From: Agrypnia vestita
Lineage: Eukaryota > Arthropoda > Insecta > Trichoptera > Phryganeidae
Length of the DNA: 64,000 bases
NCBI GenBank assembly: GCA_016648135.1
Contig: JADDOH010005024.1
Coordinates: 1 to 64,000 of the forward strand
Reading direction: 5' to 3'
Numbering within the stretch: the stretch's first letter is position 1; each line of letters opens with the position of its first letter. A model generated the notes under the pieces. The model saw only the letters and a program-made list of their open reading frames with translations. It had not been told where the DNA came from and did no database searches. Made by a program: the position numbers and the translations under genes. This document shows, piece after piece, positions 1 through 64,000 of the stretch.

Positions 1-156
1 TACCGCGGATTCTAGACGCAACAATTCTAATTCTAATTCCAACGGCAAATGCTTCGGCCAATCAGGCGCAAGATACGGGAATGCGTCCGTGCGGCCTTCC
101 GTACGTCACAGCGACGGTCATTCTGTCGATGGTCGCTGTAGACATTACGTTAAACG
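1..156 (+). CDS. Possible partial exon at the window edge, unidentified
   Basis: The first 156 bases are richer in G+C than the sequence that follows. The frame beginning at base 2 stays open for 51 codons and then meets a consensus 5' splice site (ACG|GTGAGT, intron beginning at 157). The predicted peptide is low in complexity at its start (repeated Asn-Ser) and matches no family I know. A reading frame of this length can stay open by chance at this base composition, and part of the opposite strand is also open, so this is only a candidate. If real, it continues to the left of the window and its next exon would lie to the right. Confidence 0.2.
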
Positions 157-499
157 GTGAGTTCCATGTTGACTTTTTAGGTTTGCTGAACACATTTATC
201 CACACTTCACAAACGCGACCACACACGCTGAACAATACGAAGGAATTCTTCTTATTTTAGCTTATTACTGCAGTGGTCATACCATAAGTATGCGGGAGAG
301 AGTGTGCCTCTCGAATAGGGCTATTTTCCCATCGAAATGCCCATGAGAGGCGCAGCAACAACTAAGTTAGAATGGCGAGGGGATCCTCGATCACGAGACC
401 CGGCTACAACAACAACAACATGCCACTGCAGCAATAAGCTACTCCCATCACATATTCATTAAATAAAATTACCATATTCCTAAATTAAACTTAATTATT

Positions 500-1060
500 A
501 TTTGATGAATCTTCTTCTTCAATGGCTCTACAGCTCATATCAAGCCTTTGCTTCCATCAACTCGCCACCAACTCTTCATGTCTCCCTCTTTGGTACGTAC
601 TCCAGGCTGCCACCCGCAGTATTTGGTCCGCATCCCTTCTAACCTCGTTTTCCCATCACATCCTAGATCTGCCGACTCTTCTTTTTCTTCTTCTTCCTCC
701 CGGATGTCCCTCGAGGATCCTCCTAGGCATCCACGACGATGGTATTCTTTGCACATGCTCCGCCCACCTCAGCCTACTCAGTCGAGCGTGTACAGAGTGG
801 GAGCCTTAAAAATGTTAGGCAGCTCAACATTGTATGATATTCTCCACGTTTCGCCATCTTTTACAGGTCCCAGTATTTTGTAAACCACTCTTCTCTTAAA
901 TATGTCCAGCATATTCGCAGATTTTGCTGTCATTGTCCATGCTTCGAATTCCTCTATTTACTGTCACTACTATTCTTATGATAGTTTTGTAGAGAGTGAT
1001 CTTTGTTTGAATATTTCTTGATTTGAGGACTGGGAGGAGATTCTTCTCTTCGCCTTATTG
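500..1060 (-). pseudogene. LINE reverse transcriptase C-terminal tail, decayed
   Basis: Read on the minus strand, this encodes successive motifs of the C-terminal region of insect non-LTR retrotransposon ORF2 proteins. In order these are NLLPVLKSRNIQTKITLYKT, a segment around MTAKSANMLDIFKRR, VVYKILGPVKDGETW, LSRLRWAEHVQRIPSSW, an Arg-rich GRRRKRR linker, and a final WENEVRRDADQILRVAAWS. The pieces lie in more than one frame and contain stop codons, so the protein cannot be made. The polymerase core is missing, as expected of a 5'-truncated LINE copy. The order of motifs makes the family assignment firm, but the exact clade (RTE-, CR1- or Jockey-like) is not resolved here. Confidence 0.75.
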
Positions 1061-1080
1061 TATTTTCTTTGGTTATATAA

Positions 1081-1150
1081 AATGTTATATAGCTCGTTAT
1101 TGTATGTTTCTCCGTCTTTCATGGGTCCCAGGATTTAGGGTAGATTTTGT
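1081..1150 (-). pseudogene. Short second LINE ORF2 fragment
   Basis: The minus strand encodes LGPMKDGETYNNELYN, a divergent repeat of the LGPVKDGETW block found in the neighbouring LINE tail. It is either a second truncated copy or a rearranged piece of the same one. Confidence 0.5.
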
Positions 1151-1617
1151 TTTGTATTAATATTCTAACAATTCGGACATTCAAACCTTTCGAGACAAAA
1201 ATAAAATCTAAACCCAAATTGCACACGTGACCCAAGCCTACCCACATTATTCATGTCAATCAATTGCAGATCTGAATTTATTTTCCAGTCATCCGAGAAC
1301 GGAAGCCCGCTCCCTCCTGCCTCCATGGAAATTAGTGGTGACGCAAACCCGGCGTACATTTTTAATTGAGATTACACAATCAAATTGACAATGTCATTTT
1401 CCTCCCTTTCAGGTTTAACTTAAAGGAACAGGCAGCGCGTGCACCTGGATGAGATGTGTCTTAGAGATTCATCTCGAAATCGCGTAATACGGTAATAATA
1501 TGAAGAGAGATAAGACGTTTTTATTAGTACAAAACATCAGAATTAATGAAAAGTTATTTATTTTCACATAACATATTTTAATTTCGTATTTTTCGATTGA
1601 TTTATTAACCAAATGAG

Positions 1618-1648
1618 CGTAGTTTATCAATCAGATTGATAAACTACG
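1618..1648. repeat. Perfect 15-bp hairpin with one-base loop
   Basis: Two 15-base arms (CGTAGTTTATCAATC and its reverse complement) are separated by a single A. The rest of 1151-1689 shows nothing I can identify. Confidence 0.6.
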
Positions 1649-1689
1649 TCGGTAAAGGTGCAAGCGAGCAAATTCAGTTTCCTTAGAAA

Positions 1690-2048
1690 GTATTAAACCG
1701 ATTAGAAGCCTTCGAAATGTGGACCTACAGACGCGCCCTAGGAATTTCCTGAAGAGACCACATCACGAATGAAGAGGTTCTCAACAGGATCAATGAAACC
1801 AGACACATAATGAATACCATCTCCAAAAGGGGTGCAAAATGGATGGGGCATATTTTACGCCATGAAAATCTGCTCAAAACTATACTGGAGGGAAAGATTG
1901 CCAGAGGGCGCCCTCGCCGTGAATATCTTGAGCAAGTGTGCCAAGATATGAATTGTGCCTCCTAGACAGAGCTGAAGAGGATCGCCGGAGACCGAGTGGA
2001 ATGGAGAAAGAGAAACCAATCCCATGGATTGAAACCCAGGAAGAAAGG
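1690..2048 (+). pseudogene. LINE reverse transcriptase C-terminal tail with two nonsense codons
   Basis: One continuous plus-strand frame encodes the tail of a non-LTR retrotransposon ORF2. It reads from VLNRLEAFEMWTYRRALGIS through GAKWMGHILRHENLLKT, then ILEGKIARGRPRREY, and ends at ELKRIAGDRVEWRKR. It is interrupted only by TGA at 1750-1752 (where the family normally has Trp) and TAG at 1963-1965. The GHILRH and GRPRR blocks and the closing Asp-Arg-x-Glu-Trp-Arg motif are hallmarks of this protein end. Because the frame is otherwise intact, this copy is younger than the one at 0.5-1.1 kb. The polymerase domain is absent. Confidence 0.8.
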
Positions 2049-2059
2049 AAGAAAGTATA

Positions 2060-3003
2060 TCAGACTCCTGACTACTCAGGATTTGATTATCGGAGCGAAC
2101 TTACAAAAAAAGTAAGTGTAAAATGTATTTGATAACCCTAAAACACGTGCGTAATTTTCGCATATATTTTTGTATTTTTATTATCCGGAATTTCTTTCAC
2201 CATCCATCCCGGATAACCGGAGTCTACTTTCCTTAATTTTTTTGAATGCATATTATATAATAATCGCCGGCGTGCAATTTCTTCAAAGCAAATCAAATCA
2301 AAGCAAAAAAAAAAAAATTTTTATCATATTATTCATATGATTTTAATATTGGTAACTAGTATTGGTAATACTCTGTGCGATTAATATTAAAGTTTTCTTT
2401 ATTTTCCAAATATATATTTACGTTTTCGTGCTTCAATGTACTGACTGTACGTGCCTTGTACATGTATAGGTTTCTAGAATACTTTGCTGTGCTGAAAATA
2501 CCCAGTTGTGTTTATTCATTGAAAATGATCTGTTTCTAAATCTCGCTTGCGTAAAGTAAACTATATTTGCGCACTTAGGAGCTTTGTAATCTCGCCTAAG
2601 AAGATAAATAAATATGAAAGAAGCGGAAGATGTGTGTTAAGAGCACGTAGAGTCTCTCGCCCCGAGAGAAACTCTAACAGTTTAGTGCACAGTCATTCCG
2701 CATCATTTATTTAAGAGTTTATTGTATTTATACTAATAGAAAATTAAACATAATATTTGTAGATGGTTATGAAAAAATACTAGTTTTTAAAAACTCAATT
2801 TATTAATTAAACCCACGAAACTGGAACAGAAAAATAATTTAAATATTTAAATTGAAATCCTTACACAATTAACAATATATTTTTGATGTTTATAGCGTTC
2901 ATATTGTGAATGGACATAATTATAAGTTTAAAAAAAACTTACAAGATTCGTATGAAACACATTAAAACCCACACCAATGCAGTTTATAAAGTTGATTCTG
3001 AAA
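2060..3003. other. AT-rich stretch without recognised genes
   Basis: I see poly-A/T runs and one short GC-rich hairpin near 2650-2685 (CTCTCG paired with CGAGAG). No coding frame or transposon end is recognisable. Confidence 0.5.
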
Positions 3004-3004
3004 T

Positions 3005-3182
3005 TCTTTTTTTTTTTAAATAGAGATGCGACCACGAAATACGTGTCGCATCAATATTTTTACTATTTTCAAAATAAGCTTGGGCTATGAAAATAGGACT
3101 AACTTACTCGTCTGGAGTGAGGTTCAAACCCGCGACCTTTCGATCACGAGGCGAGAGACCTTATCACAAGACTAACAGCATA
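3005..3182 (-). repeat. tRNA-derived SINE, family 1, head type A
   Basis: Reverse-oriented SINE. The tail is the T run at 3005-3018. The body contains the diagnostic block GAATACGTGTCGCATC-like sequence, then TGAAAATAGGACTAACTT. The head contains a degraded B box (GGTTTGAACCTCACTCC on the minus strand). The A-box end is decayed. It belongs to the same family as the copies at 4870, 8054, 32252 and 59722. Confidence 0.75.
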
Positions 3183-3339
3183 CTTGATTATTATTATTTA
3201 TCATCTTCTCTCCATATCTTTTCTTCCTTTTATGAATTTTGATAATTATAATAATTAGAAAAGTTTTCTCCTTCCTTTTTATTTGTCCGTCAACGATTGA
3301 TGCACCTTTTAGAAAGAAAATTATGACCTATGTTTTTGT

Positions 3340-3650
3340 AAACTTTAAAAAAAAATTACGTTATAACATTAAAAATGTCGAAGGAAATATGTTAAGTTAT
3401 TATTTTTTTTAATGTTCCTAACTCCTAACGTCTGAAGGCTTTTAAAAGTGTTGAAAGAAGAGGTAAAAAGACTTTTTAATACAGTTTTGGACATTTTATT
3501 ATAAAAACGGAAACTTTGTGAAAAAAATAGCTTATGGAAGTATAATTTGAGCGGTAAAACTTGGGTTCTCCTGAGGTCCCTGATACATAAATCAGTGTCG
3601 AAAAAGAAAAAGGAAATTTTACCTTTGGTTAGCTAATTTTTATATCCATT
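3340..3650. repeat. Dispersed repeat, copy 1 (related to 6815-7110)
   Basis: The block ending CTGATACATAAATCA, followed by TCGAAAAAG, recurs at about 7040-7090, with a similar A/T-rich lead-in. I cannot assign it to a class. Confidence 0.4.
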
Positions 3651-4196
3651 CTCTTGAAGCTTCGGTCATACAATTTATCGCCGGTTAGATAAAAGTAGAG
3701 TTTTTAATTATGTTCATAAGGTAAATTTTTCAGAAAAATTCATTTTCCATAACATTAAAATTTATTTAATAATATATCAATGTGCCAACTTCAATCGCGG
3801 TGTGAAATGCTTTAACTTGGCTTAATAGAAATATATTTTTTTTAAATATTATTAATATTTTAAAAAAGAATATATTTCTATTAAGAAAACTAATAAAATT
3901 TAAAACAATTTTAATTGAAATAACAAGTGATATTATATGAAATAAATGAGATTTAACAAAAATTTTAAACTTCTTTCAATTAATTGATAGATTGATTCCA
4001 TGTTATAATAATAAACAAAGATAATTTCAGTACTGCATACCAACACTCAATCCATTTTATATTAAATAGTTAGGCATTTTCATTCTGCAAGTAAAGCGAT
4101 GGAAAAAATTAGAATGTTTTCTCGAAAGCATGGTTCATTGAAAAAAAGCGATTTGATTTCAAGTACATTAAATATACTTGTCATTATTATTATTAT

Positions 4197-4386
4197 TTAA
4201 AAAAAAAAATAGATATGCGAACACGGAATACATGTCGCATCAATATTTTTACTATTTGCAAAATAAGCTAAACGCTTGTGCTATGAAGATAGGACTAGCT
4301 TGCTGGTGTCATGGAATGGGGCTCGAATCACCAATCATTGGATCACTAGATGAGCATCATGACAAGTGTACCAACAAGCTACTCAA
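4197..4386 (-). repeat. tRNA-derived SINE, family 1, head type B
   Basis: Reverse-oriented copy with an A/T-rich tail at 4197-4212 and the family-1 body. Its tRNA-like head is of the second kind: it ends CATTCCATGACACC on the minus strand rather than CTCACTCCAGAC. It ends at the conserved GAGTAGCTTGTTGG 5' terminus. A family-2 SINE follows in the opposite orientation after about 20 bases. Confidence 0.75.
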
Positions 4387-4407
4387 ATTGTACAGATTTT
4401 ATCTGAA

Positions 4408-4585
4408 AAGGCGGCCCTCATAGTCCAGTGAGCAAGACACTAGCTTCTCATACCGAGGGTACGGAGTTCGAATCCCGGTGAGGCCACAGTAAAAATAAGT
4501 GAATTTCTCAAGCTTGGGTGTTTTTTTGACGTACTTCGCTTCTGTAATTGGGCCTCATGGCCTGTTAAAGCGTTTAAATTTTTAA
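4408..4585 (+). repeat. tRNA-derived SINE, family 2
   Basis: The head starts GGCGGCCCTCATAGTCC and carries a textbook pol III B box, GAGTTCGAATCCC, about 50 bases downstream. The body runs through CTCAAGCTTGGGTG and TGACGTACTTCGCTTC to a terminal GGGCCTCATGGCCTG. A second copy is at 10082-10245 and a 3' fragment at 27460-27548. The 3' GGCCTCATGGCC block echoes the GGCCCTC start of the head. Confidence 0.75.
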
Positions 4586-4869
4586 AAAATCGAATAAAAA
4601 TCTGCATCATAATTTTAAAAATATTTTTATTTATATATCTTAAGAATATAACAGAAAAAAAACAGTTTTATATTGTGAATATTTTATTTTTGAGCAATTT
4701 TATTACTTTGTACTTTGTTTTAAGTGCAGCTCAACTTGTATCACTAATAATTAACACTATGGATTTCTAAGTTGAAAGAAACAAATGTCGTAACTTAAGC
4801 CAATGGATAAGGATAGGCTTAAATGAACTCCATGCATGTTAATGTGTGTTTAATGAAGTTTAGTGAAGT

Positions 4870-5062
4870 GAGTAGCTTGTTGGTCTTGTGGTTAGGACAC
4901 TGGCCTCGTGATCCAAAGGTTGCGGGTTCGATCCTCACTCCAGACTAGCAAGTTAGTCCTATTTTCATAGTACAAGCGCTTAGCTTAGTTTGAAAATAGT
5001 AAGAATATTGATGTGACACGTATTCCGTGTTCACATCTCTATTTTAAAAAAAAAAAAAAAAA
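4870..5062 (+). repeat. tRNA-derived SINE, family 1, head type A, near complete
   Basis: This is the cleanest family-1 copy. It begins GAGTAGCTTGTTGGTC (A box region), carries GGGTTCGATCCTCACTCC (B box), has the shared body with TTAGTCCTATTTTCATAG and GAATATTGATGTGACACG, and ends in a 17-base A run at 5046-5062. The tail shows it was copied from an RNA. Confidence 0.85.
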
Positions 5063-5429
5063 GTTATAAAAAGTTTCCTGCTTTGTGAATAATATAATAC
5101 TTTTCACAATAAGCCGCGATCATAGCGCATGGAAGTTTTTCCCCCGTCGCGGTATAGGGGATAATGGTTAAACCTTAGATCGCAACCAACTTTGTGTCTC
5201 TCTCACAAACTTTTAACGCGAAGTGTATTGCGGAGGATGGACAAATCTATGAATTGTGAGAGATCTAGACCAGATTTCAAGAATGGATTCAATTGGATTA
5301 GTATGTGTGTGAGAAATCAAACACTTGAAATTAATAAAAGTTTTGATGCATCACCAAAGTCACCATTTAAAATTTTCATTATAAGATTAAATTATTTTTA
5401 ATTGATGAAAATAGTACTAACAGTTTAGG

Positions 5430-5935
5430 TACCCTAAGGAATCTAAATTCTTTATCTGATATAAAAAATCCGGAGTTTTTAGAATAAGTCAGCACAATAA
5501 TAATGTTGGTAATTTTTCCCCACCAAAAGAATTTTTCGTAAATAATTATAATATAGGCTATGTTAAACCGGACATCAATGCTGATCGACACCCCGTTATT
5601 TTCAAAAAAGTCACCCCTTCTCAACTTTTCCCATTTTCTTGAATCATCTGAACCCCTAGAATACAAAATATCAATTCTTTATTTATAATTTTTTTTACTC
5701 ATGACTCTTTAAATTTGCAACGTTCATGTTGATCTGTAGCAATAATTGTTACCAATTTTATTTTGTATGCTTGTACGCCACTTGCACTGTACATAACTAA
5801 TTACTGCGCACGTATGCGCCTATTTCGTTGATGATCGCATTGATACTTTCAATATGTGAGTGTTGCTAGAGCAGACCAAACCTACTTGAATTGGAATAAT
5901 GGGTTGCATTTGAAATAAAAAAATGTATGATAGGT
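5430..5935 (+). pseudogene. LINE ORF2 tail and 3' UTR, strongly decayed
   Basis: The stretch at 5455-5700 aligns by eye with the better preserved LINE tail at 24750-24985 (shared elements: NPE(V/F), SQH-type segment, CCGGACATCAATGCTGA). The downstream 5720-5935 segment is repeated at 56220-56440; both include GCTAGAGCAGACC and end in GAAATAA. Stop codons occur throughout. This is a 5'-truncated LINE copy whose coding part is beyond use. Confidence 0.5.
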
Positions 5936-6814
5936 AATATGTATTTTTTGCCTAGTATTCCGTTTAAAATATTAAAAAAAAAAATGGCAAATGATCTCAT
6001 CCGAACGAAACACTTTCAGGTTAATTAAAAAATGACATGATTTACTTCATTAAAGTGATTTATTTCTCTGCATTTGTTACAGGAGTGTTTTCTTCATCTA
6101 AATTTAGTCATGTTGCCAGATTTGTCAGCTATTAAAGTTATGAGAATAAATAAATAATACTTATTATTAATTGTTACCTTTTCTTGAGAGATATAACCAC
6201 AATACTAGTATAAATTATTTTTGACATTTATAAGGATATTAAATGAATAAATATGTTTCTACTAACGATCCAAAACCACAACTTAATAAATAGACGCATA
6301 GATTTTTTTACTAATCCACAAAGTAACAAATTAGCAAAGAATTTTATTTCAAATATTTCTTAAAACATATAAAATAAAATGTTGGCCACTGGAATAGATT
6401 TTTAAATATCACGATATTTTCAGTACATTTATGTGGAGCAGATGTACCGAAATAATCGTCTTCAAAAATTGACAAAGATTTTTCCAAAAAGGGGAAAATC
6501 TTTAGATATATTTTACCTCGTAAAGTTTTGATTCTCCAATAAAAATACAGTAACTTTATATTAAGTTACGTGCTATCGTATTCGGAATGGTTTTGTTTTG
6601 ACCATTCGGGAGTGTGTAATCCAATAAGGCGTTAAGGCTCTACAACCGTCGGGGATTCCACAAAATAAAATATTATTAGAAAGCACGAGTGTCAAATTAT
6701 GTTGCAAATATACAATAAAATTTATTAAAATTTGCGTTAGAATTCCTCTCACAGATTTTTTTTTTTTAATTAACGTTCAAAAGTTATTTCAATTATAATA
6801 ATTTCGTTGTATTT
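5936..6814. other. AT-rich stretch without recognised genes
   Basis: No coding frame, tRNA head or terminal repeat could be supported here. Confidence 0.4.
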
Positions 6815-7110
6815 CCGTCCGTCCGTCTGTCCGTTCATCCGCTCGTTCATCCGTCGTAACTTCATGTAACATCCTTAACATCTTTATAGAATAAAATCTT
6901 TTTTTTCATGTAAAAGTAGCGTCATTTTTGACGGGTTACAGCGAGTTTTTTTATGGTATGATAATTATATATTTAGAAATATAACGTTGCGAAAGGCTTC
7001 TTCTAATAATTGCTTACGAAAGTGCATATCTCTCGTGAGATCTCTGATACATAAATCATATCGAAAAAGGAAAAATATTACTTTTGCTTACTAATTAAAC
7101 CCTGAATAGA
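6815..7110. repeat. Dispersed repeat, copy 2, with (TCCG)n-like start
   Basis: It begins with a TCCGTCCGTCTGTCCG microsatellite and proceeds to the CTGATACATAAATCA block shared with 3340-3650. A related TCTGTCTGTCC start recurs near 7545. Confidence 0.4.
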
Positions 7111-7113
7111 TCC

Positions 7114-7351
7114 TGAAACAAATTTTATTTAATAAATAATTATTATGTATTGAAAAATATTAACATGATTATATTTAAAAAAATTGTTAAAATACAACAT
7201 TTATATAAATATATTTTTTTAAATATTTGTTTTGAAACAAATTTTATTTAATAAATAATTATTATGTATTGAAAAATATTAACATGATTATATTTGAAAA
7301 ATTTGTTAAAATACAACATTTATATAAATATATTTTTTTAAATATTTGTTT
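7114..7351. repeat. Tandem duplication, two 119-bp units
   Basis: The segment starting TGAAACAAATTTTATTTAAT at 7114 recurs at 7233, giving a period of 119 bp. The copies differ at only a few positions (for example AAAAAAATTG versus GAAAAATTTG), so the duplication is recent. Confidence 0.85.
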
Positions 7352-7677
7352 TGGAAATAATTTTAACTTAAAATTATTCTGATACTCTCGAAACTAGTAT
7401 TTAGTAATATGAATCAAGTAGAAAATATTTTAAAAAATACAAAAAAGTCAAGTAGGGATAAGGTTTTTTTTTCTATTCATTTAATGATAATGAACAATCT
7501 CTAGAATGATTACGCCTAATCCCAATAATAATAATTTCCTTTTCTGTCTGTCCATAACTTCCTGTAACGTCCGTTACTTCTCTTATAAAATATTTTTTTT
7601 TATAAATAAATAAAGACTTATACTTTAGGAACCGACATGAAAAAGTATGTCATTTTTGAGGAGTTATAGCTGGTCCA

Positions 7678-8266
7678 TCTATACCAATATATAAAGAGGT
7701 AAAGTTTGTAAGTTTGGATGTAGGAGATAATCTCCAAAACTACTCATCCGATTTCAGATTTTTTTTCACTAATATTTAGAATAGATTTATCAGAGTAGAT
7801 ATAGGATATATATTAACCCGTTAAAATAAAAAGGCTTTTTGTGGTGAACTATTTTATAACTAAAGTCGACAAAAAATGGTCGAGCGATGCGTTTTTTACG
7901 AACGCTGCCTCAACGGTATTAAGAAATATTAAAATACTTTTTAAGAGAAGTTGTAGAATTTAAAAAGTTCTATAAAAAATCTGCGACAACCTGTATCTAT
8001 ATTTTAAGGTTAATACACAAATTGATAAAATATGACTAAAAGTTTTTTTAAAATAAAAATAGAGATGCGATCACGGAATACGAGTCACATCAATATTCTT
8101 ACTGTTTTCAAACTAAGCTAAACGCTTGTGCTATGGAAAAAGGACTAACTTACTGGTCTGGAGTGAGATTCGAACCCGCGACCTTAGGATCACGAGGCGA
8201 GAGTTCTAACCACAAGACCAACAAGCTACTCACTACAAGTGTTTCGTGACCGCCGCGCGCGGGCAC
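7678..8266 (+). mobile_element. Non-autonomous Helitron, family B, interrupted by a SINE
   Basis: The left end TCTATACC...AAAGAGGTAAAG matches the left end of the complete copy at 15808. The body shares GGTCGAGCGATGCGTTTTTT and AAAAAGTTCTATAAAAA with that copy. At about 8054 a reverse-oriented SINE is inserted, and after it (8233-8266) the sequence resumes with CGCGCGCGGGCACA, a degraded version of the Helitron 3' hairpin. There is no Rep/helicase coding sequence, so movement would have depended on a partner element. Confidence 0.65.
8054..8232 (-). repeat. tRNA-derived SINE, family 1, head type A, inside a Helitron
   Basis: Reverse-oriented copy with AAATAGAGATGCG-type tail junction, the TGAAAATAGGACTAACTT-like body and a head with B box GGGTTCGAATCTCACTCC on the minus strand. 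It ends at GAGTAGCTTGTTGG. It splits Helitron B. Confidence 0.8.
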
Positions 8267-9057
8267 AAATATGTTTTGTTAATGTTTGTCCTGTGATTTT
8301 GTACATATTTTTGTAAAATTCTGTTTTTGAATTAGCCGTATACCTGTGAAAAATCACGGGAAATAATAATAATTAATAACGACATTTGCGTGACCGCGTA
8401 ACATAAGCCGTGCGCTGATTGCGCGGCACGCCCTTATTATCTAAACTTGTCATTCCAGTAAGTTACGGATAGACAACGAAATTTTTGTATTAAGATTATC
8501 CGGGGTTGAAATCGTCTGATTATCATGGATAATCGGCTCTACTGCACTTATTAAATTCAGTTTTACTATCCATATAACTTTATTAGATCATGAAATTTAC
8601 CTAGTATTGCTAATTACCAAGTAGTATCACCCTTAATTCCTTAAAATTAAGCAAGTACCCCCTCTGCATACCCTTAGACTGAAGAGAAAATTTTCCGGTT
8701 AAACATCTCAAGGAAGTTGTGAGGTTTGCTAAGTTGGCTGATTGTTTATTTAAAAGAAAACGTTTCTCGATTCGCTTCGCGCGTTCGTCAGAGCCCAACG
8801 CTGTCGAAAATATATAGCGGTTTTACTTTTTAAACCTCCATTCATACAAATAAGCTTCGCTCGGGTTGTTTGCGATTTAAGGGTGGTTTGTAGCTAATAG
8901 GGGAAAGTTTAAACGGTCCTGGTCCTGCGGCAGCGGGGAGGGGAGGGCGGGGGCGAGAAGAGTCTCGAGAGATATGGATGTACTACTTTGTAGGGATGTG
9001 AAACTCCGGTTCAAAAATCTATCGATATTGTTTCCGATAGTTCCAAATAAAATATCT

Positions 9058-9300
9058 ATTTATTTATCAATCAACGCCCTAGTGGGTTTTTACAGTACAA
9101 GAAAAGGATTTTTATATATCTGACATAAAACACATTTTACGGTAAATAATTAAAAAACAATAATATAAACAAGACATATTTAAGATAAATTAACAACAGA
9201 AATTAACAATAGAAATGAACAATATATATAAACGATGATTAGTACACAAATAAACAGTAATAATTATAAACCTTTAACAAATTAATAATAGAGTAAAATA
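9058..9300 (-). repeat. LINE 3' end with (AAAT)n-type tail
   Basis: On the minus strand the sequence TGTAAAAACCCACTAGGGCG is followed by a short (AAAT)n tail. The same end occurs at 21725, where AACCCCATAAGGGCG precedes a longer (AAAT)n run. The AT-rich sequence to the right is presumably the 3' UTR. Confidence 0.45.
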
Positions 9301-9424
9301 AAAATAATTAAACCAATTTATCAGATAAATAAGATAAGAAGATAAAATAAACCAAAAAAATAAATATAAAAGTAATATTTCGAAATTTTCGTGATTAACT
9401 TTTTGGAATTTCATTGTAAATAAC

Positions 9425-9605
9425 TATGAATAAAACACAACGTTGTTTACTTCACACAATGACACCTTAATTAAACAAATTAATTAAAACGTAATATACT
9501 ATGTATATTACTGAAGATGATACAGTAAGCATCGAAAACGTTTTAATTAATTTGTTTAATTAAAGTGTCATTGTGTGAAGTAAACAACGTTGTGTTTTAT
9601 TCATA
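9425..9605. mobile_element. Palindromic 181-bp element with hammerhead-like motif
   Basis: The ends TATGAATAAAACACAACGTT and its reverse complement form arms of about 67 bp each. The interior (9511-9540) reads CTGAAGA, a stem GATAC/GCATC, then GAAAA. The same right half terminates the Penelope-like element at 22599-23230. It is therefore best read as an inverted pair of Penelope-like terminal repeats, or a MITE-like derivative. Confidence 0.65.
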
Positions 9606-10081
9606 AATATAAAAGATAAAATCAAAACATATTTAAAAGAGAAATGAACAATAATTAGGATACTTTAAAGTAAATAAATACATTTAATTCATGGGGCACA
9701 AAACATAAAAAAATGCTCCTACAACGAAAAATGTCTACGAATTCCGAAAATTTGTTTCCAAGGCGATGCATGCGTGTTAACGGTGAATTTAATGCATGGT
9801 ATTACTGTGGGTCCCTACAAAGAATACTTCATGCTGTCTCGTTTGTCTCGGTAAATTATACGAGACCATCTGACATATCGCCAATAATATTGTACACAGT
9901 CATCGAAAATATGGCCAAATATAAATAAGTACGATATGATGTATTCCCTTTTCAATTATGAACAATCACTACCAAATCACCAATCGTTTAAAATTTGTGT
10001 GGGTATCATTTTGTGTCTATATTGTCAAGGGATCATGGCTATTGTAGGCAAATGAAATACTTAAAATCAATAAATTAAGTA
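9606..10081. other. AT-rich stretch without recognised genes
   Basis: A 71-codon open frame at 9713-9928 shows no recognisable domain, splice signals or codon pattern, and I treat it as chance. Confidence 0.4.
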
Positions 10082-10245
10082 ACGGCCCTCGTGGCCCGGT
10101 GGGCATATGACACTGGTTTCCCGTACCGAGGGTTCCGGATTCAAATCCCGGCGAGGTCACAATACATCTATGTGATCAACTCAAGCCTGGAGTATTTTTG
10201 TGACGTGTTTCGCTTGGCCCCACGGCCTGTTGTAGCTTGAAAAAA
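10082..10245 (+). repeat. tRNA-derived SINE, family 2
   Basis: Head GGCCCTCGTGGCCCGGTGGG, B-box region GGATTCAAATCCCGGCGAGG, then CTCAAGCCTGGAG, TGACGTGTTTCGCTTG and the terminal CCCCACGGCCTG, followed by an A run. It matches the copy at 4408 along its whole length. Confidence 0.75.
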
Positions 10246-10802
10246 AAATTGGCCATTATACTGCCGAGATAAAAGTTTTATTAATTATCTAATATCACTG
10301 GACACGAATTTAATCGGAGCACCGTTCTATAATTCAATTTCGTAATTTGCACTAATTGTCACTCCTGAATAATTCTCAAATACATAGTAAATAAATACAA
10401 TTTTATATTTCACTTCGTTCTTGTCTATCGCTTGTTTATGGTATCGTTTCGTTTTGCTAGTCAAAACAGCAACACGCACTGTTCGCGCAGCATGCCTGTC
10501 ATCTTTTTATACAGATAATGTCATTTCGCGATGTTTCCGGAATCTAGTAAATTTTCCCAGACCTTTGTAGTAATTTCCAATTAACTGTAAAAAAAAATTG
10601 CAATTATTTCTGTTTATACCATCAAATTCTACTCCTTTTTGTATAATTATTCATTAAGACACTGCGTAAAACATGGGTATATAATTATAAAACTTAATGA
10701 TTAATATTTTCAAAAATATTTGTAGTGTTTGTTTTTCAGTGTGTGATGGTGATTTCCAACAAAACACCTTTGTCATTCACAGTAGAATACAACAATATGA
10801 AA

Positions 10803-11131
10803 GGTGGCTCACCGTGTACGCCGGGTTTAAATTTCCTTTCATATTTTTAAAATTTAAGTTGGTAACTTTTATGTTTTACATTTCTCATCTGCTGTTAACG
10901 AGGTTATTAAAAATGGGTTTATTAAAAACGAACCTTTCGAACAATCTCCGCAAAACTTTCGCCAAATTTGTAATGTGTTTTAACAATAACACAATATATT
11001 GTTCTTTTATATAGTGGTCCATTTTTAATAACCTCAATAACAGCAGATGAGAAATGTCAAACGTTAGAGTTGCCAACTTAATTTTTTTTAAATGGAAGGA
11101 AATTTAAATCCGGCGTGCCCGATGGGCCACT
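10803..11131. mobile_element. Palindromic MITE with ~110-bp arms
   Basis: The left arm begins GGTGGCTCACCG...CGCCGG and the right arm ends CCGGCGTGCCCGATGGGCCAC. Between them the arms pair through TCTCATCTGCTGTTA and TAACAGCAGATGAGA and on to the central loop. Open frames of 63-105 codons on both strands are by-products of the symmetry. I do not recognise the superfamily from the ends. Confidence 0.7.
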
Positions 11132-11863
11132 CTATACAGCGATAGATTTCTCTTAAAATTGTACGTCTTCTCGAGTAAGCCTGTCATTCTAGAAAGCCTA
11201 CGTCCTTTCATACCGCGACCGGCACATCATCAAAACAATCAACAAATTTAGTAAACAAAGTATAGCTTTTTTTTTGTAAAAAATCAGCACTAAGCTTTCC
11301 CCGTTTCGGGATGTTTACGTTTTAAGCTTGCTACGTGGTAAGCGTTTTACCAGCGTCATTGAATATTTGTACGATTAGCGCTAAGCGCGATGTGCCTACA
11401 TACGATTACAACCAAATGGGTTAATTCATCAGGAGGCACTGAAAAGCACTAAAAGTACTTAAAAAGGCACTCGTGAGTTCTCTCTAGCTCATGCTGGGCG
11501 TCGAGGGATGGAATATTATTGATCTGGTCCCTGAGGGAGGGGAAGGATGTGACGTAACGGCGGGGGCGACAGGGGGCGGGCCCTCCTCCACGGCTCGCCA
11601 TTTCTTTTATAAGATTTGAGCCGAAAGGGTCCCGCAATGAAGTATTTATTGTGCGAAAAATAGCCTTACTCAATTTTCGAGATTCCTGTCTGGCGACATT
11701 TTTTAAAATGTTCACTTATTAATTTCAATTTGCGCTTCATTCAACGTATTTATACGAAAAGTCTCTGTTATTATTTATTAACCAAATAATGATTATTTAA
11801 CTGTTCGAAGAATATTTTTTCTTCTTCTGTATGAAGGCTTGAACTTTGTGGTGACATTATTAT
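11132..11863. other. Unassigned stretch with a GC-rich patch at 11500-11600
   Basis: The patch (including GGCGGGGGCGACAGGGGGCG) stands out from its AT-rich surroundings. No exon or transposon structure can be supported. A loosely similar G-rich patch lies at 49480-49560. Confidence 0.35.
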
Positions 11864-12060
11864 TAAAATAAAACACAAATTACTTTGTTTTCACCACTTT
11901 ATTAGATTAAAAAATCTACATGTTTCGAGAACAATGTTCTCTTCCTCAGGATTATAGTACACAATAATCCTGAGGAAAAGAACATTGTTCTCGAAACATG
12001 TAGATTTTTTAATCTAATAAAGTGGTGAAAACAAAGTAATTTGTGTTTTATTTTAATGAT
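11864..12060. mobile_element. Palindromic ~197-bp element with two hammerhead-like motifs
   Basis: Arms of about 90 bp begin TAAAATAAAACACAAATTAC and are reverse complements of each other with almost no loop. Each arm carries CTGAGGA, a stem around GAAC/GTTC, then CGAAAC (plus-strand copy at 11970-11997, mirror copy at 11921-11947). The AAACAAAGTAATTTGTGTTT end resembles the ends of the Penelope-like element at 23 kb. Confidence 0.7.
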
Positions 12061-13340
12061 TATTTACTTGGCAGTCTGAAAAAATTGTGTGGAGACGCGA
12101 ATTTCTTAATTTTTCGAACACACAATGGTAATTGACCGATCAATTGCATTACCACTGAAAGTGGACTACTTTGTGGAAAATACAATTTTTATTAAAGTGT
12201 TAGTTAAATTAGTATACAACTAGTTACGGAGATTTTTGATGTGTAACATCTTTCCTCTCGCTTTCCTGCAATCTGTGGCAGTAATTTCGTGAAAATGGAC
12301 GGAAATACGTAACAGGAAATAAGACGCCAGGGAAGCGCGCGCGATGGAAAAAAATCATCATTTATAAACAAATCAATGTCCAGCAAGTGCCATCACAGCG
12401 AAAACGCAAACTTCCAACAGCGAACGCTTCTGATTTTGTATATATGCTACGCTACTGGTGTCAAGCGAGTGGATGTTGTCACTTTGATATATTTTGGCTT
12501 ATATCTTCGAAACTCTCCGGTAAATACTTGATTTTTTTACATTAATGTAAACAATAAATACCCTTAATGATTTAAATTCTCAAATTTTATGTAATTTATG
12601 TGATTATTTTTAAATATTTATTCAAAGTTTTCATACAATATGCATGGCGGCACACTACCTAGTGCGGCAAAATTCAATAATAAATAAATGCACATACATT
12701 TTCTTTACTTGTATTTACTAAAGAAAGAAAGGTTCATAAAGAAATTTAACGTTTAAGGTTTGATACCTTTATTATAAAAAAAATATGAGTGCGTACCTTA
12801 CTGTGTAGTGAGCACAACAGAGAGAATTGTTTCGATGGTGAAAATAAGGTATACTGGAGATCACTTTTATCTGAATTTGAAAAATCATACCATTCATTTT
12901 ATGTTGCTTTAGACATTTTGTCATATTAATATCTTGCAAATGTATACACCGCTTCTTCTATTGTTGTAAATGAAGAATATGACTTATCATTCAAGAATGT
13001 ATTGTTACTCATATTCTGTGATGACGATTAACACATTTTTAAGTACGTTTTTGTACATCATAAGCACATATTATGTACATATAATATCATTTAAGAAAAT
13101 CTTATGAAACGTGATAAAACGGTCATCTCTATATTTAATAATCCATTTGATAATATCTCAAATAAATGAATAAAGCATACATTAACTCTGATTTCTCTGA
13201 TTTCAAATAATAAATTGATCATTAATATTTCACACCCGACGTGAATATTTCCGAAAAATAAACTTTCACTCTTGTTTTCTATATTCCTGGAAAAATGATT
13301 TAGCCAGACTTACTTTACTGCAGGGTTCTCAACCAATATA
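12061..13340. other. AT-rich stretch without recognised genes
   Basis: No coding frame with domains and no transposon ends were found. Confidence 0.4.
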
Positions 13341-13349
13341 AATACGTAC

Positions 13350-13700
13350 TTAAATAAATAAATAAATAAAACTTTATTCCAGTATGTGGGGAAGTTTGTG
13401 CAGTCCCACACATTCCATATAAGAATACATACATTAAATTATCATACATGCGGTAGACAGAAATATAAGATGATTTAAATATATAAATACATATAAATTA
13501 TCACATGCAGGTACATAAAAGGTAAGATATAACAAGAAATAAGGTATAGCAAGAATTATTCAAATAAATAGGCATACAAAGTAAGAAAGACATGATGCGA
13601 AGCGAAAGAGTAAGTAATACAGCAATAATTATTAATATAAAAAATAAATAAAAAGTAAGCAATAGTAAATAAATAGGATGTATAAAAGAAAAGAGAAAAC
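13350..13700 (-). repeat. LINE 3' end with (AAAT)n tail
   Basis: On the minus strand, TGTGGGACTGCACAAAC is followed by CTGGAATAAAGTTTT (a polyadenylation-type AATAAA) and a run of TTTA units at 13351-13368. This is the signature of a non-LTR retrotransposon end. No protein-coding part is recognisable. Confidence 0.45.
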
Positions 13701-15180
13701 AAGTTCAAATATATTCAATACTTAAATGATAAATCATTACAAAAATGATTTATCATTCAATAAAATACAGCTAAAACAATATAATACAGATAACCCAGTC
13801 ACATGTCGTTCCTGGACTCTAATGTTTGTCAATCTGATTTAGAACAAAAAAGAAAAATTTATTTTCCTTGATAATGAAATTATTATAGCTATTGTGGCAC
13901 GAAATTAATTTATTTGTTTACATATTCAAAATTGTGAATATGGATGCATCGATATGATATCGTGGCGTTATACGTAGATATGCATAGATTGATTCGATCT
14001 TACTTCCACATGATTAAATCAGTTTTAAATAAATGATAGCGGTGATATTACGTATAATAAAATTAAGAATTCCATCTTCGCGCTCCACAACAAAAAAAAT
14101 GAAATAAATCGACTTTTACTACAAATTTAAATCTGTAGTTTTTTGTAAGGAAGATTTTTTCACTTTATCTTTTTGTAAATATATTCAAAACATCAAATAC
14201 TTATTATTAATCAAAAAAAATATAATTGGATTAGTTACAATGTTAAACGGAAATAAAATTATTTAAAAGCCGTCGTACTCCGGGTTTACATAGTTTCTAC
14301 TTATCTATCATTCTAGTGCCTACTAAATAATTAAAAAATATTTTTTAATTCTTAGCCTAGAAATTATACTTCCACTTTATTTCTTTTTCTTTTTCTTCTT
14401 CTCTTTCAATAATCGTATTATGTATAATAAAAAGATAGACCACATTTTGCGATATATGTTTGTATGAAACCTTTTTCTTACAAGAGCGTTTTTAGTATTT
14501 TTTAAAAAATTTCCTACATATTTACGGTTTTCTCTGTAAAATATAAATGATAATCAATCTAAAGTTGAGGTTACTGTTATTTTATACGGATTTTGATTAA
14601 CTGATGTATTTTTACATTTCTTTTTAACTTGAGTAATTTAATAACTACTTAAATCAATAAAAAAAGAATCATTTAATTCCCATAAATCCTACATATACAT
14701 AGTTGTTTCTAAAAGCCGTGCATTCTTTAAAATCTATTTTTAATACCAATATTGATGACGTAACTTTAAAAACATAAAAATAAAATATCACTATATATGC
14801 GATGCCGATGAGAAGAAAAATAAACTCCGATAAAAACAACCTTTCTCCTCCTTTCTTTTTTCCAGCTACATATTTATTTTCCCCCTTTTCCGTCAGCCTG
14901 AAAAAGAGTTGTGATTTCTCCGATATTATTCCCGGAATATAAAACATGTTCAAGTGTGCTCTAGAATTGTACAAACTGATCTTTGTTCTCAGGTGTATCG
15001 GAGCATCCCAGAAAGTGTATTGAAAGACCGTTTGATGGGTAGTTTTAATTTCCCAACCCCACAATTTTAAACATCCCCTACATCACAGCCTCCGTATTCA
15101 GGAATCTTTTAAATAAAAGGAAGTTTACCGTTCGTATATTTAAATGTATGCGAGATATCTAACCCCCCATCAATATATAT
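13701..15180. other. AT-rich stretch without recognised genes
   Basis: A 131-codon minus-strand frame at 14669-15064 has no recognisable domain and biased composition. I do not call it a gene. Confidence 0.4.
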
Positions 15181-15230
15181 ATATATATCATCATATATAT
15201 ATATTATATATATATATAAGTATATATAAT
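15170..15230. repeat. (TA)n microsatellite at the left flank of a Helitron
   Basis: Interrupted TA repeats. A similar (TA)n tract precedes the second copy of the same Helitron at 27875-27910, which suggests that the tract is part of the element or its preferred target. Confidence 0.7.
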
Positions 15231-15715
15231 ATAAAGAAACCCGTGTTTCCCTATCCGCCAAGTTTTCTTCACAACCAGATACTACCACCCCCTGGTGGTT
15301 ATGGTGGTGGATAGCCCTTAGTGTCCCATTTAAAATGTGCGAGTTTGGTGGGGGTGGCTGAGCGTAGGTGGGAGTGGATGACGAAAATATTCTTTCTAGC
15401 ACATTGTTTTGTTATGGGAAGGCCGCAAATGATTCAGATTGTTTCAAAATAGGCGCGACGACTGTGTCGGTGAGTCTAGAAGGTTCCGGAAAAACCTGCT
15501 CTAGAAAGTTCTGGAAGGAGAAGGTTCTAGAAAATTCCCGAAAGTTCTAAACTGAGTGGCGGAATGTGTCGATGAGTCTAGAAGGTTCCTGTACATTCAA
15601 TAAATTTCTTGAAAGTTCTGGAAGGAGCGTGTTCTAGAAGGTTCGCGAAAGTTCTATGACGATCCAAACAGTGTACTGAAAATCTACGCGTGCGAAGCCG
15701 CGCGGGCACAGCTAG
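15231..15715 (+). mobile_element. Non-autonomous Helitron, family A, carrying heat-shock-element arrays (copy 1)
   Basis: The right end is typical of Helitrons: a GC hairpin (CGTGCG-AAGC-CGCGCG) followed by a short spacer and terminal CTAG at 15712-15715, with T as the next base. The whole unit recurs at 27911-28401. There is no Rep/helicase or other coding frame, so it would be mobilised in trans. Between 15478 and 15655 it is filled with alternating GAA and TTC triplets at exact 5-base spacing, the recognition pattern of heat shock factor. The left boundary is uncertain because it runs into a (TA)n tract. Confidence 0.75.
15478..15655. promoter_or_regulatory. Array of about 23 heat-shock-factor pentamers
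   Basis: Perfectly phased GAAnnTTC runs are visible at 15479-15491 (3 units), 15504-15516 (3 units), 15520-15547 (6 units: GAA/TTC at 15520, 15525, 15530, 15535, 15540, 15545), 15581-15588 (2 units), 15606-15623 (4 units) and 15632-15654 (5 units). Three alternating units already form a canonical heat shock element bound by an HSF trimer. HSF binding and heat inducibility in this genome are inferred. Confidence 0.7.
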
Positions 15716-15807
15716 TATTTTGTAAACTACACAGGAAGGGCGTGCACTCTAGAAAATCAAAAACTCTCTGCATTGCGAAAATTTCTGCGAAATATCAATT
15801 TGATATA

Positions 15808-16781
15808 TCTATATGAATATAGATATAAAGAGGTAAAGTTAGTAAGTTTGGACGTAGGAGGTAATCTCCGAAACTACACATCCGATTTCGAAAATTCTTT
15901 CATCAGTATTGAAAATGGACCTTCAGGGGGGACATAAGCTATATATTGTCTAGTAAAATTAAAAAAGATTTTCGTGGTGTACTATTTTAAAACTAAAGTC
16001 GACGAAAAAATGGTCGAGCGATGCGTTTTTTACGAACTCTGCGCGTTGGCTGCAAATGCATATTTCGGCGTTTTTTTTACGAAAATTTGGGTTTTTATTA
16101 TTCATTTATACCAGAATGTATACCCTAGACTGCAATTCTTTTAGAGAAATGACTTAGATAGAACTTTTTTTATTATATAAAAGTAATAAACTTAAATAAT
16201 GAACATGATTTACACTAATTAATAAAATATAAGCATTAATCGACAGGCCGCGGCCAAAAGATCGTTTTTAGTGTCCTAGGCGGCGCTAAGTTTTAATGAA
16301 TATTTATATGTACGCATAATATGTTTTTTATACGTATAAAGTACACTTCATTATCTAGAATCCGTACTAAGAGAAATAAGAAATATTCAATATTAATAAA
16401 GTTATAATATTTTAAATTTTAAAACGCTTTTTATTTATATAAAGAGATGATTTTAAACAGTATATTCTATTTATTCCCGTATTTTGAAGCTTTACTCAAA
16501 TAATAAAAGTTAGTTTTTTTTAATAAAAACACCTTAATGAATATTTAAAAATAAAAATTCCAAAGTATGAAATGTGTCAATAAATGACATAATTATAAAA
16601 CAGAATGCCGTCGGCAGCGGCGCCATAATTACTTTCTATAGAGAATTTGTAGAACTCAAAAAGTTCTGTAAAAAGTCCACGACGACGTACATCTATATGT
16701 TGAGGTTTATACACAAATCGACAAAATATGATTAAAAGTCACTAAAAATCTTCGCGTGCGAAGCCGCGCGGGCAGAGATAG
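15808..16781 (+). mobile_element. Non-autonomous Helitron, family B, full length
   Basis: It starts TCTATATG and continues AAAGAGGTAAAGTTAGTAAG, as in the 7.7-kb copy. It ends with the hairpin GCGTGCGAAGCCGCGCGGGC plus AGAGATAG (16778-16781), a one-base variant of the usual CTAG. The 3' end is almost identical to that of family A, so both probably used the same transposase. No coding capacity is present. It contains GGTCGAGCGATGCGTTTTTT. Confidence 0.7.
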
Positions 16782-16784
16782 TTA

Positions 16785-17261
16785 TGTTATAAAAGCATAG
16801 GTAGCAATATCCCACTTAGGTGTTTCTGAGACAAATATATAAAAAACCTTTCACTATTCAAAGTAATTTGTGTAGAAACTATGAAACCTATGTCTACTGA
16901 ACTAAGTTTTTAAAAACAATAGTCACTTCAGTTTTCCTTTATTATGCATGTATAAATAAATACATATTTAATTTTTTAATATGCTGTGTTTGCTATTAAA
17001 TAGTGGAAATTTCTGCTTTTTCTTTTATAAAATTGGATACAGATGTTTTAGTATAAAATCGACATTAATTCTCACTCTGTGAAATATCCTTGAGGGTTTA
17101 TTGGTTGAAGTGGATAATGCTGTGTTTGCTTATTAAACTACGTGGGTATTGCTATCTATACTTTTTTTGACAAATGCAGCCCTATCCCTTCCAAAATCAT
17201 GTTTTAGAGCTGTATTTCCCCTAAAATCTCGAAGTCAGCGTATATTAAATTAGCAATCTTC
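16785..17261. repeat. Unassigned repeat piece, related to 46490-46690
   Basis: The blocks TATCCCTTCCAAAATCA (17180 region) and AAATTAGCAATCTTCGATGA (17250 region) recur with minor changes at 46563-46660. The spacing is similar, which suggests a shared dispersed repeat. Confidence 0.4.
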
Positions 17262-17395
17262 GATGACTGCCGAAATTCGAACCAACGGACCTTCACTCTA
17301 TCTAGGAATGACGCGTTATCCAATTTCGCTACCCTCAGCCTAGTACATTGACGTAAATTTTTCGACCTTATATGTAGTTTCTTTATATTATTAAT
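17262..17395 (-). repeat. tRNA-derived SINE, family 4 (degraded)
   Basis: On the minus strand, TAGCGAAATTGGATAACGCG is followed by a B-box-like GGTTCGAATTTCGGCAGTC. The upstream block (GACGTAAATTTTTCGACC on the plus strand) is also shared with the copy at 60614-60810. Homology therefore extends on both sides of the tRNA-like part. Confidence 0.6.
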
Positions 17396-18670
17396 TCGTA
17401 TAAAGCCATCGTTATTTTTATTCTCCTCGTGTACGACATTGGTTGGAGTAATTAATATATAGATTATTTAATTTATGGATTAATTATTGTGCGTCCTTTT
17501 ATCAAATTGATAACATTTTTGGTCTAAATGCGAAAATATTTCGTGACTCGGTGGATTTAAGGTAACTACTCGTTATTTACAAGAAACTGAAAAAGTGTTT
17601 CGGGATTACATATTATTGTTAATTATATCATATTTAAATACATCATTCTCCTTTTAAAGACGTCCGCCACTAACGCTACTGAGACATGATATTAGAGACT
17701 AGCTTACGTAAATAATTTTTAAGAAAATAATTCTCTATAAAACATTGTCCAACACTGTCACTAGATGCCGCTGTTTAAACATCCGTACCTCGCGGCCGAA
17801 AAAAAATGAATTCTCGATATTATTATATCAATGTGCATTTTTCAAGAACATTTGCAGGTTCATCAAATATATAATCATTATGGAATTATTAAAAATAACA
17901 TATTCTTTATATAAAAAATAATATGTAATAATATGTAGGTCCCCTAGTAAATATTTCAAAATATGATGTTTTAACTAGAATCACGTAGCGAACGAATTAT
18001 GTAAATAGGTATATATTTGAAGCTGACATGAATATGCGCTTTCCAATATTCTAGGTTGTTGGTTTATATAACTCAAGTATTTTTTAATCATAAAATATTT
18101 TTATGTCCAAAGCTAGTTAATGCACGCCACTACATAATAGTAATAATTTTGTGAAAAGCTTCGATTAAGTGGCAAGCTCACGGAATTTCAATATAAGTAT
18201 ATACTTTGAATATATAAATTTAATGAATTTGTGTATTAGTTTATAATTTTTTTATTTATTACACGTGGGCATTTAATTTATGCCGAATAAGTATAGTAGG
18301 GACACAATCTACGACATTACGCACTATGTAAGTACCAGAACGTCTGTTTTTATGTGTGGATATGATTGTCTTATTTTATTATTGTTATAAAAATATTGAG
18401 CAAAAATACAGTTAAATTATATTATTTTACAAGAGAAAAATAACTTATAAACATTTCATAGAAATTAAATTTTATTTGTCAATGGAAAAAAGATTAAAAT
18501 TGTTTGAATTGGCAAAATTAATCTTTAATAGGTAAATATTATTTCCGAAGAGTATTTTATTTGAAATAGGGAGCCCGTCGAATATACCAAATAATATGGT
18601 GAATTTTAAAAAGGTAAATATCATAAAAATACAGAAATACAGCTGCGTAAAATAATATGAAATCATGTAG
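17396..18670. other. AT-rich stretch without recognised genes
   Basis: Nothing supportable was found on either strand. If the exon at 19108-19203 is real, this is intron of that gene. Confidence 0.4.
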
Positions 18671-18674
18671 ACCC

Positions 18675-18842
18675 CTTTCCATTTAAGAAAGACAATTGAA
18701 TTAGTATGTGCAAGCCGTGCATACGACGCACATTGTTTCGCTGTGTTTGTGTTTACGGGTATAAATACCAATACAACGAAACAACGCGCCACGTACGCAC
18801 GGCTTACACATACTAATTCGATTGTTTTTCATAAATAGGAAG
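18675..18842. mobile_element. Hairpin MITE, copy 1
   Basis: The arms TTTCCATTTAAGAAAG...ATTAGTATGTGCAAGC and their reverse complement meet at a centre near TTTACGGGTATAAA. A second copy lies at 24553-24670. Both stand immediately upstream of the same LINE 3' sequence. Confidence 0.7.
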
Positions 18843-19075
18843 ACTTTTACGTACTTATACAAATATATACAATTGTTTTTTATTACACGTAATATTATAT
18901 TCACGATGGAAGTTTTATTGTGGACGTCATACCTACGTTTTTATATTATACAAAAGGCGAATGTAATTGGGATAATGGGCATAGTCTTCACTACAATGTT
19001 TATTATCTGAGTGTCATGTACCCATTATCCTGTTAGTGTCTCTAATAAAAAAAGAAAAAAAGAAAAAAAAAAAAA
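18843..19075 (+). repeat. LINE 3' UTR with poly-A/AAAG tail
   Basis: TGGGATAATGGGCATAGTC and TGTTAGTGTCTCTAATAAA match the 3' end of the LINE at 24747-25190, followed by an A-rich tail. The coding part is missing. Confidence 0.55.
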
Positions 19076-19107
19076 AAGAATGTTTAGAAACTGTGTTTGA
19101 GACTTAC

Positions 19108-19203
19108 CGCTTGTGACTTGAAGAGAGGCAGCAAACAGGCACAGCAACGAAAGGGACAGGCTTCTGTGTGAGTTGAGCCAATATTCTGGGGCCATACTGT
19201 GTC
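19108..19203 (-). CDS. Candidate first coding exon of a secreted or membrane protein (signal peptide)
   Basis: On the minus strand a pyrimidine-rich acceptor (TTTCTTTTTCTAG) ends at 19204. An exon follows with ATG at 19195-19193, and the open frame runs 29 codons plus one base into a consensus donor, GCG|GTAAGT. The peptide begins MAPEYWLNSH and continues with the hydrophobic core SLSLSLLCLFAASLQ and then VTS. That is the charge, core and small-residue layout of a cleavable signal peptide. The exon is more G+C-rich than its surroundings and is not part of any repeat I recognise here. The intron after it is phase 1, common for modules encoding extracellular domains. The next exon would lie to the left; I find none in the remaining 19 kb, so the intron would be very long or run past the window. 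I cannot name the gene. Confidence 0.6.
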
Positions 19204-19540
19204 CTAGAAAAAGAAATAAATTTCATTAGCACCTCGATCCAAATATTTTTAGCACGCTACATCACTTGTTATTAACACACATAACACTATACAATGTTAA
19301 TTCGCAACTTGTAACAAATGACGACTGATAGTACAGAGTTCATAGGTTATTTATTATCTCCTTTTTGTGTGTACTAACGGAAACGACTTCATCTATATTG
19401 TAATTTAATCCACCTCTGTTTAAGTAATATCCTTTATAGCAAAGCATGAAGTAATAAAATATTCCAGATCTCCTAGCTTGGCGTAATAATATATCGTCCG
19501 TTTATAATAAATATTATATATCAAGTGTCTATCCAATAGC
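19204..19540. other. Presumed 5' intron of the minus-strand gene
   Basis: AT-rich, with no recognisable feature other than the polypyrimidine acceptor at its left edge. Confidence 0.35.
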
Positions 19541-19870
19541 GATGGATCCGCTCTGTACTAAGTACTACAATGTAGTACTACATTGTACTGAAGCGTACAT
19601 TACACACGTTTTTAATCGCACATTTACTTCATTTGTAGTCCTATGGTACAGAGCGGACCCATACGGTCGCGTTCATATTTGTATTTGCGGCGACGGCGCT
19701 CCTGTCCACACACTGCACATGTGCGAGGCTCGCACGAAACGCACAATGTAGTGGAAATCGAATAGAACATTTTGAATTTTCAGCACAGTGAGTACAGGAG
19801 CCTCGCCGCACATACAAATATGAACGCGACCATTAAATTTTAGTGAATGGGTCAATGGGTACATTCAGTA
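19541..19870. mobile_element. hAT-like GC-ended repeat with inner inverted repeat
   Basis: It starts TAGCGATGGATCCGCTCTG. The first 100 bases end with the reverse complement CTACAAATGAAG / GGGTCCGCTCTG in the 19630-19660 region. A further inverted pair lies at 19663-19703 and 19792-19830 (GGTCGCGTTCATATTTGTAT and its complement). The GATGGGTCCGCTCTGTA end recurs at 20600, 20860 and 37135. The TAGTGATG-type end suggests hAT, but target duplications are not clear. Confidence 0.45.
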
Positions 19871-20449
19871 CATTGTATTAGCCTATTACAAAGGTTCAAC
19901 AAAGGTACCTTTTTGTAATCGCACTATATTGAGTGATTAGTTGATTTTTTGGTATTTCGTGAGTTGCTTTTTATTTTAATTATCGGTATTTAATTAACAA
20001 TTTTGAATTAGTGAAACATTTTAATAACATACGACGAGTGTTTTAGTAAGTTAAAAAACATATTTTTTTGGATGCGGTTTTCAAAACATTTAAAATCTAT
20101 TTTTATCAGTGTGTACGCGACTTTTTACATAAACATTAAATTTGTTTATAAACATTTTTAATTCATTGCACCTTGTTAGTTTATTTTAGCATTCTATGTT
20201 AAAACATTGTTTTTAAAACTCTTGTGTGTTTATTTTTGTTTCCAGCTTTAATTAAGTGTGGTTTTATACGTCACCGCACGCATTAAAGATTTTAGGTATA
20301 TAAATACCTATAATATATATGTATATACATATACACGTTGTAATATATCATACTATTATAACGTGCACGTTATGATATATTTTATTATAAATAAGGATCA
20401 ATTATATTATAAATAAACACAACATCAAAAACTAGGGTAAAATATGGCA
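19871..20449. other. AT-rich stretch without recognised genes
   Basis: It includes an imperfect TA-rich palindrome near 20290-20390 around TATAACGTGCACGTTAT. No gene was recognised. Confidence 0.35.
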
Positions 20450-20905
20450 TTCATTCGTGTTCGCGCGTCGCGCCCGCCATAACCAGTGCTCGCGGCGAAA
20501 CGTCAAGGACGACTGCACGGAGTATCGGAGATCAGAGCGGCGAACGCTCGCCGCACGCGAAAGATGGGCCCGCTCGCGAGTGGGGAGCGCTCCCCGCTCG
20601 CGAGCGATGGGTCCGCTCCGTACTAAAGAGCACTCGCCCACTCGCCGCACGCGAGAGATGGGCCGCTCTGTAGGACTACAAATGAAGCGAGCACATTGTG
20701 CATTGTTCAAATTGGTGAATGTGTGCATGTTGAAGTCTTCATTCTGATATGAAGTTTTCCCTTCCCTACTGCACGAAGTATCGGAGATCAGAGGGGCGAA
20801 CGCTCGCCGCACGCGAACGATGGGCCCGCTCGCGAGTGGGGAGCGCTCCCCGCTCGTGAACGATGGGTCCGCTCTGTCTAGGACTACAAATGAAGCGAAC
20901 ACATG
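20450..20905. repeat. GC-rich clustered copies of the hAT-like repeat
   Basis: Two similar blocks (20515-20690 and 20765-20905) both contain CGCACGCGAA, GATGGGCCCGCTCGCGAGTG, GGGAGCGCTCCCCGCTCG and GGACTACAAATGAAGCGA. These produce Arg-rich open frames on both strands (up to 156 codons) that are not genes. The stretch is strongly CpG-rich compared with its flanks. Confidence 0.55.
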
Positions 20906-21008
20906 TGATATTTACCAAGCCTGAGATATATATAATATATATTAATATATAATATATATAGTATATATTATCCACACACACACATAGCGTACATGCGTAT
21001 ACAGAATA

Positions 21009-21124
21009 ATATTCATCAATATTCTTATTATTTTCAGATTAAGCTAATCTTGTGCTATGAAAATAGGACTAACTTTCTGATCTCCTGGAATGGGGCTAGA
21101 ACCATTAGACCAATAAGTTAATCG
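21009..21124 (-). repeat. tRNA-derived SINE, family 1, fragment
   Basis: The body blocks TCAATATTCTTA and TGAAAATAGGACTAACTTTC, and a head remnant ending CCTGGAATGGGGCTAGAACC, match head type B. Both the tail and most of the A-box side are degraded. Confidence 0.6.
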
Positions 21125-21534
21125 TGTAGGTATGTGTTTTGTTGTAATTTTGTTGCTTCTTGAATTTCAGACATAATTATTTTAATTTGTTGTAGTTTTA
21201 TTGATTGTTGACTTTCATATTTGATTTGATAACTATTATTTCATTTGATGTAATTTTGTTATACTTTATGTTATTCACTTAATGTTTTATTTTTCTTTAT
21301 ATATCACTTTATTAATTGTTTTTGATAGAATTATACCTTATCTCCTTTTTTTATTATTACCTATCAATCTAAACATGTTTATATACATTGTTTCTTTAAT
21401 GGTACGTTGTACCATATATTAATTAAATAAATAAATATATAGTAAAAAAGTTAAGACAGCCGTTGATTACTGACTTGGTCGCTTGATAAAAAATGAAACG
21501 GATATTTTATACGAACCGTATATTCCACTGAGAA

Positions 21535-21600
21535 GCAAATCTCGACGTTTCGCTGAAGTAAGCGTCATCAGGAGAGAGAGCGTCTTGTCACCGCGAGAAT
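21535..21600 (-). other. Hammerhead-like motif, isolated
   Basis: The minus strand reads CTGATGA, one C, a stem GCT/AGC and GAAACGTC. This matches the core found in Penelope-like terminal repeats elsewhere in the window. Confidence 0.45.
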
Positions 21601-21724
21601 GGAGGCCGAACCTGTCTTTGTTTTCATAATCTTGTTAAATTTTTTAAACAGTGAAATGATTTCAAAATATCTTTAACCATTTTGGCCGTCCTGTTCGGAG
21701 TGAATGAACTTTATTATTAGATGG

Positions 21725-21960
21725 AACAATTTATTTATTTATTTATTTATGTATTTAACGCCCTTATGGGGTTTTACAAATATACAGATTAAATTTTTTA
21801 AAAAATAACATAAGACAGTTAAAATAATAACACAGTTAAAAGTTAGAATAATAATAGTAATAATAATAATGCAGAAAAACATAAGACAGATAAAATAATA
21901 ATACAGTTAAATAATAATAGTTAAAGGTAAAATAGAAAAATTTATTGTCCATTTCCATTT
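21725..21960 (-). repeat. LINE 3' end with (AAAT)n tail
   Basis: On the minus strand, TGTAAAACCCCATAAGGGCG is followed by TTAAATACAT and an (AAAT)n run. The end is the same as at 9058. The AT-rich block to the right carries short GATAAAATAATAA-type repeats. Confidence 0.5.
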
Positions 21961-22598
21961 CGTTGAGATGTAAACAATTGTATCAGCTTTGTCCTATACA
22001 CAGTTATACTATCAGCAAAAATGTCAGCCGCCTATGCAGTTCATTCCCTAATGAGTGTAATTTGGGAATTACAGAGTTTGCTAATGCATTAGTTCTGACA
22101 TTTCCACTGTAATAGAATTGTGCACTGTGTCTTGATTACCCCGATGGGGCATATAAGTCGATCAGACTAATAATCTGGGGGCAATCAATCAAACTATTTA
22201 CGATCCTATAAAGAAATATTAGGTCTGTTACAGTACGTCTCACAGACAAGTTCAAAAGTTGTAAATAACTAAGTAAATAATAATAATAAATAAATAATAA
22301 TAATAATAATAATTTGGCGAAGAATCTGAGAGAGCTCACTTCGTCTTCTCATATTAAAGGCCGTACAGAAATGATATCACAACTCCCTAATGTACCACGC
22401 ACCCCCACTCGTGATTGATGAATCAAGTGGGATGATTCAGGGGGTAGGCGTGTCACGTGTCCGGAGTTATTACACGTGAAACCCGAGAACTTTGGGCTAA
22501 CCGGGAGCGCTGTATCCCCCCCCCCCGTCCCGCACAGGAAATCATATACAGGAATTCATGAGTTTCTGCTAAGAGTGCTATTATACACTCGCATTATT
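21961..22598. other. Unassigned stretch with a poly-C run
   Basis: It contains a C run at about 22516-22525 and GC-richer sequence at 22380-22540. No gene or transposon end could be supported. Confidence 0.35.
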
Positions 22599-23230
22599 AT
22601 TAATACCTAATATACTAACTTAAGACGAGAAACTTCAGACCCGCGTTCTACACAAACAACACCATTAAGAAATACATTTTCAATAATAAAACTAAAACAG
22701 AACATCTAGATAATAGTGGGGTTTATAAAATTAACTGTGGGAACTGCCAATCATGCTATATAGGACAAACCGGAAGAAAAATAAAAACGCGAATAGATGA
22801 ACATTTTAAAGGGATAAAAAATTTCAATATTAATTCAGAGATGGCAGACCATGTGAGATCAGAGGGACATCACTTCAAGTATGATAACGTGGAGGTGTTG
22901 CATGTATGCAAAAAAAGGAAAGAAATTGGACATCTTGGAAAATATAGAAATTCATCTAAATAATGATAAGGCCTTAAACATACAAACAACACTTATTAAA
23001 TCCCCCCTTCTTACCATACTAGCCCCTCCCAGCAACCACTTTCACTTTCCGCCTGCCCCTCCCCCACTCCCGACAACTCCCGCCCCTATGTAGTAGATAA
23101 AATGCCTTCTAGTCTTAAGTTAGTATATTACTGAAGATGATGCAGTAAGCATCGAAAACGTTTTAATTAATTAATTTAATTAAACTGTCATTGTGTGAAG
23201 TAAACAACTTTGTGTTCTATTCATAGTTAT
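22599..23230 (+). pseudogene. Penelope-like element 3' part with GIY-YIG endonuclease domain
   Basis: The frame beginning at 22619 reads through TRNFRPAFYTNN and NSGVYKINCGNC to YIGQTGRKIKTRIDEH. GVY and YIG are the paired motifs of the GIY-YIG nuclease fold, with the conserved Arg and Glu-His that follow. That layout is typical of the C-terminal endonuclease of Penelope-like retroelements. After VLHVC an A-run frameshift moves the natural continuation (KKLDILENIEIHLNN) to another frame, so the original frame ends early at TAA 22961-22963. The reverse transcriptase part is missing. The 3' terminus carries CTGAAGA...GAAAA at 23131-23160 and then the same sequence as the right arm of the palindrome at 9425-9605. 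Confidence 0.8.
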
Positions 23231-23244
23231 TTAAAGTTATCATC

Positions 23245-23400
23245 AAGTTAGTATACAAAGATTTCGCAACTGGTAATGAAGCCTCTAAAGCCAGCTCGTA
23301 CAGGTTGCAAGCTCTGAGCCATCGTTTATGAAACTTCCATCCACTTTTTTCATATATAAATCCAGCTTCGTCTCTGTGAGACTTCTATAATTTATCCTTA
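23245..23400 (+). repeat. Dispersed repeat R1, copy 1
   Basis: AGCTTCGTCTCTGTGAGACTT and AGGTTGCAAGCTCTGAG recur in the same orientation at 62400-62500 and inverted at 58935-59050. The class is unknown. Confidence 0.5.
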
Positions 23401-23466
23401 ATTAATTAATCATCCCTCTGGGGACGAAATCCAGTAATTGTGTTCACAGAACATACTTTCATTATA

Positions 23467-23883
23467 CTGGGTATACCAGAGCTAGCAGCAGAAACTTGGC
23501 AGGTAGATTTCTGACAATGTTATGAGTCTAAAATGTTCAAGCAACCATGGCCTAATATCAATAGTTATGGAGATATGCAATATCAAAATTTGCATTTTTT
23601 TTTTCAATATTTCTGACTTATTTTCTGCAAAAAGTTGAACTATCATTACAGTATCTTATGTCGATTATGAAAAATTCATTCGCTTTAATACAAGTCGAAT
23701 AAAATGAATTTTTCATAATCGATATTAAGTTACTGTAATGATAGTTCAACTTTTTGCAAAAAATAAGTCAGAAATATTGAAAAAAAATGAAAATTTTGAT
23801 ATTGCATATCTCCATAACTATTGATATCAGGTCATGGTTGCTTGTACCGATCAAGTTTCTGCTGCTAGCTCTGGTACACCCTG
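23467..23883. mobile_element. 417-bp palindromic element (P1), with TA at both flanks
   Basis: The ends CTGGGTATACCAGAGC and GCTCTGGTACACCCTG are imperfect inverted repeats. The arms are about 200 bp and meet near 23680 (AAAATTCATTCG / CGAATAAAATGAATTTT). TA flanks both ends (23465-23466 and 23884-23885), as expected of Tc1/mariner-type insertion. Its inner arm (TCAATAGTTATGGAGATATG, then TTTCTGACTTATTTT) is shared with copies at 36254, 49674 and 56514. Those copies have a different outer end, CAGGGTTATTTGG. Confidence 0.75.
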
Positions 23884-24552
23884 TATAGTTTGGTATATTT
23901 CAATTTACCGACCATCGATCAGATACAAATCTTATATAACAGTACCGTGAGTAACCAGTTAAAAAAACCTATTCAACCAGGGTTTGTAGAGCCAATTCTG
24001 GTGAAGATGATCATGAGTATTGTGGTACACTTTTCCGATTAAGAAGAAAAAATATTTTTCATTTGTCAGGCATGTCATAGTGACAAATTGTTTTAGTACG
24101 TACTTTACACTTTTTCGGTTCATAAATTTTCGTTTAAGCTGGGTAATGTATTCATTGTAAAATATTATATTTTCCTTGACAAATAAAGACAAAGATATGA
24201 ATTGCCGCGAAAATTGCAATTTTCTCAAAATGAACAAAAAATAATACAAAGGTAAAGTTGTCATCTATCCCTAGACCACTTGGCCTCTCGTACTTGGCTG
24301 TGAAAAGGGTCACTGATCTCTGGATTCCGTTAAAGCCACAACAAAGAGAAGAAACATCAAAGAAAAGCACATTTTAACAATTTCAAATTTAATTGTTTTT
24401 TTTTTTTGGAATTCATTCTCGAAGATTTCATTGATTTATATAAATATTAAAATTTTTATTTATGTTATAATTTTATTGTAAATCGTAATATATATCTCAA
24501 GTTTCTACGTCTGGTATAAATCTTTCCATTTAATCTTCTACATCTAGTATAA
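23884..24552. other. AT-rich stretch without recognised genes
   Basis: A 101-codon minus frame at 23959-24264 has no recognisable domain. Confidence 0.35.
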
Positions 24553-24670
24553 ATCTTTCCATTTAAGAAAGGCAATCTAATTAGTATGTGTAAGCTATGC
24601 GTACGACGCACATTATTTTGTTGTGTTGGTGTTTACGGGTATAAACACCAACATAACGAAACAATGCCCG
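24553..24670. mobile_element. Hairpin MITE, copy 2 (right arm truncated)
   Basis: Same left arm as 18675-18842. The centre is the perfect palindrome TGGTGTTTACGGGTATAAAC followed by its pair ACCAACA. The right arm breaks off after AACGAAACAATG. Confidence 0.65.
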
Positions 24671-24746
24671 ATGAAAAATATCCAATCTCGTTATGCTAAA
24701 CAAGATTCTCAGCGGAGCTATTGATTCTCTCTCTCTATCTGATACA

Positions 24747-25190
24747 AATTTGCATGTTAAACACCGTATAAGAAACCCGGAGGTCTTTAGAATAAGCCAG
24801 CACACTAATAATGTCGGTTACTTTTCTCCCATCACAAGGTTGTGTCGCACATATAATTATGTTTTGTGCTGACCCTAACATTGATGCTGATATTCTTGCA
24901 GATACATTATCGTCGTTCAAAAACTCACTTATACACAACATCCATTTTCTGAACGATGACCTGAACCTATAGATCCATTAAATCAATTATTTATTTACAT
25001 ATTCTTATATGATCGCACAACATTCAAACACTAAATATATAATTCACGTAAATTTAGATGTAAAATATACTTAATTGTAAAAATACATGTTACTAGAGCG
25101 TGCCGAAGACACTTGTTATTGGGATTATGGGCATAGTCTTCATTTATAATGTTTGTACCTATTATCGTGTTAATGTCTCTAATAAATATT
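24747..25190 (+). pseudogene. LINE ORF2 C-terminus and 3' UTR
   Basis: The plus strand encodes RIRNPEVFRISQHTNNVGYF, then a block around SPITRLCRTYN, then (shifted frame) CADPNIDADILADTLSSFKN and SLIHNIHFLNDD. The Arg-x-x-Leu-Cys/Tyr-Asn block followed by a Phe-Lys helix is characteristic of the end of CR1/Jockey-type ORF2 proteins. At least one frameshift breaks it. The 3' UTR contains GGGATTATGGGCATAGTC and ends TGTCTCTAATAAAT. Related copies are at 5430 and 18843. Confidence 0.65.
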
Positions 25191-25433
25191 TTAAAAACAC
25201 AGTTAATTATAAATTTCTTGCGAACGCACAATAATGTTCTAATTCAGAAAACTTATCCCGTGTAGCGGGCTTCATTAGTTGAACCATTATGATCCTGCAC
25301 CGAGAAGTCTGAAACAAAAAATGTCAAAAGAGATGAAAATGGATGGATGCGAGAAGACTTTTTCGGATGTATATACGAATAAGTATATTTTTTTCCCCGC
25401 TCAAGGTATTGCTGGCTTCCGAAATTGTTTTTC
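25191..25433. other. Short unassigned stretch
   Basis: No feature recognised. Confidence 0.3.
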
Positions 25434-25437
25434 TTAA

Positions 25438-26344
25438 GGGGGGAGTAAGGTTAATTCGTACAAAAAAGGCATGTTTTTTGAATTTTTTGTGACGACACAG
25501 TTAAAATCTCTTTATTAAAACTAACAATACATTAAAGTATGACATTTGAAGAATATTGTGTAAAATTTTCAAGAAGAAATATTAAAAAATACGGTAATGG
25601 CAGCAATTATTCGGACGTGTCTCGGAAAAAAGTAGAATTGCGGTGTCCATCATAACTTGGTGCTAGATCATCTGAAATCAAAAAATCAAAGTTCATTCGT
25701 TAGATAATAGGTTTTGCAAGGTAACGCTGGGGGGATTTTGAAATTTCAATTTTTCAATTTTTTGGAACACTTTGAAGGGAAAAACGCGATTTTTTGCGAA
25801 AAATATCGACTAATTTGTTATTAAAAAATAAAAATTAATAACAAATTTGAAAAAAAGTCTCCAGCGTTACCTTGTAAATTATGTACAGAAATAGTGTTCA
25901 AAATTTCAAAAGGATTGGTGCAGTAGTTTTGAAGTTATGATGGACACCGACTTTGAAAACGTGAGATGTGGGGAAAACGGTTTAAAGTTTTACACACTGT
26001 AAAATTCAAAATAAAACTCAACACTTATTTTACACTTACACAAAATCGTCGATGCCATGTTCACACAGCAAAGAGCCTTCATCATCAGCATCTTTTTGTC
26101 CTTGTCTATGCAAAACTCTTCCAATACAATAGCACGTCCGGTCTCCTCAGGTGAGCGCGTCTCTTAGCTGCCCGAGCAGGTATAGAAAACAGTCTGAGTA
26201 TCGCTCAAATGTTCATAATTTCGTCAATTTTGCTCCGATTGACTTGAAATTTCGACACAATATTTTTGCGATGTTATACATTCATTTAAAAAATTAAAAA
26301 TAAAATGCAAAAAAAAAAAAAGTTAAAAACCTTACCCCCCCCCC
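25438..26344. mobile_element. TTAA-flanked 907-bp element with G-run ends
   Basis: TTAA flanks both ends (25434-25437 and 26345-26348). The ends are inverted repeats: GGGGGGAGTAAGGTTAA on the left, AAAACCTTACCCCCCCCCC on the right. Internally, GGTGTCCATCATAACTT (25642) pairs with AAGTTATGATGGACACC (25932), and AAGGTAACGCTGG (25719) pairs with CCAGCGTTACCTT (25861). TTAA duplication is the hallmark of piggyBac-type insertion, but I see no transposase and the ends do not look like classical piggyBac ends. Confidence 0.65.
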
Positions 26345-26349
26345 TTAAG

Positions 26350-27459
26350 ACAGTAACATCCTTTTAATGGAAATAAACTAACGCAGTAGTTATAATGCTT
26401 CTGCAGAATGTAGGTCAACATTTCTTTCAAATACCTATTGATTTTAGGATATCTCGATGAAATACAATACATATTGTAAGGAGGCTAAAAAGAATCACGC
26501 ACTCATGTCAAGTGACAGTTGTTTGAAATGATTACAATACTACCGAAGATTCCAGAACGGCCTAGCATAATCTACGGCTTACGAGAAACATCTCCAAAAG
26601 TCTAGAAACTAAATAATAAAAATAATTACTTCTTATGTGCGCAGTAAAATAATAGTTTAAAAATAATACACATTTGCGCAAATATATTTGTATAAAATTA
26701 ATTATCCAGATGAGTTTATAATCTTCACACATTATAGAAAAATTAGAGGAAACGTTGGTGGGAACTGTTAATGGAAATAAATTCAGTCACAAAATTCTAA
26801 AGAATTCAATAAAACAATTTATTTCATTTGTTACTCCCTTTCTTTTAACTCGTAGCATCTGTTTGCTTGATTGACGAAAAAACTTTGGATCGATTTTTAA
26901 CCCTTTTCCCGTGATCAAACCAAGCTGAAACTTTGCAAGCAGACTCGTGGTGACGATCAAAAAGATCTATCAAATTTTGGTTAAAAAAATGATAATTATA
27001 GTATAATTTTTAGAAATATTTAATGTTTTTTTCATGCAATTAAGTAAGTGGTATGTAGAGACTGCGACGCATCTGGTAGACACGAAACCTGATAAAATAA
27101 GAAAGCGAGTAAAATAAAAACTTGGTTTTTATAGGTTAGTTTTTTTACATTTGGAATACACTTTTTACGTAACTTAATATTAATATGTTTTAATATTTAA
27201 TACAGTGCAATTATTTTTAATTTATTATTACGGTAAATGTATAAAATGATAAAAATAAACAGAGTTATAAAATTTTCTCCCCTTGCACGGGAGTTTCCCA
27301 GTAGAAGAGGCAAATACAATAAACAAATCAAAGAAAATTCGGCATCTACTCTGTGGTTAAATTAATAAATTTAAAATAATTAGTTAAATTTAATTTTAAA
27401 TAAAATAGTTTGTAATTAATAAATGCATAGTTTTTACGCACGTTATTTTTTTATTCAAC
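26350..27459. other. AT-rich stretch without recognised genes
   Basis: Nothing supportable was found on either strand. Confidence 0.35.
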
Positions 27460-27548
27460 GATTTAACGGCCGAAGAGGCCCAATTGCAGGAACAAAACAC
27501 GTTACTCAGATAAACACGTTAAACAAAATACTCAGCTTAAGAAAATAA
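27460..27548 (-). repeat. tRNA-derived SINE, family 2, 3' fragment
   Basis: The minus strand reads AAGCTGAGTATTTTG, then CAATTGGGCCTCTTCGGCCG and TTAAATCG. This matches the terminal block of the copy at 4408. The tRNA-like head is absent. Confidence 0.6.
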
Positions 27549-27910
27549 ATCAAACTCGTTATATATATGATAAATACCTCGTTATATGTATGATATATAA
27601 CTAAGAATCTTTAAACGAAGATAAACTATGGATGTAAATGAGCACCATGTACTACCACCAATAACTTGTCCTGATCTGATGAGATTGTGGATAACCATGG
27701 TGATAATAATCACTCGGTTCAGTATATTTGATTTTTTGTAACCACGTATTTTTATTTTTTTATTGTTTACTTATCATTTATACCACTTACCAAAGTATAA
27801 AATTGATACTTCACTTGTCGATGAGAGATTTTGATTCTCTCGAATCTACATAGTAGTAAAATAATAAAATCAAAATATATATATAGACTATATATATATA
27901 TGATAATATA

Positions 27911-28401
27911 TATAAAGGAAACCCGTGTTTCCCTACCCGCCAAGTTTTCTCCACAGCCAGCCACAAACACCCACCGGTGGTTATGGTGGTGGATAGCCCT
28001 TGGTGTCACATCGAAAATATGCGAGTTTGGTAGGGGTAGCTGTACGTGGGTGGGAGTGGGTGACGAAAATGTGCTTTCTAGCACATTGTTTCATTATGGG
28101 AAGGCCGCAAATGCTTCAGAATGTTTCAAAATAGGCGCGCCAACTGTGTCGGTGAGTCTATAAGGTTCCGGAAAAAACCTGCTCTAGAAAGTTCTGGAAG
28201 CAGAAGATTCTAGAAAATTCACGATTAAGGTTCTTAACTGAGTGGCGAAATGTGTCGGTGTGTCTAGAAGGTTGCTGTATATTCGATAAATTTCTTGAAA
28301 GTTCTGGAAGGAGAATATTCTAGAAGGTTCGCGAAAGTTCTATGACGATCCAAACAGTGTACTAAAAATCTACGCGTGCGAAGCCGCGCGGGCACAGCTA
28401 G
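27911..28401 (+). mobile_element. Non-autonomous Helitron, family A, with heat-shock-element arrays (copy 2)
   Basis: This copy is collinear with 15231-15715. It has GGAAACCCGTGTTTCCCTA near the left, GGTGGTTATGGTGGTGGATA in the middle and the GC hairpin plus CTAG at 28398-28401 on the right. It is preceded by a (TA)n tract like the other copy. Substitutions scattered along it show that the two copies diverged after insertion. No protein is encoded; minus- and plus-strand open frames of about 105 codons are incidental. Confidence 0.75.
28166..28340. promoter_or_regulatory. Heat-shock-factor pentamer array, second copy
   Basis: Phased runs occur at 28166-28173 (2 units), 28187-28199 (3), 28203-28220 (4), 28292-28309 (4) and 28313-28340 (6 units: 28313, 28318, 28323, 28328, 28333, 28338). 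The six-unit run here lies at the right-hand array, where the other copy has five. In the middle array this copy has four units where the other has six. Confidence 0.7.
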
Positions 28402-28589
28402 TAATATTTTAAAAATTCTGAAAAGATAACATAGTAAATATAATCATTTTAATAATCTATCATTATGATTCTCTACAGTTTAAACGACAAATACATAAAT
28501 ATTATATTTATAGGTTACTTTCATTTTTTCGCGTTCCTGCACCTTTGTAGAGTATTTTTCTCTAAGAAGAGACTTCGCGTCATATCTTC

Positions 28590-28830
28590 CAGACTTGTCC
28601 CCACATCAGACCTTGGAAAAGAAATCTCCCGCGCGCGAGCTCGCTGCCAGATATATAGACCTCAGGCAACCCCCACTCCGGAGGGCAGAGCACCGGCCAA
28701 TAGAACGTCGTACCTCAGTTTCCTCCGCCAATCCAGCGCGTTCTAGCGCACTTCCAGATCTGCCAGGGGAATTTGCACCTTACCGACCGTCATTCTTCCG
28801 CGGGCCTCCGGGCCGCTCTCTCGCATAGTA
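28590..28830. other. CpG-rich island of unknown role
   Basis: The G+C and CpG content rises sharply (CCCGCGCGCGAGCTCG, then GGCCAATAGAACG with a CCAAT box). Frames of 77-93 codons are open here but lack recognisable domains. It could be a promoter or a GC-rich repeat; a gene cannot be supported. Confidence 0.3.
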
Positions 28831-28904
28831 ATTTTTCTGCGTCTTTCAAGCGATTTATCTATTATTGATTTGTTTTACTATTGCTGATTTGTACATGTAC
28901 TAAG

Positions 28905-29600
28905 TACTTGTTCAGACACAGCGGGAACCGCGCAGTTTCAGAATCGCGTGGGATCCGCGCGGGTCTTATTTACGTAGGTTTGTATGTGATCGTTCAGACA
29001 CAACCGCGCTGTTAGTCAAACCGCGCGGTGCCCGCATCCAACCGCCAGAAAGTAGACTCGCGCAGCGTTCGCGCGATCTTATTACTATGGAACCTTTCGG
29101 GAGCGTTCAGTTGCGTTGCGTGCACCGCGCGGTTCCCATGTCACAACAGGAGCACGCGTGGATTATATTCTCTTTTCTATGGTTATGGATCGCTTTGACA
29201 CTGAACTTTTTATTGATGAAGTGGAGAAAAGACCTGTAATAGTGTGAGGATTACTCAAATATGCCAAGAACCAAGCTTGGCAGGAGTTGGTGGAGATATT
29301 TGGAAATGGTGGAAAAAAAGAGTATTTTAGAGAAGTTGGTATTTATTCACCAAAAATGAATTGACAGAATGATATTTATGTGTCTTGCCATGGAACACGG
29401 CCGTCGTTAACAAAGTAATGAGCGAATATATCTCTGATATTCAAAGATGGAGAACGGCACTGGAGCTGTCAAACTGACGTTTATTTTCGCACGCACAAAT
29501 CGCTTACTAACCGCGGCTGTGTGAACACACGCGCGGCGTGTTTTGAAACGCGCGATTTGCAATCGCACGTTTCCCGCCTGTCTGAACAAGCACTTATTAA
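28905..29600. mobile_element. Internally deleted PIF/Harbinger-like transposon
   Basis: The left end, AGTACTTGTTCAGACACAGC, and the right end, GCCTGTCTGAACAAGCACTT, are inverted repeats with CpG-rich continuations (GGGAACCGCGC / GCACGTTTCCC). The interior still encodes MDRFDTELFIDEVEKRPVI, then YAKNQAWQELVEIFGN, which resembles a MADF DNA-binding domain such as those carried by the accessory protein of PIF/Harbinger transposons. Stop codons break it and no DDE transposase is present. The flanking TAA/TTA trinucleotides do not form an exact direct repeat. Confidence 0.5.
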
Positions 29601-30539
29601 ATACATTTATTACATTTATTAAATACTATACAATTTGTTCTAAAGATAAAACGCACCTCCAAGCAATATTCTAGCTTTTTCTTTATGACTGTGAATCAGG
29701 GATACAAAGATGCAGTTACCCAAGCACAGAAGCGACCAAACCTTGAGGTTTATGTAAATTGGAAAGTTTTTCGTTTAAGTTTTTAGATTTTTTAGACTTA
29801 AAAGTGAGATTGTTTTTTGTAAAAGAGGTAACAAAACTTTGATAGCATCGAGAGTGGCGTAAATGTTGAATTTAATCTCATGAATAAACATTTTTCGTGT
29901 CATTTATGATAGATCGGTGTGTTGACTTTTTGCGACCCACGCTAAGGGTTTTGATATGCATATTAGATGAATAATATAAGGAAAATTAATGGAATAATTA
30001 TGTAACACGGTACCAATCTGTTGTAGCGGTCTATTTTTAAATGAAAGGGGGAAGTTTACGTTTGCAAAAATTTATATTATTTAAAAGTATTATATTATCA
30101 CTTATTTTGGTACAGAATTGTATAATGAATATAAACTTAATATATAAAAAAAAAACCTTCAACAAATTCAAAAAAGAATGTGATAATTTTTTATTTTTTT
30201 TCAAAATAAGTACCTACATTATATTATATGTTATGCTTCAGTTATATTTCAAAGAACATGACTAAAAATTTATAAATACTTGTAGTTGATGAAACATTGG
30301 TAAGTACCTACCTATTAAAATTATGTTATTCTGCTGAGCCCAAGAATTCTTTCTTCAGCGGAGAAATACATATTTGTCATTACTACAAAAGGCTATGACA
30401 AAAATACATTTTTGTCATAGCCTTAAAATGTAGTGTAATTATGTCATTAATAATTTGTAAATAGAATAATATTTTAAGCATCTTGTAATAAGCCGATAAT
30501 ATACCACTGAGGACAAATAAAATTTATTTTAATTTAAAC
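29601..30539. other. AT-rich stretch without recognised genes
   Basis: It contains a short inverted repeat around 30375-30425 (AAGGCTATGACAAAAATA and its complement). Open frames here are Lys/Ile/Phe-rich and unconvincing. Confidence 0.4.
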
Positions 30540-30650
30540 TAAATTGAACTTTGTAACGCACAAACGTTGAGTTAATTCAACACTCTATAGTTTCGAGAGG
30601 AGTAGTCCCTCTCATAATCATATGTAATTTATAACTAACCTAAATATAGA
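30540..30650 (-). repeat. Penelope-like terminal fragment with degraded hammerhead-like motif
   Basis: CTAAATTGAACTTTGTAACG, a TCGAGAGGAGTAGTCCCTCTC stem and TAATTTATAACTAACCTAAAT match the inverted terminus at 39236-39345. Confidence 0.55.
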
Positions 30651-30917
30651 AATTACTAAAATATTTGAGTAGAGTAACGGGTCGCGGAACAGTGGGGGTG
30701 ATTTGATAGTTGAATATAACAATGTTATTCGTATACCTCAATAATCGGGCGGCGAGTTGGCTACACAAATTTTGACAACTATAAAATAAATATCATGAGT
30801 ATTAAATTATAGTTACATGCCGCAATAGGCTATTACGGTTTACCATAGATATTAAAATATCAATTATGGAAGTAATGGAAGGTCACCTTTATCATAATGC
30901 CATAGTTATTTTATGAA

Positions 30918-31148
30918 ATGAAACCAGAAATTTATGGAAGAAAAAGATCGATTGTAACATTGCTAAACCGATATTTCAATCTACCTTACTTTCTAGATTG
31001 TCAAATAAAGCCTAGAATTGGTAAACATAATGAAAATAGACTAAATGTGGTGGAAATGCGGTATTTTAGGAGCACGTGTGGACAATCTGTGTTTGATAGA
31101 GTGAGGAATGAACAAATTAGAAGTGAATTAATTGATTTTGTAGCGTAG
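30918..31148 (+). pseudogene. LINE reverse transcriptase fragment
   Basis: The plus frame encodes ENRLNVVEMRYFRSTCGQSV followed by FDRVRNEQIRSEL. This is the conserved block after the polymerase domain of an insect LINE ORF2 (normally EsR-x-NaVEMrfLRs-x-CG). The flanking sequence carries no further domain, so this is a short remnant. Confidence 0.7.
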
Positions 31149-31232
31149 TAGGTAGAATAAATATAGGATCGCTGAGATGTTTTGCCATGTGGTGCGTATT
31201 TAAGCGAGGAATGGATGGTAAAAATATGTTTA

Positions 31233-31415
31233 GAGTAGCTTATTGGTGTAGTGGTCACGATGCTCGCCTAGTGATCTGGTGGTCGGTGGTTCGAACTCCA
31301 TTCCAGGACACCAGCAAGTTAGTCCTATTTTCATAGCACAAGTGTTTAACTGAGTTTAAAAATAGTAAGAATATTGATGTGACACGTATTCCGTATTCGC
31401 ATATCTAATTAAAAT
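31233..31415 (+). repeat. tRNA-derived SINE, family 1, head type B
   Basis: It begins GAGTAGCTTATTGGTG, has the B-box GGTGGTTCGAACTCCATTCC, the shared body TTAGTCCTATTTTCATAGC and ends near TATTCGCATATCTAATTAAA. It is the best preserved type-B head. Confidence 0.8.
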
Positions 31416-31477
31416 ATACAGTGTCCGGTAAGCGGTGTCTAAAATAACAATATTTTATTAATTAAAAATAACTTGAA

Positions 31478-31625
31478 ATCTGGTTAAAGGTATAGGAGAA
31501 TCCTGCTTCAGACATGGAATATATCAATACCAAAGCGATATATTCAGATATCGATATATAGATGATCCTGCATACTGGAATGTGAAACAATCTATGTTGA
31601 CGATGTCTAAGGTAATTATCAGGAA
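31478..31625. repeat. Dispersed repeat R2, copy 1
   Basis: GGTATAGGAGAATCCTGCTTC and TGGAATGTGAAACAATCTATG recur at 53283-53435. The 53-kb copy runs on into AATAAAGATTTTATTT, so R2 may be a LINE 3' region. Confidence 0.5.
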
Positions 31626-32251
31626 CATACAAACCAATGCTCCGCATAATATTAGGGTTGTCGTTCGTACCAAAAAATGGCAGCCATTTTAATTTTTATA
31701 TTACCGAAGCATTGGCGCGTGGGTCAATTTACTAATATCTACCCGTGAAGAGGTCCTATAAATATCAAAGTGGTCTCATTTGTAAAACAAAAAAAATAAG
31801 GATCAATATAACGATAAGTATGTCACCAAAATTAAAAAAAAAACGCCAAAAATAATTGTTAAAAAAACAAAAAAGGACAGCAGGAGCATAGGGCATACAA
31901 GACCTGGCAATCATGCTATTGGAAGATCACCAATCGAAGACCAATCAAAGCAAAAGTGGATTGTTAGGATAGAAGCATTTGGCGTTGTATCCTCCCTGCT
32001 TACCCCTGATAAGAGTTTTTATGTTGGGAAGAGTCAGGCCCGGAAATGCACCTATTCTTTCTAGACCGTACCTACACCGAAAAAATTCATAATACATAAA
32101 AGTAAATTGTATTATAAATAAAGATATTTTATAATATTTGACGGATGGACGTTTTATTGTCTGCAATTAAATTCTCACAAAATTTGCAACGGGCAGGAGT
32201 TTACCAAGAATAAAGATTTATTTAGAATATTTTTTTATTTTTTTTATTTAT

Positions 32252-32421
32252 TTTTTTTTTAAAAAAAATAGAGATGTGAACACGGAATACGTGTCACATC
32301 AATATTCTTACTATTTTCAAACTAAGCTAAGCGCTTGTACTATGAAAATAGGACTAACTTGCTAGTCTGGAGTGAGGATCGAACCCGCAACCTTTGGATC
32401 ACGAGGCCAGTGTCCTAACCA
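32252..32421 (-). repeat. tRNA-derived SINE, family 1, head type A, 5' truncated
   Basis: Long A/T tail at 32231-32270, an intact body, and a B box GGTTCGATCCTCACTCC on the minus strand. The copy stops within the A-box side at about 32421 instead of reaching GAGTAGC. Confidence 0.8.
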
Positions 32422-33855
32422 TATGAAATTGTTTATTCAAAGACATTGTAATAAAGCGTTGTACCTACCTAATATATATTTATCGAAATACTTAAATGTC
32501 ATTTCGACAGGCATAACATGAAAATTAATCGCTCTTGCAAATAGATTCAAGTATTGGTGTATATTTTCATACAAATAATATCGACAATACAAAAATGATA
32601 TTCCATAAACAAAACGTATTTCCGGAATACTAAAACGGAATAGTAGATCCTGTTTAGATACCGTACGGTAGCGAAATTTACCCTCCAAGATTTGTTGCCT
32701 TGGCTGACACCTAACGCCTGAAAACTAAAGGAAAAGCTTTAAAGCTTTCCAAACCTCACGAGAGATGTCGTTCTCGCGGCTTTGTGAAAGCAACTATCGG
32801 CGACAACTAGCGGCGAAAATTCGAACTCCTTCAAAAGCTTCTTCGCCTTATTGAAGCTAGCGCAGAATTTCGTAGTAGGACCCCGACGCAAAAAAATAAT
32901 AAATTGGCTAAAACGAGCGAAAGGAGAGCATGAAAATGGTTTACCACTTTTTATTCACCGGTTATATTGGGTGAGAAACGTAATGTGACTAGGTGGATTG
33001 CCAATAGAGTGTGCTTTTTCCACAATTGCTTTAATGGACCGAAACGCCTGGGTTTTGCGAAATCTCCCTTATTTTTGTCGGACACAGTTTTAAATTACGT
33101 AATCGCTGTGCAAGTACTTCAGCGGTTGACAATTATTGAACCACGCTTATTAAATACACTAACTGTTACTTTTTTTTACTGTTATCTAATATATCAACAT
33201 AATTATTTTGATAAAATTGATATAGTTATGTATATTTTAAATTTATCGATAAATTTCTTCTTTAAAATTTAGACGGTGTTATTCAAACGGTAGGTATGGA
33301 TTAGCAAAAAATATATAAAAATTTGAAAAAATATCATTGTTGTAAAGCAGTAAAAAACGATGAAATGGTGATTATTTAACAAATTAATTGAAATAGAGTA
33401 AAATAATATACAGGGATTATCTAGATAAATTATAATAAACTGAGGCTTGTGTGAAAAATTAGTTATTTGTACAAGTAGTAAGTAAACTTTACCAAATGTC
33501 AAAATTAGACTGATTCATAACAATGGCGTCGCTTGTTTACATAAGATCCTCGATTTTTGGAACGTTCCCGTAAATTTCCAAAATCTACCAAAATGATTCA
33601 AACCATCCGGATACCCTCGATTACGTGCAGTTCCACTTATTTCTAGCATCTCGTGAAAATATTCACACTTTCATGAAAAATGTAATTTTTTCAGGCAATT
33701 ATATACATACATATTCGGGACGTAAAAAAAGTTAGATTTGTTGAAATTGAAAAGTTTGCTCCGAATTTACGCCGATGGTCGTAGTGGAAGTTATGGTCTA
33801 ACCGTTATTTTAACGGTTACATATGGTACAGTTATTTGAGATTTGTATTTGATTA
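32422..33855. other. AT-rich stretch without recognised genes
   Basis: A GC-richer patch at 32755-32900 has no recognisable structure. Frames of 77-101 codons lack domains. Confidence 0.35.
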
Positions 33856-34056
33856 CAGGGGTGTACAGTGAGAAATTGAGGTATGACATTTATGCAAAGA
33901 TAAAAAAAAATCGAAATTAAAGATATATCTCGTAATATTAGTTACTGTCACAATTTCATACTCCATAATATTCTAGCACATACATATTCTATTTCGATGT
34001 TTTTTTCTAAAATATATGCATACGTTAGTCATGCTTCAATGTCTTCACTACAGGCG
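33856..34056. mobile_element. hAT-like palindromic MITE, copy 1
   Basis: It starts CAGGGGTGTACAGTG and ends CACTACAGGCG. It is flanked by 8-bp direct repeats TTTGATTA (33848-33855) and TTTGATTG (34057-34064), one mismatch apart. An 8-bp target duplication and a CAGGGG end are typical of hAT elements. The arms contain AAATTAAAGATATATCTCG and TATTTCGATG blocks shared with the next copy. Confidence 0.7.
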
Positions 34057-34064
34057 TTTGATTG

Positions 34065-35149
34065 CATCGATGATTATAACTGAGATATAACTATTACCAT
34101 TCAACAAAAATAACGGTTAGTATGTCACCGGTTAAAATGCCATCACTAATAGAAAACTACCGTATACCAATATAGATACTGTTCTAACTGAAACATAAAT
34201 ACGTGAAAAATGATTATAAATTTTCCAGTGATGAATTTTTAAAATTATTACTCTTCTGAAAAATTTCTCAATATTCGCAAACTTTTCCACAGGTACCTAA
34301 TGTATTGTAGATAAATTTGCATCTCAAATTACTTTCTCCAGCGCAATATTTAAGAGCATTCGTACGAGTCCGTTGGCTATGTATGTAAAATATTTCCTGC
34401 TGTATTCTGACTACATTTTACCTCTCTCATAGTCAATTTAAGAATAGTTATGAGTTTATCTGGAATATCAAAATCCATCACAGCTTCACAGAATTTTATC
34501 GTATCGATGCTGTATGAGCCGCTTTAAAGTTCGAGCATAAATGGCAGACATATTTAATAAATCAGAAAAGTTAAAACAAAAATCTGTGAACTGTAAATAA
34601 GATTAAAAATATGTTTTTTTGTGTCGAGTTTACATTAAATTGATGAAAAATATAAACCGTTTTATATCCAAGTGGGTTTAATTATAATTTTATATTTTAC
34701 TTCTAGATTTTCGAGACTATCAGAATCTCTCATACACAGGTGAAGCAGGTATATTTATTAGTGTTTAACATTTCATTTGAGAGATGTACATGTCTTGACG
34801 TTAACCAAGCTGTTCTGACATTCCTAGAGAAAAAGTATGTAATAGGTTACCTACCATGAATAAGGAAATATTATGTGTTTTCTCGCACTGTCTCAGAAAT
34901 CTGAATTTAAAGACTACTAACAAATTTAAATGCATCATAAAATTTAAAAAATATTGAACCGGAAGAGAATAAAAATTTACATAAATTATCAAAACCATTT
35001 CTTTAGGAAAGGGGATTGGGTCAAAGTGGATGAATGTTCCACGTCGCATATGTTTGACATATTTACAGCGCTGTTAAAGTATTTACATTTCCAAGTGAAC
35101 AAAACCTATTTTTTACAATAGACGTCGTTTTTTTTTTTAATTTTATCTT
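34065..35149. other. AT-rich stretch without recognised genes
   Basis: Nothing supportable was found. Confidence 0.35.
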
Positions 35150-35330
35150 TTTCTTCTTTTTCTTCAACCCCTTATCCTATTGGGTCGGAGTCTCTGCACC
35201 GCATAAAACGTTCCAACTCTTCCTACCTGGGCTTCGCTCTCCACGTCAGCTCAATTTAGTTGCAACCTCGCTTTGCGGCAGTCCTCCAACTGTTTCCGCC
35301 AGCTCCTCCTAGGACGACCCCTTGGTTTTT
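35150..35330 (-). pseudogene. LINE ORF2 C-terminal fragment
   Basis: The minus strand encodes GRPRRSWRKQLEDCRKARLQ and then a stop in the following segment. GRPRxxW followed by a charged helix is the terminal block of LINE ORF2 proteins. The plus-strand reading TCTTCTTTTTCTTCAACCCC is its 3' UTR in reverse. Confidence 0.6.
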
Positions 35331-35567
35331 AATTTTTATAAATAAGTTAAAACGACTTCTTGTAATAAAGCGCGACTTTTTTTACTAAGACATTTTACTT
35401 TTCAAGAATATTTAGTTTGACCTTTTCATAATTGTTTAAAAATTTACAAGCACGCAGTAATTTTTCTAAATAAGTTAAACGTATCGGGTCCAGCCTTAGC
35501 ACTAGGTCGTGTATCAAAAAATTAATATTAGTTCAAGTCTATAAATATTTTTGTAGTCTGTGGATAA

Positions 35568-35791
35568 CAGAAGCGTACAGTGGGAACAAGAAGCATGACT
35601 TTTTCCTAAGCATGTATTTTGAAAAAAAAAACGAAATAAGAGATATATCTCGATTTATTCCGGTCACAATAATTTTCCTAACATAAATTTTAATATTTTA
35701 TGATATTCTAATAAATATTCAATTTCGATATTTTTCCCCAAATATACGGTTAAATAAAAGTCATGCTTCTTGTTCCCACTGCACGCCCCTG
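35568..35791. mobile_element. hAT-like palindromic MITE, copy 2
   Basis: The right end, CACTGCACGCCCCTG, is intact and the left end, CAGAAGCGTACAGTG, is slightly mutated. The flanks GTGGATAA (35560-35567) and GTGGATAG (35792-35799) are an 8-bp target duplication. The arms share GGGAACAAGAAGCATGACTT with its complement and the ATATATCTCG block with copy 1. Confidence 0.75.
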
Positions 35792-36253
35792 GTGGATAGT
35801 GCCACACAGAACAACACAAAATTGTGAGCAGAAATTAAAATGAAAAAAATTGTTAAATTCACCTCGGAGTGTACCTACTTATAATACGCCTGCATGTCAA
35901 ATTTGCAGCCAAACTGGAAAATTACCGCATTAAAATTTAGCTTTCACTTAAATTTAAGTATCCGACATCCCCGAGCTAAAGTTCGCAACACATCTTCGTC
36001 CGAAGAAGATGCGCCAGGAATTTTAATAGAAATAGTTTGTGGCAAGTTACGGGGGTTAAGGCGCTATTTCGGGTGGGCGCCTAGAGCCTACCTCGCGCGG
36101 ACCACCTTCAAACTAAACCTTGTGACAACACACACACATTGTACGTACTTCGCAGCGCATCCACATTTCTAATTCAGAGAAGGAAATTAGGATGCGTGGA
36201 GGGAAATGCGAGGTTATATCAATATTCTTGTCTGCGCGTCTAAACACGAGAAA

Positions 36254-36306
36254 TTATACAGGGTTATTTGGAAGACAGTAATAATCACGCAGAAATATAT
36301 TCCTGC
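36254..36306. mobile_element. P1-type palindrome, left end, split by a LINE
   Basis: TACAGGGTTATTTGGAAGAC and ATATTCCTGCTTTAA match the outer arm of the copies at 49674 and 56514. The continuation (GTCGAAAATGTTCAAGCAAC) is found only at 36932, beyond the inserted LINE. Confidence 0.6.
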
Positions 36307-36927
36307 TTTAAACAAAAGAATTTGAAGTTAGGACAAACGCATTATGTATACCAAGGCCCAAAAATATATTATTTGATACCGGATAACTTAAAAAGAGCTG
36401 GGTGGCTCATTGAAATCGGACGAGAACTATCTGAGAAAACCCTAAAATGAATTCCTTTGTAATGCTGTGTAATTTTCTCTCAATGTTTTTTGCTTATTTA
36501 AAAAAATTATTTTATATTTTGTAATTTATATTTTATTTCTATTTCTCTTTTTGCTCTACCTTACTTAACCGATAATTCTGTATTTCTGTTCCTAATTATT
36601 TTATAAAATTTAAATTTATTATATATTTGTTCGTTTAAAAATTTATTGTAATGTGTTCCTACTAACTATTTTATCAAATTTAGATTTATTATATATTTGT
36701 TCATTTAAAAAATTTATTGTAATGTATACTAATTATTTTATCAAATTTAAATTTATTATATATTTGTTCATTTAAAAAAATTATTGTAATGTGTACTAAA
36801 TTATATTCTTCTCTTTTTGCTATGTAAATAGTCGACTGTCTTCAAACAGGTAATCCTTAATTAGGCAGTCGAAGTGTAATATAATTCAAAAAAATAAGAT
36901 ATTAATAAAAAAACTATTATTATATAA
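36307..36927 (+). mobile_element. 5'-truncated LINE inserted in a P1 element
   Basis: The plus frame up to 36450 ends YVYQGPKIYYLIPDNLKRAG followed by a short charged tail. This resembles the C-terminus of Jockey/CR1-type ORF2 (y-x-GPKlw-x-lP). The 3' UTR contains three tandem units of about 65 bp (36594-36790), each with AAATTTAAATTTATTATAT and TTATTGTAATGTGT-like blocks. It then ends TAGTCGACTGTCTTC...GGCAGTCGAAGTGTAATAT and A-rich sequence. Only the last few hundred bases of the element were inserted. Confidence 0.55.
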
Positions 36928-36998
36928 TAATGAGTCGAAAATGTTCAAGCAACGATGACCAAATATCGATAGTTAGGGAGATATGCAACATCTAAGGC
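36928..36998. mobile_element. P1-type palindrome, inner arm after the LINE
   Basis: TGAGTCGAAAATGTTCAAGC, ATCGATAGTTAGGGAGATAT and the break after ATCTAAGG. It continues the fragment at 36254-36306. Confidence 0.6.
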
Positions 36999-37129
36999 CT
37001 ATAACGCACTAGCGGCTAGCCGTGGTGCGGCCTCCGTTTGCGGTAAGCCGCACTTGGATTTTTACATGAAACCGCATGATATCGACGTACTGACTCGCGG
37101 CCAGCCGCTCCGGTCGTCTTGGAACTAGT

Positions 37130-37965
37130 GATGGGTCCGCTCTGTACTAACTACTACAATGTAGTACTACATTACATTGAAGTGTACACTTCACACCTTT
37201 TGAAGTGTAGTGCACACTACAAACTACACACATTTTAAAGTCATTGAAAGTATATACTTCAAATAGTACACTTCATCTTCAAGTTTGTGTTTACTGGGGT
37301 ATTATGCCGTATTGTTACGACCTTTCGGGCCGACGTTTCGGATCCCATTGCAGGGTCCATCATCAGGGCCGATATGATGAATGATGTGATGAACAACACG
37401 GAATAATACCCCAGTAAACACAAACTTGAAGATTCTGAGTGGCCATGTAAACCTAAGAACATTCTTAGTACACTTCATTTCAAAGCGAACATCACAAAGT
37501 ACACATACTTCATAGTTATCGAAAGTACGAGCACATACTTCAAATAGTACATATTTTATGCGAAATTTTTGGGAAGTCGATGTAGATATGTAGAAATCGA
37601 AACAATTTTTTTTAGGTCCCCAAATGTTATTTTCGAAAAAATATGGGCATGTGTCTTAAATATTTTTCCCGTTGACCTTTCATATATTTTTTCCGGCGAT
37701 CTTTTTTTTTTTTGGTCATCAATCTTTTTATTTGGGAAAAAATATAATTACTTCATTAGTACTACAATTTTGTATCACAATTACTTCATAAATGCTACCA
37801 AAACTTCACTTCATTAATACTACAATTACTTCATAATTTTACTTCATATAGTTTTTACTACAAATGTAGTGTACACTTTGTAGTCTTCAAACTGGTAAAC
37901 GTGTGTGTGTTGTAGTCTTCATTTTGAAATGTAGTTTTTCCCTTTTTTCACAGGTTGAATGATAC
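37130..37965. mobile_element. hAT-like repeat with TACTTCA-rich interior
   Basis: It begins TAGTGATGGGTCCGCTCTGT, then ACTACAATGTAGTACTACAT, and ends TGTAGTCTTCATTTTGAAAT followed by GTAGTTTTTCCC. A similar end is at 20725-20765. The interior repeats TACTTCA and TACACTTC many times. A fold-back with a hammerhead-like motif is inserted at about 37278-37434. Confidence 0.45.
37278..37434 (-). mobile_element. Fold-back element with hammerhead-like motif
   Basis: The arms CTTCAAGTTTGTGTTTACTG and CAGTAAACACAAACTTGAAG are perfect complements and continue through GGGGTATTAT. On the minus strand the loop reads CTGATGA, T, a stem GGACCC/GGGATCC, then GAAACGTC. Confidence 0.65.
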
Positions 37966-38140
37966 GCATCCCCTCCTCGCACTCGGGGCGGCTAGCCGCA
38001 ATCGCTGCTCGCTTCCCGCTTCAAGATATTGTACGCAAGGCGCGCAGGAAACCAGCGAAACCGTAGCGTGCGGCGGTGTGGCCAGCGATGGTATCAAAGA
38101 AGTACCTACCGGCGGTCAAGAAGTTTTCTAATTTGGACCT

Positions 38141-38464
38141 GAGCGATTTAATGAGTCAATGAAATAAGTTAAGTAGGCAGAGTTATTTAGATACATATCT
38201 AGCAAGGAAAAATTTGGTGAGTCAGAAAGTAAAATGAAATAAAATATTTTCAAAATTTTTGAAAAAGGACAAATGACGTGATTATTTGTAAAATTTCGCA
38301 AGAAAAAATGACATTAGTCAACCCTTTTGTGCAAAAATCAAAACTACTGGTGCAAAAATGACATTAAAATAACAAAGGCTTAAGAGATATTTCGTAAACA
38401 AACGAAATTCACAAATTTTTTTTGGCTCTACTATAATCCTGCATTTTTTACTCATTTGGTTGTT
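38141..38464. mobile_element. MITE M3, copy 1
   Basis: Matches 58141-58456 along its length (GATACATATCTAGCAAGGAA, then CGTAAACAAACGAAATT). The right terminus ACTCATTTGGTTGTT is intact and the left one is mutated. Confidence 0.65.
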
Positions 38465-39235
38465 CATTTCGAATGATAATTAGTGCGAATTACTTAGAAA
38501 ATTAATATTTAAAATATTCTAGAAACACATCCAGCGAATTTACGAACAGTGCTCCGATTAAATTCTCTCCAGTGACTTTGCGCATTAAATAATTTTTTAA
38601 ATAGTTTTGAGTGTTTTAATTGCGTTACATACCCAAGTAACGTGACAGTATTTAATGTACCTATTAAAAAAAATATTAGGACTAAAAAGGCGTAACTTTT
38701 AAATTTAAAAAATCTAATATCAAGATCAATGTACGAAAGACGACAGATATTCTATCGAGAAAGAGACAATGGCGTGAAAAATACATGCTATGTCAAGATG
38801 AGTGAAAGAGGTAGGAGAAAAAGGGTCACAGGGTGGTCGTACCGAGTGAATATCTGAAGAATCCGTAGTCAGGCAGGTATCAGGCTGTATAGATAGGGGG
38901 TGGCTGGAAAGGGCGACCACTTGACATCTGGTTCGATCACACTGAACAATCTTTAAAAGAGGGAATGTTAGGAGCCTTAAAAACATGTGGCGGCATACAT
39001 TAAGGTTCAAACGGTACGGCAAAACTACCCCAAACCCTACGCTGGGGCTGGGAAATATTACAAAGGTAGGTCTCCCGAATCTAGAGAAGCATAAAATTAT
39101 TTTGTATATAACGGTAATGATTTTATGTAGAAATATCAGAATGAAAAAAATTGTTTTAATGAGCTTTCTTAATTTTATATTTTTGATTAATATGCCAGTT
39201 ACTTTGTGGTGCAACATGATTATTTTGATTTATCT

Positions 39236-40115
39236 ACACTAAATTGAACTTTGTAATGCACGCACTTTGAGTTAAATTTATCACAACTATAATTTTGAGG
39301 GGAGCAATCCCCCTCATCAGCATGTAATTTATAACTGACCTAAATACATACAAAACCCGCGTTTTACACAAAAAACAAATACAGTAAAATCGTTCTTAAG
39401 TCAAAAACTAAGTTTAATTAATTAGAAAAGAGTGGAATTTACGAAATAACTTGTGGAGATTTTGACAGCAAACACATAGGCCAAACCGCGATAAAACAAA
39501 TATAAGACAAAGGAACATCACAGTTTTTTAAACAACAATAACTTCTCAGAATTCGCCAACCACATAATTAGTACCAACCATTTCTTCAATAATCATAGAT
39601 TAAAACTACTCGGTTCCTCATAGAGGATTGATAATAATAAACAGTTTAGAAACCGTCGTCCAGTTTAGAAAAAAACTAAATTTAGAGAAAACACTCATAA
39701 ACAACATCATATTCTAACAAACGTCTCCGACCCTTGACATCTTCCCGTTAAAAAATTCTATCCACTGCTCCGCGACACGCTGCTCCACTCGAATAAGATG
39801 AAAATTTTCTGTATTTACATAGGTTAGTTATAAATTTTCTATGTGAGATATGTTAGGATGTAAGTTAATATGTTAATTACTAACTATTTACACGCTCATA
39901 TATTTATATATATATATATATATAATGATATATATAAATATATATATATATATATATTATTATTAACATCTATAGATATAGTAATCCAATAAATATATAG
40001 ATATATATATTATATGTGATGATGATATGAGAGGGAATGCTCCTCTAAACCATATTTGCGATAAATTTAACTCAACCTGTGTGCATATCAAAATTCAATT
40101 TAGTGTAATTGAAAA
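39236..40115 (+). pseudogene. Penelope-like element remnant flanked by inverted termini
   Basis: From 39350 a plus frame encodes TKPAFYTKNKYSKIVLKSK, one stop, then SGIYEITCGDFDSKHIGQTA and a second stop. This is the same GIY-YIG region as in the 22.6-kb copy but with the YIG Tyr replaced by His and more decay. The left flank (39236-39345) is an inverted terminus with the ATTGAACTTTGTAATGCACG and CTCATCAG blocks. The right flank (40010-40115) is the same terminus in forward orientation (GAGAGGGAATGCTCCTCT, then AAATTTAACTCAAC). A (TA)n tract lies at 39897-40010. Neither the reverse transcriptase nor an intact nuclease remains. Confidence 0.65.
39897..40012. repeat. (TA)n microsatellite
   Basis: TA repeats interrupted by ATGATA and ACATCTATAGATATAG segments. 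Confidence 0.8.
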
Positions 40116-40159
40116 TAATTTCTTAATATTATTAATATTTAAAGCATTAACTTTGTGTT

Positions 40160-40640
40160 AGACATTATAACAGAATGTTAGTTAACTTAGTAAAAACTAC
40201 TACCAGATTTAAGGTCTACCGGTTTCGAGACGTGCCCGTCTCTTCGTCAGGACCACCACTACACTACCATGTTCACAACACTATACACCACAACCATAGT
40301 ATTGTTAAACTTCCACCAATATTTATCACATGCGTGTTAGTCGTGTCAGGGACAAGCATGCACTAACTAGCCTACAGAACAATAAGTAATCTAACAGGAT
40401 ATGATTTTTAACCAAATAAATTTTCCATACAGCTCTTTGTTCAATTTAACTTTCACAACACCCACTTTAGATCCCGCCCCCTCTCACTCTTTCACATACT
40501 ATGGTTGTGGTGTATAGTGTTGTGATTATAGTAGTGTAGTGTTGGTCCTGACGAAGAGACAGGTACGTCTCGAAACCGGTAGACCTTAAATCTGGTAGTG
40601 GTTCTTACTTTGTTAACAACATTCTGTTATAATTTCTTAA
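40160..40640. mobile_element. Fold-back element F2 with paired hammerhead-like motifs, copy 1
   Basis: Inverted ends of about 90 bp (AACAGAATGTTAGTTAAC... and its complement) each contain CTGACGA, A, a stem GAGACG/CGTCTC and GAAACC (minus at 40221-40250, plus at 40548-40576). The interior holds segment A (CACAACCATAGTATTGTTAA on) followed by segment B (TAACCAAATAAATTTTCCAT on). The 60-codon frames in it are not genes. Confidence 0.7.
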
Positions 40641-41599
40641 TTTTACTTAGTTGTCTGATAGAAGAATATTAAATGATATAATACTTTTATAGAAAATGGT
40701 ATATAGCAAGTTGGATATCCTGCACTAGAATGAAATGATTTCATAGCACTCCAAGTAGGTACTTACTTACAAGGACGTTGGCCCCGTTTCATGTAAATAT
40801 TTCAAAAATAAATAATTATATCAACTTACCGATACAAAGATTTCGAAAGCTCGGGAATGAATAGCCTTGTAGATATTTTCATTAGGTTTAATTTAAGTAT
40901 AATTTTTTGATGTAGTACTGAGGCAATAGTATAATTAAGTAGTGTAAAAAAAATATTTTAGTAATCAGTGTGTTCCCGATTTAAAAGAATATATTTGATG
41001 AGTGTAGCGGACTACATTTGAAATTTCAAAAATGTATGAAGTGGGTGGACAAAACGTCGAGAACTGTTACTTTAAATGAAAGAGAAGAGACAAAGCAATT
41101 GCCATGTGATGGAAATATGAAACAAACCAAGAGTTGAATACTTTTGTTTCTGTTAAATCTGTCATTGGATTCAGCGCGGTGGGGGGCGTTAAGGGATGTT
41201 TTTTAAATTATTTTAAGCATTTCATATCACGAAGGAAATAGCCATGAAGTGTGATGAAGAATAATCGCTTTCCCTTCGTGGAAAATTTTAATGCAGCGTA
41301 AAATATTTGCAAAGTTACGTTCTGAAATACAGAACGGCCACGGATAAACCAGACTACAGTAATTAATCCGAACGTTATATCGGATCTACTTGTTTGAAAT
41401 AAATGGTGGAAAGTAACAAAACGAAGTTTCATTCGGGAAGTGTACCGAGGGTGAATATGATTCTGATAAGTAGAATGACCTATAAGCGAATAGATAACTG
41501 ACTCAGAACTGAGTCGTAGAGTATTATGTAAAACATCTGGAGTAACAATTGTAATAGGTAACTCAAGAAAATTTGTTTTTTACTAACTAACTAACCAAC
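40641..41599. other. Unassigned stretch
   Basis: No domain-bearing frame or transposon end was recognised. Confidence 0.35.
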
Positions 41600-42062
41600 C
41601 ATCCCGCCGTTTTTCCACAGGATTATGCAGATAGGATAGAACGTCATACTTTTTTATCTTGGCATACCACTTTTGCTTCGGTTACATTCATACATCTGAT
41701 CGTGTCAGGTCTTTCGCGGACGCCCCCTTTTTCTGCTGCCTTCAACACTCGTCTCATATATTATCTTAACCATCCTTTACTAGTTCATAAGTTCCACACG
41801 ACCAAGCTATCTCAGCGATCTTTTCTATATTCTATATAGCACAATATAGCCAGCATTACATTAACTTTTAATTTGTTAATTTCTCACATCGACTAAAAAT
41901 TTTCCACACAAGCGCCTTAGTGACCTATTTTGACGGCATTCGGTCTACTTTCATTCCTTTTTTGACAATTCCAGGCTTCACTTCCATACATCAGAGTTGG
42001 AACTAGAACGCAGTTATATACCGCTAGTTTTGCTTCATTTGACAGATTCTTATTGGTCATAA
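41600..42062 (-). pseudogene. LINE reverse transcriptase fragment, decayed
   Basis: The minus strand encodes NLSNEAKLAVYNCVLVPTLM, then YGSEAWNCQKRNESR. This is the signature of the segment that follows the polymerase in insect LINE ORF2 (LYxxVLxPTLxYGSExW). Downstream parts are frameshifted and contain stops. The C-terminal RNA-binding tail is no longer readable. Confidence 0.7.
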
Positions 42063-43999
42063 TGTTTTACTAGTTGCTAAAACTATAGATTCTTTCAGGG
42101 ATATGAAAAAAAGTATTTTGAATGGATATAAAAATGAATTAACGAATTTGTGCAAGATGAGTTCGATCTTTTTATTTTGTGCTCTGTAATGTCTGTGCAT
42201 TGCTGAAATAAAAGACCTAAGAAATAAATGTGTGGACGCTATTTATGATGCTTAAGGTAATTGAAGATTCTCGTGATAAATTTAATGCTCTGATATTCTT
42301 GCTAATTTATGTTTTAAAATTACATTATCAGTATCAAAAAAATGCGATAATTTTTTTTATTTATCACGTCATACAAAAATTTAATGCGATTTCCAGCGAA
42401 GAAAATAAAATGATATTTCGATAAACTAAATTGCAGACTTTGCAACAATTGCAGAATGCACCCTAAAGAAAGATATGAAATCGTTGAAATAACACAGAAG
42501 GCATAAAATATTGAGGTCCATTTAATTAAGTCATATCTATAAAATTTATATAATCTGTTTATTGTACTGTGAAATATATTTATCGATAGAAATATCTATG
42601 TTGAGAAAGGCAATTTAGTTGAACGATAGTGAATTAATAATTATAATGAATCTATACTTATAATCATTGAATTTATAGTACGGAATTTTGAATTAGTATT
42701 ATTCAAATATGTGCGGGAAAAGATAAAAGTAGGATGTAAAATAAGGTGGAGACAGAGGATTCAACCGGAAATGCGTACAGAAAAAAATTAAATATGTTTA
42801 GGGTGGGGAAACACTATTGTATGTAAGTATTGACGCTCTGTGAAAGTAAAGGAGTGTAGAAGTTTGCGTCAAATTTGGATATCGAAGAAGAGAATGAAGA
42901 TCATGAATGAAACGAGGGGAAAAGGGAGGGAAACTTGCGATTTTCCTTAACTACACCGTATAAAATTTAACAATGACAGTGAAATATTTGACATAAAAAT
43001 TATTTGGATACAAAATTTATTTCGGTGAATATGTTTTGAATATTCGGTTATAATAAATTACATCAGGACTCAAAAATAATGTGAAGTACCTTTTCAAACT
43101 TTTTCAAATATGCGACGTTGCCTTTCCCGAGTTTCCCAGCATCCCCTTACATGTAAATTCACGTGACGTAATATATTTATGTACCGGGAACGTCCGGTGT
43201 TGATAACGCCGTTATTTATAAAGCTGTTAACATTTTTAACACTTGCGGAATATCTAGTGGAAAAGTTTTCGCCGACACTTGCGAAGCCTAGTACGTCCAG
43301 GCTAATGCAAACCTCAACAAAATGGTCACTTTGATTTCTAAGAAAATATTTGTTTATGACATCTATATTCGTAATAATTAGTTATAATTTAAGATGGGGG
43401 GTTTAGTTAGGCCATTGTTTTGCAACGGTTCTAAATAAAATAATGTCTGTAATTTGGTAGAGACCAGCGGAGGCTCACGTATTCGGATATATTTTTTTCA
43501 ATTCCTTAAAGTCTACGATATTCTTCTATACTATTCTATACTTCTTATATACTATCCTATACTTCTATACTATACTTCTACACTATACTATAAGGTACTC
43601 TTAATGTGGTAATTTTCTTCAACAAGTGCATCAGCTTTATTAGCTTTTAACACTTTAACTAACTGCTTATTTTGATAAACATCTGAGTGTTCTGTATAAA
43701 TGCACATATGAAAATGCACATATGAAATTGGAAGGGTAAAAAAGTTTCTAAACATGTGTTCAGGGGTTGAAGAGATCTAGATCTCTAAATATAGAGCTAA
43801 TTCTATGTTTTTCAGGATCACAAAGATTAACCATTAAAATTTGGAACAAATATCATTCAATATAAAAATAAAAAAAACTGTTGTATGCAGGATATAAAAA
43901 GAAAAAATGAATCCAATCATCGACGATTACTAATTTATAATCGAATTTTAAGAATACATAAAAATATAAGAGTTTAACTCAGGGTCTTAAAGAGTAATT
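42063..43999. other. AT-rich stretch; possible conserved-looking patch at 43090-43320
   Basis: The patch is GC-richer and includes CACGTGACGTAATATATTTA and ATAACGCCGTTATTTATAAA, but coding or regulatory function cannot be shown from one sequence. The rest shows nothing. Confidence 0.3.
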
Positions 44000-44176
44000 T
44001 TTTCAAATAGAGATGCAAATAAGGAATACGTGTCGCATCAATATTCTTACTATTCTCAAACTAAGCCGAAAGCCTGTGCTATGAAAATAGGACTAACTTG
44101 TCCTGGAATGGGGTTCGAGCCAATGACCACCAGGTCACTAAGTGGGCGCTATGACCACTACACCAACAAGCTACTC
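44000..44176 (-). repeat. tRNA-derived SINE, family 1, head type B
   Basis: Tail near TTTTTTCAAATAGAGATG, body TGAAAATAGGACTAACTTG, head with CCTGGAATGGGGTTCGAGCC, ending at GAGTAGCTTGTTGG on the minus strand. Confidence 0.8.
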
Positions 44177-44687
44177 AACTGTGCAAAATTTATGGTGGGT
44201 TATATTTTTATTCGGAGGCTGGGAGGGGGGTGTGGATGTAGGATTGTATAGAAAAAACAGATACATAATACCTATATAGACTTTTTTTAGATATTTTAAT
44301 TTATTTATAATTGTTTTAGCTTAGGTAACCGATAAGATGCTAAATTTATGTGTATTGAAAAGCAACTTCACTTTGACCAATATTATTCTCAAGGAGTTAA
44401 CTATTTACTTCATTTGAAAATTTTATATTCCAAATATATTCCTGTCTCTTTTGAGACCACCGCTCCGACTAATTCCGAGCTGATTCTCTGGCTAATCGTA
44501 TACAGAGAACTGGTCTCCTCAGACACACTCCATGTTCCTCTCGTGGGTAACCACACATTGGGGAGAGGGGGAACAGCAGGGTATGCAGGGATTGTCAGCG
44601 CTTAATTTGTCAAAATTAATAATGTTATACTTCTACCCTTTTATAATTTTCATAACCTTTAATTTGTTTGAAATAATCGGCCGTATT
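44177..44687. other. Unassigned stretch
   Basis: An 85-codon plus frame at 44348-44605 has no domain I recognise. Confidence 0.3.
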
Positions 44688-46352
44688 CCAAAAATAGCAA
44701 TATTGGGATCTTAAGATTGTTATCCCAACACTTAATATATTAATAAATAAAAAACGAGATATAGGTATACGTCGGTGTTCGTCGTACTTAAGGCGATCGT
44801 CTAGCAGAATGAGCAAATTTCACCATTTTTTCTCATATCTTCTCTTTCGTTTTTTATCACATTTTTGTAGGGACATATCTAATTTAAAAAATTTATTCAT
44901 CAGGTTACATATATTTTAAATACGAATATCTTATTAAAATGTCATAAACTAAATTAAATAATTGATTAATAAATTACCAAACCTTCGATGTTTTAAAAAT
45001 GAAGAAAATTGCTCCACTTTGTGGGCCTTTTATGACTGAACGGCGCGTGAGATGTCTTTTTTATTCAATAATATTACAAAGTTAACGATTATCTTAAATT
45101 TGTAACAATTATAGAAAAATCTGTTAATACGTTTACATGCAATTTATGTTTTAAAAAATACTGTTTTTTAAAAATATTTTATTTTTTGTGGGTCTTTTTC
45201 AACTCTTTTTACATGATTGACAACTTTTTTACTTCAATAGTCGAAACAATAGATATTATAATTTTACAATAAAAACAAAAAAAAATTAAAATCTTTGTCT
45301 ATATTCCTGATTTTAGATATTTAATCAAGACGCAACGTATTTATGACATAATACGCAGTTCCTTGATTAAATAGCTAAAATCTGAAATCGAGAATAATTT
45401 TTTGATTTTTTTTGTATTAATTTTAAAATAAAAATGTCTAATCCTTTAATTTATTAAAGAAAAAAAGTTATAAACTATTTTAAAAGGATCGCAAAAAACA
45501 CACAAAAAATAAAAATAATTTAAAAACAGTATTTTTTAAAACATAAATTGCATGTAAACGTATTAACAGATTTTTCTATAATTGTAAAAAATTTAAGATA
45601 ATCGTCAACTTTGTAATATTATTGAATAAAAAAGACATCTCACACGCCGTTCAGTCATAAAAGGCCCACAAAGTGGAGCAATTTTCTTCATTTTTAAAAC
45701 ATCGAAGTTTTGGTAAATTATTAATCAGTTATATAATTTAGTTTGTGACATTTTAATAAGATATTCGTATTTAAAATATATGTAAACTGATGAATAAATT
45801 TTAAAATAAGATATTTCCATACAAAAATGTGATAAAAAACGCAAGAGAAGATATGAGAAAAAATGTTGAAATTTGCTCATTCTGCTAGACGATCGCCTTA
45901 AATAAGAAGACTTGTATATTTTCACATTACGTCTCTCAAGGTAAATACCTTTATCTGCTGTATCCGATATCTGCAATGCCTTTATAAAAGGGATTGATTT
46001 CTCTGGTGCCTTCTTGTCCAGGTAGTCTGGTCTGACAGCTTAAAACGGATTACCGAAATATCTATCGCAAACGTAACCTCACAATTCTCTTGTTTCGACT
46101 AAAATTACATGAAATAAGTACTTATTCTGTATTTAACGCTTATAGAATAAAGATTATTTCATATGTGATTAATTTCTTCTCCCACAGCGTCCTCGTATTT
46201 ATATTTTGACGTTTGACGGATAACCGTCATGTACTCTTTTCTCCCTCTCTCTCTCTCAAGTAGGTAGAAATCGAAAGAAACAAACACCGACGTATACCTA
46301 CGTGTCGATTATATATTTTTTATTCTCGTCTATTAAGTGTTGGATAACAGTC
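44688..46352. mobile_element. MITE M2, copy 1, split by a TTAA palindrome
   Basis: The left terminal region (TTATCCCAACACTTAATA..., ATAGGTATACGTCGGTGTTC) and the right one (AACACCGACGTATACCTACG ... TAAGTGTTGGATAACAG) are inverted repeats. The internal sequence (GCAAACGTAACCTCACAATT, TTTGACGTTTGACGGATAAC) matches the unbroken copy at 48776-49327. The left boundary is approximate. An unrelated 1106-bp element occupies 44792-45897. Confidence 0.7.
44792..45897. mobile_element. TTAA-flanked 1.1-kb near-perfect palindrome
   Basis: TTAA lies at both borders (44788-44791 and 45898-45901). The ends are GGCGATCGTCTAGCAGAATG and its exact complement. The arms (44792 to about 45329, and about 45362 to 45897) pair over roughly 535 bases with scattered mismatches and leave a loop of only about 30 bases. 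No protein is encoded, and frames of 60-83 codons are symmetric by-products. The empty target is visible in the sister MITE at 48878-48881. Confidence 0.85.
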
Positions 46353-47060
46353 AATAATGATCCGGATACTGTTCTAATAAATAGATAAAAAAAAACAATG
46401 CTTTTGATGCCATGCAAAACAGTGAAAATGGAGGCTGAAAACATTTAGAAGACGTGTATACCATATGTGTGGGGTATAAAAGCAAAGGCAGCACTAATAA
46501 AAAATTAAAAAACTGTTTTGAATTACTAATTTAAAAGGTACTGAATTGTATATTTTATGTATCTATCCCTTCCAAAATCACAGGATGTTTGCTATAATTA
46601 TGCTTGAATAATGCTTGAATTAAGTACATTATAAATTAGTAATTGTCGATGATTGCATTAATTTTTTTTAGTATACTGCTGTCTTTGCTTTTATTCCCCA
46701 TATATTTATATTTATGAATATACCTACTTTAACTTTTTTCTTTAAGTCCAGCATAAAGTATGAACGGAGTTATGACGTATAAAATAAATATTAAAAAAAA
46801 AAATTAGACCGGATAAAATACGGGAAGAAAAATTACATTTTAACCATCCAGTTTTTTTAAAAGCCGTTTTAAAATAAGAAGGTAGATCATGCTATATTCG
46901 GAGCACTCCTGGTGCAAAAAATTACACTGAATTTTTCCGGATGTTGCGTCATGCGACCTTCTGCAATTGTATATATTATATAATTGTATTGTATATAGAA
47001 ATCTACTCAAAAATCTAACACTAATACGTAATAAAATCTAACTATATTAAGTTAATTTAT
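46353..47060. other. AT-rich stretch; repeat piece at 46490-46690
   Basis: 46563-46660 shares TATCCCTTCCAAAATCA and AATTAGTAATTGTCGATGA-like blocks with 17175-17275. Nothing else was recognised. Confidence 0.35.
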
Positions 47061-47064
47061 CGCT

Positions 47065-47400
47065 ATCGCAGGGCTGCCAAACCACACATTTCCCGCAGAA
47101 GGTTATATTATACCAGGAGTACACATTTATTGAAGAGGTCTCAGCGGGACTAAATGCCCATTGGAATGTTTTATCACGCCTTTAAAGATATCGATCAGGG
47201 GCGGTGAAATATCGGAGGGGGCGTGACACGGGGAGAGACCGACACCCCTTCTGTCAACATGCATTCCTGGTAATGCCAATCGTTAGGAGGAAAAATCGTT
47301 CCAGGAAAAGTGACAGACTCCCGCGAAATTTGCGAAGAGGAGCGTTTTACCACGGAATATAATTTTTAAAAAGAGCTGCCGTGAAATGGGCGAATAATGT
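47065..47400. other. GC-richer single-copy-looking patch
   Basis: This 330-bp stretch (including TCAACATGCATTCCTGGTAA and AGGGGCGGTGAAATATCGG) differs in composition from its flanks and matches no repeat in the window. All frames are closed quickly. A non-coding regulatory element is possible but unproven. Confidence 0.3.
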
Positions 47401-48775
47401 AAAATGTACATAATTGTGTTTACTCTTAACGGAATTATGAACATTTTGGAAAGCATTTTGGTAAAAGAGAAATATAATGGTGTACAAGCTATTAGTGATG
47501 TAAATTTAGGATTGTTCGCAGTTTATTAATAAAGATAATGTTTGTAATGGATCTAAATTTGGTGGCTATTTTTGAATTTAAGTCTGTTGCACGATGCATT
47601 GATTTCATTAATATTGGTATTGATGTCATTTGAAAGTTGAGCAAAAGCTAAAAATAATTGAGGTCTTAATAATTAATCATTTTGTATTCTTCAATATTTC
47701 GAGAACAAATTTATTTGACTATTTTTTTTATACATGAATATGGGTTTTGTTCAAAATTAAAACAATTTGCATACTCAAATTTTTTTTTTTTTTTTAAATT
47801 TATTTATTGAGAATCCAATATTTTTTTTAAACTTGAAATCATTTACATTTTTTTGGAATTGCCACTCAACTAGCTCTTGGGCACGTTCCTGAGTGTCGAT
47901 GTAGTTTTGTAGCTGTGTAACAGTTATTTAAAATTATATGTCAAACATTAAAAGCATTATAACACATAAAAACTTAAAATAAATAATAATAAAAAAAACA
48001 AAAAACAAGGGAAAAAAGCAAAAATAAGAAAAATAATAAGTAAACACAACCTACATAGGATATAATAAATATATATGTTTTTTAGCAGGGAATTTGAAAT
48101 AATATAGTATATAAAGACATAAAAGTTATTTTATAGATGTAGAGTAGGTGTATCTCTATAGATATGTGTTAGCAGGTAAGTGAAATTATAAACAATCGTA
48201 TAAAATTTATTTTTGCAGATGTAGAGCAATTGGATTGTAATATACATAAGTACAAATAAAATATATAAGAAATATTTTAAAACCATAAACTATAACTAAT
48301 GACAATATTTGATGTCGTAATAAATGACATAAAAATTTAATCTATAACGTGGTATATTATACAGATCATTGAAAAGGAAATATGGTTATGGCTACAGAAT
48401 ATTAAATCACACTGAACTAAACCCCTTGTTTAGGCGAGGGCATCGGTTCGAGCGGAAGTATGTCCCCAGTCGCATGTATTAAAAAGACATTTATACTGCA
48501 GTTAAAGTATTTATTCTTGGGTAATTAAATCCATTAGTAAATAAAACGTATTTTTTATACTACACGAGTCTTTTCAAAAAAATAAATTTACGTTAGTTCA
48601 TCACGTCTATATATTTTGGTAATCTGTGACTTTCTTTTATACAAATTTGCTGAAAATAACTCTACTTTTTCCCCAAATAATACCAAGATTTTTAAAAATA
48701 ACTCTACATGTACTTAGAAGGCATTCCTCCAAACTTCGTCAAAATCTTATTTCTTTAGTGACAATCTATGCTATA
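47401..48775. other. AT-rich stretch without recognised genes
   Basis: It contains a T run at 47770-47795. No gene was recognised. Confidence 0.35.
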
Positions 48776-49327
48776 CTGAAAATACCAATATTGGGATGTG
48801 AGATCTTTATCCCAACATGTAATAGACGAAAATAATAAAAAAATAAACGAGACGTCGGAATTCGGTGTTTTTCGTACTTAAATAAGAAGATTTGTATATT
48901 TACATGTATATCTCTCAAAGTAAAAACCTTTATTTGCGATGTCCGATTTCTCCGGTCTGGTCCTACCCTCCGCCGCAAACGTAACCTCACAATTATCATG
49001 TTTCGACTAAAATTACATGAAATAAGTACTAACGCTGTATTTAAAGCTTATAGAAAAAAGATTATCTCATATGCACTTATTAATTTCTTCTTCCACAGCG
49101 ACCTGATGTAAAATTTTGGAAAAATCGTTATTGTCACGTTGGATCGTAGAAAAGATAAATATTGTTGGACTCTATTTATATTTGACGTTTGACGGATAAC
49201 TGTCGTGTACTTCTTTTTCCCTCTGACCACACCACCGACGTATACCTACGTCTCGTTTATTTTATTTTTATTTTCGTGTATTAAGTGTTGGGATAAAGAT
49301 CTGACATCCTAATTTTGCCATTTTCAG
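48776..49327. mobile_element. MITE M2, copy 2, uninterrupted
   Basis: Terminal inverted repeats of about 80-90 bp: CTGAAAATACCAATATTGGG... on the left, ending ...GCCATTTTCAG on the right. They contain AGATCTTTATCCCAACA and AATAAACGAGACGT on both sides. The interior shares GCAAACGTAACCTCACAATT and TTTGACGTTTGACGGATAAC with copy 1. It has no coding capacity. At 48878-48881 the TTAA that is occupied in copy 1 is empty. Confidence 0.75.
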
Positions 49328-50059
49328 AACAGCACAGAATATCTTTTAAGAGGTTCGATACTGTCCTAATTTTTAAAAACCATAATAGCTCTTTCTGGCT
49401 CAGGCGTTCTTGGCTTTCGCCTTTCAGCTTGGGGTGGATTAAAAATTTAGAAGTGCAGTAAGGGCTCTATATATTAGCCCCGTCACATCCCTCCCACCCT
49501 CGGAGCGGCGTCTTGCGCTGCACGTCTGTGACCCGCCCCGCCCGGCGGTCGGTAACCCTAAAAATGAGATTAACGATTTTCTGGAACTCAAAAAGATAAA
49601 TTTCAACATTTTGGAATAAACACGCCACAATCGTAGTATATTGATAGATTTCATTACCGTAGGCATGTAGATATACAGGGTTATTTGGAAAACGTTGATA
49701 ATCTCGCAGGACCATATTCCTGCCTTGATTATATGAGTCAAAAACGTTCAAACAGCCATGATAGCTATGGAGTTATGCAATATCAAAGTTTGCTTTTTTT
49801 TCTATATATTTCTGACTAGTACAGTAACTTATATTACGAATAATTCATTCGTTTCAATACAAGCTAAATAAAATGTTAAAAACCCTGCAGAAATTCGAAT
49901 TGGAATTGGAAGGTTTTTACTATTTTATTCGACTTGTTTTAAAGTGAATGAATTTTACATATTCGATATAAGTTACTTAAAAGTCCAACATTTTACAAAA
50001 AATATGTCAGAAATATTGAAAAAAAATGAAGCTTTAGATGTCGCGTATATATATTGATA

Positions 50060-51343
50060 TTAGGTCCTTACATATGAAATTGGCGTTTAGTATGGAAGGA
50101 ACATAAAGCCGATTTTTTTTTATTATAATATATTTATTTAATCAAAGTATATACCATTGCTATCTATGCACTTTTGCCATCTCATACGTAGTTCATCGAT
50201 CCCTTTACTAAAAAACCATTCGGACGGGAATCAATAAAATCTTTGAAGGCGGTTTGGACTGCCCCATCGGAGTTGAATTTTTTCCTTTGCAAGAAGTTAT
50301 CCAAATTTCGAAAAAAATGGTAATCTGTTGGGGCAAGGTCCGGAGAGTACGGTGGATGTCTTAGACATTCCAATTGAAGCTCCTCTAATTTGGTAGCCGT
50401 CTGTTGTGCAGTGTGTGGTCTAGCGTTATCATGAAGCAGCAGTGGCCTAGAGCGATTAACCAGCCTCGGTTGTTTAGCAGCTAGCTTTTCCATCATGGTT
50501 TGCAGTTGCTGACAATAGACATCTGCCGTAATCGCCTGGCCAGATTTAAGAAAGCTGTAGTGAACGACACCAACACTAGTCCACCAAACGCTCACAAGTA
50601 ACTTTTTTGGAGTCAATTTTCGCTTGGGGCATGGTTTGGCTGGTTCGGCAGGGTTCAGCCATTGCGATGAGCGCTTCCGATTATCGTACAGGATCCACTT
50701 TTCATCACAGGTAATGATTCGATTTAAAATCCCTTCATTATTGTGCCGGTTGAGTAATGCAACGCAGCAGTCAACGCGCGTTTGTTGATTTGCTTCACTC
50801 AATTCGTGAGGTACCCACCTTTCAAGCTTTTTCACCTTACCAATTTGCTTCAAGTGGATTAAAACAGTTTTATCACTAACACCGCAGCCTGCAGCTAACT
50901 CGGATGTGGTTTGCGATGGATCCGCTTCCACAATAGCCTTCAATTCTTCATTATCAACTTGGTCTCCGGCCGTCCACGGGGCTTGTTCTGCAGGTCGAAA
51001 TTTCCAGAACGAAAACGTTGGAACCAAAAACGCACTGTGTTTTCTTTTGCGGCACCGTCGCCATACACATCATTAATCCTTCGAGCCGTTTCTGCAGCAC
51101 TGGTGCCACGGTGGAACTCGTACTCGTAAATAACGCGATATTTCAAGTTTTTCATTTTGTAAACTGAGTGACGCAAAGAAAAAAACAATTGAGGAAAAAA
51201 CAAATGAATTATAATTTTCAAAACACAAATACATGAGTAAATAGCTGTATAAATTTGGATTTGGAATTCCTAACCAAAGAGAAGATATTTGAGATCAAAT
51301 TTGCCAGTACGGCAAAACGCCAATTTCATATGTAAGGACCTAA
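50060..51343 (-). mobile_element. mariner transposon, copy 1
   Basis: A 1284-bp element bounded by terminal inverted repeats of about 28 bp (TTAGGTCCTTACATATGAAA inward from both ends) and by the TA target duplication at 50058-50059 and 51344-51345. The length and ends are those of a full-length mariner. Its transposase reads on the minus strand. It sits inside a P1 palindrome. Confidence 0.9.
50138..51155 (-). pseudogene. mariner transposase, two 1-bp deletions
   Basis: Cut-and-paste transposase of the cecropia/Hsmar1-like mariner group. It shows N-terminal helix-turn-helix DNA-binding segments, the linker WVPHEL, and a catalytic DD34D triad in TCDEKW, HDNARPHTA and SPDLAPTDYH. It starts at ATG 51155-51153 and its natural stop would be at 50140-50138. 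Against copy 2 it lacks one A after RGRPETK (near 50959), which throws the N-terminal domain out of frame. It also lacks one T near 50214-50219, which scrambles the last residues (FLVKGSMNYV instead of the family's C-terminus). The catalytic core is otherwise open and still has Gln where copy 2 has a stop. It cannot make active enzyme. It differs from copy 2 by only two residues (V/A and A/T) over the part both share, so the insertions are recent. Confidence 0.9.
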
Positions 51344-51411
51344 TATTTGGTCATAATTAAAGCAGGAATATAGTCCTGCAAGATTATAAGAATTTTCTAA
51401 ATAACTCTGTA

Positions 51412-51975
51412 CACGAATAAAATACGTCTTGAAAATTAAAATATAGTAATTAATTTTAGAAAACAATTAATATTTAAACAATTGGTACAATTCAATATTG
51501 TTTTATACAACCGAATTTTGTTTTAAGTTTGCTAAGCAATGTTTAAATTATTTTATACAACCCTCATCAAAGTGTAATTAGCAAATAAACATAGGATTTT
51601 TTCATAGAAACGGATTAAGCTTTTCCCTTAATTTCTTATGGGAAAAATTCGTTTGCTGTGGTCCTGTTAGGTAAAAGTTCAAGGGTGTGGAATGGATAAA
51701 GTTAATTACACTAACTAATTTTAATTTATACAAATATTTGTATAATTAAAGATGAAAGATTTCCTCCCTAAACAAACTCGCCATTAAATTAACTACATGT
51801 CACTAAATGTATTTAAATATTCATGCTAAAATCGATTAAAAATGCGTTCAAACTAAAAAATGAGTTCTAAATAAAAAAATAATATAAAATCAATATCAAA
51901 CAATAATTTATTGTCTGTCTATCTGTTCGTCTGTAACTTCCATAATTTCATTCGAGTTCACGGTTAAAAAAACAA
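51412..51975. other. AT-rich stretch between the mariners
   Basis: No gene was recognised. Confidence 0.35.
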
Positions 51976-52070
51976 ATTAAACGGGCGGAGATGGGACGTG
52001 AACCCCGGGCTAGCAAACTCGAACCGGCCGCTCTGCGCATGATGCTACCGCTGCCTCTCCGTAGACAGCC
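51976..52070 (-). repeat. Possible tRNA-derived SINE head, family 5
   Basis: The minus strand reads GGAGAGGCAGCGGTAGCATC, then a B-box-like GGGGTTCACGTCCC, and closes with ATCTCCGCC, which pairs with the GGAGA start as an acceptor stem would. It is followed by an A/T-rich stretch. Only one copy is seen, so the call is tentative. Confidence 0.4.
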
Positions 52071-52729
52071 AAAAAGATGCTTTAAATATATACGAGGTCT
52101 CAGTAATGACGCGAACCAAACATACCTCATCATCATCATTTTAGACGGGTTTCAGCTAGTATGACTTAATAATATTGTAGGTCAATTGGTCATGCATTGA
52201 ACAATAATATTTTTCTACGAATAAAATTTTTAATAACCCCGGCAAAACTTAAATGCTCGAAAGAAAGTAAACTCGAGACATCTGGCGACGTATTACTGTA
52301 TTTTATGTAAAATATATTCCGCCCTCTTTCCGGCCAAGTTAATCTTGGCGTTAATGATTTCATTTTCAATTAATCAATGTTATCTTTGAAACAGGCACAA
52401 ATGAAAAATTGTGTACTTCGGTATGTCCTGTTAACTACGAGATATTAATAATATTACCGGATCCGCGCGTTCGTCTTGAAGACAAATATGTTCGTGTTTC
52501 GACGAAGCTTTCAAATATCGTGATCCAATTCTCGATTGTCGTTAATTATTATAAAGTCATAAAAACGCCCTTAACTTTTTAAGAAATCGATAGAAATATG
52601 AATATATTTTTAAATTTTACATTTATTTATTTTGTACATAACATTTACATTACAAACATAAATTTTTATCGTAAATGTTATAAATGACTAAGAAATATAT
52701 AAGCAACATAAACAAATATTAAACACAGA
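52071..52729. other. AT-rich stretch without recognised genes
   Basis: It contains a short (ATC)n run at 52126-52140. Nothing else was recognised. Confidence 0.35.
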
Positions 52730-53226
52730 ATGTTAGTAAACTTAATAAAAACCACTACCAGATTTACGGTCTACCGGTTTCGAGACGTACCCGTCTCTTT
52801 GTCAGGACCAACACTATACACTATATAATTTAGACATTTTTTATATTAGAGAGGCGGTGAATAAGAGTACCTCTCATTAATAACCAAATTAATTTTCCAT
52901 ATAGCCCTTTGTTTAATTTAACGTTCACAAAATATGTGGTAACACCCACTTTAGACCCCGCCCCCTCTCACTCTCTCTCGTTAGATTCCTGAATTGTTCA
53001 GTAGGCTATAATCAGTGCACGCTTGTCTCTGACAAGATTAACACGAATGTGATCAATAGTGGTGATAGTTTAACAATGCTTTGGTTGGGGTGTATAGTTT
53101 TGTGAATATAGTAGTGTAGTGTTGGTCCTGACGAAGAGACGGGTACGTCTCGAAACCGGTAGACCGTAAATCTGAAAGTGGTTTTTACTAAGTTTACTAA
53201 CATTCTGTTATAAAAGTTAATGCTTT
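52730..53226. mobile_element. Fold-back element F2, copy 2, with an inverted inner segment
   Basis: Same inverted ends as 40160-40640, with CTGAC(A/G)A...GAAACC motifs on the minus strand (about 52778-52806) and plus strand (about 53129-53157). Segment B (CAAATTAATTTTCCATATAG on) keeps its orientation relative to the ends. Segment A now follows it and is inverted (GTTAGATTCCTGAATTGTTC ... TAACAATGCTTTGG). A novel piece at 52820-52885 is absent from copy 1. Confidence 0.7.
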
Positions 53227-53254
53227 AAATATTAATAATATTAAAAATATTAAA

Positions 53255-53535
53255 CATATTATTCATTCATTCATATCAAAGGTGTAGGAAAATCCCGCTT
53301 CGGAAAACCCTCTCAGAGACATAGAACAGATCAATTTCCAGAGTGATATTGTTCAGTATAGCAGTAGCTCTTCCAACAGGCATAACCATTTGCAGGTTGG
53401 TCCTGTATATTGGAATGTGAAACAATCTATGCTGATTTTTTTAATTGTTGCTTTTGTTTTTAAACCTCATATATAACGAATAATTTATTTTATGTACTCT
53501 GGAATTGCCAATAATAAAGATTTTATTTGAAAGTG
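53255..53535 (+). repeat. Dispersed repeat R2, copy 2, with poly-A signal
   Basis: GGTGTAGGAAAATCCCGCTTC and TGGAATGTGAAACAATCTATG match 31478-31610. It runs on to AATAAAGATTTTATTTG, a retrotransposon-like 3' end. Confidence 0.5.
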
Positions 53536-53964
53536 TATTTTTAGTTTGTTTTTAAATCGAAGACAACATGTTCATTACATCAAGGTTAACGGTAGTTTGA
53601 CATATTTAGTACACCGACTTCACACACACCCTATACGTTTCGAATAAAATATCCGGTCCTTTCGATACCTAAATATTTTCATTACATGTTAGTAAAAACA
53701 GAAATAGGAAACTGAAAAACCATTGTATTAAAAAATAGGAATTATAATGACCGACGTGAAATATTATTGAATATCGTCATCTGTCACCATCCATCTGAGG
53801 TTTAAAAAAGTGTGGAATATGTTTTACATTAAACGTGTTTCTTTATCTATATTACATTCAAGGGTATGCAATGAATATGCCACATCCTTTATATACCTAC
53901 CTATAATTTTCATCTTTTATATACCTATAATTCTCATTATTTGTTAACTTAGATTAAACTACCA

Positions 53965-54200
53965 ATACTTAACTATTTAAAAAATCTAACATAGGAATTC
54001 TTTTGTAATTCATAATTTTTGTTCTATTGATATAAATTTTTCCTTTGTAAGTGATAATCCCTCACCAAACACAAGAACCTTGATTCGCTTTGGTGAGGTA
54101 TAACATATTAATTAATTTGATTATTAATATCTATTAGTTACCGTTGTTGTAAAAAAATAATATATATTTATCTATTAAATAAATAGAAAAAATATCTATA
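53965..54200 (+). repeat. Dispersed repeat R3, copy 1
   Basis: CACAAGAACCTTGATTCGC, GTGAGGTATAACATATTAAT and TAGTTACCGTTGTTGTAAAA recur with small changes at 61510-61620. Confidence 0.5.
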
Positions 54201-54234
54201 TATGTATTTATATGGGTTTTACAATATGGCAAGT

Positions 54235-54310
54235 AACTTTCCTTGCGAGCAATTGTGTGGCGAGGAAATTTCCTGGCGAGCAATTGTAGGCGAGCAATTG
54301 CAGCCAGAAA
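54235..54310. repeat. GCGAGCAATTG direct repeats
   Basis: GCGAGCAATTG occurs three times and GCGAGGAAATTTCC once within 75 bp, at irregular spacing. Confidence 0.6.
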
Positions 54311-54746
54311 TTTTCCGCACACCGGGAAATAAATATGTACTGAATAGTTGTTTTTGAAATAACTTTATATCTGATATAGGTTTGGAAATACAATCATTAA
54401 TAATTTTGTATTTATTTAATTTTAAATGAACCCAAACGTAATAAATAATCTCGTATGCACGTTCGGATAAGCTCTGTTAGCAATTTCGGTTTACGTTGTG
54501 TCGGAAAGTTTGCTGTTCCCGTTTGGCAATCGATATCTAATTATAAAGTTGAAACCGAGCACATGGAGCCTCATCCCTAATGTACACAATCACAATGGCG
54601 GGAACTGCTATCACGAGTCATGAATTCAGGCGATACTGTTTTAATATTCCATGAAAATTTTGAATTTGAATTCCCTAAAGTAATAGCTTGTCTAGTATAT
54701 GTTTACACATACCCAACACGTACCCACTTTCGATTCTACGTTTTTA

Positions 54747-56033
54747 TTAGGTCTTTACATATGAAATTGGCGTTTTGCCATACTGGCAAATTTGATCTCA
54801 AATATCTTCTCTTTGGTTAGGAATTCCAAATCCAAATTTATACAGCTATTTACTCATGTATTTGTGTTTTGAAAATTATAATTCATTTGTTTTTTTCCTC
54901 AATTATTTTTTTCTTTGCGTCACTCAGTTTACAAAATGAAAAACTTGAAATATCGGGTTATTTACGAGTACGAGTTCCACCGTGGCACCAGTGCTGCAGA
55001 AACGGCTCGAAGGATTAATGATGTGTATGGCGACGGTGCCGCAAAAGAAAACACAGTGCGTTTTTGGTTCCAACGTTTTCGTTCTGGAAATTTCGACCTG
55101 CAGAACAAGCCCCGTGGACGGCCGGAGACCAAAGTTGATAATGAAGAATTGAAGGCTATTGTGGAAGCGGATCCATCGCAAACCACATCCGAGTTAGCTG
55201 CAGGCTGCGGTGTTAGTGATAAAACTGTTTTAATCCACTTGAAGCAAATTGGTAAGGTGAAAAAGCTTGAAAGGTGGGTACCTCACGAATTGAGTGAAGC
55301 AAATCAACAAACGCGCGTTGACTGCTGCGTTGCATTACTCAACCGGCACAATAATGAAGGGATTTTAAATCGAATCATTACCTGTGATGAAAAGTGGATC
55401 CTGTACGATAATCGGAAGCGCTCATCGCAATGGCTGAACCCTGCCGAACCAGCCAAACCATGCCCCAAGCGAAAATTGACTCCAAAAAAGTTACTTGTGA
55501 GCGTTTGGTGGACTAGTGCTGGTGTCGTTCACTACAGCTTTCTTAAATCTGGCCAGACGATTACGGCAGATGTCTATTGTCAGCAACTGCAAACCATGAT
55601 GGAAAAGCTAGCTGCTAAACAACCGAGGCTGGTTAATCGCTCTAGGCCACTGCTGCTTCATGATAACGCTAGACCACACACTGCACAACAGACGGCTACC
55701 AAATTAGAGGAGCTTCAATTGGAATGTCTAAGACATCCACCGTACTCTCCGGACCTTGCCCCAACAGATTACCATTTTTTTCGAAATTTGGATAACTTCT
55801 TGTAAAGGAAAAAATTCAACTCCGATGGGGCAGTCCAAACCGCCTTCAAAGATTTTATTGATTCCCGTCCGAATGGTTTTTTTAGTAAAGGGATCGATGA
55901 ACTACCTATGAGATGGCAAAAGTGCATAGATAGCAATGGTACATACTTTGATTAAATAAATATATTATAATAAAAAAAAATCGGCTTTATGTTCCTCCCA
56001 TACTAAACGCCAATTTCATATGTAAGGACCTAA
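54747..56033 (+). mobile_element. mariner transposon, copy 2
   Basis: A 1287-bp element with terminal inverted repeats (left TTAGGTCTTTACATATGAAA, right complement TTAGGTCCTTACATATGAAA) and TA at 54745-54746 and 56034-56035. It is oriented opposite to copy 1, so the two 5' ends face each other across 3.4 kb. Confidence 0.9.
54936..55955 (+). pseudogene. mariner transposase with a single premature stop
   Basis: A DD34D transposase that would catalyse cut-and-paste transposition at TA sites. The start is ATG 54936 (MKNLKYRVIY); the natural length is 339 residues with a stop at 55953-55955. The segments in order are paired helix-turn-helix regions in roughly residues 1-105, WVPHEL at 114-119, and catalytic Asp151 (TCDEKW), Asp243 (HDNARPH) and Asp278 (SPDLAPTDYH). 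The last two are separated by 34 residues. Codon 290 is TAA (55803-55805) where copy 1 has CAA, a single C-to-T change, and the frame continues unbroken afterwards. All three catalytic residues lie before the stop, but about 50 C-terminal residues are lost. The frame is otherwise clean, which points to recent insertion. Confidence 0.9.
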
Positions 56034-56219
56034 TATTACTAAGTAGTATGTAATTCCTTACTTATTAGGTTATTTTACTTTATTTCTTCGTTGCGTTGAT
56101 TTGTGAATGTATGTAGGTAAAATCTCGCTGTAATAAATCCAAAAGTAATGAAATTTTCAGAAAAGCTTTTTGACGGATTAGATGATTTTTCATACTATAT
56201 TGGCGATGTCTCGTCCTTA

Positions 56220-56445
56220 TATTTGCGACGTTCTTGATACTCTGTACTAATAATTGTTACAAATTTTATTTTATTAAATGATTCGCCATTTGCACTGTAC
56301 ACGTGTAATCGCTGTGCAGGACATGTGCCGATTCACATATGATCGAATTGCATCGATACATTACATAAATATATGCCTTTCGCTAGAGCAGACCGAAGAC
56401 CCTTGTATTCGGGATATTGTGTTGAGTTTGAAATAAGTAATTTAT
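56220..56445 (+). repeat. LINE 3' UTR fragment
   Basis: TAATAATTGTTAC, CATTTGCACTGTACA and GCTAGAGCAGACC match 5730-5930, ending GAAATAAG. Confidence 0.5.
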
Positions 56446-56513
56446 TGTTTTGTATGCATTTTATACCTAGTGTTTTCTTAGCTGTTCATAAAAAAATATA
56501 TAGATATATACTT

Positions 56514-56714
56514 ATACAGGTTTATTTGGAAAACATTAAAAATCGCAGGACTATATTTCTGCCTTGATTCTTAGACGAAAATGTTCAAGCTATCATGATC
56601 TATAATATCAATAGTTATGGAAATATGCGACATCAAAATTTGCATTTTTTTTCAATATTTCTGACTCATTTTTTGTAAAACGTTGGAATATCATTACAGT
56701 AACATATATCATAT
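56514..56714. mobile_element. P1-type element, one arm only
   Basis: TACAGGTTTATTTGGAAAAC, ATTTCTGCCTTGATTCTTAG, AATAGTTATGGAAATATGCG and TTTCTGACTCATTTTTTG follow the arm order of the full copies. The second arm is missing and a Helitron 3' end abuts it. Confidence 0.65.
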
Positions 56715-56791
56715 GTTAAGGGTAATATACAAATTGACAAAAACAAAAGTTACTAAAAATCTACGCGTACGAAGCCGCGTGGTTAAGCTAA
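56715..56791 (+). mobile_element. Helitron family B, 3' end only
   Basis: AAATCTACGCGTACGAAGCC followed by GCGTGG and terminal CTAA. Only the last 77 bases remain. Confidence 0.6.
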
Positions 56792-56984
56792 TTTCCAATA
56801 AAATTATAGTTTATTATGTAAGTTAATAAGTGTCATTAACAAAGTATAAAAAAAATAATTCACCTTTCAAAAATCACATTTCTACCTAAATTCCAGGCTG
56901 CCACGGCGGCGTAACCCTTTAAAATATTACTATACGAGTTTTTGTTGAACTCTCCCATTTCTCCCGGGATCAACGGACTTGAAT

Positions 56985-57220
56985 GTATAAAAATGTGGAG
57001 TATCCGCTGTGGCGAGCGGGTCCGCCTTGCAGTAAACACAATAACGTCTGAAAGCATAGTTCGCCCGTAGCTGCAGGGAGGCAAATAATCTGCCGCCATG
57101 AAATATGCAGCGGGCGGGCGGGGGGCGACCCTCGCGCGGCGCTGCTAGCCTGGTACTTTGTGCGGAGCCCGTCCGCGTGGGCTGTCCCTTCGCGCCATTT
57201 AAATATGCATTAGTTCAAAA
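56985..57220. other. CpG-rich island
   Basis: Strong G+C and CpG rise (GCAGCGGGCGGGCGGGG, CCTCGCGCGGCGC), ending in ATTTAAATATGCATTAG. It matches no repeat in the window. A 93-codon frame begins at 57105 but has no recognisable domain or splice structure. It may be a promoter or regulatory region; I see no start site evidence. Confidence 0.35.
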
Positions 57221-57494
57221 TAAATCCAAATGGGTATCTTGCGAGCCCAGCGAGTATCGGAATTCTGTTTTTCAGATTTTTTCCCCGGATTGTTTAAAGT
57301 TTACGATATTCCGAGAGTACATATCTACTCTCTTTATGTTCGCCTGGTGTTACTTGTGTTTGGGAAGCGTAGGGATGAAAGGTTGAGGTTATATTCAAAA
57401 GAGGGAGGCTGCGGAAAATAAAGGGAATGCAAAAGGAATATGAACACGGAGCAATACTAGCTGTGCATAATGTAGTTCTAGTGTACTTGTAATA

Positions 57495-57575
57495 GAGGTG
57501 AAGCTTGGAACTGATAAAATAAATATCGAAAGTAGACTAAATACAGTAAAAATGGTGTTTGTAGAGTAGTCAATA
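57495..57575 (+). pseudogene. Short LINE ORF2 remnant
   Basis: EAWN followed (after a stop) by IESRLNTVKMVFVE. This is the same block as ENRLNVVEMRYFRS at 31 kb. Confidence 0.5.
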
Positions 57576-58140
57576 TATTTAAAAACTTTTTTGGTATAGA
57601 TAAAAAAATGCGTGCCGTGTTGTCAACCTTGTTTTGGAACAGAGCTTGACAGAATGCGCATGCGCAAGTGTAATAAAATAATATATAGCAGCGCTCGGAG
57701 CACATGCAATTTTTATAACATCATTTTCAAACAACTTGATGGCGAAGATATAAGAATAAAATAATTTGTAATAAACTCTATGTTATATTAAATAAATAAT
57801 TAAAAGACTTGGCTTAGTCAGATAAACCAAGTAGGTATAAGAAAACAACCAAAGAAATCTTAAGCTATGTCTAACGTTGCTTTTATTGAAAATAATATTG
57901 TAACGAATTTTGTTTCGGAGATCGAAGATCTATGAACATATGCATATTTTTTGCGCACACAATTGCTAGTAATTATTATTACAATACTAGGTAAATTTTC
58001 TTCTCCATCGAAGACCATCAGTGCAGTAACAGTAGAGCGTAACTATTTCGCAAATTAGCAAAGGATAGGTGGACACAGACAACTACACACAAAGTATAAT
58101 TGAATAAATATATTAAATATATTATATATGTGGGCGAAAG
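57576..58140. other. AT-rich stretch without recognised genes
   Basis: No feature recognised. Confidence 0.3.
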
Positions 58141-58456
58141 GAACAACCAAATGAGTCAATAAAATCGAGGTTAGAGTATACAGAGTTGTTCTTTAGATAC
58201 ATATCTAGCAAGGAATAATTAGATGAGTCAGAAAATAAAATAAAATGCGACTATTTTAAAATTTTTGAAAATTTTGGCAAGAATCAATGATATTAGTCAG
58301 CGTGGCTCAAGATTTTTTTGCAAAAACAGAACTACTTCTGCAAAAATTAGATAAAAATAAGAAAGGCTATAAGAGACATTTCGTAAACAAACGAAATTTC
58401 CAAATTTTGTTTTGACTCTCCCGAAAACCTGCATTTTTTTACTTATTTGGTTGTTA
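58141..58456. mobile_element. MITE M3, copy 2
   Basis: Terminal inverted repeats GAACAACCAAATGAGTCAA and (complement of the right end) GTAACAACCAAATAAGTAA. It shares its interior with 38141-38464. No coding capacity. Confidence 0.7.
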
Positions 58457-58934
58457 CTTCGCCTACAGATATTTCACTTACATATATTTTAACAGGGTCG
58501 CCTGTCATTTTCATTTTTTTTTCTATATATTCTTTTTAGATTAAGTTTTTAAATATTTTTTTACAATATTATACACATAATTATAAATTGATTCGTCATC
58601 TTAATAATGTTCAGAATGTAAACGATCACCTTCTCTAAACGAAAGAGTTTTCTCTTATAGAGAGGTAGCATGTCTTAAAAAAAATTAATTAAAAAATGTA
58701 TGAGCTTTATAAAGCTTCCTAATTTATTAATTACTCATATTTACTAATAAATTAATTTGGAAATGACAATGTCATTTTTTTGTATTAAGATGCTAATAAT
58801 AATTCTTTGTTTCTAATCTTATTTCTCAAAGCTTCGCAAGTTAATATAGAGAATGGTCAAAGATTTCAAATTTTTAAACACAGCTTTGAAATTTTATAAC
58901 GCTTGTTGGGAAGCCAACTTGAGTATAAGTCGTT

Positions 58935-59170
58935 AAAATAAAATAGAAGTCTCACAGAGACGAAGCTATGAACATGAGAAACGTGTGTGGAAGTCTATTC
59001 ATACGATGGCCCAGGGCTTACAACCTGTATGAGCTGGCTTAAGTGATCACTCTGCACAACGCAACGTTCACTAAATCCATCTTAAGAACATCCACACATT
59101 ATCAAATTTTGAATGTTCTATATATGTTCATATCTGAGAATCTTTAATTCATTTGGATGGAATATGATAT
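58935..59170 (-). repeat. Dispersed repeat R1, inverted copy
   Basis: GAAGTCTCACAGAGACGAAGC, GGCTTACAACCTGTATGAG and AAGAACATCCACACATTATC are complements of the sequence at 62330-62500. Confidence 0.6.
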
Positions 59171-59334
59171 ATACTACATATATATAAGTATAACTCAGTT
59201 GTGTGATCACCCTGTTATATTGTACATATACAGATTTTGGAGAGAATTCAGCATAAATTCTTAATTTAAAATTGTTAATTTAAAATTAAATATACCCATA
59301 TATTAAATTGACTACAAAATACTTATGAACGAAC

Positions 59335-59560
59335 TAGATAGTCGCTCTTCAGTATTTTATATAGGTAAAACGGCACGTAGTATTAAATTAAAAATAAAAG
59401 AAAATCGTAGATGCCTCAGTAATTACAATTTCTCAGAATTTGTAAATCTCTTAGTGACATATTATACACATTTATTAAAATTACATTGAAATTATACGTA
59501 TAAAAAAATAGAGGTCGTAGGTTAAATAATTTAGAAATGTTACCAATGTATAATATAATT
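59335..59560 (+). pseudogene. Penelope-like GIY-YIG remnant
   Basis: The plus frame from 59349 encodes SVFYIGKTARSIKLKIKENR, then CLSNYNFSEFVNLLV. The YIG-K-T-x-R-S motif followed by a spacer and an N-F-x-E-F/H segment matches the endonuclease region of the 22.6-kb copy. The GVY half and everything upstream are gone. Confidence 0.6.
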
Positions 59561-59721
59561 TAGAAATATAACCTATTATTTAATATATGCCCCTCCGAAT
59601 CAGTATTGAAAAATTAAATAATTATTTGTTAATTTATTACCTATGTATATGCTTATTAATGAACTCCATATTTTTAGTTTGTCAGATAAAATGAATTTGG
59701 AAATAGACTTATATTATATAT

Positions 59722-59912
59722 GAGTAGCTTGTTGGTCTTGTGGTTAGGACTCTCGCCTCGTGATCCAAAGGTCGCAGGTTCGAATCTCACTCCAGACAAG
59801 CAAGTTAGTCCTATTTTCATAGCATAAGCGTTTAGCTTAATTTGAAAATAGTAAGAATATTGATGTGCCACGAACTCGGTGTTCGCATCTCTGTTTAAAA
59901 AAAAAAAAAAAA
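59722..59912 (+). repeat. tRNA-derived SINE, family 1, head type A, near complete
   Basis: GAGTAGCTTGTTGGTC, B box GCAGGTTCGAATCTCACTCC, body TTAGTCCTATTTTCATAGC, tail GTTCGCATCTCTG and an A run to 59912. Confidence 0.85.
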
Positions 59913-60396
59913 TTTGTACAAAATTATCAATTCTCAAATTGACAACCCTGATCTTTTCTCTAAAGTATTCCTTCTCTAAAGAGGAATTCCATTCTCAACG
60001 CGTTCAAAGGATATATTTTATTACGATAATACGCGAATAAACTACCATATACATTCGTCACTGCTTGCCTTCACAGACTGGGCAAAGAGTACAGCGAGTT
60101 TGTAGACGAATTCCATGACAGCTTGACTTCTTTAATAATAAATATGCTGTAGATTCTGACAAAGTGATAGTTTCAATATTAAAACCTGCTAATGTTTCAT
60201 TCTTTTACTCATAGGTTTGTTGACTGTTTAATTTTTACATCATACATTTTTTTATTAAGTCGATTTTCTGAGCAAATTTATTATTTTTACATGATTTTTT
60301 TTTATTGTGTTTATTTAAATTTGATTTAATGTTATATTCAAGAACACATTCTTATCGTGAAATTGCAATTGCGATATATTGGCGGAAAGGTACCAG

Positions 60397-60520
60397 GCTG
60401 ATGTGGTGTAATAGGTAACATACCTGCCTGGAAAGCTAGGTCATCTGGATTCGAATCCCGGTAGCAGCCAAAATTTTTTTCGTTGATTAGATTTGTCTTT
60501 CTAATTGATTAATAAATTTG
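60397..60520 (+). repeat. tRNA-derived SINE, family 3
   Basis: The 75-base head (60397-60471) folds as a plausible tRNA. It has acceptor GGCTG/CAGCC, an anticodon-loop-like CTGGAAA (GGA anticodon position) and T arm TGGATTCGAATCCCG. It continues straight into TTTTCGTTGATTAG and TCTTTCTAATTGATTAATAA, a tail shared with the family-4 element at 60614, so it is a SINE head and probably not a functional tRNA gene. Confidence 0.65.
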
Positions 60521-60613
60521 GCTTTGATTTAATGTGTATATTTTATATTAAAGGAAACACATTCCTATTGTGAAGTTGCAATTTCAGAACAAAGTTCTGT
60601 GAATTATAAACAT

Positions 60614-60810
60614 TTTTTTATTAATCAATTAGAAAAGACATACAGAAAAAATCAAACTAACGAAAACATATTTTAAATGCCACCGGGACTCGAACCACGG
60701 ACCTCCAATTCTATCCGGGAATGGTGCGTTATCCAATTTCGCCACGGCACTCTGGTAAGTTAACGAAAAATTTTCAACCTTAAATGTAGTCTCTTTTGAA
60801 TTTATTTTTA
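60614..60810 (-). repeat. tRNA-derived SINE, family 4
   Basis: The minus strand contains GCGAAATTGGATAACGCACC, the B-box region GTGGTTCGAGTCCCGGTGGC, then TTTTCGTTAGTTTG and TCTTTTCTAATTGATTAATA. The tail is the same as in family 3 although the tRNA part is different. A further tail-like piece at 60913-60940 is an exact inverted copy of 60614-60641 (28 bp). Confidence 0.65.
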
Positions 60811-60941
60811 CTCCATTTTTAAAGCAATCCACTTTTTATAATGCAATAGTCACGAATACCTTCGCGTATCTACCGCTAGAGGACGCCAGAAATTAATCAT
60901 TTTAATTTTTGGATGTCTTTTCTAATTGATTAATAAAAAAT

Positions 60942-61494
60942 TCTTTATTTTAAGTCGTGATTATTATTTTGATTACTTGCTTGTATAAAGTGTCTTTTGT
61001 TTTTTTTGCTATTTTTTTTCAGTGATGCTTTTTACCACGTGCACCAACAAATAAACAAAATAAATATATTTTGAGCAGGAGGGTTTTGAAAAAGCATTTT
61101 AAGTCTGGAATGGCTGAAACAAATTCTAATTCAAACAGATACTCAAGTAAAGCGATCCTCTAAAACGTTTCAGATAGAGCGAGGGAAGCTGAGATTTATT
61201 TCGAGAGCGATTCTATCTAACTTGAGAGGCAATATGTGTTAGGAATTCCTCAGTGCCGAGCTGCTCGCTGCGAGGATCTTAATACGGCGTTCCTTTCTCC
61301 ACGTCAAACAAAAATATTTATTACTTCGTCAAAACATACTCGCGAATAATTTTATGGCGTCATTTTCGGAAAATTTTGTGAACAATTCCAGTACACAGGT
61401 AAATAAAATATTTATGTATTACATATAGCAGGACATAGTTATTCATCCATTCATCTAGTATACCGTCTAAAACCAAACCTATAAATTTAAATTA
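60942..61494. other. Unassigned stretch
   Basis: A GC-richer section lies at 61180-61300 without recognisable structure. No gene was recognised. Confidence 0.3.
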
Positions 61495-61690
61495 GTTTAA
61501 ATCTTTAATTAAAATAAACTCCCCCACCACACACAAGAATCTTTATTCTTTTTTGTGAGGTTATAACATATAACAATAATTTTATTGTTAATATTTGCTA
61601 GTTATTATTGTTATAAAAGAAATTATATGTAGGTATTACCTATTAAGTAAATATAAATAAATAAATAAAATAATATCGTTTTATCATATT
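61495..61690 (+). repeat. Dispersed repeat R3, copy 2
   Basis: CACAAGAATCTTTATTC, GTGAGGTTATAACATATAAC and GCTAGTTATTATTGTTATAA match 54070-54155. Confidence 0.5.
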
Positions 61691-61749
61691 TTCTTTAATA
61701 ATATTAACGGTATATTATATACGCTAGGTATGTTCTAAGAACACATTAT

Positions 61750-62330
61750 CATTACCAGCTGCGAAAATCTATGTATAGGTACTAACTAGTCCATGAGAAA
61801 AGACTACAGATATCTCTAGTATAGTCTATTATCTCTAGCATCATAGCAAATAAGCGAAAGATTCTCAGATTTGAACATTTCTTTTTTAAATAGAGATGCG
61901 AACACGGAATGCGTGTCGCATCAATATTCTTACTATTCTCAAACTAAGCTAAAAGCCTGTGCTATGACAATAGGACTAACTTGCTGGTGTCCTAGAATGG
62001 CTCGAACCATCGACCACTAGATAGATCATTAGGCGAGCGTCATGACCACTACACCAATTAGCTACTCATATTGAACATATGTCTCTAGCATAGTCCATAG
62101 TCTCTAGTATCAGCACATAAATGAAAGATTCTCAGATTTGAACATATGCAGAACATTCAATATATGATGAATTAATGAATTAATAAATAAGTTCAATTAA
62201 TGAAAATTTGAAATCTATGTATCTATACTAACTAGTTGATGAGAAAATACTACAGATGTCTCTATCATAGTTCAATCAAATATACAGAAGGTTCCTAAAA
62301 TTTAAACATATACAGAATATATAGAACTTC
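61750..62330. repeat. Three imperfect tandem units interrupted by a SINE
   Basis: Units carry CTATGTAT(A/C), TACTAACTAGTYSATGAGAA, CAGATRTCTCTA and AAAGATTCTCAGATTTGAACA. They start near 61768, 62080 (partial) and 62213. A family-1 SINE at 61882-62067 splits the array. Confidence 0.55.
61882..62067 (-). repeat. tRNA-derived SINE, family 1, head type B, with target duplication
   Basis: Tail CTTTTTTAAATAGAGATGCG, body, head ending CTAGAATGGCTCGAACC and the GAGTAGC terminus on the minus strand. The flanks TTGAACAT (61871-61878) and TTGAACAT (62071-62078) are the target-site duplication. Confidence 0.8.
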
Positions 62331-62515
62331 CAAAATTTTTCATAATTTGTGGATGTTCTTGTGACGGAATTGGTGAATGTTGCATTGTGTAGAGTGATCA
62401 CTTAAGCCAACTCATTCAGGTTGTAAGCCCTGGGTCACTGTATGAAAAGACTTCCACACACGTTCATAGCTTCGTCTCTGTGAGACTTCTATAATGTATC
62501 TTAATATTAACGGTG
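62331..62515 (+). repeat. Dispersed repeat R1, copy 3
   Basis: TTGTGGATGTTCTTG, GGTTGTAAGCCCTGG and AGCTTCGTCTCTGTGAGACTT, in the same orientation as 23245-23400. Confidence 0.6.
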
Positions 62516-62654
62516 CCAACGTTTCAAATAACATAGTAATATCAACAAAACAACAATAATTCAATAATATTTGTCATTTTAGGTTATGTTTGATTGCTTT
62601 TCTAGATAAAAAACATAGACATAGCAATCAGTTCTTTAATACGAGTACTTTGAT

Positions 62655-62899
62655 ACTCATCATCATCATCATCATCATTTTTGGCACTACAACCCTTGGT
62701 GGGTCTTGGCCTCCTCAATAATTTTCCTCCACTCATCTCGGTCTAGTGCCAGCTCTCTCCAGTTCCGAAGCTCTAAGGCAGAGATATCTTTGAGGACGTT
62801 GTCACTCCATATTAATTTTGGCCTTCCTAAGTTCCTTCGCCCTATTGGCCTTGAGTTCAGCAGGGACTTTGGTGCTTGATGCTCGGACATTCTCTCCAC
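62655..62899 (-). pseudogene. LINE ORF2 C-terminus with (TGA)n tail
   Basis: The minus frame encodes MSEHQAPKSLLNSRPIGRRN, then LGRPKLIWSDNVLKDIS and LALDRDEWRKIIEEAKTH, followed by a stop. GRPxxxW, the charged helix and D-R-D-x-W-R are the closing motifs of this protein family. After the stop, TTGTAGTGCCAAAAATGATG runs into a TGA microsatellite, the normal 3' tail of such LINEs. The 3' end looks intact and the 5' part is truncated. Confidence 0.75.
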
Positions 62900-63149
62900 T
62901 TTGAATACTACATATATAAAACACTTTAAATAACCAATTCATAGTGAAGAAATCAATAATTTTTATAGCGGTAATAATAAATTAATTACAAAGTTCAATT
63001 AAGTGTAAATTTAAATAATCATGTTGCACCACAAAGTAACAACCATATCAATCAATCTATACGTTTGAAGAACCTAATTAGTATGTAGTTTTCATACATC
63101 TTACACTCTAATTAAATTTCTAGGTATATTATTAAATACCCGAATCACA

Positions 63150-63350
63150 CACATGATGGTAACACTTGCATTTCCTCGATACTTCGCCGCTGGCTTCCTT
63201 GCTGATCGAAAGGTGTTCGACGCTGTCGCAACACATTAAGGGTTGTGCGGGAAGTCGTCACGATGCCACGTGATAGCGCCGAGTCGGAAGGCGTCGTCAC
63301 GTGACGTCTCCTACCGCGGCTCATTTTTCCAAATCGAGTCGCGACATTTT
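63150..63350. other. CpG-rich patch with E-box and CRE-like sites
   Basis: It contains GCCACGTGATAG and TCACGTGACGTCTC, which are CACGTG E-boxes, the second overlapping a TGACGTC CRE-type site. It is unlike the AT-rich flanks and matches no repeat here. A promoter role is inferred only. Confidence 0.3.
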
Positions 63351-63472
63351 ACAAACTTGATTCTTGCTTCGATGACAATATGCTTCGAGAAATTAATAAG
63401 TATTTGAAATGACGCTTTGATAGCCGAATACTAATTATTGACGAGTAAACGTCTGATTTTATCTGCCCGAGA

Positions 63473-63592
63473 TTAAGCTACGTAGACCAGATTATCGGAG
63501 ATGTGCGATGTAGCACCTACCAAGAAATGAAGAGGCTGGCAGGTGACAGAGAGGAGTGGAGAAAGCGAGTGCTTGTTGCAGACCAATCCTAG
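63473..63592 (+). pseudogene. LINE ORF2 C-terminal fragment
   Basis: The frame from 63479 encodes YVDQIIGDVRC, then STYQEMKRLAGDREEWRKR and ends VLVADQS-stop at 63590-63592. It closely parallels the last residues of the 1.7-2.0 kb element (ELKRIAGDRVEWRKR), so they belong to one lineage. An A run follows at 63604. Confidence 0.7.
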
Positions 63593-64000
63593 GATCGCGA
63601 CCCAAAAAAAAACATCTGAGCGCCCTCCTAAAAATAACTCGCACTGATCAAAAAAATGTGACCACCAGGAGTGAATGAAAAAGCTAGAAATTAATTAGCG
63701 ATTTATTAACCACTGATTTATTAATTATTACATGTACAAAGTCAATTAACACTATTAAACACATTCTTTAAATTAAAGCATTTCGTAATTTATCACTCGT
63801 AAATAGACACTTTATTATCGCTTTAACACTTTATTTAACATTCACCAGAACATTCGATCCAGTTTCGCACGTATAAGAACTTTGCTAGATTATTCGCCCG
63901 AGTTATCCTGGCCCTGTATTTATATCCGAGGGATGCGGGTTCTTTGTACTTTCTGGATTTTTCTAGTGTTCAGGAGACGATTCTCGTGGCTTCAAAATTC

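What the first reader, a model, noticed from the sequence alone, without database searches (positions are those of the whole stretch)
15478..15655. Helitron that carries a dense heat-shock-element array
About 23 GAA/TTC pentamers sit in 178 bp, including runs of six (15520-15547) and five (15632-15654) with exact 5-base phasing. Three units suffice for an HSF trimer. The array is inside a small element with a Helitron-type hairpin and CTAG end. Helitrons carrying heat shock elements have been reported in Caenorhabditis; I do not know of this family in an insect. If functional, each insertion could place nearby genes under heat control.
Basis: partly seen in the sequence, partly recalled or inferred. 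Interest (0 to 1): 0.88.

Follow-up and report, generated by a model that had tools for sequence, protein, structure and literature searches.

The report
Mobile element carrying heat-shock switch sites
A short jumping DNA element, seen in five places in this animal (probably insect) genome, carries a dense cluster of what look like docking sites for the master heat-shock protein switch, so insertions could bring neighbouring DNA under heat control, something so far reported for one genus of worms.

Summary
The array is real and belongs to a repeated Helitron. All 5 full copies have A|TCAA...CTAG|T ends and 8-11 canonical trimeric heat shock elements (HSEs); the 2-base alternating spacing gives 47 trimers, spacers 0, 1 and 3-6 give none. 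In the sample 27 of 40 HSEs lie in the three copies (0.6% of bases); of 315 one-kb bins, only bins of family copies hold more than one. Between the array's two halves, spacers differ at 8 of 20 sites and cores at 4 of 39 (p 0.014); between copies core against rest of array is not significant. Two related 3' ends lack the array. Best reading: a non-autonomous Helitron family that spreads heat-inducible HSF-binding arrays. HSF binding, heat response, host species, genome-wide copy number and an autonomous partner are not shown; the genome search did not complete. A 2019 survey found Helitron-HSE enrichment only in Caenorhabditis, so this is a new, possibly independent, instance.

The parts
15170..15715 (+). 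Helitron copy 1, full element, 546 bp, A|TCAA...CTAG|T
15170..15236 (+). AT-rich 5' terminal tract of copy 1, variable in length between copies
   Evidence: alignment of five copies
15460..15549 (+). first half of the array (direct repeat, 77% identical to the second half)
15562..15656 (+). second half of the array
15479..15491 (+). phased HSE run, 3 units
15504..15516 (+). phased HSE run, 3 units
15520..15547 (+). phased HSE run, 6 units
15606..15623 (+). phased HSE run, 4 units
15632..15654 (+). phased HSE run, 5 units
15689..15704 (+). short 3' stem-loop before CTAG (6 pairs incl. one G-T, 4-base loop)
   Evidence: z -0.01, not more stable than shuffles
15712..15715 (+). 3' terminal CTAG of copy 1, followed by T
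27870..28401 (+). Helitron copy 2, full element, 532 bp, same ends
28187..28199 (+). copy 2 phased HSE run, 3 units
28203..28220 (+). copy 2 phased HSE run, 4 units
28292..28309 (+). copy 2 phased HSE run, 4 units
28313..28340 (+). copy 2 phased HSE run, 6 units
15795..16781 (+). adjacent relative: candidate 5' A|TCAA at 15795, shared 3' tail at 16741-16782, no HSE in the 400 bp before its end (its last bases read GATAG, not CTAG)
56751..56782 (+). partial related 3' tail, no CTAG end and no HSE in the 400 bp before it

Best explanation
A non-autonomous Helitron family of about 480-550 bp that carries, just inside its 3' end, a duplicated array of binding sites for heat shock factor (HSF). Shown: element ends, A|T target, at least five full copies, 8-11 canonical HSEs in each, and no comparable HSE cluster elsewhere in the DNA examined. 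Inferred: on heat, HSF trimers bind the runs of 3-6 phased units and activate transcription of the element and/or DNA next to it, so an insertion can act as a portable heat-responsive enhancer. The array probably entered one Helitron lineage and was doubled there before the family spread; whether it first served the promoter of an autonomous partner's Rep/helicase, as in Caenorhabditis, is open.
For: Phased runs absent from 5000 shuffles. 5 of 5 full copies with A|TCAA...CTAG|T and 11, 9, 8, 8, 11 canonical HSEs. Trimers 47 at spacer 2, 0 at spacers 0, 1, 3-6 and 0 in same-direction order. 27 of 40 sampled HSEs in 1496 of 251,000 bases. Only family bins exceed one HSE among 315 bins. Halves: cores 4 of 39, spacers 8 of 20 sites changed, p 0.014. 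Two related 3' tails without array. In C. elegans Helitron HSEs gain HSF-1 and Pol II on heat and Helitron1_CE induction depends on HSF-1 (PMC6927752 sections; PMC6765114 passages).
Against: No binding or expression data. Between copies cores are not significantly better kept than the rest of the array (11 of 342 against 31 of 597, p 0.19) or spacers (p 0.62). Copies are 7-12% apart and may be silenced. No gene was identified beside either window copy. HSEs outside the family also exceed a Markov expectation (13 outside the copies; 3.8 expected for the whole sample), so part of the excess has other sources. Copy sample is small (5).
Confidence: 0.65

Rival explanations
1. Passive repeat: the array is a GAA/TTC-rich repeat picked up and doubled inside a Helitron; HSF binding, if any, has no consequence because copies are silenced or far from genes.
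For: Internal direct duplication. No significant core-against-rest difference between copies. No gene identified next to the copies.
Against: Spacing is exclusively that of HSF sites. Spacers differ between halves more than cores. 5 of 5 full copies keep runs of at least 5 or 6 units.
Confidence: 0.22
2. The array serves transposition itself: subterminal repeats that bind the Helitron Rep/helicase, or single-strand structure near the 3' end.
For: It lies about 60 bp from the 3' end and is made of inverted units.
Against: As single-stranded DNA it folds no better than shuffles (z -0.52). Two relatives with the same 3' tail lack it; one of these lacks an intact CTAG end and both are old.
Confidence: 0.08
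3. The array binds another factor, for instance a STAT-type protein (site TTCnnnGAA, recalled).
For: The half-sites resemble those of some other factors (recalled).
Against: TTCnnnGAA occurs once in five copies against 36 TTCnnGAA and 40 GAAnnTTC.
Confidence: 0.05

Closest known systems
Caenorhabditis Helitrons with Helitron-acquired HSEs (Helitron1_CE, Helitron2_CE, HelitronY1_CE, HelitronY1A_CE, HelitronY4_CE, Helitron7_CB; PMC6927752, PMC6765114)
   Same: Helitrons with dense HSE clusters, overlapping tandem HSEs, non-autonomous copies, a large share of the HSEs found.
   Different: Another host (not identified, probably insect); about 0.5-kb element with the array next to the 3' end; no autonomous partner, HSF binding or expression data. 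The sequences were not compared here, so homology or convergence is undecided.
Insect non-autonomous Helitrons such as the Csup_Hel1 family (PMC6544945, passages only)
   Same: 5' TC, 3' CTRR, short exemplars without coding capacity.
   Different: 'Heat shock' has 0 occurrences in that paper's main text; sequences not compared.
ONSEN/COPIA78 retrotransposons of Brassicaceae (PMC5059998, abstract start in a search listing)
   Same: A transposon with heat-responsive elements in its own control region.
   Different: LTR retrotransposon of plants; its activation by heat is shown.

Membership tests
Helitron (canonical, non-autonomous) | 5' TC and 3' CTRR ends, no terminal inverted repeats | tested here: met
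   TC...CTAG in 5 of 5 full copies
Helitron (canonical, non-autonomous) | Insertion between A and T without target duplication | tested here: met
   A before and T after in 5 of 5; no empty site was available
Helitron (canonical, non-autonomous) | 3' hairpin shortly before CTRR | tested here: inconclusive
   A stem is predicted at the expected place but z -0.01 against shuffles
Helitron (canonical, non-autonomous) | Autonomous partner with Rep/helicase sharing the ends | not tested
   The genome search did not complete; none of the ten window frames given to Pfam matched a Helitron domain
Helitron with HSE array (Caenorhabditis type) | Clusters of canonical HSEs (more than 10 per kb in the published tally) | tested here: met
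   11 HSEs in two one-kb bins, 9, 8 and 5+3 in the others; so 2 of 5 copies pass the published threshold as binned
Helitron with HSE array (Caenorhabditis type) | HSEs enriched in Helitrons over the genome | tested here: met
   27 of 40 in 0.6% of a 251-kb sample; the whole genome was not scanned
Helitron with HSE array (Caenorhabditis type) | HSF binding and heat induction of element or neighbours | not testable with these tools
   needs ChIP or CUT&RUN and RNA-seq
Helitron with HSE array (Caenorhabditis type) | Common descent with the Caenorhabditis elements | not tested
   no Caenorhabditis Helitron sequence was at hand

The most novel reading that the evidence does not exclude
In an insect lineage a Helitron independently acquired an HSE array and now supplies most strong HSF sites of the genome, so that very many insertions form a dispersed heat-switched enhancer network: convergent with Caenorhabditis, and evidence that the Helitron-HSF alliance recurs across phyla.
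Probability: 0.35. Interest if true: 0.85.

Novelty: new member of a known kind. Interest (0 to 1): 0.72.

Why it matters
The published survey concluded that the Helitron-HSE link may be restricted to Caenorhabditis (PMC6927752). A second instance in what is probably an insect would make it a recurrent way for a transposon to tie itself to the stress response, and would make the question of whether transposons rewire arthropod heat responses directly testable with heat-shock RNA-seq and HSF CUT&RUN on insertion-polymorphic genes.

Tried and rejected
The genome-wide copy search (genome search, own genome) did not complete, so copy number and the autonomous partner rest on a 251-kb sample or stay open. 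Exact-pattern scans for tail, head and array in viral contigs and for the tail in genome contigs gave 0 loci each. A looser five-unit HSE pattern gave 8 viral loci and an array pattern 2 loci of one Nodularia MAG; compared with both window copies they gave only short matches, none over 40 aligned bases, mostly at the HSE motif, so they are not relatives. A conceptual translation of copy 2 found no protein.

Host placement: the mariner at 54939-55805 is 85% identical to a Bombyx mori transposase (unnamed entries score higher), but mariners move horizontally; a GIY-YIG frame found nothing; L032 carries a P450 closest in sequence to CYP3A4 among solved structures, CYP6-like by recall; Rfam gave only tRNAs in the window and in 14 of the 26 sampled stretches; NCBIfam and phage records gave nothing.

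Single-strand structure was rejected as the reason for the array. A two-copy core test (4 of 72 core, 11 of 124 other sites differ) and the five-copy test show no significant core constraint within the array between copies. Of the five p-values three are below 0.05; they are not corrected for the number of tests.

Literature: nine searches combining Helitron or transposable element with heat shock element, HSE, HSF, insect, Hymenoptera, Lepidoptera and Drosophila terms; no arthropod Helitron with HSEs stood out among the listed titles and abstract starts. One search listed 15 of 352 papers and 20 of 21; the library holds only open-licence PMC papers. Rows dropped before a count: none of the five full copies; the two partial tails were counted apart; columns with a gap in the majority were left out.

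Full report
Observation. The array at 15478-15655 is as described: 25 GAA/TTC triplets and phased runs of 3, 3, 6, 4 and 5 units, outside anything in 5000 dinucleotide shuffles. The densest 178-bp stretch of the window starts at 15475; among positions taken every 20 bases the only other stretch of similar density is a second copy at about 28161. Of the 12 phased runs of three or more units in the window, 9 are in the two copies, one is at 26545 and two are in mariner copies.

The element. BLAST within the window finds a second full copy at 90% identity and two partial 3' tails. Both copies read A|TCAA at the left and CTAG|T at the right, so the element is 15170-15715 and copy 2 is 27870-28401.

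More copies. Of the 25, 20 are contig starts and 5 are interior stretches of contigs whose starts were also sampled. Three further full copies turned up: L015:7162-7668 (-), L024:8631-9143 (+) and L036:2260-2735 (-). All five full copies have A|TCAA...CTAG|T, pairwise identity 88-93%, and 11, 9, 8, 8 and 11 canonical HSEs. In L036 the 5' body is replaced by an inverted piece, yet both ends and the array are kept. Three copies in 251 kb is about one per 84 kb; in a genome of several hundred Mb that would be thousands, an extrapolation from three copies with the genome size unknown here.

Specificity. In the five copies the alternating trimer exists 47 times at spacer 2 and never at spacers 0, 1, 3, 4, 5 or 6, nor in same-direction order. 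Pairs at spacer 2 number 40 (GAA>TTC) and 36 (TTC>GAA); TTCnnnGAA occurs once. NGAANNTTCNNGAAN is the motif of the published scan (PMC6927752 methods).

Enrichment. In the sample 27 of 40 canonical HSEs are inside the three copies, 1496 of 251,000 bases; the binomial value of 1e-50 treats sites as independent, which clustered sites are not. In the window it is 20 of 23, but the window was picked for this feature. Of 315 one-kb bins, only bins of family copies hold more than one HSE, and two hold 11. Against the strongest reading: the 13 HSEs outside the copies also exceed the Markov expectation of 3.8 for the whole sample; some of them repeat the mariner sequence. With the same motif the highest published share inside Helitrons is 46.2%, in C. 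elegans (PMC6927752 section 9); 27 of 40 is of that order or higher, from a small sample.

Evolution. The array is two halves of about 95 bp, 77% identical. Between majority halves, core triplets differ at 4 of 39 sites, spacers at 8 of 20 and other sites at 7 of 29 (core against spacer p 0.014, core against spacer plus other p 0.035). Between copies, departures from the majority are 11 of 342 (core), 7 of 170 (spacer), 24 of 427 (other array), 75 of 1139 (5' body) and 9 of 305 (3' tail); core against rest of array p 0.19, against spacer p 0.62, against body p 0.018. This fits a site pattern kept while the source elements evolved and neutral decay after insertion, but it is weak evidence. Two relatives with the same 3' tail have no HSE in the 400 bp before it, which fits gain of the array in one lineage.

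Mechanism, inferred. HSF trimers bind the runs; C. elegans HSF-1 DNA-binding domains bind tetrameric and pentameric sites with added cooperativity (PMC9148306 passages). In C. elegans, Helitron arrays gain HSF-1 and Pol II on heat, nearby genes are up-regulated, and Helitron1_CE induction depends on HSF-1 (PMC6927752 abstract, sections 5, 6, 8, 9, 12 and part of 16; PMC6765114 passages). Here the array ends about 60 bp from the 3' edge, so it could act on DNA beyond. No gene beside either window copy was identified.

Comparison. The 2019 survey of UCSC metazoans with annotated Helitrons found HSE enrichment only in Caenorhabditis and no HSE clusters elsewhere. Its Results print the motif as NGAANNTCCNNGGAN and its Methods as NGAANNTTCNNGAAN; the first has 0 exact matches in this window, the second 23. 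I take the Methods form as the one used, so the survey stands within the species and repeat annotations it covered.

Host. Insect is likely: a mariner 85% identical to one of Bombyx mori, a P450 closest to CYP3A4 among solved structures and CYP6-like by recall, GC 29-37% in 4-kb windows. None of this is proof.

Verdict. A real, multi-copy, HSE-bearing non-autonomous Helitron family; the heat-switch function rests on anatomy and on the Caenorhabditis analogy and is not shown.

Noticed in passing
window 50182-51269 and 54882-55805; L022, L024: Mariner transposase copies (Pfam Transposase_1), one 85% identical to a Bombyx mori transposase; further copies in L022 and L024. A 3-unit HSE-like run sits in the coding sequence of the two window copies.
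   Followed up: partly
window 15795-16781, 7677-8043, 56702-56782: A related, array-free Helitron-like family lies directly downstream of copy 1 and has pieces elsewhere in the window.
   Followed up: partly
L036:2260-2735: Copy with its 5' body replaced by an inverted piece that forms a long palindrome, while both ends and the array are kept.
   Followed up: no
window 22619-22963; L016; L017: A GIY-YIG frame and, in L016 and L017, reverse-transcriptase-like frames that look Penelope-like by eye.
   Followed up: no
PMC6927752, Results against Methods: The HSE motif of the multi-species scan is printed as NGAANNTCCNNGGAN in Results and NGAANNTTCNNGAAN in Methods, probably a misprint.
   Followed up: yes
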